Below the pieces are notes generated by a model. That model was not told the origin of the DNA. It saw only the letters and a list, made by a program, of their open reading frames with translations, and did not search any database. A program made the position numbers and the translations under genes. A DNA stretch of 32,038 nt. Source: a virus. Positions 1-32,038 of the stretch are shown here, piece by piece (the stretch's first letter is position 1; each line of letters starts with the position of its first letter). The stretch covers positions 1 to 32,038 of the IMG/VR virus record IMGVR_UViG_3300032331_003005; one strand, written 5' to 3'.

Positions 1-123
1 AACTTATAAACAAAATGACCAATTCCTCCAAGCAATTATTGGAGAGGTGGGGCAGACAACATGACATAGTTTTGGTGGGAGATAATCCAGCTGGTATTCG
101 CATTCACAATATCACCACCAATC
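1..123. repeat. Left copy of 123-bp direct terminal repeat
   Basis: These bases are identical to the last 123 bases of the window (31916-32038). A gene reads in frame through the joint when the two copies are merged, so this is best explained as the overlap of a circular assembly (unit 31,915 bp) and not as a physical terminal repeat. Confidence 0.95.
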
Positions 124-155
124 ATTTGATAGACGCTCTTACAACCGCTAAATAA
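1..155 (+). CDS. DUF115/MptE-like protein, C-terminal part (5' partial)
   Basis: This is the last 50 codons of the gene that starts at 31543. The first two bases finish a GAA codon begun before the window, the frame continues from base 3, and it ends with TAA at 153-155. This piece corresponds to the segment after the ILGCDWG motif of the full 175-residue protein and contains a VLVGDNPAG stretch. It is split only because the circular genome was opened here. The function discussion is given with the N-terminal part at 31543. Confidence 0.85.
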   Translation, partial: LINKMTNSSKQLLERWGRQHDIVLVGDNPAGIRIHNITTNHLIDALTTAK

Positions 156-157
156 TG

Positions 158-178
158 TTACCAAGAAGGACTTGGTAA
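158..178. promoter_or_regulatory. Perfect 8-bp hairpin TTACCAAG/CTTGGTAA upstream of the connector gene
   Basis: TTACCAAG (158-165) and CTTGGTAA (171-178) form a perfect inverted repeat with a 5-base loop, followed by an A-rich stretch. It lies 3 bases after a stop codon and 32 bases before the next start. There is no T-run on the plus strand, so it is not a typical terminator. An mRNA processing or regulatory hairpin is possible. Its arms resemble the TGGTAAAG motif found elsewhere between genes. Confidence 0.5.
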
Positions 179-210
179 AAAAATTAATTAATTGAAGGTA
201 GGACCTCTAT

Positions 211-660
211 ATGTCACAATTTGCTAACGATGATAATCTCATCGAATACGAACCACAAATAAAAGAATTTGGTATCCAAAGTTTTTCTGATTTACATGAA
301 AAAACCTATGATGATATCATACGTTTATTAAATATTGAGTGGTTCCCCACAGCAGAATACGGCAAGTATGACATCACAATCATTGGAGCAAAAACAAAAT
401 TGTCTCCAAGCCGATTAACCACATCACAATTTACCAGAGCCGCGTGTTATCACGTGCTGGCTTATTACATCTATCCCAAGTTAAGCACATTTGATCCCAA
501 TGGAGATGCTTTTAGAGAAAAGATGCGATATTACAAAGAAAAATTCAGAGAAGAATTTGACTTGATATTAAAGGCAGGAGTAGAATACGATGTGGACAGT
601 TCAGGAACCATATCAGACTCAGAGAGACAGCCTTTCAATTTCGGTAGATTGGTGAGATAA
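211..660 (+). CDS. Putative head-tail connector/adaptor protein
   Basis: The 149-residue protein is acidic, mostly helical in appearance, and has a central FTRAACYHVLAYYIYPKL helix followed by a charged RYYKEKFREEFD helix and a C-terminal tail rich in turns. It sits downstream of the capsid genes and overlaps the tail-terminator candidate by one base (TAATG), the usual place for the small connector that docks on the portal. Assignment rests on position and the helical pattern. No diagnostic motif is visible. The start at 211 follows a weak GGTAGG Shine-Dalgarno-like sequence. An unrelated neck protein cannot be excluded. Confidence 0.6.
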   Translation: MSQFANDDNLIEYEPQIKEFGIQSFSDLHEKTYDDIIRLLNIEWFPTAEYGKYDITIIGAKTKLSPSRLTTSQFTRAACYHVLAYYIYPKLSTFDPNGDAFREKMRYYKEKFREEFDLILKAGVEYDVDSSGTISDSERQPFNFGRLVR

Positions 661-1097
661 TGTCCGCAAGAGAAAACGTTGCCATTAACATGGTTGAACA
701 GTTGACCAACATGACTGATCCAGCACCGGGCTTGGTAAGCCGCAAGTATTTTGATGTTACCAAATTAGCTATTACACAATTTCCAGCCATACTATTGATC
801 ACTGCCAATGAATCCAGAGAAGATGTTTCCATGGATCTAAGACAGGGTGTGATACAATATCAATTGAGATGCTATCTTAGAGGCACAGAATTAGATACTC
901 TTCGTAATGAATTAATTGAAAGAGTGGAAGAAACTTTAGAAACTCAGCGAGGCAGAAACGTGAGCTTGACTTCAGGCAACATCCACAATGTGACCACTCG
1001 AGTAGCGAACGTGGAGTTGGTCACTAGAGAATTGCCTTTAGCGGAAGTGGTAGTGACTGTGGAAGTCACATACACTTACAAAAAAGGAGTATTATAA
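660..1097 (+). CDS. Putative tail terminator / tail completion protein
   Basis: The 145-residue protein has an amphipathic N-terminal helix, then alternating beta segments (FPAILLITANESRED, IQYQLRCYLRG), a long helix around ETLRNELIERVEETL, and C-terminal strands ending in VVVTVEVTYTYKKGVL. This alpha/beta order fits the lambda gpU/HK97-type tail terminator fold, a hexamer that caps the tail tube and joins it to the head. Position directly before the tail tube gene agrees. It overlaps its upstream neighbour by one base and the following 51-residue ORF by one base, implying coupled translation. The call is by pattern and synteny only. Confidence 0.6.
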   Translation: MSARENVAINMVEQLTNMTDPAPGLVSRKYFDVTKLAITQFPAILLITANESREDVSMDLRQGVIQYQLRCYLRGTELDTLRNELIERVEETLETQRGRNVSLTSGNIHNVTTRVANVELVTRELPLAEVVVTVEVTYTYKKGVL

Positions 1098-1252
1098 TGA
1101 ATTCTGTAAAAAAGAATAATGATGGGCACACATCATTTGAAGCTAGGCCGAAAAGAGACAGTGGTATTGCAAAATTGTATTACCATATGACTGCTCGTGC
1201 CGAGGTAATAAAATCTTCACAGGTGCCTGTGAATAACAAGGAGGCCAAATAA
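1097..1252 (+). CDS. Small hypothetical protein, 51 aa
   Basis: This ORF starts at the ATG overlapping the stop of the tail-terminator candidate (TAATG, 1095-1099) and ends with TAA overlapping the tail tube ATG by one base. Perfect one-base junctions at both ends argue strongly that it is translated. The product is basic and polar (starts MNSVKKNNDG, ends VPVNNKEAK), with no membrane segment or recognisable motif. An AAGGAGG Shine-Dalgarno sequence at its 3' end serves the next gene. Function unknown. Confidence 0.65.
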   Translation: MNSVKKNNDGHTSFEARPKRDSGIAKLYYHMTARAEVIKSSQVPVNNKEAK

Positions 1253-1677
1253 TGGCAACAAATACAACAACATACACAGGGGAATCGGGAGTATTCAAAT
1301 TTTCTGATACTGCTTCTTCTGCTGTGTCAGTAGCCAGTGTTAGAACTTTCACTTTAGATCAAGAAACACAGGCAGTAGAAACATCTGTAATGGGATCAGG
1401 ATCAAGAGCATACATTCCGGGACTTAAACAGTTCTCAGGATCTGCAGATCTTTATTTCAGAGATGACAACCAAGGACAAGTAAATTTGTTCAATGCAATC
1501 GGTGGCGACAATGGTGCGACTACAATCGAACTATATCCATCTGGTGAAACTACTGGAATCAAACTTTCAGGAACAGTTATCATAACAGGACACTCTATTA
1601 CATCAAATTTTGATGGTATGGTGGAATGTTCAGTAACTTTCCAAGGTTCTGGTGCATTAACAAGAACAAGTCTATAA
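1252..1677 (+). CDS. Major tail tube protein
   Basis: The 141-residue protein is Ser/Thr/Gly rich and beta-rich, with the pattern of phage tail tube subunits: an N-terminal GESGVFKFS strand, a VRTFTLDQETQAVETSVMG segment and a YIPGLKQFSGSADLYF segment that matches the 'rotation/strain-swapped' central sheet motif of the tube fold (the G..FSG..D.YF pattern), then a closing sheet. It follows the terminator and precedes the tape measure, as expected. An AAGGAGG ribosome-binding site lies 6 bases upstream. Tube subunits stack as hexamers around the tape measure protein. Confidence is high on pattern plus context. Confidence 0.8.
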   Translation: MATNTTTYTGESGVFKFSDTASSAVSVASVRTFTLDQETQAVETSVMGSGSRAYIPGLKQFSGSADLYFRDDNQGQVNLFNAIGGDNGATTIELYPSGETTGIKLSGTVIITGHSITSNFDGMVECSVTFQGSGALTRTSL

Positions 1678-1678
1678 T

Positions 1679-1987
1679 ATGGTTGAAGTGGTTGTAACTT
1701 TTAACTCTAAAAAAGTTATTGCAGGTATAAAAAATGTGGTCAATCAAGAAAAAGTTGAAGTGACTCAGGATTTATATCAAACAATAAAAAGAAGGAGTCC
1801 TGTTAGGAGCGGCAAGTTTAAACGTTCTTGGACGCGGACTGTTTCTGCAGAAGGAGCAAAAATCAACAACCCACAACCGTATGCTCAACGATTGGAGGAT
1901 GGACACAGCCGTCAAGCAAAAGATGGAGTTGTAAAACCTGCAATTGAAGAGGTAATCAAACGAAGACAAGCAATTAGGAGAAAATAA
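1679..1987 (+). CDS. HK97 gp10-like tail completion/neck protein
   Basis: The 102-residue basic protein contains RRSPVRSGKFKRSW, a PYAQRLEDGHSRQA segment and a C-terminal PAIEEVIKR helix. The family typically has 'SPVDTGRLRNS' and 'YA..vEyGt...P' motifs, as in the HK97 gp10 / minor capsid group that completes the head-tail junction. The match in order and spacing is good. It lies after the tail tube gene, whereas in many phages the gp10-like gene comes before the tail terminator and tube. Intergenic distance is one base upstream and two bases downstream. Confidence 0.65.
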   Translation: MVEVVVTFNSKKVIAGIKNVVNQEKVEVTQDLYQTIKRRSPVRSGKFKRSWTRTVSAEGAKINNPQPYAQRLEDGHSRQAKDGVVKPAIEEVIKRRQAIRRK

Positions 1988-1989
1988 AA

Positions 1990-2334
1990 ATGACAATACA
2001 AGACAAGATAAGCCAACACTATCAACAGAGCATCTCTGGTGAATTGAAAAAATATCACTGTGAAGAATGGGGCACTGACATCTATTTTAGAACCACTCAT
2101 TCTTTCAAAGACGAAGCAAAAATTGTAGAGTTGGCTGCCAAGGGACAAGTTGTTGAAGCATTGGTTGAAACTGTTTTAATAAAAAGCAGAGATGTCAATG
2201 GTAAAAGACTGTTCACCGAAGCGGACAGATTTAAGTTGATGAATGAAGCAGATCCAGCAGTTATTATTAAAATATCCACTGCGATCAATGATGCTAAAAT
2301 TCAATCAACACCGGATCTAGTCGCAAAGGAATAG
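1990..2334 (+). CDS. Tail assembly chaperone (G-like)
   Basis: The 114-residue protein is charged and helical (KGQVVEALVETVLIKSRDVNGKRLF, FKLMNEADPAVIIKIS). It occupies the slot between tail tube and tape measure that in siphoviruses encodes the chaperone coating the tape measure during tail assembly. Its stop (TAG, 2332-2334) is overlapped by another frame that continues to the tape measure start, the classic G/GT arrangement. The protein itself carries no diagnostic motif, so the assignment depends on synteny and the overlapping downstream frame. Confidence 0.7.
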   Translation: MTIQDKISQHYQQSISGELKKYHCEEWGTDIYFRTTHSFKDEAKIVELAAKGQVVEALVETVLIKSRDVNGKRLFTEADRFKLMNEADPAVIIKISTAINDAKIQSTPDLVAKE

Positions 2335-2522
2335 CAGCCGACGTTGAGTTGAGATTCCTCATGATGCTGGCTGATAGACTGCATAAGTCTATCAAAGAAG
2401 TCATGGAGATGTCAATGTTGGAAATACAGATGTGGGCCGGATACATCACATACGAAAACCAGGAGAAGCAGAAGACTATGAACGCTTCAAGAAATAAGAC
2501 TAACCAACCAAGGGGAAGATAA
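2298..2522 (+). CDS. T-like extension of the tail chaperone, -1 frame (own ATG at 2361)
   Basis: The -1 frame relative to the chaperone is open from 2298 (after TAA 2295-2297) to TAA 2520-2522. After the crossover it reads GIAADVELRFLMMLADRLHK, then ...KEVMEMSMLEIQMWAGYITYE and a Lys/Asn/Gln-rich tail. The 'MSMLEIQMWAGYITYE' segment matches the short T domains ('...l.EW.aYf.iE') that bind tape measure proteins. Expression could be by -1 (or +2) frameshifting in the 2298-2334 overlap or from the ATG at 2361 (53 aa). No textbook XXXYYYZ heptamer is visible, only CGCAAAG at 2322-2328. The stop overlaps the tape measure ATG by one base. Confidence 0.7.
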   Translation, partial: NSINTGSSRKGIAADVELRFLMMLADRLHKSIKEVMEMSMLEIQMWAGYITYENQEKQKTMNASRNKTNQPRGR

Positions 2523-4267
2523 TGGCCAATTATCCACTGGGTATTGATGTAGTAATAAAAGGTTTAAGTGGTTTAAATCAAGTTAATACTTCTTTAAACA
2601 GAATAGAAAAACAAGGAGCATCACTGGCTTCTACCTTTAGACTTGTTAAGGGTGTCTTTTTAGCATTGGGTGGTGGAGTTGTTATTGGTTCACTGGTTAA
2701 TATTTCTGTTGCCGCTGAAAAGGCAAGATATGCTTTAAATGGTCTTGCAGGTTCTGCTGTTGCAGGAGGCAAAGCATTTGACACTGCCACAGCATTTGCC
2801 AAACAATATGGTTTTGCTCAACAAGATGTTCTTACTGCCACTCAAGATTTATTAAGAGCTGGTGGTGTTGAACAATTGGTTCCAAATTTACAACAGGCAG
2901 CCGCAGCCAGTCGAGCATTTGGTATAGATTTTAAAACTGCGGCATCACAGATAGTTCTTGCAAAAGAAAATGGATTGGGTTCTACAAAAGATCTCTATGA
3001 AGGACTAAGAACAAGATATGGAGCTATTGTTGAAACTGTTAAAAATTCAGCATCTGGTTCAGCATATCTAATTAACAAATATCTAGGTAAAGACAGTGAA
3101 GCTTTTTCTTCGGTCACAGAAGGAGCAGATGGATTACAAGCGGCATTTGCAAGATTACAAGATTCTTGGAGAAATTTAGGATTAGAAATTACAGGCACAG
3201 ATTATGCTGGTAACATTAATGCTATTTCTAAAGCTGTAGATTTTCTTAAAAATAATTTTAAAGAATTAGAGTTAGCCATTGGTGCGGCATTGGGTCTAAT
3301 AACATATTTTATACCTGGAGCAGGATGGGTTAAATTTTTAACAGGTGTTGCATCAGCCATTGGGTTAATGGATGGTTTTAGACGAGTATGGAAAGAATCG
3401 TTTGGTTCTACAGAGGCAGATACTAAAACTACTGCAGATGCATTGGGTGTGCTTAACAGAACACAACAAGAACTCAATGCTGGATTAGGTGCCTACATAG
3501 AATTGCAAAAACAATCTAATGATGCTACAAAAAAATCTATAGAAGATGATATCAAGAAAAATGAAATATTATTTGGAATTCAAGATGCTTGGAAAAAAAT
3601 CAATGAAGCAAATAATGTTACCACTGTTACCACTAACGGTATCATGGATGCTTATAATTCATTGCACTCTGCCGCATCAGATGCATTGATCAGCATTATC
3701 AATGGATCTAAATCGGCCGCAGAAGCTGGTCGTCAGTTAGGCAAGGCCATTGTAGACAGCATATTAAAAGGATTGATTGATCTAGCATTTGCCGCATGGA
3801 TATTTCCAAGAATAAAAATGTGGTTAGAAGAAATGTTTCCATCTTTAAAAGTAGAAAAACAATTAATAGATGACACTAATAGATCTTTAACCAAACAGAT
3901 TGGTTTAAGATTAGCATTAATGGCATTGGGATTTGCAGGTGGTGGTGCGGTTCAGGCAGGTGGACAACCCATGCAAACTCGAGCATTAGGTGGACCAACT
4001 GCTGGTAATATGCCATATCTTGTGGGTGAGCGAGGACCAGAAATGTTTGTTCCAAGTTCTAATGGAACAATTATACCAAACGATAAATTAAACATGGATG
4101 GGGGCAGTTCTTATGGTATGTCTTCGCCTGGTAATATGAATGTCACCTTTAACATCAACACAGTGGATGCTAGAGGATTTGATCAATTATTAACCACAAG
4201 ACAGGATTTAATTGTGGGCATGATCAATAGAGCATTAACCGAAAGAGGCAAAAGGAGTTTAGTATAA
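2522..4267 (+). CDS. Tape measure protein
   Basis: The 581-residue protein begins with a helical region (GLSGLNQVNTSLNRIEKQ), followed by hydrophobic stretches near residues 43-63, 247-283 and 463-480 and Ala/Gly-rich segments, with a C-terminal GERGPEMFVPSSNG motif that is typical of phage tape measure proteins. It is the longest gene of the tail operon apart from fibres and the tail tip, and it follows the chaperone pair. The protein sets tail length and is threaded in the tube lumen. At about 0.15 nm per residue a tail of roughly 85-90 nm would be expected (inference). No lysozyme or peptidase domain is apparent. Confidence 0.9.
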   Translation: MANYPLGIDVVIKGLSGLNQVNTSLNRIEKQGASLASTFRLVKGVFLALGGGVVIGSLVNISVAAEKARYALNGLAGSAVAGGKAFDTATAFAKQYGFAQQDVLTATQDLLRAGGVEQLVPNLQQAAAASRAFGIDFKTAASQIVLAKENGLGSTKDLYEGLRTRYGAIVETVKNSASGSAYLINKYLGKDSEAFSSVTEGADGLQAAFARLQDSWRNLGLEITGTDYAGNINAISKAVDFLKNNFKELELAIGAALGLITYFIPGAGWVKFLTGVASAIGLMDGFRRVWKESFGSTEADTKTTADALGVLNRTQQELNAGLGAYIELQKQSNDATKKSIEDDIKKNEILFGIQDAWKKINEANNVTTVTTNGIMDAYNSLHSAASDALISIINGSKSAAEAGRQLGKAIVDSILKGLIDLAFAAWIFPRIKMWLEEMFPSLKVEKQLIDDTNRSLTKQIGLRLALMALGFAGGGAVQAGGQPMQTRALGGPTAGNMPYLVGERGPEMFVPSSNGTIIPNDKLNMDGGSSYGMSSPGNMNVTFNINTVDARGFDQLLTTRQDLIVGMINRALTERGKRSLV

Positions 4268-4268
4268 T

Positions 4269-4856
4269 ATGAGCGGAACATTTCCCACAGCAGGTTTTAC
4301 TACATTGGATTTTCAAAGCAACAACAATAGTAAAATTACCACTAGCATGAGTGGTAGAACTCAAAGAATTAAGACAGGTGCTCAGTATTGGAGTTTTAAA
4401 TTGCAAAGTCCTGCTCTATCTCGAGCAGATTTCTTTGCTCAATACAGTTTTGTGGTTCAACAGGATGGTCAGGTGGGTTCATTTACAATCGTTCCACCAG
4501 TGATTGGTTCCACTCGAGGCACTGCCACTGGCACCATAACTGTGAATGCCACTGTGGCTGCGGGTCAATCCACTTGTAATTCCGCAGGAGGCACAGGCAC
4601 TCTTAAAAAAGGAGATTTAATTAAATTCTCCAATCATGACAAAGTTTATATGTTGACTGAAGATGTGAATCTAGACAGTTCCACTGTGGATACTTTAAGT
4701 TTTTATCCAGCATTGACCACAGGTATTACTAATACAACCACAGTGACTTATAGCAACGTGCCTTTTACAGTTTATTTTGATTCTGATAATTTAAGTTATA
4801 CTTCTAATGTGGATGGCACTTATCGATATCAGATCAATTGTAATGAGGAGATCTAA
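4269..4856 (+). CDS. Distal tail / minor tail protein
   Basis: The 195-residue beta-rich protein begins with a segment (FPTAGFTTLDFQSNNNSKIT) followed by TQRIKTGAQYWSFKLQSPALSRADFF, a pattern seen in minor tail proteins after the tape measure gene. The C-terminal half is Thr/Val rich and ends VDGTYRYQINCNEEI. Its place directly after the tape measure, before a DUF2163-like gene and a J-like tip, corresponds to the distal tail ring component in lambda-like and gene-transfer-agent-like tail clusters. It overlaps the next ORF by one base. The role is inferred from position. Confidence 0.65.
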   Translation: MSGTFPTAGFTTLDFQSNNNSKITTSMSGRTQRIKTGAQYWSFKLQSPALSRADFFAQYSFVVQQDGQVGSFTIVPPVIGSTRGTATGTITVNATVAAGQSTCNSAGGTGTLKKGDLIKFSNHDKVYMLTEDVNLDSSTVDTLSFYPALTTGITNTTTVTYSNVPFTVYFDSDNLSYTSNVDGTYRYQINCNEEI

Positions 4857-5437
4857 TGTCAAGGAATATAGGAGCAGGTCTTCAAACCAAATTAGAGGCT
4901 CGCACAGTATTTCTTGCAGATCTAATTGAATTACATTTAGACACACCTCTGTATTTTACCACAACAAATATTAATTTGACCTACAACAGTCCCACATCTG
5001 TGGATTCCAGTGCCACTGTATTTTTAGCACAGGGACAATTCCTTCAATATGGTGAAGTAGTGGAGAGTGCTGATTTACGAGTGGGCACTTTAGAATTAAC
5101 TTTCACAGCAGTGGACAGCACCATGGTGGCAGTGGTTCTTAACAATGATTATATTGATAAACGAGTGGTGATATATCGTGCTGTGTTGGCTTCAGATTAT
5201 TCTTTTACCAGCAATGACGTGTTCATGGTATTTGATGGTTTTGTGACAGGATACAATATCACAGAAGAACAGAATTCAGCCACCCTTGTTTTAACTTGTT
5301 CCAGTCAATTTGCAGACTTTGAAAGAACCAATGGTCGAAGAAGTAATCCTTCTTCACAAAATCTTTATTTTCCCAATGATCGTGGCATGGATTTCTCTCC
5401 ACAGATTGTTAAGGATATCAAGTGGGGCAGGAACTAA
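4856..5437 (+). CDS. Tail hub-associated protein (DUF2163-like N-terminal type)
   Basis: The 193-residue protein has strands FLADLIELHLDTPLYFTTTNINL, a FLAQGQFLQYGEVVES segment and VVIYRAVLASDY followed by VFMVFDGFVTGYNITEEQ. The pattern of 'lieL.l..p.y.t..d..l...g..y...g' then 'v.vyra.ld........v...G.v..........a.l.l.s' is that of the tail-tip proteins grouped as DUF2163 and similar families in GTA-like tail modules. It ends with TAATG overlapping the first GNAT gene. Function (part of the tail tip hub) is inferred from family and context. Confidence 0.6.
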   Translation: MSRNIGAGLQTKLEARTVFLADLIELHLDTPLYFTTTNINLTYNSPTSVDSSATVFLAQGQFLQYGEVVESADLRVGTLELTFTAVDSTMVAVVLNNDYIDKRVVIYRAVLASDYSFTSNDVFMVFDGFVTGYNITEEQNSATLVLTCSSQFADFERTNGRRSNPSSQNLYFPNDRGMDFSPQIVKDIKWGRN

Positions 5438-5895
5438 TGAAAACATTTAGATTTTTAGATCGAAATGACATACAACCCATGTTGGATCTTGCTTATAAAT
5501 TTGTCTATGAGCGAGGATTGGCAGGCACTGATTTTGATAAAACCACATATAATTTTACAGTAAAGAATTGGTTCGTAGATGCGGCCATACATCCACTGGG
5601 CACTTTTATCAATGGTGAATTGATTGGCTTTGCCATGTTGGTGAATGATCGAGTGTTCTATAATAATCGACACAGAGTATCTGTGGATCTTGTTTATGTT
5701 TTGCCTGAATATAGATCGGCACAATACTATCAAGAGTTATTGGATTGTGTGTTTACCATGTGTTCACAAATGGGAGTTGAGGTTGTGAGAACTTCTGCTA
5801 TCAATTATGTGTTGGATCACAATGAACAGCAGGGCATAATGTATAGAAATGGTTTTAAACAAACAGATGCAATTTGGGAGAGAGATGCAGGTTAG
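5437..5895 (+). CDS. GNAT-like acyltransferase 1 (degenerate acyl-CoA loop)
   Basis: The 152-residue protein begins FRFLDRNDIQPMLDLAYKF, then GTFINGELIGFAML, VDLVYVLPEYRSAQYYQELL and MYRNGFKQ, the strand-helix order of GNAT N-acetyltransferases with the closing 'Y...GF' motif. The acyl-CoA pyrophosphate loop, normally R/Q-x-x-G-x-G/A after 'P.yR', reads EYRSAQYYQELL (residues 91-102) and lacks the glycines. The ATG at 5437 overlaps the previous stop (TAATG) and is preferred to the in-frame ATG 15 bases upstream. The second GNAT overlaps its 3' end by 11 bases. It may be a structural derivative in the tail, or an enzyme. Confidence 0.75.
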   Translation: MKTFRFLDRNDIQPMLDLAYKFVYERGLAGTDFDKTTYNFTVKNWFVDAAIHPLGTFINGELIGFAMLVNDRVFYNNRHRVSVDLVYVLPEYRSAQYYQELLDCVFTMCSQMGVEVVRTSAINYVLDHNEQQGIMYRNGFKQTDAIWERDAG

Positions 5896-6340
5896 ACGAT
5901 TGATTCGAGAAGATCTACCGGCACTACTGGAGATGAATCAAAAACAAATAGAAGAGAGTCGATTTCCACATTTAAAAGTCAATGTGACCAAAATGCGTAA
6001 TTGGTATCTTAATTTTATCAACAATCCTCGCAGTGCAGTATTTGTATTAATAGATGATGACAATCAATTGGCTGGTGCGGCCGCAGTAGGTTCAGATCAA
6101 TTCTTTTGGAATTATCATACCTACGTGATGGATTATTTTTTTTACGTTTATCCAGAACATAGACAAGGATTAAATGCAAAATTATTGTATGATGCAATCT
6201 ATCGTTGGGCTGTGGAAATCAAAGCCATTGAAATACAATTGAGTTATGCTTATGGAGATAATCCAGAACGATTGAATCGTTTTTATAGTTTTATGGGATA
6301 TGAAAAAATAGGTGAGCACTATCTTAGGGAGGTGATATAA
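5885..6340 (+). CDS. GNAT-like acyltransferase 2
   Basis: The 151-residue protein starts MQVRRLIREDLPALLEMN, typical of GNAT strand 1-helix 1. DNQLAGAAAVG, MDYFFYVYPEHRQGLNAKLL (with a better-preserved R-Q-G loop at residues 93-95) and RFYSFMGYEKIGEHYLREV follow. The start at 5885 is chosen because it begins the fold and overlaps the preceding gene by 11 bases. The longer frame from 5849 adds only out-of-family residues. It ends one base into the J-like gene. Together with its neighbour it sits where GTA-like tail modules usually carry an NlpC/P60 peptidase. Substrate unknown. Confidence 0.8.
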   Translation: MQVRRLIREDLPALLEMNQKQIEESRFPHLKVNVTKMRNWYLNFINNPRSAVFVLIDDDNQLAGAAAVGSDQFFWNYHTYVMDYFFYVYPEHRQGLNAKLLYDAIYRWAVEIKAIEIQLSYAYGDNPERLNRFYSFMGYEKIGEHYLREVI

Positions 6341-8202
6341 TGGGTTGGGTTAAGAAACATATAGTAAAGCCAATAACAAACTTTGTCACTGGTATCATTA
6401 AAGGCATAACCAGTGTGTTCACAGGCAGTTTTGGGTTGGATTTTGACGCTCCGGATTACAGTGCCAATTCAGCTGAGAGTATCCAAGGTGTGTTGGTCAA
6501 TAAAGATTCTGCCATTGCCGATATACCTGTGGTATATGGCACAAGACCAGTAGGTGGTATTAGAGCATTTGTCAGCACAGGATCGGGCAGTAATGAATAT
6601 CTGTATGTGGCCTATGTGCTGTCAGAAGGACAGGTCAATGGTTACACAAAATTATTATTAGATGATAACGAAGTTACTGTGGGAAATTATTCACATGGTG
6701 TGAGATCATTTGCCACATCCGGCACTTATGCCACGGAATCAAGATTAGAGGTGCAATTCTTTGATGGCAGAGATGATCAGATCTCTTCCACTCTGTTGCA
6801 AGAGGCACCGGGTTGGACCACAGATCACAAATTAAGCGGATTGGCCTACATCGCTTGTAAATTTCGTTGGAAGAAGATTGAGAGCAATGATGATGCCAAC
6901 AACAATCCCTATGGTGGTGGTGTGCCACGAATTGTGGTCACTGTGCAGGGTAAAAAGATATTCAATGCAGTCACACTAGGATCTACGGGATCTCCACACG
7001 ATACTCTTTATGCCTCAGAAACTGTTGCATTCAGCAACAATCCTGTGAATGTATTATTAGATTATATGAGGAACAGTCGTTATGGTAAAGGATTAGAAAA
7101 TGATTATTTTGATTGGGATAGTTTTAAAACAGCGGCCACTCTTTGTGATCAAGTGATCAGTTATACAGACAGCACCACAGGCAAGGCATTCACAGCAGAT
7201 GCCGTGATTGATACAGGACAGAGTTTGATGGACAACGTAAAATTGATATTGACTTCTTTCCGAGGTATCATGCCTTATCAACAGGGCAAATATGTGTTAA
7301 AGATTGAACATGGTGGTGATGACACAGATATCACTGCCACACCTTCGGATCCGGCTGTGGTATTCACTGCCACTGATGATACCATGGTGGGAGGTATTTC
7401 TATCACTGGAGATTCCAAACAGACTCGTTGTAATCGAGCTCGCATAACCTACGTGGATCCATTCAGTGACTATCAACCCAATGAGGTTATATATCCCGAA
7501 GAAGGATCTGCAGATGACATCGCTTATCTTGCCGCAGATGGTGTGAGATTAGAAAAAAGCATAACATTGACCATGACAGCCAGTCGCGAACAGGCACTAC
7601 AATATGCTCAGGTATTTGTAAAAAGAAGTCGTAATGCCAAACAGATTTCCATTGCTACCAACATGGCAGGATCTAACATGACAGTGGGTGATCTATTTAG
7701 AGTGATCAATACTCGATTGGGATTGGATGGCATTTTTCGTATCACAGATATTCGCATCAATGAAGAGAGCGATATTTTGGTAGGTGGTTTTGAACATCAA
7801 CCTTCGGCCTATAGTGTCAATGCCAAAGATGCAGACATTGTGCGTCCCACGTTGAGCCTGCCCAATCCAGAATTGGTAGTGGCTCCCACCTCAGTCACAG
7901 TGGCTTCGGGTGCGGCACAAGATGTGTCTTATGGCACGGGATATGTGGCTTCAGATGCCACAATCAAGAGATTAAATGTAAATTGGACTGCTACCACAGA
8001 TCCTTTTGTGAGAGATTACGTGATTGAATACAAGTTAAGCACAGATGCCACCTACACTGTTGCTGGGTTTACCACAAGAACACAATTTTACATCACACCA
8101 GTCACACTGGGATTGATCTACAACGTGCGAGTGGCCGCTCGTAATGAATTGAACAACAGAAGTGCCTTTGCCAGTGCATCACCACACACGGTAATTGCAT
8201 AA
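6340..8202 (+). CDS. Tail tip / host-specificity protein, lambda J-like
   Basis: The 620-residue protein starts with a helical KKHIVKPITNFVTGIIKGI segment. It continues with the J-family signature region around residues 50-130 (ADIPVVYGTRPVGGIRAFVS, YLYVAYVLSEGQVNGYTKLL), a long beta-rich hub domain with DYMRNSRYGKGL, and ends in a fibronectin type III-like domain at roughly residues 520-620 (NWTATTDPFVRDYVIEYKL, YNVRVAARNELNNRSAFA). These proteins form the trimeric tip that contacts the host receptor. It is shorter than lambda J. The gene overlaps both neighbours by one base. Confidence 0.85.
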   Translation: MGWVKKHIVKPITNFVTGIIKGITSVFTGSFGLDFDAPDYSANSAESIQGVLVNKDSAIADIPVVYGTRPVGGIRAFVSTGSGSNEYLYVAYVLSEGQVNGYTKLLLDDNEVTVGNYSHGVRSFATSGTYATESRLEVQFFDGRDDQISSTLLQEAPGWTTDHKLSGLAYIACKFRWKKIESNDDANNNPYGGGVPRIVVTVQGKKIFNAVTLGSTGSPHDTLYASETVAFSNNPVNVLLDYMRNSRYGKGLENDYFDWDSFKTAATLCDQVISYTDSTTGKAFTADAVIDTGQSLMDNVKLILTSFRGIMPYQQGKYVLKIEHGGDDTDITATPSDPAVVFTATDDTMVGGISITGDSKQTRCNRARITYVDPFSDYQPNEVIYPEEGSADDIAYLAADGVRLEKSITLTMTASREQALQYAQVFVKRSRNAKQISIATNMAGSNMTVGDLFRVINTRLGLDGIFRITDIRINEESDILVGGFEHQPSAYSVNAKDADIVRPTLSLPNPELVVAPTSVTVASGAAQDVSYGTGYVASDATIKRLNVNWTATTDPFVRDYVIEYKLSTDATYTVAGFTTRTQFYITPVTLGLIYNVRVAARNELNNRSAFASASPHTVIA

Positions 8203-8525
8203 TGAATCCTCAAAAATTTTATAGTATCTTGGAAGATTTGGGAGAATTCCATTGTGTGCATGATCTAAGAAGAATTAGATTTCAAAAAAAAAAAATTCTA
8301 ACCAAGAGCGAACGACACAGCGTGGGAGCCACTAGGGGTCATCATGGTGCTTGTTTCAATGGAAAATATCATCACTGTGATTTTAAGTTAAAGAAAAATA
8401 TCGACAGAGTTGTGATCTATTATTGGAAACAGGTGGAGCGAGAAGGAGAACAGGTGCGAGTGCGAGGCGGCCATCCATTGAACACTGCTGGCAGAGGCAG
8501 ACCCCCATCAAAAAAATCCTATTAA
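8202..8525 (+). CDS. Small basic His/Lys-rich protein with a 12-A run
   Basis: The 107-residue ORF begins at the ATG overlapping the stop of the tail-tip gene and is the last gene of the tail operon. It has a His/Cys cluster (GHHGACFNGKYHHCDF, residues about 47-62) that could bind metal, and a basic Gly/Arg/Lys-rich C-terminus. A run of twelve A residues (8284-8295) encodes QKKKI in the middle. Adding one A moves translation into a frame that stops 15 codons later, and losing one stops almost at once. Two hairpins follow. Function unknown. Confidence 0.6.
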   Translation: MNPQKFYSILEDLGEFHCVHDLRRIRFQKKKILTKSERHSVGATRGHHGACFNGKYHHCDFKLKKNIDRVVIYYWKQVEREGEQVRVRGGHPLNTAGRGRPPSKKSY

Positions 8526-8530
8526 GAAAC

Positions 8531-8579
8531 GAGCGAGCACGGAGAATTTCGCAATGACACGAAATAGGAATGCTCGCTC
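8531..8579. terminator. Nested hairpin after the tail operon
   Basis: A perfect 9-bp stem GAGCGAGCA (8531-8539) / TGCTCGCTC (8571-8579) encloses a perfect 6-bp stem ATTTCG (8546-8551) / CGAAAT (8560-8565). It begins 6 bases after the last plus-strand tail gene and lies between convergent genes. There is no long T-tract, so a transcription terminator is only one option. A 3'-end processing signal or a small structured RNA would also fit. Confidence 0.6.
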
Positions 8580-8608
8580 ACTGTTATTTAAATGAAATTT
8601 TGGTAAAG

Positions 8609-8664
8609 GGTAGCAGGCTTAAAGGATCTTCATATGGCTATAACAGACTAGAAAACCTGCTACC
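8609..8664. terminator. Second long hairpin between convergent genes
   Basis: GGTAGCAGG (8609-8617) and CCTGCTACC (8656-8664) form a perfect 9-bp stem around a 38-base loop containing a CATATG palindrome. The upstream flank carries TTTGGTAAAGGGT (8599-8611), shared with 14078-14090. Position between convergent genes suggests transcription termination or RNA processing for one or both strands. It is not a tRNA: the length is 56 bases and there are no D or T arms. Confidence 0.5.
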
Positions 8665-8709
8665 ACGAATATTTATCTCTGTATCTATTTTATTGTAAAA
8701 AAGTGAGTG

Positions 8710-9135
8710 TTATTTCCAACGGCTATTCACAGCATCTTGCAGTTCTGTCCAACAGGATTCTGCCACTGCTTGTGCGTAATCTTCATAGTGTCCTGCATAA
8801 TGCCCTGCACCTTTGGAATCTGTGTAGAATCCTTCTCTGTTGCGTGTCCACCATCGTCTATCTTTATAAGAATGCACATCTCCGTAATCCACAGCACGTT
8901 TGATTGGAATGTAAATTTTGCGATCTTCTAGATAAACGTATTCTAATTCTTTTAGAGAAACAGTGGCACCTCGAAATTGTGCTCCATCCCAGTGATCCAA
9001 CCATTCTGAATAGTTACGAGGATCTGTGTCACTCCACCACACAGCACAATGATATCGTAATGATCTCTCTCCTTTTAACACAGTGTCGTGCCGAGTAAGA
9101 TACACATCTGGAGAATCTATAGTATAATATGGCAT
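8710..9135 (-). CDS. Hypothetical Trp/Tyr-rich protein, minus strand
   Basis: The 141-residue protein (starts MPYYTIDSPDVYLTRHD, ends ELQDAVNSRWK) is rich in Trp, Tyr, His and Asp, with YHCAVWWSDTDPRNYSEWLDHWDG and KDRRWWTRNREGF segments. There are no membrane helices and I recognise no family. It is one of only two minus-strand genes in the window. A well-formed promoter (-35 at 9172-9167, -10 at 9149-9144 on the minus strand) places the transcript start within about 2-3 bases of the ATG, so the message is probably leaderless. Opposite transcription and its own promoter suggest an early or regulatory role, but nothing in the protein shows it. Confidence 0.75.
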   Translation of the reverse strand: MPYYTIDSPDVYLTRHDTVLKGERSLRYHCAVWWSDTDPRNYSEWLDHWDGAQFRGATVSLKELEYVYLEDRKIYIPIKRAVDYGDVHSYKDRRWWTRNREGFYTDSKGAGHYAGHYEDYAQAVAESCWTELQDAVNSRWK

Positions 9136-9143
9136 ATGATTAA

Positions 9144-9172
9144 ATTATAACAATACCACCGCAAAGAAGCAA
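9144..9172 (-). promoter_or_regulatory. Sigma-70-type promoter, leaderless
   Basis: On the minus strand, TTGCTT (9172-9167) and TATAAT (9149-9144) are separated by 17 bases. The -10 box is perfect. The predicted start falls next to the ATG at 9135, leaving essentially no 5' leader and no Shine-Dalgarno sequence. Confidence 0.7.
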
Positions 9173-9235
9173 CCAGAATCGTTTTTGATCAGAAATAGTC
9201 CAAATAATAAAATAATAGAAAACTCAACATAATCA

Positions 9236-9309
9236 ATATTAATAAGAAATCAATGTCCATGGATGTGAGAAATTTAATATTATCCATGGTGAGTATTTCT
9301 TATTAATAT
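9236..9309. repeat. 15-bp perfect inverted repeat
   Basis: ATATTAATAAGAAAT (9236-9250) is the exact reverse complement of ATTTCTTATTAATAT (9295-9309). Just inside lie two CCATGG palindromes (near 9258 and 9284), so the cruciform or hairpin could extend inward with interruptions. Confidence 0.8.
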
Positions 9310-9340
9310 CCATCATGTGTGTTTCTTATTAACAACCATC
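9296..9340. repeat. Tandem TTTCTTATTAA..CCATC repeats, 26-bp period
   Basis: TTTCTTATTAATATCCATC (9296-9314) and TTTCTTATTAACAACCATC (9322-9340) differ at two positions and are spaced 26 bp apart. A third, inverted copy of the core is the left arm of the 9236-9309 inverted repeat. The arrangement resembles iterons or a multi-site operator. Confidence 0.75.
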
Positions 9341-9406
9341 TTTGCGATACCACTGCGATGGTGTGAGTGGTATTAAAGAATCTTTGCGATACCACTGCGA
9401 TGGTGT
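9338..9406. repeat. 27-bp direct repeat, two copies, 42-bp period
   Basis: A 27-base unit beginning ATCTTTGCGATACCACTGCG occurs exactly at 9338-9364 and 9380-9406. Within and after the first copy, ATACCACT (9348-9355) and AGTGGTAT (9366-9373) form an 8-bp stem. TTTGCGGTGG-like sequence recurs on the opposite strand around the promoter at 9150-9166. Confidence 0.85.
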
Positions 9407-9483
9407 TCGTAAAAAAGAGTGGCATTGTATATAAAAAAATTTTGGATATCCATGCACTTATAAAGATGGAGTTGAAGTCACAC

Positions 9484-9536
9484 GACGGCTATACATAAAA
9501 TCCAAAAAAATATATTAGATATTACGCATAGCCGTC
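9484..9536. ncRNA. Long hairpin GACGGCTAT/ATAGCCGTC
   Basis: GACGGCTAT (9484-9492) pairs perfectly with ATAGCCGTC (9528-9536). The loop of 35 bases is very AT-rich. It stands 6 bases before a second hairpin at 9543-9578, and together they form the core of the structured region. No clear promoter is seen immediately upstream, so whether it is transcribed is unknown. It may act as DNA (origin, operator) rather than RNA. Confidence 0.4.
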
Positions 9537-9542
9537 TAAACA

Positions 9543-9578
9543 GTGTGGGTTGGCCACCCGACATCGGGCAACGCACAC
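9543..9578. ncRNA. Compact GC-rich hairpin
   Basis: GTGTG (9543-9547) pairs with CACAC (9574-9578), then after a G-G mismatch GTTG (9549-9552) pairs with CAAC (9569-9572). After a four-base bulge CCCG (9557-9560) pairs with CGGG (9565-9568) around an ACAT tetraloop. The 13 base pairs in a 36-base segment indicate a real structured element. Function unknown. Confidence 0.45.
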
Positions 9579-9687
9579 GATAAACTAGATTTTATGAGAA
9601 AACGAATGTATTGAAAACTCAACTCTACTATCTTGATTGCTCAAGGTAAGCGAGATTAATCCGCGGCTCCATACAGGAAGGATCAGT

Positions 9688-9975
9688 TTATTCAATCCGT
9701 CCCAAGGTGGGGTCATTAACCGTCATATTACAACCCACGTTATTATCCACTGTTAGAGACTTGGTGTTGTCTTTTTTCCTAAATTCTATTGCTTTATTTC
9801 TTGCCTGTCTTTGTAATTGTCTTTGTCTTTTACGAATTTGTTTTTGGCCTAATTTGGTAATGTCTCGAATGCCTATTTGTTTTTGCCATTGATCTATTAA
9901 ATTTTTTTGCCTGTAATAAAGAGATTGTTGATGCCTGTTTTCTTCTATTTGTTTTAATGTTAGTCTCAAAGCCAT
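9688..9975 (-). CDS. Hypothetical Arg/Lys/Gln-rich protein, minus strand
   Basis: I choose the ATG at 9975 (MALRLTLKQIEENRHQQ...). The frame is open further up to an ATG at 10041, but that extension runs through a promoter and a 10-bp inverted repeat. The 95-residue product is strongly basic and helical (KQIRKRQRQLQRQARNKAIEFRKK, about residues 46-69), which suggests nucleic-acid binding or a coiled coil. The C-terminal 25 residues are polar. No known domain recognised. Its promoter region is shared with, and divergent from, the small gene cassette starting at 10150, so it could be an early regulator. Confidence 0.6.
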   Translation of the reverse strand: MALRLTLKQIEENRHQQSLYYRQKNLIDQWQKQIGIRDITKLGQKQIRKRQRQLQRQARNKAIEFRKKDNTKSLTVDNNVGCNMTVNDPTLGRIE

Positions 9976-9982
9976 AATCACA

Positions 9983-10012
9983 AATATATATGACTTAACC
10001 CAAAAAGAGCAA
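9983..10012 (-). promoter_or_regulatory. Promoter for the basic minus-strand gene
   Basis: On the minus strand TTGCTC (10012-10007) and TATATT (9988-9983) are separated by 18 bases. The predicted start is at or near the ATG at 9975, again leaderless. Its -35 (TTGCTC) resembles that of the 9144-9172 promoter (TTGCTT), suggesting co-regulation of the two minus-strand genes. Confidence 0.5.
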
Positions 10013-10025
10013 CCTTTTTTGGGTT
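9997..10025. promoter_or_regulatory. 10-bp inverted repeat overlapping the -35 region (operator candidate)
   Basis: AACCCAAAAA (9997-10006) pairs perfectly with TTTTTGGGTT (10016-10025), with a 9-base centre that contains the -35 box of the minus-strand promoter. An inverted repeat straddling a -35 box is a typical repressor-site layout. It could also fold in RNA of a longer transcript. Confidence 0.5.
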
Positions 10026-10042
10026 TAAAATAAATATTCATG

Positions 10043-10081
10043 TGCGGGACCTCAAACTGGCATAGTTTAATACACCCCGCA
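10043..10081. promoter_or_regulatory. Nested hairpin 1 in the divergent intergenic region
   Basis: TGCGGG (10043-10048) pairs with CCCGCA (10076-10081) and encloses AAACT (10054-10058) / AGTTT (10064-10068). It is followed 4 bases later by a second nested hairpin, so the pair spans almost the whole space between the divergent genes. Confidence 0.5.
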
Positions 10082-10085
10082 TATC

Positions 10086-10139
10086 GGCTCCATCGTATCG
10101 TTCTCCCGCAAGTGGAACTTTATAAAGAACGGTGGAGCC
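10086..10139. promoter_or_regulatory. Nested hairpin 2, ending 10 bases before the ATG at 10150
   Basis: GGCTCCA (10086-10092) pairs with TGGAGCC (10133-10139). Inside, CGTTCT (10099-10104) pairs with AGAACG (10126-10131), and inside that AAGT (10110-10113) pairs with ACTT (10117-10120). A TATAAA lies in the inner part. The stack stands right in front of the accessory operon, as a 5'-leader structure or operator would. It is too short and lacks the arms for a tRNA. Confidence 0.55.
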
Positions 10140-10149
10140 ACTCGAACTT

Positions 10150-10293
10150 ATGGACCCATTGTATAGAATATTATTAGAACAGTTGCTGAAGGGCATTCAA
10201 GAGCGTAAAATTACCTATGGCACCGATCCTGTGATGATGGCCATACTAAAGGTTGCAGAAGACAGCATACAGGAAAAATTATTGAATGGATAA
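10150..10293 (+). CDS. Small helical hypothetical protein, 47 aa
   Basis: The ORF starts 10 bases after the nested hairpin and encodes a helical acidic/basic protein (MDPLYRILLEQLLKGIQERK, ending EDSIQEKLLNG). Similar short helical proteins are common in phage early regions, but I recognise no family. It overlaps the next possible start (10286) by 8 bases. No strong ribosome-binding site is visible, and the coding call rests on codon usage matching its neighbours and the tight overlap. Confidence 0.55.
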   Translation: MDPLYRILLEQLLKGIQERKITYGTDPVMMAILKVAEDSIQEKLLNG

Positions 10294-10438
10294 GATCAGC
10301 ACCACTCAAAATTGGGATAGATTGATAGAACTTAGGCAGAGAGAATTCTACAGGGATTACAACAGGAAATATGGGCAAGATAATAGATCTAAACAGTTAC
10401 CGAAACCAGCGACGCCAGCAACGACGAAGATTGGTTAA
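10286..10438 (+). CDS. Small basic hypothetical protein, 50 aa
   Basis: This ORF starts within the end of the preceding one (ATGGATAA junction) and encodes an Arg/Tyr-rich helix (QNWDRLIELRQREFYRDYNR) followed by a Pro/Thr-rich tail. Its last 68 bases overlap the start of the better-supported ORF at 10371 in another frame. A shorter real gene with a long overlap or a chance frame are both possible. Moderate support only. Confidence 0.4.
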   Translation: MDKISTTQNWDRLIELRQREFYRDYNRKYGQDNRSKQLPKPATPATTKIG

Positions 10439-10637
10439 GTCAGCTGAGCAGGGCAGGAGATCTGCTGGTTTTGATTTCGGCATCAAGGCATTTCGCATCA
10501 TGCAGGAAGAGATGGGACCAGACAGAGATCCTGGTGCTGTGTATTATGCACTGGCTAGACTGAGTCTATCAGCATTGAGAAAAAGCGGATTCACACATCA
10601 AGAAATACAACGCCTGATACAGGATATAGAATTATGA
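10371..10637 (+). CDS. Hypothetical protein, 88 aa, Arg-rich N-terminus
   Basis: Begins MGKIIDLNSYRNQRRQQRRR, an 'iidLnsyR..RR' opening common to small phage proteins, then a helical C-terminal two-thirds (GAVYYALARLSLSALRKSGF, HQEIQRLIQDIEL) with a possible HTH-like turn at KSGFTHQEIQRL. Nucleic-acid binding is plausible from the arginine cluster but unproven. It shares an ATGA overlap with the 2OG-oxygenase-like gene downstream. Confidence 0.65.
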   Translation: MGKIIDLNSYRNQRRQQRRRLVKSAEQGRRSAGFDFGIKAFRIMQEEMGPDRDPGAVYYALARLSLSALRKSGFTHQEIQRLIQDIEL

Positions 10638-11146
10638 TGTTTCGTAGATTGACCAGCACATGGCTGCCACAAAGACCACGCACAGGTCAGCTGTTGCAAT
10701 CCTATACCGAAGAAGGAGCGGATCGTGGCATCCGTTATTGGAGTATCTCTCAATCTCATCCGCTGTGGCACTTGATAAAACCTTCGAGACGAGATAGATG
10801 GAGCATGAGCCTCATGACCATCAACACCTCTATACCACCACACACCGACTCAGAAGTTCGCACAGTGGTGAATTGTTATGGTGCCACTGCTGATGCTGTG
10901 ACCCATTTTCACTCTCAACGACAACAAACTTTGACACAGCGACAGGTGCAGAATCAAACCACAGGACATCTGTATGACCCACGAGAATTGACTATCACAG
11001 CAGAATTCACAGCCAGAGCAGGAGAACATTGGATACTGGCTGTGGATCACATTCACAGTGTGACCACACGAATAGAGGCGGAAAGATGGGCCATATGCCT
11101 ATCCACAGATCAACCCATCGAACAAGCAGAACAGGATTTGGTATAA
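10634..11146 (+). CDS. Putative 2OG-Fe(II) oxygenase-like protein
   Basis: The 170-residue protein contains a metal-binding style motif H70-T71-D72 (INTSIPPHTDSEVRTVVN), a distal H141 in LAVDHIHSVTT and R151 nine residues later (AERWAICLS). H-x-D...H...R in a jelly-roll-like strand pattern is the signature of the 2-oxoglutarate/Fe(II) dioxygenases, many of which occur in marine phages as protein or small-molecule hydroxylases. Spacing and the final 'H-S-V' plus Arg fit well. The N-terminal 60 residues are unassigned. A cupin-type protein is the main alternative. It overlaps neighbours at both ends (ATGA upstream, TAATG downstream). Confidence 0.55.
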   Translation: MMFRRLTSTWLPQRPRTGQLLQSYTEEGADRGIRYWSISQSHPLWHLIKPSRRDRWSMSLMTINTSIPPHTDSEVRTVVNCYGATADAVTHFHSQRQQTLTQRQVQNQTTGHLYDPRELTITAEFTARAGEHWILAVDHIHSVTTRIEAERWAICLSTDQPIEQAEQDLV

Positions 11147-11313
11147 TGAATGCACTCTATCTAGCTTCATTGCAACGATTATTAGAGGTCATAGCAGAAG
11201 AACAAAAAAAAGACCCATCAGCGGATATGCAGATGATTTTGGATATTGCTCGCCGAACCATACAGGATCGTATTAACCTACACCCCCATCTGCCACAATG
11301 GAGAAAAGAATAA
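11146..11313 (+). CDS. Small helical hypothetical protein, 55 aa
   Basis: The start at 11146 overlaps the preceding stop by one base (TAATG). The longer frame from 11029 only adds sequence shadowing the oxygenase gene. The product is helical and charged (LQRLLEVIAEEQKKDPSADM, LDIARRTIQDRINLHPHLPQ). It sits between the oxygenase-like and FkbM genes with a one-base gap to the latter. Function unknown. Confidence 0.65.
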   Translation: MNALYLASLQRLLEVIAEEQKKDPSADMQMILDIARRTIQDRINLHPHLPQWRKE

Positions 11314-11314
11314 T

Positions 11315-11959
11315 ATGAAACGAATAGGCAGCTGGTATATGCCCACAGAAGAAAATACCATCCAGGCTGACATGATAGGGGATGACTATCAAAAGCAACA
11401 ACAAACAGAATTTCTAAATATTGTATTACAGCATCACCCAGGAGGTGCGGCAGTGGATGTGGGAGCTCACATAGGATTGTGGAGTCGCCGTCTTGCAGAA
11501 TGTTTTGATCATGTGTATGCTTATGAACCCATAAAAGAATTAGCAGAGTGTTATCGTCGAAATATGACAAAAAACAATTATCACCTACGAGAAATAGGAT
11601 TGAGTGATCGAGCAGGCACACTGTCCATACTGTATGATGCCACAGCATCGGGCAATAGTCACATCAGCTCGGAGAACTTGGCACATTCACGCAGTATTCC
11701 TGTGGAAACGCTGGATCAGCAGACCTTGCCCACAGTGGCATATATCAAAATGGATGTGGAAGGTTGGGAATTGCCCATTCTAAAGGGAGCTCGAAATATT
11801 ATGGAAAGAGATCATCCTTTCATCAGTGTGGAAGCCAAGAACACAGTGTTGCGGCGATATGGACAAAACAAACAGGATCTACATCAGTATTTGGCTTCTC
11901 AAGGATACAGGAGACTGCACAAAGTGGCCAACGATGTGCTGTATGGATATCATGGATAA
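11315..11959 (+). CDS. FkbM-family SAM-dependent methyltransferase
   Basis: From the start at 11315 the product is 214 residues. Visible motifs are the SAM-binding AAVDVGAHIGLWSRRL (residues 45-60), the acidic strand end YAYEPIKE (E71), IGLSDRAG, and the family hallmark YIKMDVEGWELPILKG (143-158), followed by ISVEAK. FkbM methyltransferases usually O-methylate sugars or polyketides. In phages they are proposed to modify glycans of virion or host surface. The longer frame from 11246 is rejected because it overlaps the preceding gene without a better start. A zinc-ribbon ORF overlaps the 3' end by 8 bases. Confidence 0.85.
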   Translation: MKRIGSWYMPTEENTIQADMIGDDYQKQQQTEFLNIVLQHHPGGAAVDVGAHIGLWSRRLAECFDHVYAYEPIKELAECYRRNMTKNNYHLREIGLSDRAGTLSILYDATASGNSHISSENLAHSRSIPVETLDQQTLPTVAYIKMDVEGWELPILKGARNIMERDHPFISVEAKNTVLRRYGQNKQDLHQYLASQGYRRLHKVANDVLYGYHG

Positions 11960-12113
11960 CTGTCCCTCTTGCTCATTACCAAATACCACCTTACAATGGC
12001 ACGAGACTCACAAAGGCTTCGTGTGTTTGCCCTGTGCTGTAAATAGGAGAAGAGAACAAACCAGGATAGAACAACAATGGCAGAAAAACAATCCTGTTAA
12101 GTCCTTGAAATAG
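11952..12113 (+). CDS. Small zinc-ribbon protein, 53 aa
   Basis: The ORF begins inside the end of the FkbM gene. It encodes two CxxC knuckles, CPSC (residues 4-7) and CLPC (25-28), spaced by 17 residues, followed by an Arg/Gln-rich helix (NRRREQTRIEQQWQKN). This is a textbook treble-clef or zinc-ribbon arrangement for a small nucleic-acid or protein-binding domain. It ends 50 bases before the metallopeptidase gene. The partner is unknown. Confidence 0.7.
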   Translation: MDNCPSCSLPNTTLQWHETHKGFVCLPCAVNRRREQTRIEQQWQKNNPVKSLK

Positions 12114-12129
12114 AACACTTTTTTCCAGA

Positions 12130-12157
12130 TTGACGCATTTGCCAACTGTGTTATAAT
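12130..12157 (+). promoter_or_regulatory. Near-consensus sigma-70 promoter, leaderless
   Basis: TTGACG (12130-12135), 16-base spacer, TATAAT (12152-12157). The predicted start site, about 7 bases downstream, is the A of the ATG at 12164, so the metallopeptidase mRNA should be leaderless. No Shine-Dalgarno sequence precedes the ATG. Confidence 0.85.
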
Positions 12158-12163
12158 GAATGT

Positions 12164-13039
12164 ATGAGCAACACAGGATTACGACCAAGAAACAGCAACG
12201 AACGTGAGATCATGCATCTATGCACACAGGCACATGATTGGCTGGCGGCAGATCTAAAAATTCACAGCAAGATGCAATTTGGCAGAACTGCCTATTGGGG
12301 AGACAACGCATTCCACGCAGGACTATGGATCAATCGCACCCATGAGAGTGTGTTGAACTTCAGGAACCTCTACGGAGCACCGCTATCGCGACTGCTGAGG
12401 ATCATAGCACACGAGGCAAGACACGCAGTGCAACATCAACAGGGCTGGTTAAAAAAGAGTGACAGGGGCACGAGACAACTGGGCCGATGGGAAACAGGTG
12501 AATGGAAGGGCGTGTATTATTCAGGTGCTTATCGCGATGCACCGTGGGAACAGGATGCCAGAGCACACGAAAAGCCCTATGCAGACCGTATCATAGACAG
12601 CGGCATCATTCGCAAGGATCTATTAGACACTGTATTGAGTGGCAGCCAAACACAGGTGGTGATACTGAAAGATGAGACCATGGCGGAGATCACGAAACAA
12701 CATGGCAGGGTGCACCTATACAAGGCCAGCCTACACACACAACAGCAACAGCACCGGAGAGATCAAGACTTTGAGAAGAGAGTCCTAGCAGAGGGATGGC
12801 ATAAAAATAATAAAAATGGTAAGTGGTATCACAGCGACATACCAAATTATAAAGAAAAATTAAAAACCTTTAAAAAAATACACAAAGAATTAGGCACACA
12901 ATACTGTGATCACAGCGTGGCATTCTTGACTGAAACAGAGTATAAGAACACTGCACCAGACGCAAGATTTTGGTCAGCACAGAGAAACAGGACATTCTAC
13001 AAGAGCAGACCCATGCAAGACTCAGATCTTTTGTATTAA
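12164..13039 (+). CDS. Putative zinc metallopeptidase (HExxH)
   Basis: The 291-residue protein has HEARH at residues 83-87 within RIIAHEARHAVQHQQGW, and a downstream acidic segment DAPWEQDARAHEK (E129) suited to be the third zinc ligand of a gluzincin-type peptidase. Similar HExxH proteins with 'PxExxA...E' occur in phages as uncharacterised peptidases. The C-terminal 120 residues are Lys/His-rich, with KNNKNGKWYHSDIPNYKEKLK, and do not resemble a known domain. It forms its own transcription unit with a strong leaderless promoter. It might act on a host protein early, or be a virion-associated peptidase. Confidence 0.7.
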   Translation: MSNTGLRPRNSNEREIMHLCTQAHDWLAADLKIHSKMQFGRTAYWGDNAFHAGLWINRTHESVLNFRNLYGAPLSRLLRIIAHEARHAVQHQQGWLKKSDRGTRQLGRWETGEWKGVYYSGAYRDAPWEQDARAHEKPYADRIIDSGIIRKDLLDTVLSGSQTQVVILKDETMAEITKQHGRVHLYKASLHTQQQQHRRDQDFEKRVLAEGWHKNNKNGKWYHSDIPNYKEKLKTFKKIHKELGTQYCDHSVAFLTETEYKNTAPDARFWSAQRNRTFYKSRPMQDSDLLY

Positions 13040-13433
13040 AAGCATAATCATTTGATAGACATTACTACAGGATTGAGCCCGTAAAGAAGGCGGTTTAAAC
13101 GGTCAATAAGACCTTTATAAAGGTGGTAAAGAGTTTAAAGGTATAAAGTATAGCACTAGGAAATACACCCCTTGTGTCACTCTACTTCAAAACCACAACT
13201 TATCCTACCAAATCCCACCGTAGGCCACCGTAAACCCACTCTTGCCCCACCATTGTCTACCCAATTACTGCCAGGCGAGAGGCCCAAGAGCATCATACGG
13301 GGCAGAGCCCCAGGGCTAAGTCATTGATTTCAAACACTTTTCTACCCATTCCACCGTTCTACAATTACAAGTTGTTCAAACGGCCTTGAGGGTGGCCGTA
13401 TAGAGGCCACACCGTTGGGGGTGGCGATTGTGG
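13040..13433. promoter_or_regulatory. 394-base non-coding region with operator-like repeats
   Basis: No gene is visible between the metallopeptidase and the next promoter. The stretch contains a 14-bp perfect palindrome (13111-13124), TGGTAAAG (13124-13131), CCACCGT at 13215, 13225 and 13351, a GGGGC-AGA-GCCCC hairpin near 13299-13311 and ACGGCC/GGCCGT (13380-13385 / 13394-13399). Pyrimidine-rich and GC-richer than the rest. A regulatory or replication-associated role is possible. Confidence 0.5.
13111..13124. promoter_or_regulatory. 14-bp perfect palindrome ACCTTTATAAAGGT
   Basis: A perfectly symmetric 14-mer followed immediately by TGGTAAAG and, 12 bases on, by another AAAGGTATAAAG. The symmetry fits a dimeric repressor site, and clustering with related half-sites strengthens the case. 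No promoter is clearly placed over it. Confidence 0.5.
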
Positions 13434-13460
13434 TTGACTGCTGTATAGTCGTGTTATAAT
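13434..13460 (+). promoter_or_regulatory. Promoter upstream of the 13493 gene
   Basis: TTGACT (13434-13439) and TATAAT (13455-13460) with a 15-base spacer, a little shorter than ideal. Unlike several other promoters here it is followed by a 25-base leader and a clear AGGAGG Shine-Dalgarno sequence (13482-13487). Confidence 0.65.
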
Positions 13461-13492
13461 AAGAGTATAACAAACAGGAGCAGGAGGCTCTC

Positions 13493-13720
13493 ATGATGAC
13501 ACAAGATCAATTCTATAAACAGTGGCCCATAGAACGAGCCACCAAAGAGGGCAGACTGATAGCGGATCTCAGAGAGCAGGGTTTCTCGTGGGCACAGATT
13601 GACACAGTGTTCGCATCAATGACTTACCCTCAAACACCCTATGCTGGTCAGTGGAGACTGGCAGTGCCTGGATATCCATATGGTGATCAGTATTGTGGCC
13701 GGGTAGAGGCCGCGCGATGA
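13493..13720 (+). CDS. Hypothetical protein, 75 aa
   Basis: An AGGAGG ribosome-binding site 5 bases upstream supports the ATG at 13493 (a second ATG follows directly). The product (MTQDQFYKQWPIERATKEGRL..) has an N-terminal helical half with LREQGFSWAQIDTVFASM, reminiscent of a small HTH, and a Pro/Tyr/Gly-rich C-terminal half with one Cys. It ends with an ATGA overlap to the next gene. Unknown function. Confidence 0.7.
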   Translation: MMTQDQFYKQWPIERATKEGRLIADLREQGFSWAQIDTVFASMTYPQTPYAGQWRLAVPGYPYGDQYCGRVEAAR

Positions 13721-13971
13721 CACAGAGGATAGAGTTTCCGTCCGGAGAGCACTGGGATATAGAGTTATCCCCCGAATTGGTTGCACTGACGCAGAATCTA
13801 TTATGGGATAGAGAGTATGGAGTCAGTGCCAACATCGACACTTTAAAGGATAGTATAAGAGAATACATTGTGGAGGCATTGCCAGAATCATTGCGCCATT
13901 CCACAGTGGAGGATTGGGACACAGTGATATTTCAATTGGAAGACACAGTGGCCGCGGCCCATCCCCTATAG
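13717..13971 (+). CDS. Hypothetical acidic protein, 84 aa
   Basis: Starts at the ATGA overlap with the upstream gene. The product (MTQRIEFPSGEHWDIELS..) is acidic and helical in its second half (KDSIREYIVEALPESLRHS, VIFQLEDTVAAA). No motif recognised. Small acidic proteins of this type in phage early regions are often host-modulating, but nothing here specifies a target. Confidence 0.65.
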   Translation: MTQRIEFPSGEHWDIELSPELVALTQNLLWDREYGVSANIDTLKDSIREYIVEALPESLRHSTVEDWDTVIFQLEDTVAAAHPL

Positions 13972-14221
13972 GCCCCCTGTGGATCTCAGTGGGCCTTGGT
14001 GAGAAGGGTGGCTCATGGTGGCAGAGGCCCGGAGAAAGATTCTCCACAGTGGCCCATGGTGGTGAAAAGTTTTTTACTTTGGTAAAGGGTGCCCCCGTCC
14101 TTTTTGGTTTTACCATTCTGCATAGTGCTTGTAAAATTTTTATAATCTTTCCGGGGCTACCCAACCCCACCGTTTAAATTTTTCATCAAGCCCAACCACC
14201 GCAGAAACTTTACCAAACCAA
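13972..14221. promoter_or_regulatory. 250-base non-coding leader with repeats and inverted TGGTAAA sites
   Basis: Contains a GTGGCYCATGGTGG repeat (14008-14021 and 14049-14062, period 41), a GGAGAA/TTCTCC hairpin (14031-14045) and TGGTAAA sites at 14080-14086 (plus), 14109-14115 (minus) and 14209-14215 (minus). The first two are inverted around 22 bases, and the last lies 6 bases before a -35 box. CCACCGT is at 14167. It looks like a complex control region. Confidence 0.5.
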
Positions 14222-14249
14222 TTGACAGCCTGTGATACTGTGCTATAAT
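14222..14249 (+). promoter_or_regulatory. Consensus sigma-70 promoter
   Basis: TTGACA (14222-14227) and TATAAT (14244-14249), both perfect, separated by 16 bases. Transcript would start near 14256 with an AAGGAG Shine-Dalgarno (14259-14264) before the ATG at 14271. A TGGTAAAG copy on the minus strand (14208-14215) abuts the -35 box, where an operator would be expected. Confidence 0.9.
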
Positions 14250-14270
14250 TGTATTAAAAAGGAGAACACA

Positions 14271-14591
14271 ATGATGAGAAACACACAAACAAGTCCGCTC
14301 TCAGAACGAGAAGCACAACAACAATTGAAAGCCATTCAATACCTCAACACAGGCTTAGAATTGTATGGAGCAGTGCTACGGGCACAGGGCTTCAGCACAG
14401 ATCCTGATCACAATCACTTGATAAGAGGATTGCTTCACGCCCGCGAGGAGTTGGTCAATCACATAGGTCAGAGCATGGAGCCAAGGCTTGACAATTTGAG
14501 ATACCCGTTCCAGGCAGGTGTCCTGCCCAACAAACAGGAGATATTGGCAGAGATATTCGCAGAAAAAACAGCAGACCCCGTGGTAAAATAA
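14271..14591 (+). CDS. Hypothetical protein, 106 aa
   Basis: First gene behind the strongest promoter in the window. The ATG at 14271 has an AAGGAG ribosome-binding site at the right distance. The product is helical and mildly acidic (EREAQQQLKAIQYLNTGLELYG, HLIRGLLHAREELVNHIGQS, ILAEIFAEKTADPVV). No motif or membrane segment identified. It heads an operon with the sigma-r4/alpha-CTD-like gene 22 bases downstream, so the two may act together in takeover of host transcription. Confidence 0.7.
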   Translation: MMRNTQTSPLSEREAQQQLKAIQYLNTGLELYGAVLRAQGFSTDPDHNHLIRGLLHAREELVNHIGQSMEPRLDNLRYPFQAGVLPNKQEILAEIFAEKTADPVVK

Positions 14592-14613
14592 TTTTAACGC
14601 AAAAGGAGACGCT

Positions 14614-15573
14614 ATGAATCGACCCGAGACTGCTCAACAAAAATATTGTCGCCTCAACCCCGAAAAAGTTCGCGAACAACGCAGGCAGAGTAGCCTGCGA
14701 TATTATCACCGCAGGAGAGCCATGGGCCTGGAAACCTCCCAAGATAGATATTATGAAAAGGTCACTAAAAAACACATGGCTTGGTATCGAGCACAACCAT
14801 TGGAATATCGGAAAAAATTCACACAGCAGGGCCGGCCTCGCCAGACCCTGGGAGGAACATATTCCCCAGAGATACGGGCGTGGAATCCCGTTTATCACAG
14901 CATCAATCAGATAAAATCAGCGGTGCGATCAGGTGTCTTGGCCCACGATTCATTGCCCGCTCCATTGAGAGATCTTGTGCCAGATCCCCACCGGGTGCCC
15001 GATTTTCATCGGTTCAAGAAAAAATATGGAGAGACACTGGAGCAGATGGGCCAGAGATTGGGCATCTCCAGAGAGAGGGTGAGGCAAAGATTTGCCAGGT
15101 ATGGCACCGCTGAGCCTGCGGCCATTGCAAAATTACAACAACAAGGGTCCAGTTTCCGTGTGGGTGCTAAAATATTGGTGCGAGCAGGTGTGTCCTCCAT
15201 GGAGGAATTGGCCTCATGGCCCAATCACAAGATTTTGAACATACAGGGCATGAGCGTGAAAAAGTTAGCACAATTGAGGAAATTATATGCGGCACCGGCA
15301 TTTGCCTGTGAGCCAGTGGTTGCTGCCGCGGGACTTCCCGCATCGCTTGGACAGCCATTGACACACATCAATTGCAAAGACATACACGAAAGTTTTTCTG
15401 GCTATGCGGCCGGAACCAAAGTGATTACTCTCTGTGATCGATTGGGAATCAAAAATTTACAAGACATCACAAAATATTCACCATGGCAATTGAGTAATGA
15501 AGTTGCCGTGGGCAAAAAAACCATTGACTTGATTACTCACGTTTTAAAACAGGCAGGTTATGATTGGCATTGA
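14614..15573 (+). CDS. Transcription regulator-like protein: sigma-70 region-4-like HTH plus two RNAP alpha-CTD-like domains
   Basis: The 319-residue product has three visible parts. Residues 1-70 are basic, with two NPEKVREQRRQSSLRYYHRR-like segments. Residues 139-163 read GETLEQMGQRLGISRERVRQR..., the sigma-70 region 4.2 helix-turn-helix that recognises -35 elements. Then come two helix-hairpin-helix units of the RNA polymerase alpha-subunit C-terminal type: 184-226 (VRAGVSSMEELASWPNHKIL, IQGMSVKKLAQLRKLY) and 268-319 (TLCDRLGIKNLQDITKYS, VGKKTIDLITHVLKQAGYDW). The second unit closely follows the alpha-CTD order. An AAGGAG site precedes the ATG. It probably binds DNA as a transcription factor. 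No sigma region 2 is present, so it is not a complete sigma factor. Confidence 0.75.
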   Translation: MNRPETAQQKYCRLNPEKVREQRRQSSLRYYHRRRAMGLETSQDRYYEKVTKKHMAWYRAQPLEYRKKFTQQGRPRQTLGGTYSPEIRAWNPVYHSINQIKSAVRSGVLAHDSLPAPLRDLVPDPHRVPDFHRFKKKYGETLEQMGQRLGISRERVRQRFARYGTAEPAAIAKLQQQGSSFRVGAKILVRAGVSSMEELASWPNHKILNIQGMSVKKLAQLRKLYAAPAFACEPVVAAAGLPASLGQPLTHINCKDIHESFSGYAAGTKVITLCDRLGIKNLQDITKYSPWQLSNEVAVGKKTIDLITHVLKQAGYDWH

Positions 15574-15582
15574 AATAAACTC

Positions 15583-15611
15583 TTGATCAGGGGCGGTTTT
15601 TTGTATATACT
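15583..15611 (+). promoter_or_regulatory. Promoter for the 15624 gene
   Basis: TTGATC (15583-15588), 17-base spacer, TATACT (15606-15611). A TATAAATA overlaps the -10 end (15611-15618). The ATG at 15624 follows with at most a few bases of leader and no ribosome-binding site, another near-leaderless transcript. The T-run in the spacer may also help end transcription of the preceding gene. Confidence 0.65.
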
Positions 15612-15623
15612 ATAAATACTCGG

Positions 15624-16118
15624 ATGAAGAAAATAAAAATTAAACGCACCGGAGGTCCGGCACCAGGCACGCCATCACCCTTGCGGGGTCGACCCTCACC
15701 ACTGAGAGGCAGAACATTTCCCAAGCGATGGCATTCAGGTCCTGACCCAGATCATCACCGATTGTGGAGAGGATTTCTGCTGGCACGCAATCAAGCTCGT
15801 TATTGGAGACAGGCTTGGTCAGTGACATGGGAAGTCTACAGAGACACTCTGTTGCCACATATCCATAATCTAGGTCGCGGCAGAGATGCATACAATTTGG
15901 GTAGAAAAGACAGAACCCTGCCTTGGACCAATGACAATGTGATGGCTGTTCGCAGGAGTGATGTGGTCACGGCTCGCAAAGCCGGACACAGAACCTATCT
16001 ACCACCACACGAGTTGGAGCGTAGACGAGAGGCCATGGAACAATACAAACTGCGAGGATACAAGGGCAAGAGATGGAGAAGATATGATGACAAGGACACA
16101 GACAATGACAAAAAATAA
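15624..16118 (+). CDS. Basic protein, possibly a degenerate HNH-like phage protein
   Basis: The 164-residue protein is very basic, with a Pro/Arg-rich N-terminus (SPLRGRPSPLRGR) and DPDHHRLWRGFLLARNQARYWRQAW, then YNLGRKDRTLPWTNDNVMAVRR. The 'R.D....W..DNV....R' element resembles the C-terminal part of HNH-type proteins found in phage accessory regions, but the Cys and catalytic His pairs of HNH nucleases are not clear. DNA binding is plausible. It has its own promoter, and the next gene overlaps its end by 35 bases. Confidence 0.6.
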   Translation: MKKIKIKRTGGPAPGTPSPLRGRPSPLRGRTFPKRWHSGPDPDHHRLWRGFLLARNQARYWRQAWSVTWEVYRDTLLPHIHNLGRGRDAYNLGRKDRTLPWTNDNVMAVRRSDVVTARKAGHRTYLPPHELERRREAMEQYKLRGYKGKRWRRYDDKDTDNDKK

Positions 16119-16473
16119 AAGAAAAGCACGCAGACCCGATCCAGTGGCCAATCCCTCAGCCAGGATCTACATCACAGGCATAGGACCCGAATTGCCATCA
16201 TCTAGCAATCCAGGTTCTTTCTATCATGAGCTGTCAGTGGACATTGGTGAGTTGGGAAAATTGCAGGGCGGAAGAAGTTTCATAGACCCTGTGATGGACA
16301 ACTGGGACACAGCACAATGGGGACACAGAGTGATGTTGCTACAGGATGGTTATACACTGGTGGGCACAGGAGTTACTCGACAGACTGCACGTGGAGATGA
16401 ATATTTAGATGTGGATCATTTTGAACCCACAGACGTGTTGGATGCCGCGGGCCGAAGCATACTGAATGTATGA
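16084..16473 (+). CDS. Hypothetical protein, 129 aa
   Basis: The ATG at 16084 (GGAGAA just upstream) is preferred over the in-frame ATG at 15958, which lies deep in the preceding gene. The product has a basic N-terminus (MTKNKRKARRPDP) and a beta-rich body (SARIYITGIGPELPSSSNPG, VMLLQDGYTLVGTGV, DEYLDVDHFEPTDVL). No recognised fold. It shares an ATGA overlap with the following gene, and the three genes from 15624 look like one transcript. Confidence 0.6.
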   Translation: MMTRTQTMTKNKRKARRPDPVANPSARIYITGIGPELPSSSNPGSFYHELSVDIGELGKLQGGRSFIDPVMDNWDTAQWGHRVMLLQDGYTLVGTGVTRQTARGDEYLDVDHFEPTDVLDAAGRSILNV

Positions 16474-16673
16474 GGACCCATCAGCACCAATTGGTCACAG
16501 ATCATCGCACATTGCCCACTGACATTTTAAATCATTTGGGCATAGAGAATCCCTACACTGTGGAGACTGTGTATGATCCTGATCATGGTTGGAGGATCGC
16601 AGTGGTCACAGCAGAAGGTAATCATCTGATCATTTGTGATGAAAAAGTCGGCACAGTGACCGTATATCGCTAA
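16470..16673 (+). CDS. Hypothetical protein, 67 aa
   Basis: Starts at the ATGA overlap with its neighbour. Small alpha+beta product: helix around DHRTLPTDILNHLGIENP, then strands TVETVYDPDHGWRIAVVTAE, HLIICDEKVGTVTVYR. A helix followed by three strands could be a small dimeric binding domain. Family not recognised. It is the last accessory gene before the fibre module. Confidence 0.6.
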   Translation: MRTHQHQLVTDHRTLPTDILNHLGIENPYTVETVYDPDHGWRIAVVTAEGNHLIICDEKVGTVTVYR

Positions 16674-16703
16674 ATATTGGCATACAAAATTTTGGAGAAA
16701 TAA

Positions 16704-19127
16704 GTGCCCAATCGAGCCAAGCTAACCACACGAGGTATATCCACCAGCACAGTCAGCACAGACACACTGCCCAAAAGTGCGGCATTGACGAACAACGAGC
16801 TGGATAGTAATTTTTTAAATCTCAGAGATCAGTCATTCAGCATAGTGGGTGATGATTCTTCAGGCATAGATATCCGAGCAGGAGACACAATAAAACTCAC
16901 AGGTTCGGGTGGTGCCACAGTCACAGCATCTGGCAGCACCATTACTATTTCAGCCAGCGGCAGTGGATCTAATACATTCAGCACCATAGCAGTGGCAGGT
17001 CAATCCAATGTGGTGGCAGATTCAACCACAGATACTCTCACACTGGCAGCTGGCACAGGCATAACATTGACCACTAATGCAACCACAGACACTGTGACTA
17101 TTACATCTTCTGCATCTACAGGTGATTTGTCCATCGCAGGCACCACAATCTCAACCACAGGAACAACTATTGGTTTTCAAGGATCATCTGGTGGCACAAC
17201 TGATCTTGTGTTTCGAGATATTGTCAGCTATGATAACACCTACCACAGTGGTATTGGACCCAGTGATTATATCACCACTGGAGGCATAATCAATGCAATT
17301 ACGTGTGAAGGAGATTTATTATTAGGAGCAGGATATACCAATCAAGCAGGCACGGAAGACAGCACTAACACTATTGTATTAGATGCTAGAATTACAAGAA
17401 TATATGGCAGTGACACCAAAGCCATATTGAACACAGCACAAGATAAAGATTTGGTATTGAGTTGTTTTCAACCCAACGATGTTGTCGATGACAGTTATCT
17501 ATATCTATCCAATCAACCCATTATTACATTACACGGTCAGCCGCACACCACCACAGGCAGATATGGAGATATTGAATTAAAACCAGCAAGGAATCAAGAT
17601 GATGGTTCTGCTTTAACTCCCGATGGTGCTGTAATATTAGATGAATTATATGTGAGACAATCAACTATATCAGCTGAAATATCAAATCAGTCTATTTCAA
17701 TATTACCCAATGGCACAGGAAATATTATTTTAGATATACATACCTGGCCCAATACAGATGGATCCAATGGTCAAGTATTGACCACCAATGGTGCAGGTGT
17801 TCTCAGTTGGACCACTGTGAGTGGAGGAAGCGGCAGCACAGGTGATCTCGTGATCACAGGCACCACCATATCAGCAGGCACAACCAACGCAGACATTACA
17901 TTATCATCTTCGGGCACAGGCAATCTAAATGTGGACATGGACACTGTGAGAATTGGAGATGCCAATGCCAATGCCACAATTACAACCAATGGCACAGGTG
18001 ATTTAATTCTATCCACCAACGATACTCTTGCCAACACTGCCACAATTACCATCGGTGATACCACTGCAGGCAATATTGCTATCAAACCTGCACTGGGAGC
18101 CACAGTGGATACCACATTTGATCAGGGAAGAATTAAAGTGGGAATCAATGATTGGGATGCCACAATATTTTCCAAAGCCTCTGGAGCAGTGAGAAATAGA
18201 TATCTCAATGCTGGATCTTTCAGTCACACAGGCACAAGGACCTATGATTTACCCACAGCCACCACAAGACATCTCAATGCCACATTTGGTTTAGGAACCA
18301 CATTGGCAGGTGTGAGCAATTTAGGCAACACGAATACATCTTACAGAGCTCTACACTCAGAATCACATCTGGATCTTGCAGGCATCAGTGCCACCAATGC
18401 TGGTTTAGATTCATCAGTGGCCAACTATTCAGGGCAGGCAGTGGGATTTTCTGGACAGGCCTTTGTTAAAAATTTAACAGCTACCACAGCCACCAATCCT
18501 GAAACCACATCAATAACTGCATTCAATCAAATAGGTGATTCTACCAACGACCTGGGCAATATCACTGTGACCAACTCTGTGAATTACACAGGATACACCA
18601 CTGTGCAGGCAGGCACAGGCAGAACTACCACAGTGACCAATGCCATAGGATTCGTTCACACAGGCACACGAGCCACAGGAGCAGGAACCAAAACTATAAC
18701 GAATGAATATGCCTTTAGAGTGTTGGATAACTCACAGGCCACCAACAAATATGCTTTCTATGCTGACAACGATGCCTACATATCACGCATCGGCACACTG
18801 GAACGATATCTTGAAAAGATCAATGCACTAACATCCAGTTCCACCATCACAGTGGATTGCGATCTTGCACCAGTGCATACAGTAACACTGGGAGTAAACA
18901 CTGATTTCTTCCTGACTAATTTAAGCACTGGACAAAGCATTACCATTATTATTACACAAGATGGCACAGGTTCAAGAACTGCCACATTCAGCACTGCCAC
19001 TTCTGGTGCTGTGAAATTTGCAGGTGGCTCTAAAACACTCAGCACTGCTGCCAGTTCTATTGACGTGGTAACCATATTCAACGATGGCACTAATTACATT
19101 GGAACTCTATCGAAAGCATTTGCATAA
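16704..19127 (+). CDS. Tail fibre protein 1 (long, Ser/Thr/Gly-rich), GTG start
   Basis: The 807-residue protein begins with GTG at 16704 behind TGGAGAAA. An N-terminal segment SAALTNNELDSNFLNLRDQS is typical of phage fibres that attach to the tail. Long Thr/Ser/Gly beta-repeat regions follow (ITLTTNATTDTVTIT-like units, many with TTG/TTT patterns). The last ~115 residues (YISRIGTLERYLEKINALTS .. DVVTIFNDGTNYIGTLSKAF) are closely similar to the end of fibre 2 and may be the trimerisation or receptor domain. Host recognition or adhesion is inferred from composition and position. Confidence 0.8.
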   Translation: MPNRAKLTTRGISTSTVSTDTLPKSAALTNNELDSNFLNLRDQSFSIVGDDSSGIDIRAGDTIKLTGSGGATVTASGSTITISASGSGSNTFSTIAVAGQSNVVADSTTDTLTLAAGTGITLTTNATTDTVTITSSASTGDLSIAGTTISTTGTTIGFQGSSGGTTDLVFRDIVSYDNTYHSGIGPSDYITTGGIINAITCEGDLLLGAGYTNQAGTEDSTNTIVLDARITRIYGSDTKAILNTAQDKDLVLSCFQPNDVVDDSYLYLSNQPIITLHGQPHTTTGRYGDIELKPARNQDDGSALTPDGAVILDELYVRQSTISAEISNQSISILPNGTGNIILDIHTWPNTDGSNGQVLTTNGAGVLSWTTVSGGSGSTGDLVITGTTISAGTTNADITLSSSGTGNLNVDMDTVRIGDANANATITTNGTGDLILSTNDTLANTATITIGDTTAGNIAIKPALGATVDTTFDQGRIKVGINDWDATIFSKASGAVRNRYLNAGSFSHTGTRTYDLPTATTRHLNATFGLGTTLAGVSNLGNTNTSYRALHSESHLDLAGISATNAGLDSSVANYSGQAVGFSGQAFVKNLTATTATNPETTSITAFNQIGDSTNDLGNITVTNSVNYTGYTTVQAGTGRTTTVTNAIGFVHTGTRATGAGTKTITNEYAFRVLDNSQATNKYAFYADNDAYISRIGTLERYLEKINALTSSSTITVDCDLAPVHTVTLGVNTDFFLTNLSTGQSITIIITQDGTGSRTATFSTATSGAVKFAGGSKTLSTAASSIDVVTIFNDGTNYIGTLSKAFA

Positions 19128-19181
19128 CATTATGTTTAATAATCGAACAAATCAATTAAATAACACAAAGGAAACTATTAA

Positions 19182-21044
19182 ATGACCACTTGGCCCACAA
19201 CCAAAGCAACAACCACATATTTAGATCAAGGCACAGATTCGCCGCGATTAGCAAGACCGGAATTGAAACAAAACGTGGATAATGTCAATGACATTATCGA
19301 TATGTTCAATATATCCAGTCCTACTAATAACCAAATTTTAAAATACAGCACTGCCGCAGGAAGATTTGAATTAGCCACAGATACATCCACTGGTATAACT
19401 TTAGTGGGAGATGACTCTACAGGCACCCTGATATCCGATGGTGAAACAATTAAGATAGCAGGCACGCAGAACATAACCACTGCTGTTAGTGGTGACACGT
19501 TGACGATTACTGGACCAAATTTAACTTCTTATATCACTACCTCGAGCACTAACACTCTAACAAATAAATCAATTGCATTGTCAACAAATACCATCACAGG
19601 AACAACTGCACAATTTAACACAGCATTGAGTGATGGAGATTTTGCCACATTGGCAGGAACAGAAACATTGACAAATAAAACATTAACATCTCCAGTGATA
19701 TCTACAATTAGTAATACAGGAACAGTGACATTGCCCACTGCCACTGACACATTGGTGGGTAAAGCAACCACCGACACTTTAACAAATAAAACAATTAATT
19801 TAACTTCTAATACATTATCTGGAACCACTGCACAATTTAACACAGCATTAAGTGATGGAGATTTTGCCACATTGGCAGGCACAGAAACATTGACCAACAA
19901 GACTTTGACCAGTCCTGTGATTTCACAGATAGTTTCTGTCAGCAACGGCAACATCACAGTGGAACCCAATGGCACAGGCAAGGCCATCATGGGTCCTGCT
20001 TTCACCGCTACCAATTTCCCTTACACCATCTACAACTCATCTAACTCTATACCACAATGGGATTCTGCTTCTTACAAAGGCAATCAAATGGTATATTCCA
20101 ATCTATCTGTGGCAGATATCACCACATTTGATGGTAGATACACCAATAACTCAAGAACCACATATGTTAAAGCAGATTCTTCTGCAACCACATACAACAA
20201 CACCAACTGGAGGATCAGCAATCAAGACCAGAGCATATTTGATCTCAATGGTGCCACATTTGGATCCACCGCTACAGGCACACGAGCGACATCTTTAAGG
20301 GGGAGTTCTGCTATCACTGTATTAACCAATTCAGGGGGTGGAACCAAGACTGGTCCTAACTTAGTTGGTGCTAATGCTTTTATTCAAGTGGATGAAAATC
20401 ACGGTGGCACACTCACAGTAACCAATGCTATGGCTGTTAGATCCAATATGAATGTGAGAGGTAACTCCACTGACACCACAACCATTACCAATGGTTATAA
20501 TTTCATATCAGACACCAACGGTGGTGGTGGTTCCTCAGGTGTGGCAGGAACCAATTACAAGATCACCAATGCCTATGCTTTTGCAGACATACCTTCTACA
20601 GTTAGCAATTTAGAAACTACGCACTATGGATACTATATGGCAAGTGGATCAGGTGCTGGAACGAAATATTTCCTTTACACGGCAGATGACACCTATCAAT
20701 CAAGATTGGGAACCATTGAGAGATACAGAGAAAAACAAAATGCATTAACTTCCAGTTCAACTATAACTGTGGACGCTGACCTTGCACCTGTGCATACAGT
20801 GACTCTAGGCATCAACACGCAGTTTGGTATTGCCAATCTTGCCACAGGCGAAACAGTGACTCTAATCATTAGACAGGATGCCACAGGATCAAGAACTGCC
20901 ACATTCACATCAGACACCAGCACAGCGGTTAAATTTGCAGGTGGTGTGTCCACATTGAGCACAACGGCCAGCGCCATTGATGTGGTCAGCATCTACAACG
21001 ACGGAACTAATCTTTTGGGCAACATTGCCAAGGCCTACGCATAG
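19182..21044 (+). CDS. Tail fibre protein 2, paralogue of fibre 1 at the C-terminus
   Basis: The 620-residue protein has an AAGGAA ribosome-binding site and an N-terminal [20 protein letters not shown] coil. A tandem 74-residue repeat with the [20 protein letters not shown] core and '[13 protein letters not shown]' motif lies in the middle. The last ~115 residues ([20 protein letters not shown] .. [21 protein letters not shown]) match fibre 1 position by position. Fibres with TLTNKTL repeats are common tail-fibre modules. The two paralogues could provide alternative host-binding specificities. Confidence 0.8.
19608..19900 (+). repeat. Two near-identical copies of a 222-bp period in the fibre 2 gene
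   Basis: The block starting GCACAATTTAACACAGCATT at 19608 recurs at 19830 with few mismatches over about 70 bases, and the surrounding sequence is also related. It encodes the repeated 74-residue unit and is the type of repeat through which fibre genes lengthen or shorten by recombination. Confidence 0.85.
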
Positions 21045-21056
21045 GGAGATATAAAA

Positions 21057-21971
21057 ATGCCATTGGGATTTGCAAAATCGATTTTGACAGCATCATCGTC
21101 AGCGGCTAATACGGCCTATGCTTTCCATGGTCCCAACTATTCAGCGGCAAATACCTCTCAAGCCAGTTTTAACGTCACAATGACAAATAGATTTGCTGAC
21201 ACGTCAACTTTAAGTATTGTATATTGGTTTAGACTTGCGGCGGCTGCAGAAGTAGAATCCGGAGATGAATCATGTATGATGACTTATTATGATTCTGCCG
21301 ATTCTGGTGGAGGACAACTTAGAATAAACTACTCTTCTGGTGGAGCATCTTACATACAGATGAATTTATACAATGGGTCTACCAATCTTGTTATGCGAAG
21401 TCGTGCTGTGGGAAATTATGATACATCAGCAGAATTTTTAAGCAATTTATTCAATGGAAAATGGCATTGTCTAATGGCTGCTATCGATATGACCACTGGT
21501 GCCAATAGAAAAATGTATATCGATGGTGTGGATGTCACATCAGGAGAGAACAACAACTCAGCCATGTCAACCACCACTGATGCTACCAAACCTAAATTGA
21601 ATGATGTGAGATATACCATATTAAGATACAACCCTAATGGCAGTTTTAACAGCAGTGCCTACAGTGCTACTCAAGAATTTTGTGGAGATACCGGACCTAT
21701 TTGGGTCTATGACAGCTATTTAGATTTTACATCTTCCACAGTGAGAGGTTATTTTTTTAATGTTGCCAACACAGATGGTTTTGTAAGTGGAGGCAGCAAC
21801 GGAACCAGTGGAGGAGCCACTCAACCAAAATTATATCTTTATCACAACGGCACCACTCTAGTAAATGGAGGATCATTGAACAACACTGTCAATACTGCAA
21901 CCATTAACAGTGGCACAATATCCGTGATATCAAACACCCAAGGACCAGGATCTGGTCATACAAGGACATAA
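21057..21971 (+). CDS. Virion protein with LamG/ConA-like lectin domain
   Basis: The 304-residue protein opens with a short Ala/Ser-rich segment. A concanavalin-like lectin pattern follows: FADTSTLSIVYWFRLAAAAE (start of the jelly roll), YIQMNLYNGSTNL, GKWHCLMAAIDMTTGANRKM with YIDGVDV, then GPIWVYDSYLDFT. These are the strand order and 'W.h....d....g....YvDG' motif of LamG domains, which bind glycans or proteins. The C-terminal 90 residues are Asn/Gly/Thr-rich. It lies between fibre 2 and a small protein, so a fibre-associated adhesion role is likely. Confidence 0.7.
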   Translation: MPLGFAKSILTASSSAANTAYAFHGPNYSAANTSQASFNVTMTNRFADTSTLSIVYWFRLAAAAEVESGDESCMMTYYDSADSGGGQLRINYSSGGASYIQMNLYNGSTNLVMRSRAVGNYDTSAEFLSNLFNGKWHCLMAAIDMTTGANRKMYIDGVDVTSGENNNSAMSTTTDATKPKLNDVRYTILRYNPNGSFNSSAYSATQEFCGDTGPIWVYDSYLDFTSSTVRGYFFNVANTDGFVSGGSNGTSGGATQPKLYLYHNGTTLVNGGSLNNTVNTATINSGTISVISNTQGPGSGHTRT

Positions 21972-21974
21972 AAT

Positions 21975-22148
21975 ATGTGGAGAATACATTGGAAATTTGA
22001 AGAATATTACACTTTTGATACTCAACAAGAATTAATTGATTGGGTTAATCTTACTGCTGGTGTGGATAAATGGAGAAATTATCCTTTTAAAATAGAAGAA
22101 CAAATTGGTGGAGAATGGACTGCACCATCAGTTCCAACTCGTTTTTAA
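21975..22148 (+). CDS. Small hypothetical protein, 57 aa
   Basis: The ORF starts 3 bases after the lectin-domain gene and encodes an acidic, Trp-rich protein (WRIHWKFEEYYTFDTQQELI, ending EWTAPSVPTRF). Small Trp-rich proteins with this position often act as fibre chaperones or accessory virion proteins, but nothing proves it. Followed by 73 non-coding bases that end with AAGGAG before the next ORF. Confidence 0.55.
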   Translation: MWRIHWKFEEYYTFDTQQELIDWVNLTAGVDKWRNYPFKIEEQIGGEWTAPSVPTRF

Positions 22149-22221
22149 AATCAAATAACCTATTATATCCTATATTGAATATATTGTATAAATAAAACAG
22201 TTAATTAACAAGGAGACAACA

Positions 22222-22686
22222 ATGTCTGACGCGGCATCGAATTATTTAGAAAACAAATTATTAGACCATACCTTAAGATATTCAACAGCACCTTACACAG
22301 GTTCCAATACAGTTTATTGTGCTCTATTTTCAGGCACAGCAGCCACAGTTAAAACAGCTCTAGAATCAGGCACATCGTCTGCCACTGCTGGTAACTGGGG
22401 ATATTATGAGATTAACAATGGAACCTATTCAAGACAGTCTATTACTTTTGGCAATGCGGCATCATCTGGATCTATATCCAACACAGCCACAGTGACATTT
22501 CCAGTTGCCACTGCTGATTACAACAACACAGCCACTTCTGGCAGCACAGTGACCTGTCTTGCAATCATGGATGCATCAACTGGTGGAAACTGTCTTTTCT
22601 ATGGTGAACTTACTGTATCTAAGCAGGTTAGTTCCGGTGACCAATTCACAATCTCATCATCTAATTTAACTGTCCAATTAGCATAA
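22222..22686 (+). CDS. Conserved phage virion protein (SDxxxxYLENKLLDH type)
   Basis: The 154-residue protein opens with NYLENKLLDHTLR, followed by VYCALFSG, YSRQSITFGNAASSGSISNT and TVTFPVATADY, CLAIMDASTGGNCLFYGEL and TVSKQVSSGDQFTISSSN. This is a recurrent small structural protein of tailed phages with the 'yl.nkllDh.l...... y.alf........g....y.R..i.f.....g......v.fp.at.....' pattern, usually in the tail-fibre or head-decoration region. Exact role uncertain. An AAGGAG site lies 7 bases upstream. Confidence 0.7.
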   Translation: MSDAASNYLENKLLDHTLRYSTAPYTGSNTVYCALFSGTAATVKTALESGTSSATAGNWGYYEINNGTYSRQSITFGNAASSGSISNTATVTFPVATADYNNTATSGSTVTCLAIMDASTGGNCLFYGELTVSKQVSSGDQFTISSSNLTVQLA

Positions 22687-22698
22687 GGAGAAATCCTT

Positions 22699-24756
22699 AT
22701 GAGCACAGTTAAGCAAGAGGTTCTCACAGTTACAGAACCTTTTTATGTTTCTACATATGGAAATCTTGATCTTACAGAGATTAATGATTCTTTAACCAGC
22801 GATGGATATGAAAAAAGTAGTGCTCCTCGAGAAACAATTTACCAACAAAATAAAAATAGATTAGGAGGACAATCACCATCTTGGTATGGTCCATTTTCTA
22901 ATAAAACAAATATACTAGCATCTTCATCAACTGGAATACCTTCATCACAATGTAAAGCCACGGTTACTGGAAGATATAAAATAATTGCTTATGCTTTTTC
23001 TGGGGGTCAAAATACTAATTTTCCTCATTTTTTACCTATACAAATAACTTATTATAATGGCAATAATTCAGCAACAACATTAAATGAAACAATACAAATT
23101 ACAACATATACTATTAACGGTAGAGAACCAATTGATAGAACATTATTTCCATTATATGGATCATATTATTATTCTCCATCTTATGCCACCGGTGGAAATA
23201 GTATACCTGAGGTTACGTTTACATCTTCCGGAAGTAACACATCTTTAGGATCAACCAATCAACATCAATATATTAAATTTGAAATATTAGCTAGTAGGCC
23301 TACCACAAGTTATCCTGGAGGAACAGGTGGTTTTAATAATCCTACATTTTCTGAACCAGATGGTTGGCAAGGAACAACTTTGGTATGTAAAGGAATTACA
23401 CATCCTACAGATAGTAATGCCGATAAACCTTTTTTTGTAGGGTCAATTACTAGAATTTGGGAAGGAAACAAATATATCATTGATGGAACAAATGGAGATA
23501 CACCGCCTACAATACAAAATAATTTTATTTTAACAGCTAATGCTAAAATGAAAACTGATGTTTTTGGTCAAGCACCATTAATTATAAATGCATCTATTCA
23601 AGAACAAAGTCAATCAGTAATTACAGGAGTTCAATCGTCTATAGAAGGTAATTTTTCTTTATCTGCTTCAGCTAATTTAATATATCATCCAGAATTTACA
23701 TTAAACACACAAATTGATTTGTTAGCCACAACATATAGATTTTTATATTCATCTCCATTATCTTTGGAATTGGATTATTCTTTATCTTCTACAGGAGGTA
23801 GAATTAGAAGGTTACCAGCTGAGTTAATTCTATCTGCTGACACTGTTTCTACACAAACAGCCGGATTAATCTATGACATTTCTGTGGATTACACTTGGGA
23901 TGATTTTGCTATCGATGGAAAATTTAAAGATAATTTATTGGATGGAGGAATACAATACACCTGGGATGGTGTGGATTATTATAGTTGGGGAACGTGGCCC
24001 AATGACAATTGGGATCAAACTGATATCAGTTGGGATGAATGGCCCAGCGATACTTGGAATGGATCAGAAAGAATTGTCACAGAATTTAATACACAAAATA
24101 CTGGTAATGCCAAAAGAGGAGGTATTGGTAGTCTATTATCAACCACTTCTCTGTCAGAAAATGCAGCCAAATTAAAAACAGGAGCATCCACATTAACTTC
24201 AGACTTCTCGTGCGATGGCTCACCTTCTGGAAAAATGGGCGGCACCAGCACCATGATATCAGACTTTATTGTGAATTCTTTTGCCAACTATATCATCAAC
24301 AATGCTCAAAATATCGATGGTGCTTTCAATGCCACACTGTTGGCCAATTACATTGCCAAATTTGTATGGAGTTCAAGAAGTGATTTCAATTTAAATGTTA
24401 CACCTACATTCAAACCCAGTGGTGTCACCAACGCACAATGTATCGCTGTGGTGAATGCACTGGCCAATGCCAAATATGGTCCATCCAAAACATTGGAAGG
24501 TGCATTTGATCCCGAATTCACAGCAAGATTGTTCTTTACCACTGATCCTTATCAAATATACAAAGTTTTACAAGAAACTAGACAGATATTTGTGGATGCA
24601 GAATCACGTGGTATAGAAATAGCCGAGGAGATTAGATTAAATAGCATACCGGCAGAAGACAGAGACTATTTGGTGCCGCAAGAAACAAGGAGTATTACGT
24701 TAAGGATACCACCTATGGTAGATAGAACCACAACACCTAAAGTGAGAAGAGAATAA
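22699..24756 (+). CDS. Large virion-associated protein with Trp-rich segment
   Basis: The 685-residue protein has a beta-rich N-terminal third and a middle region with alternating hydrophobic strands. A Trp-rich block (residues about 390-455) contains YTWDDFAIDG, YTWDGVDYYSWGTW, DNWDQTDISWDEW and DTWNGSERI. The C-terminus carries KVLQETRQIFVDAESRGIEI and TRSITLRIPPMVD. The C-terminal region matches a pattern I associate with structural proteins of uncultured marine phages. The Trp repeats could bind carbohydrate or pack in a fibre. It is read with the next gene by a one-base overlap (TAATG). Confidence 0.6.
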   Translation: MSTVKQEVLTVTEPFYVSTYGNLDLTEINDSLTSDGYEKSSAPRETIYQQNKNRLGGQSPSWYGPFSNKTNILASSSTGIPSSQCKATVTGRYKIIAYAFSGGQNTNFPHFLPIQITYYNGNNSATTLNETIQITTYTINGREPIDRTLFPLYGSYYYSPSYATGGNSIPEVTFTSSGSNTSLGSTNQHQYIKFEILASRPTTSYPGGTGGFNNPTFSEPDGWQGTTLVCKGITHPTDSNADKPFFVGSITRIWEGNKYIIDGTNGDTPPTIQNNFILTANAKMKTDVFGQAPLIINASIQEQSQSVITGVQSSIEGNFSLSASANLIYHPEFTLNTQIDLLATTYRFLYSSPLSLELDYSLSSTGGRIRRLPAELILSADTVSTQTAGLIYDISVDYTWDDFAIDGKFKDNLLDGGIQYTWDGVDYYSWGTWPNDNWDQTDISWDEWPSDTWNGSERIVTEFNTQNTGNAKRGGIGSLLSTTSLSENAAKLKTGASTLTSDFSCDGSPSGKMGGTSTMISDFIVNSFANYIINNAQNIDGAFNATLLANYIAKFVWSSRSDFNLNVTPTFKPSGVTNAQCIAVVNALANAKYGPSKTLEGAFDPEFTARLFFTTDPYQIYKVLQETRQIFVDAESRGIEIAEEIRLNSIPAEDRDYLVPQETRSITLRIPPMVDRTTTPKVRRE

Positions 24757-25100
24757 TGTCAAATTTAACAGGATTTCAAAGAGACAACGCAGGATTATAC
24801 ATTGTGAAAGATCCACAAGCCAATGTTCAATATGGATTGGATTGGTCGGATTGGCTACAGACAGGACACACTATCAGTTCAGCAGTGGTAACCATTCAAA
24901 CTATATCTGGTGATGCAAGTCCTCTAGCACACCCAACCAATTCTGCCACGGACGTGGTAGTGACCACACCTGTGGTGAACATAAGATTAAAAAATGGCAC
25001 AGTGGGCAACATCTACAACATAAGATGCAAGATCACCACCAGCTATGGTGATGTGGATGCTCGACATTTCCGTATCGTGGTCAAAGACAAGGTATTATAA
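24756..25100 (+). CDS. Small virion structural protein
   Basis: The 114-residue protein includes YGLDWSDWLQTGHTISSAVVTI and the closing IRCKITTSYGDVDARHFRIV. The 'v.Yg.DwsdWL..gdtI.s..v' opening is found in small Ig-like phage structural proteins (fibre or decoration) next to terminase genes. One-base overlaps on both sides (TAATG) place it in the same transcript as TerS. The exact location in the virion is unknown. Confidence 0.6.
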   Translation: MSNLTGFQRDNAGLYIVKDPQANVQYGLDWSDWLQTGHTISSAVVTIQTISGDASPLAHPTNSATDVVVTTPVVNIRLKNGTVGNIYNIRCKITTSYGDVDARHFRIVVKDKVL

Positions 25101-25414
25101 TGGCACAGATAGAAAAACGATCATACAAACTGGATGTGGATATAATTGGCAAACTAGCCTCTATCATGTGTTCTTATGAAGAGATTGCAATGGTAATGAA
25201 TACCTCTGCAGACAATTTAAGAAAAAGATACAAAGACATTATTGAAAAAGGTCGAGCAGAAGGCAAAAAATCACTGCGTAGAAAACAAATGGAAGTGGCT
25301 ATTGAAAAAGGCGATGTTCGTATGTTAATATTCTTAGGAAAAAATTATCTTGATCAAAAAGATACACCCACTGATATTGAAAGTCAAGATCCTTTGCCTT
25401 GGCCTAATGAATAG
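25100..25414 (+). CDS. terS: Terminase small subunit
   Basis: The 104-residue protein starts MAQIEKRSYKLDVDII, then an HTH (KLASIMCSYEEIAMVMNTSA, DNLRKRYKDIIEKGRAEGKK), and ends ...MLIFLGKNYLDQKDTP. The 'tveEIA..mnvs.dtl...y...i.kGraeg..slr..q...A..gd..mLi.lGK..L.q.d' pattern is the canonical phage TerS of the DNA-recognition type. It binds the packaging site and recruits TerL, encoded two bases downstream. Confidence 0.85.
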   Translation: MAQIEKRSYKLDVDIIGKLASIMCSYEEIAMVMNTSADNLRKRYKDIIEKGRAEGKKSLRRKQMEVAIEKGDVRMLIFLGKNYLDQKDTPTDIESQDPLPWPNE

Positions 25415-25416
25415 AT

Positions 25417-26670
25417 ATGAAATTATCAGATCCGCAACAACAAGTAGCCAACGATCCAGCTAGATTTAAAGTGGCGGTGTGCGGACGAAGATTTGGCAAA
25501 ACCACACTTGCAATTAGAGAAATCTGTTATGAAGCAAGGAACCCCAATAGATTATGTTGGTTGGTGATGCCTTCCTATAGACAAGCAAAACAGATTGCTT
25601 GGGTGCAAATTAAAAAAATATTACAAGATCTAAGATGGATCAAAAGAATCAATGAAGCTGAATTAACTTTATTTCTTAAAAATGGTTCAAGGATCTGTCT
25701 TCGAGGAGCAGATAATGCAGATTCATTGCGAGGTGTAGGTTTAAATTATCTTGTGATGGATGAATGTGCAGATATTGATGAGCAGGCTTGGACAGCAATT
25801 CTAAGACCCACTCTATCAGATACCAAAGGCAAAGCACTGTTCTGTGGCACACCTAAAGGTATGAATTGGTTCTATGACCTATATCAACAGGGACAGAATA
25901 CAACTAATCTAGATTGGAAAAGTTGGCAGTTTACCACTTTACAGGGCGGTTGGGTAGATGCACAAGAGATTGAACAAGCAAGAAAAGATTTAGATGCTAA
26001 AACATTCCGACAAGAGTATGAAGCTACTTGGGAAACCTATTCCGGCATAGTGTATTATGGATTCAACGTGCAAGACAATGTTAAGAACTTTGTGGTTCCA
26101 GAAGATATCACCACATATCATATTGGCATAGATTTTAACTTAGATCCTATGTCTGCCATTGTTTCTTATATTAAAAATGATATTTTATATATCTTTGATG
26201 AGATACAGATTTGGAGTTCCAACACAGATGAATTAGCAGAAGAGATTCACAACAGATATCACAATAAAAAGATCTTTGCTTATCCAGATCCATCAGCAAG
26301 AGCAAGAAGAACCAGTTCAGCAAGAAGGACTGACGCAAATATATTACAAAATGCTGGCTTTCTTACCAAGATGCCCACTCGACACATGAGCATCAGAGAC
26401 AGGATTAATTCAGTTAATTCTAAACTGTGTAATGCATCAGGTTTAAGAGGAGTAATTATTAATCCTAAGTGTAAAAATCTAATAAGTAGTTTATCAAAAC
26501 AGACCTACAAGGAGGGCACAGTGTTACCAGACAAGACTCAAGGATTTGACCACATGAATGATGCCCTAGGTTACATGATCAGTTTCTTATACCCAATCGT
26601 GAAAATAGTAGAGCATGAAGCACCACAAAGATACACAGTGCAAACAGGAGTAAACAATGGCAGAATTTAG
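25417..26670 (+). CDS. terL: Terminase large subunit
   Basis: The 417-residue protein is a full terminase. Walker A is CGRRFGKTT at residues 22-30, Walker B is YLVMDE at 111-116 and the coupling motif is FCGTPKG (142-148). The nuclease half carries acidic residues in IGIDFNLD (237-244) and IFDEIQIW (259-266) and a distal FDHMNDALGY (near 390). ATP hydrolysis drives DNA into the prohead and the RNase H-like nuclease cuts concatemers. Length and motif order are normal for the family. It overlaps the portal gene by 14 bases. Confidence 0.95.
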   Translation: MKLSDPQQQVANDPARFKVAVCGRRFGKTTLAIREICYEARNPNRLCWLVMPSYRQAKQIAWVQIKKILQDLRWIKRINEAELTLFLKNGSRICLRGADNADSLRGVGLNYLVMDECADIDEQAWTAILRPTLSDTKGKALFCGTPKGMNWFYDLYQQGQNTTNLDWKSWQFTTLQGGWVDAQEIEQARKDLDAKTFRQEYEATWETYSGIVYYGFNVQDNVKNFVVPEDITTYHIGIDFNLDPMSAIVSYIKNDILYIFDEIQIWSSNTDELAEEIHNRYHNKKIFAYPDPSARARRTSSARRTDANILQNAGFLTKMPTRHMSIRDRINSVNSKLCNASGLRGVIINPKCKNLISSLSKQTYKEGTVLPDKTQGFDHMNDALGYMISFLYPIVKIVEHEAPQRYTVQTGVNNGRI

Positions 26671-28168
26671 TTCAGTAAACACCGGCAAAGAATTGGGCGG
26701 TTTTAATGCTCTAGGATTACCCACTCATCCGGAATATCAAAATTATGTGAGACGTTGGGAATTCCTAATAAGAAGTTATTTAGGTGGGGTAGAATATAGA
26801 TTTGGCAATTATCTAACAAAATATATAATGGAAAGTTCTGGAGAATACATCTCTAGATTATCACAGACACCATTGGACAACCATTGTAAATCAGTGGTGC
26901 ATATTTTTAACAGTTTTTTATTTAGAACTGAACCAGATAGAGATTTTGGTTCTATGGAAGGAATGCCAGAGTTAGAAGCATTCTTAAAAGATGCAGACCT
27001 TGAGGGCAGAACGTGGGATTCATTCATGAAAGACGTGAATATTTTAAGTTCTGTTTATGGTCATGTGATCTGTCTTGTGGATAAATCAGATGTCAATGTA
27101 GGCACTCGCGCCGAGGAACTTGAACAAGGTTTACGCCCCTATGTTTCAATCTATACACCCGACAACATTTTAGATTGGTCATTCACAAGATTACCAAGTG
27201 GTCTATACGAGTGCAGTTATGTAAAACTGTTAGAAAGAGAAATAAGAGCAGACAATGTCAACATCCAATTTTATGTGAGAACTATTACAAAAGATTCTAT
27301 CACAATTGAATCTTATGAACCCAATAAGAAAAATGCTTTAAAAGTTGTAGAAGTTAAACCTAACAATATAGGCAAGGTGCCTGTGGTTTGGGTTTATGCA
27401 CAGAGATCTCCCACCAGAGGAATTGGTGTGTCAGACATTGGAGATATTGCAGATATGCAAAATGGTATCTACAATGAGTTATCGGAAATTGAACAAACAA
27501 TACGACTGTCAGGACATCCTTCTCTTGTAAAAACAATCGAGACCCAAGCATCAGCAGGAGCAGGTGCCATAATCAATATGCCTAATGATCTTGATCCAGG
27601 TCTAAGACCATCACTATTACAACCATCAGGTCAAAGCATAGATGCAATATTAAACTCAGTTAAAAGTAAAATTGAAGCCATTGATAGAATGGCATTTTTA
27701 GGATCTATGCGAGCAATAGAAACACGAGCGATGTCTGGTGTGGCTCTACAAACTGAAATGCTTCAATTAGATGTAAAATTAAATGAAAAAGCAAGAAACT
27801 TAGAATTGGCAGAAGAACAAATTTGGAGATTATTTGCTCGTTGGATGAACATGACATTTGATGGAGAGATTGAATATCCTTCACAGTTCCAAGTGAGAGA
27901 TAGAAATTTTGAAATGGATTTATTAAAAAAAGCCGCTGATTCAAATCCGGCAGATCCAAGAGTTAAAGCCGCAATTGATATGAAAATATTAGATATGTTG
28001 GATCTTGATGAAGATGATATGGCAGCGATGAATGCCACTCCAAATCAAACACAGATACAAAATCAATTAATGACTGGTGACAGCAATGAAGAAATACAGT
28101 CTAATATTCCAGGAACAACAGAACAAGATATAGTGGATGCGGCTGCGGCTGCGGCTAGAGAGAATTAA
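26657..28168 (+). CDS. Portal protein
   Basis: The 503-residue protein has the pattern of phage portals: N-terminal Trp/Tyr-rich segment, PLDNHCKSVVHIFNSFLF (residues about 73-90), VYGHVICLVDKSDV, then the clip/stem part WVYAQRSPTRGIGVSDIGDI and an acidic tail with a helix (IKS.IEAIDRMAFLGS, ETRAMSGVALQTEMLQLDVK). The C-terminus is Ala/Asn/Gln-rich. It is the dodecameric DNA channel of the prohead. The TerL-portal gene order and overlap support the call strongly. Confidence 0.9.
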   Translation: MAEFSSVNTGKELGGFNALGLPTHPEYQNYVRRWEFLIRSYLGGVEYRFGNYLTKYIMESSGEYISRLSQTPLDNHCKSVVHIFNSFLFRTEPDRDFGSMEGMPELEAFLKDADLEGRTWDSFMKDVNILSSVYGHVICLVDKSDVNVGTRAEELEQGLRPYVSIYTPDNILDWSFTRLPSGLYECSYVKLLEREIRADNVNIQFYVRTITKDSITIESYEPNKKNALKVVEVKPNNIGKVPVVWVYAQRSPTRGIGVSDIGDIADMQNGIYNELSEIEQTIRLSGHPSLVKTIETQASAGAGAIINMPNDLDPGLRPSLLQPSGQSIDAILNSVKSKIEAIDRMAFLGSMRAIETRAMSGVALQTEMLQLDVKLNEKARNLELAEEQIWRLFARWMNMTFDGEIEYPSQFQVRDRNFEMDLLKKAADSNPADPRVKAAIDMKILDMLDLDEDDMAAMNATPNQTQIQNQLMTGDSNEEIQSNIPGTTEQDIVDAAAAAAREN

Positions 28169-28169
28169 A

Positions 28170-28292
28170 ATGCCAGTTCATAAAACCAAGGGTGGATACA
28201 AATGGGGCAGTTCTGGCAAGACTTATAGAACTAAAAAAGAAGCATTAAAACAAGCCCGTGCAATCTACGCATCAGGGTATAAAAAAAAGTAA
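28170..28292 (+). CDS. Small conserved basic protein, 40 aa
   Basis: The ORF (28170-28292) is too short to be found by routine limits but is convincing. It encodes MPVHKTKGGYKWGSSGKTYR followed by KKEALKQARAIYASGYKKK, a pattern I recognise in many phages as a short Lys/Gly/Tyr-rich protein beside the portal. The stop TAA overlaps the next start by one base. Function unknown. A minor capsid or DNA-binding protein is possible. Confidence 0.7.
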   Translation: MPVHKTKGGYKWGSSGKTYRTKKEALKQARAIYASGYKKK

Positions 28293-28669
28293 TGGAACCA
28301 AAATTGGTGCACAAGCACCTTTTGATTCGTGCTCTAGTTGATCAGGCTCCTGACAAAGACTTTGATTTAGATTCAGCACTATTAGATCTTGTAACCAGAA
28401 TTGATATGAAAATATTGGCAGGTCCTTTCACTGCCTATTGTCCCAACGAAGGCAATGAGGGTTGGTCAGGCACTTGTATCATAGAAACATCACATATTGC
28501 AATACATTGTTGGAATGAACCCCGGCCCAATGTGATCCAATTGGATGTGTATTCTTGCAAAGATTTTGATATCAATGAAATCACAGATTGGTTAAATCAA
28601 AATTTTGGTATTATGATGATGGATTACAAGTTTTTAGATCGAGAGAACGGTTTCGAATATATACTGTAA
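28292..28669 (+). CDS. speD: S-adenosylmethionine decarboxylase-like (SpeD homologue)
   Basis: The 125-residue protein fits class I prokaryotic AdoMet decarboxylases: HLLIRA (residues 9-14), ETSHIAIHCWNE (65-76), NVIQLDVYSC (80-89) followed by KDFD. In the family, autocleavage before a Ser makes the pyruvoyl cofactor. Here the cleavage serine would be S67, with catalytic H72 and C89. The residue before it is Thr, where the cleaved bond is Glu-Ser in bacterial SpeD. Real SpeD makes decarboxylated AdoMet for spermidine. Phage versions are known and may have another decarboxylase specificity. One-base overlaps on both sides. Confidence 0.85.
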   Translation: MEPKLVHKHLLIRALVDQAPDKDFDLDSALLDLVTRIDMKILAGPFTAYCPNEGNEGWSGTCIIETSHIAIHCWNEPRPNVIQLDVYSCKDFDINEITDWLNQNFGIMMMDYKFLDRENGFEYIL

Positions 28670-28941
28670 TGGTAGTAAGGAGAATGTATAGGTTGCCGGT
28701 TGAATCCAGCAGGCATCTACAGATACAACAATTATACAATGAATACATTCTGCACTTCAACAAGTGCATGGCAGATCCCAGCCGGTTACACGCACAGAGG
28801 GCAAGGAAGGCATTGATAAAATTAAAAAAAGTGGCCGGAGCTAGAGCAATAGAATTACTCGAGTTATATGCTCCCACAAAGAATGTGGGTAAAGAGCCAG
28901 TGAATATGGATTATAAAAAGAAAAACCCTAATGTATCTTAA
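28669..28941 (+). CDS. Small basic hypothetical protein, 90 aa
   Basis: The ATG at 28669 overlaps the SpeD-like stop (TAATG). An internal ATG at 28684 follows AAGGAG too closely for a standard spacing. The product is helical and basic (MVVRRMYRLPVESSRHLQIQ.., ARKALIKLKKVAGARAIELL), ending in a Lys/Asn-rich tail. It overlaps the next gene by 11 bases. No recognisable family. Confidence 0.65.
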   Translation: MVVRRMYRLPVESSRHLQIQQLYNEYILHFNKCMADPSRLHAQRARKALIKLKKVAGARAIELLELYAPTKNVGKEPVNMDYKKKNPNVS

Positions 28942-29581
28942 TGCTAACATACCACTGATAGAATGTTATGTGAGAGGCAATTATCTAAGAGATCAAAGAG
29001 ACAGTCATAATTTATATTTTAAGTGTGTGGTGTTTGGTGTGTGTTCAATACCCAAACAATCACCACTATTTCATTTCATGATGGAGGATGGTGGTGTGTG
29101 GTGGAGAGCACCTGTATCAGCATTCTGCAAAAATAAAGACACAGAAGAGATGCCATTAACAGAATTAGTTCTATGGGATAGTTTTAGTTATAATGTTGCT
29201 GTGACTACTTTTCATCAATTGGCAGGAGCAAAGATGCAATTCATTAGCAGAAGTAAAAAAACATTACAAGGCAAATATCTATTCACACTGGATTGGACAG
29301 AAGGTGATTACAATGAATTAAATTATGGTTATGCTGGCAAACCAGATCAACACAAATGCGGTCATGTCATAGAATTAGATTCAGGCAATTATGCCATACA
29401 GCCCAATAATAGATTAAAAGTATTTGATTCAAACATGGGCACAGATCTTAATCAACCTCCCTTAATAAACAGATTGGTCAATACTCATAATTGGAGTGTA
29501 GAAACTGAACCCAAATGGATCACCACAGAACGAGAGCAAGGTTCTTTTGACTATGATTACAAGGACACAGAAAAAAAGTAA
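28931..29581 (+). CDS. Hypothetical protein, 216 aa (conserved type near portal/scaffold)
   Basis: Begins MYLNANIPLIECYVRGNYLR (a strand-rich opening) and continues with VVFGVCSIPKQSPLFHFMM, GGVWWRAPVSAFC, WDSFSYNVAVTTFHQL and YLFTLDWTEGDYNELNYGYA. Length and the 'G..WwR.Pvsafc' pattern look like an uncharacterised protein I recall from marine phage genomes. I do not recognise the fold. Its location between the SpeD-like gene and the membrane protein and scaffold suggests a morphogenesis or host-modulation role, without proof. Confidence 0.6.
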   Translation: MYLNANIPLIECYVRGNYLRDQRDSHNLYFKCVVFGVCSIPKQSPLFHFMMEDGGVWWRAPVSAFCKNKDTEEMPLTELVLWDSFSYNVAVTTFHQLAGAKMQFISRSKKTLQGKYLFTLDWTEGDYNELNYGYAGKPDQHKCGHVIELDSGNYAIQPNNRLKVFDSNMGTDLNQPPLINRLVNTHNWSVETEPKWITTEREQGSFDYDYKDTEKK

Positions 29582-29588
29582 ATAGAGT

Positions 29589-29792
29589 ATGAATCGTTTT
29601 GAACGCACTCTCCTTAAAAGAATAGATGCAATTACTAAAAAATCCATACTGCTTCAACGACAAATAGCCAAAAACAAAAAACGAAGACTCTGCATTGAGA
29701 ACATCATGCTGTGGATCAAACTGATCACTGTGGTTGGATCCCTATTATTGGTGATGTGGAGCATCAGCACGTCTTTTTTCAACATACGATAA
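29589..29792 (+). CDS. Small single-pass membrane protein (holin candidate)
   Basis: The 67-residue product has a basic N-terminal half (NRFERTLLKRIDAITKKSIL.., KNKKRRLCIEN) and one clear transmembrane segment near the C-terminus (residues about 41-64: MLWIKLITVVGSLLLVMWSI). It is the only obvious small membrane protein I see in the window, so a holin- or antiholin-like role in lysis is worth considering. There is no endolysin next to it to support it. Start chosen 7 bases after the preceding stop, before the scaffold gene. Confidence 0.6.
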   Translation: MNRFERTLLKRIDAITKKSILLQRQIAKNKKRRLCIENIMLWIKLITVVGSLLLVMWSISTSFFNIR

Positions 29793-29857
29793 TCACTGCT
29801 AAATAGTTGTATCGAGGGGCCTATCCTACCCTTGTAAACAACAAATGGAGGACTACG

Positions 29858-30568
29858 ATGAGTCAAACGACATCGCAAGCCACTACTGAAGGTGTTCTTG
29901 AGGCACCCAAGGAAGGCTCTAAAAATACGGCTCAAGAAGCTGAATCAACCAGAGTCTACACACAAGCGGAATTGGATGCTATTGCGGCAGAAGTTAGAAG
30001 AAAAGCAGAAGCCAAGATTGCAAAAAAATACGAAAATGTAGATGTTGAGCATTATCGATCGCTGACGCAGAAAGAGGAAGAACTCCGAATTCAGCAAGCG
30101 AAAGAAAAGGGTGAGTTTGAAAAGATCCTGAAGGAACAAGCTGAAAAAGCTAGCCAGAAGATCTCTACTTTAACTCAGGAACTGACTAAAATCAAGGTGG
30201 ATGGCACATTGTTAAATGCGGCATCAACTAAGAAAGCTATCAATCCAGATCAAGTTGTAAGACTTGTTCGAGATCAAGTTAGAATGTCAGAAGCCGGTGA
30301 AGTTGAAGTGTTAGATCCCAAAACAGGACGAACAAGATACACCGAAAGTGGTGACCCTATGTCGATAGATGGATTGGTTTCAACATTCTTGAAAGAAAAT
30401 CCTCATTTCGTCACAGCGGGACCATCGGGTGGTGGATCTCAATCAAACACATCTAATAGTGCAAAGGCAACTGAAGTTGATTTAGCCAAGTTGGATCTTA
30501 ACGATCCTAAACAACGAGCTTTATACAAGGAATTGAGAGCGAAGAAATATCCTCGCATCAACGTATAA
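29858..30568 (+). CDS. Capsid scaffolding protein
   Basis: From the ATG at 29858 (TGGAGG site 7 bases upstream) the product is 236 residues. It is strongly charged and helical with a long coiled-coil-like region (AELDAIAAEVRRKAEAKIAK, QKEEELRIQQAKEKGEFEKI, KASQKISTLTQEL, residues about 35-115), then a Pro/Ser-rich linker and a short basic C-terminus (LYKELRAKKYPRINV). This composition and its place immediately before the major capsid gene are those of phage scaffolds, which shape the prohead and leave or are degraded. No protease domain is present. The in-frame ATG at 29807 is rejected. Confidence 0.85.
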   Translation: MSQTTSQATTEGVLEAPKEGSKNTAQEAESTRVYTQAELDAIAAEVRRKAEAKIAKKYENVDVEHYRSLTQKEEELRIQQAKEKGEFEKILKEQAEKASQKISTLTQELTKIKVDGTLLNAASTKKAINPDQVVRLVRDQVRMSEAGEVEVLDPKTGRTRYTESGDPMSIDGLVSTFLKENPHFVTAGPSGGGSQSNTSNSAKATEVDLAKLDLNDPKQRALYKELRAKKYPRINV

Positions 30569-30599
30569 GGACGCTAACCAACAATAGGAGTTTTGTATC

Positions 30600-31478
30600 A
30601 TGGCAAGTCCAGAATTACAAACAGCAGACACGGCTCTCTTGACGAATATTCTTCAAGAAGCAATGTTTACACAACAAGAAAAGTCAATCGCAGGCAGTTT
30701 ATTCACTGTCTATGACATGACATCAATACCAGGATTAACTGCACAAATTCCAGTTTATCCTTCTATCTCTGCATCAGCACCAGGTCAAACAGATGACCTA
30801 TCTGACACAGCGGTAGCATTATCAACAATCACTATTGCCGCATCAGAAATCGGTTCTAGAGTTGACGTATCAGACCTTTTAGCAGAATCTACTGCTAGAA
30901 ACATGGGATCTGATGTGGGACAATTACTAGGATCTGCTATCGGTGAGAAAATAGACGTAGATGCTTTTGGAGTTTTCACTGAAGCCCTTATCACAACTAA
31001 CGTGGTAGGAACCAGCACAGGTGAGATTACCCCAGACACTATCCTTCAAGCTGTTTACAAACTTAGAAATGTAAACGCTCCAACTGATGTATCAGGAGAT
31101 TACTTCTGTGTGTTACATCCAGGACAAGCGTATAACATTGCTAAAGTTTTAACACAAGCAGGATATGCGGCTTCTGCCGCTCCACACGTATCAGACGTAG
31201 GTAATTCATTATTATCTTCATCTGCATATGTGGGAAGATTGTTCAACGTGAAAATATTCCAATCAACAGCAATCGCGGCTGACTCAGCTAACGGTGCTTT
31301 TGGTGCAGTATTTTCTCCAATGGCAGTCGCTCACGTGTTGAAAAGACCTTTGAGATTAGAAACTCAAAGAGACGCTTCAAAACGTTCTACAGAATATGTT
31401 GCAACCACTGCAAGAGGAAATGGGATTTTAAAAGAATCTTATGCTTGTCTTGTAAGAGGCGACAAATTAATTAACTAA
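30600..31478 (+). CDS. Major capsid protein (HK97-fold)
   Basis: The 292-residue protein begins MASPELQTADTALLTNILQE and shows typical elements: SIPGLTAQIPVYPSISAS (E-loop/entry region), DLSDTAVALSTITIAASEIG (P-domain strand), GSRVDVSDLLAES, GDYFCVLHPGQAYNIAKVL (A-domain) and YVGRLFNVKIFQSTAI, with GAFGAVFSPMAVAHVLKRP near the end. The pattern is that of HK97-fold capsid proteins of tailed phages. An AGGAG sequence upstream and a strong terminator after the gene mark it as a highly expressed late gene. Confidence 0.9.
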   Translation: MASPELQTADTALLTNILQEAMFTQQEKSIAGSLFTVYDMTSIPGLTAQIPVYPSISASAPGQTDDLSDTAVALSTITIAASEIGSRVDVSDLLAESTARNMGSDVGQLLGSAIGEKIDVDAFGVFTEALITTNVVGTSTGEITPDTILQAVYKLRNVNAPTDVSGDYFCVLHPGQAYNIAKVLTQAGYAASAAPHVSDVGNSLLSSSAYVGRLFNVKIFQSTAIAADSANGAFGAVFSPMAVAHVLKRPLRLETQRDASKRSTEYVATTARGNGILKESYACLVRGDKLIN

Positions 31479-31508
31479 TAACTGATTTTATTAGTTTGAC
31501 TACGAGAG

Positions 31509-31530
31509 AGGCCCTTAACTGGGCCTTTCT
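31509..31530 (+). terminator. Intrinsic terminator after the capsid gene
   Basis: AGGCCC (31509-31514) and GGGCCT (31521-31526) form a 6-bp GC-rich stem with the TTAACT loop, followed by a T-rich tail (TTCTTGTTT). The only plus-strand element in the window with the full intrinsic terminator layout. It ends the capsid transcript. Confidence 0.85.
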
Positions 31531-31542
31531 TGTTTAAACACA

Positions 31543-32038
31543 ATGACTCACTGCCTGGTTTGGTTCAATGGACCTTCCGCTCTAAATTTACACAATGTTA
31601 TACCACCACAATCACAAGAGATAGGTTGCAATTATATCCGCCACTATCGACCTGTCCATCGAGTGGTGGTGTTTGATAGATCCTTAAGATCTTCCATAGC
31701 AATAGAACCTGATGTAGAATACTATGGTTGCAATGGACAGAGGGATTTACCCACATGGCAGGAAGTGCATTATAGCACACTGGATCAACCTCATAACAGC
31801 GGATTATTAGCAGTGAGATTGGCAATGAATTTACAATTTTCCACAATCTATATACTGGGCTGTGACTGGGGTCTTAATAATCACAGTATATTTGATGCAC
31901 AGTATAAAAAGACTGAACTTATAAACAAAATGACCAATTCCTCCAAGCAATTATTGGAGAGGTGGGGCAGACAACATGACATAGTTTTGGTGGGAGATAA
32001 TCCAGCTGGTATTCGCATTCACAATATCACCACCAATC
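31543..32038 (+). CDS. DUF115/MptE-like protein, N-terminal part (3' partial)
   Basis: The first 165 codons of a 175-residue gene that continues at the window start. The product opens HCLVWFNGPSALNLHNVIPP. A GPSA element near the N-terminus and the IYILGCDWGLNN motif are typical of the DUF115 / MptE-like and sialyltransferase-like Rossmann proteins that bind nucleotide sugars or pterins. Phage members may modify surface glycans. It starts 64 bases after the capsid gene and just behind a terminator, so it needs read-through or its own promoter. No close ribosome-binding site is clear. Confidence 0.6.
   Translation, partial: MTHCLVWFNGPSALNLHNVIPPQSQEIGCNYIRHYRPVHRVVVFDRSLRSSIAIEPDVEYYGCNGQRDLPTWQEVHYSTLDQPHNSGLLAVRLAMNLQFSTIYILGCDWGLNNHSIFDAQYKKTELINKMTNSSKQLLERWGRQHDIVLVGDNPAGIRIHNITTN
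31916..32038. repeat. Right copy of 123-bp direct terminal repeat
   Basis: Identical to positions 1-123. The open frame of the DUF115-like gene passes through it, so the genome is closed by joining these ends. Confidence 0.95.

Follow-up and report, generated by a model that had tools for sequence, protein, structure and literature searches.

A phage accessory gene for a predicted DNA-binding regulator that joins a sigma region 4.2-like helix-turn-helix to two helix-hairpin-helix domains, one of them alpha-CTD-like

An accessory gene of a tailed phage encodes a 319-residue protein, here called the 14614 protein after its start position in the window (the whole stretch of 32,038 nucleotides that was analyzed), in which a basic N-terminus, a helix-turn-helix (HTH) resembling region 4.2 of sigma-70, and two helix-hairpin-helix (HhH) domains are combined. 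It is, with a probability of about one half, an accessory, early-type regulator that contacts DNA at multiple points and acts on the phage's own early promoters. The frame, the HTH match, the predicted alpha-CTD-like fold of the last domain, the promoters and the absence of the gene from the closest long kin record are observations, from which we infer DNA binding, a -35 target, and a regulatory role together with its direction. Multi-contact DNA binding would fit all parts of the protein, and reading of the -35 element is its most specific prediction. The architecture is unusual; the general kind, a phage DNA-binding regulator, is already known. No description of such a fusion turned up in a literature search that covered few subscription journals.

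The window is a 32-kb record with genes for tape measure, distal tail, tail fiber, terminase and portal proteins (PHROGs) and for a capsid-like protein (NCBIfam). Its terminase and portal proteins are ~50% identical to those of the Pelagibacter phages HTVC111P/112P/026P/202P and of phage DSL-LC06. The open reading frame at 14614 is a genuine gene: the frame is intact, a strong Shine-Dalgarno sequence, AAAGGAG, ends 5 bases upstream of the ATG, and a consensus promoter is present (Table 1). This promoter is followed first by ORF 14271, for which domain searches (run on the frame starting at 14232) and searches for relatives were empty; the two genes are probably co-transcribed. Promoters of the type TTGAC-N15/16-TATAAT occur three times in the window, where 0.24 are expected (2 of 100 shuffled sequences reach three). 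Each of them immediately precedes an accessory gene, and further ones are found in kin phages. Thus, -35-type targets exist in the window.

Table 1. Positions of the 14614 gene, its predicted domains and the associated promoters in the window.
Feature	Positions	Strand	Residues	Basis or context
Gene for multi-domain putative DNA-binding protein	14614..15573	+	1-319	Open frame, ATG, Shine-Dalgarno sequence, domain matches
Basic N-terminal region	14614..14853	+	1-80	Net charge +14, predicted helical
Sigma region 4.2-like HTH (recognition helix SRERVRQ, 152-158)	15013..15090	+	134-159	Pfam
First HhH, NusA C-terminal-repeat-like by sequence	15166..15276	+	185-221	TIGR01954, HHH_5, PDB chains
Second HhH, predicted RNAP alpha-CTD-like fold	15349..15570	+	246-319	Pfam, AF2, VIA-align
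106-aa ORF	14271..14591	+		First behind the 14222 promoter
Sigma-70 promoter TTGACA-N16-TATAAT (perfect, TG before -10)	14222..14249	+		5' of 14271 and 14614
Promoter TTGACT-N15-TATAAT	13434..13460	+		Upstream of ORF 13493
Promoter TTGACG-N16-TATAAT	12130..12157	+		Upstream of ORF 12164

The HTH matches the Pfam profile Sigma70_r4 (PF04545) above the cut-off (E=4.4e-6; 26.5 bits against 24.1), and region 4.2 of sigma is the best match for it in both Pfam and NCBIfam. The initial annotation had called it a near-perfect region 4.2. This is true of the recognition helix, as SRERVRQ is retained in the alignment to RpoS, but the profile is matched only at positions 17-40 of 50, i.e., in its region 4.2 half. 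SRERVRQ is the counterpart of the sigma-70 segment that includes the -35-contacting residues R584, E585, R588 and Q589. Region 4.1, the half that docks onto the beta flap, was not detected by Pfam, and a single helix (131-138, low confidence) is predicted ahead of the HTH. The absence of sigma region 2, also noted initially, was borne out in Pfam and NCBIfam. Thus, the protein shares a region 4.2 HTH with sigma-70 region 4 but carries it in the middle of the chain, with regions 4.1, 2, and 3 undetected. In a search of PDB sequences, the HTH segment retrieved sigma factors, weakly and mixed with designed repeat proteins. An 864-aa Enterococcus plasmid protein likewise contains a lone sigma region 4 HTH and no further sigma regions; since HTHs of the 4.2 type occur in such large proteins as well, the HTH alone is no proof of promoter binding. 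The N-terminal 80 residues have no match in Pfam; phmmer matches of the N-terminus to lipases (E 0.17) were dismissed as chance.

The second HhH resembles the C-terminal domain of the RNA polymerase alpha subunit (alpha-CTD). Its residues 275-312 match the Pfam family RNA_pol_A_CTD (PF03118) with E=0.0015 and 18.6 bits, below the cut-off of 23.8, and among PDB sequences the Helicobacter pylori alpha-CTD aligned to it over 63 ungapped residues (E=0.28). Single-sequence AlphaFold was applied to the whole protein, which was modeled poorly (mean pLDDT 51), and to a construct of residues 164-319, in which the second HhH reached a pLDDT of about 80. When this model was compared with solved structures by VIA-align, the eleven best entries were all alpha-CTDs, with Z-scores of 6.1-7.4, which, being under 8, are not conclusive by themselves, and rmsd values of 2.4-3.0. 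The E. coli alpha-CTD scored Z 7.4 (rmsd 2.4, 66 residues), and the next entries were the p63 SAM domain, RAD51 paralogs and HhH domains of Y-family polymerases (Z 5-6). The top Foldseek match was also an alpha-CTD, at E=0.4, all Foldseek E-values being above 0.1. On the ranking of the structural matches, their Z-scores and the agreement with the weak Pfam match, the assignment of one alpha-CTD-like fold to the modeled domain is reasonably supported.

The likeness to genuine alpha-CTDs (PF03118; 1lb2, 1z3e, 1doq, 2max), the best solved-structure matches of the domain, extends to spacing: 31 residues separate the first DNA-binding position from the GKK(S/T) hairpin in both. In the ungapped alignment, G296, K298 and S299 of the E. 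coli domain correspond to G300, K302, and T303, whereas R265, N268, and E302 are replaced by K269, T272, and L306, respectively; furthermore, no alpha N-terminal domain is attached. R265 and N268 are important for DNA binding by alpha-CTD, and an N268T substitution in the E. coli domain was inactivating at PBAD (PMC11434276). Since both residues are replaced, the second HhH may bind DNA weakly or in another way. No ortholog was found that would show which residues are under selection.

The first HhH is, as judged by its sequence, a generic one rather than specifically alpha-CTD-like. Residues 185-214 match the NCBIfam repeat nusA_Cterm_rpt (TIGR01954; E=2.6e-5, 24.2 bits, below the cut-off of 48.15), the domain as a whole matches Pfam HHH_5 (E=0.025), and a search of PDB sequences retrieved NusA and RAD51 chains, of which the NusA chains were best. 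Pfam gave no PF03118 match in this stretch. The resemblance to NusA is confined to the repeat, as no other NusA domain is present, and residues 164-226 are net basic (+6), in which they differ from NusA. The two HhH segments did not hit each other in BLAST, and their mutual similarity is weak, with a local score above that of 99.6% of shuffles. The initial annotation had ascribed the alpha-CTD pattern to both. In the models, this was upheld for the second, but the first (184-226 in that annotation) was modeled unreliably, at a pLDDT under 50. Hence, of a proposed fusion of an HTH with two alpha-CTDs, the HTH and one alpha-CTD-like fold stand, accompanied by a NusA-type HhH, and the proposed takeover factor becomes an accessory regulator.

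As such a regulator, the protein would hold DNA at several points, including its basic, helical N-terminus. The HTH would read TTGAC-like -35 sequences in the major groove, while the two HhH domains would grip the backbone or the minor groove. By occupying -35 elements, it would most likely regulate the near-consensus sigma-70 promoters of the accessory and early genes. In the simplest version, its own promoter at 14222 would be among the targets, resulting in negative autoregulation. Searches of Pfam, PHROGs, and NCBIfam revealed no catalytic domain, whether of a nuclease, a recombinase, or another enzyme. Besides, the initial statement that the genome has no other clear transcription factor is correct for the other ORFs scanned with Pfam, many of which had no match at all.

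HhH domains occur most often in proteins of repair and recombination. A less probable, yet tenable, explanation is a DNA-binding function outside transcription, such as binding of DNA ends or branches, an accessory role in replication or recombination, or protection of phage DNA, with the HhH domains as the working part and the HTH as an anchor. The HhH domains of RAD51 paralogs and Y-family polymerases, with Z-scores of about 5-6 against the model, are in line with this explanation, as is the product of the downstream gene 15624, which weakly resembles a protein of DSL-LC06 with the annotation PacI-type restriction endonuclease. However, alpha-CTD chains rank higher, the protein lacks a catalytic domain, and its HTH is best matched by sigma region 4.2, all of which speaks against this explanation.

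Searches of phages, plasmids, IMG/VR and GTDB revealed no full-length relative of the 14614 protein. With tblastn against phage and plasmid sequences (E up to 10), the matches were mainly of HTH size, to sigma factors and to the Enterococcus plasmid protein. Pattern scans of IMG/VR and GTDB, which reach close relatives only, found none, and a search of 298 genomes from the phylum of a Gemmatimonadales genome, run without a positive control, was empty. A MobS-like protein of Nitrotoga, matched weakly, was rejected: the match lay outside the recognition helix in a low-complexity alignment, and the protein has no Pfam domain. Among 18 kin records, nothing was found beyond the HTH of one (G011), and none of 12 loci around homologs of 15624 contained a syntenic copy. 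The matching protein of G011 (L084:1459-1875, minus strand) has 138 aa, and its HTH segment is 33% identical over 48 aa (pairwise E=6e-7). Its gene lies directly behind a TTGACA-N16-TATAAT promoter and, like 14614 in the window, upstream of 15624 or its homolog, with one ORF between in G011. Given the common HTH segment, the promoter, and this position, it is plausibly the counterpart of the 14614 protein without the HhH domains. The gene 15624-16118 itself, encoding a conserved basic protein, has homologs in L086, L019, L084, L088, and L107-L115 and forms a stable anchor within the variable region.

The closest long kin record (G003; terminase 94% identical) is collinear with the window but carries other genes in the stretch from 12141 to 15579 (window coordinates) and lacks the 14614 gene. 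In another record (L105:10144-10364), the leader and TTGACA-N16-TATAAT promoter found at 14056-14273 of the window are present (72.9% over 225 bp) with a different ORF behind. The start region is conserved as well between these two leaders (L086:10625-10995 was noted alongside), and G003 shares the upstream part, TTTACTTTGGTAAAGGGTGCCCC, without a mismatch over 23 bases. The GC content is 0.44-0.48 at 10-17 kb of the window and about 0.38-0.40 elsewhere. Accessory genes have a codon index below that of the core genes (0.61-0.75), 14614 being less core-like at 0.525. Together, the comparisons with G003, G011, and L105, with which GC content and codon index agree, suggest a region in which gene cassettes are swapped behind conserved sigma-70 promoters, and the leader at 14056-14273 is a possible site of exchange for early gene cassettes. 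The 14614 gene is an accessory gene and probably one that is rapidly exchanged.

This bears on the takeover of the host polymerase that the initial annotation had proposed, in which the HTH would sit on -35 DNA and the alpha-CTD-like domain would replace the host alpha-CTD or contact the holoenzyme, so that phage promoters are activated and those of the host are starved. Such a role would be suggested by the presence of the HTH and an alpha-CTD-fold domain in one protein and by the NusA-repeat-like middle domain, as NusA repeats contact the alpha-CTD. Moreover, alpha-CTD-like proteins have been named in several other phages, e.g., gp200 of Rhodococcus phage Finch and HhH proteins of 128-135 aa in uncultured Caudovirales phages; gp200, however, has no sigma-like HTH in Pfam and no tblastn similarity to the 14614 protein. 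The proposal found little support and is considered unlikely: region 4.1 is undetected, the residues that bind UP elements are replaced by K and T, one HhH is generic, and the phage promoters are already of the sigma-70 consensus, which should make an activator superfluous. In addition, conservation among kin would be expected of a takeover factor, while close kin, including G003, do without this gene. That the sigma 4.2, NusA-repeat-like, and alpha-CTD-like modules imitate the upstream half of the holoenzyme on promoter DNA and thereby redirect or block the host RNA polymerase appears even a little less likely. To work as such, direct mimicry of the polymerase would need a flap-docking region 4.1, which is undetected, and the R265/N268 pair, which is replaced. 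In phage T4, gp33 is a coactivator that mimics sigma domain 4 and acts by binding the beta flap (PMC2988020). Both are phage proteins with a part in place of sigma domain 4, but gp33 keeps the flap docking, whereas the 14614 protein keeps the -35-reading helix.

The least probable explanation, a remnant or recent chimera that arose by rapid gene exchange and has no present function, would account for the lack of full-length relatives and the less core-like codon index, but is disfavored by the intact frame, the strong Shine-Dalgarno sequence, the consensus promoter, and a codon index that equals that of the conserved neighbor 15624 (0.52) and exceeds that of the shifted frames (0.47-0.48).

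If the 14614 protein indeed binds phage -35 elements, it would represent a promoter-specific regulator built from polymerase-type DNA-reading modules without being a sigma or alpha subunit proper. The finding also points to an accessory region, within a clade akin to the HTVC111P-type pelagiphages, in which genes that have consensus sigma-70 promoters of their own are exchanged behind leaders that stay conserved.

Some other genes of the window deserve mention. The ORF at 12164-13039, with its own TTGACG promoter, encodes a putative metallopeptidase with a weak DUF6782 match and the HExxH-type motif HEARH; other, different-looking HExxH proteins are encoded in the same region in kin (L105:8001-8873, L105:9234-10100, L088:663-1760, and L115:2167-3147). 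In the tail module, an overlapping gene pair (5422-5895 and 5849-6340) shows GNAT acetyltransferase matches in both members (Pfam, 1.1e-6 and 3.5e-5); at this position, DSL-LC06 has an annotated N-acetyltransferase and HTVC111P an annotated toxin-activating lysine-acyltransferase. Finally, a gene for S-adenosylmethionine decarboxylase (28292-28669; Pfam, 5.4e-14), with portal and capsid genes on either side, is probably an auxiliary metabolic gene.
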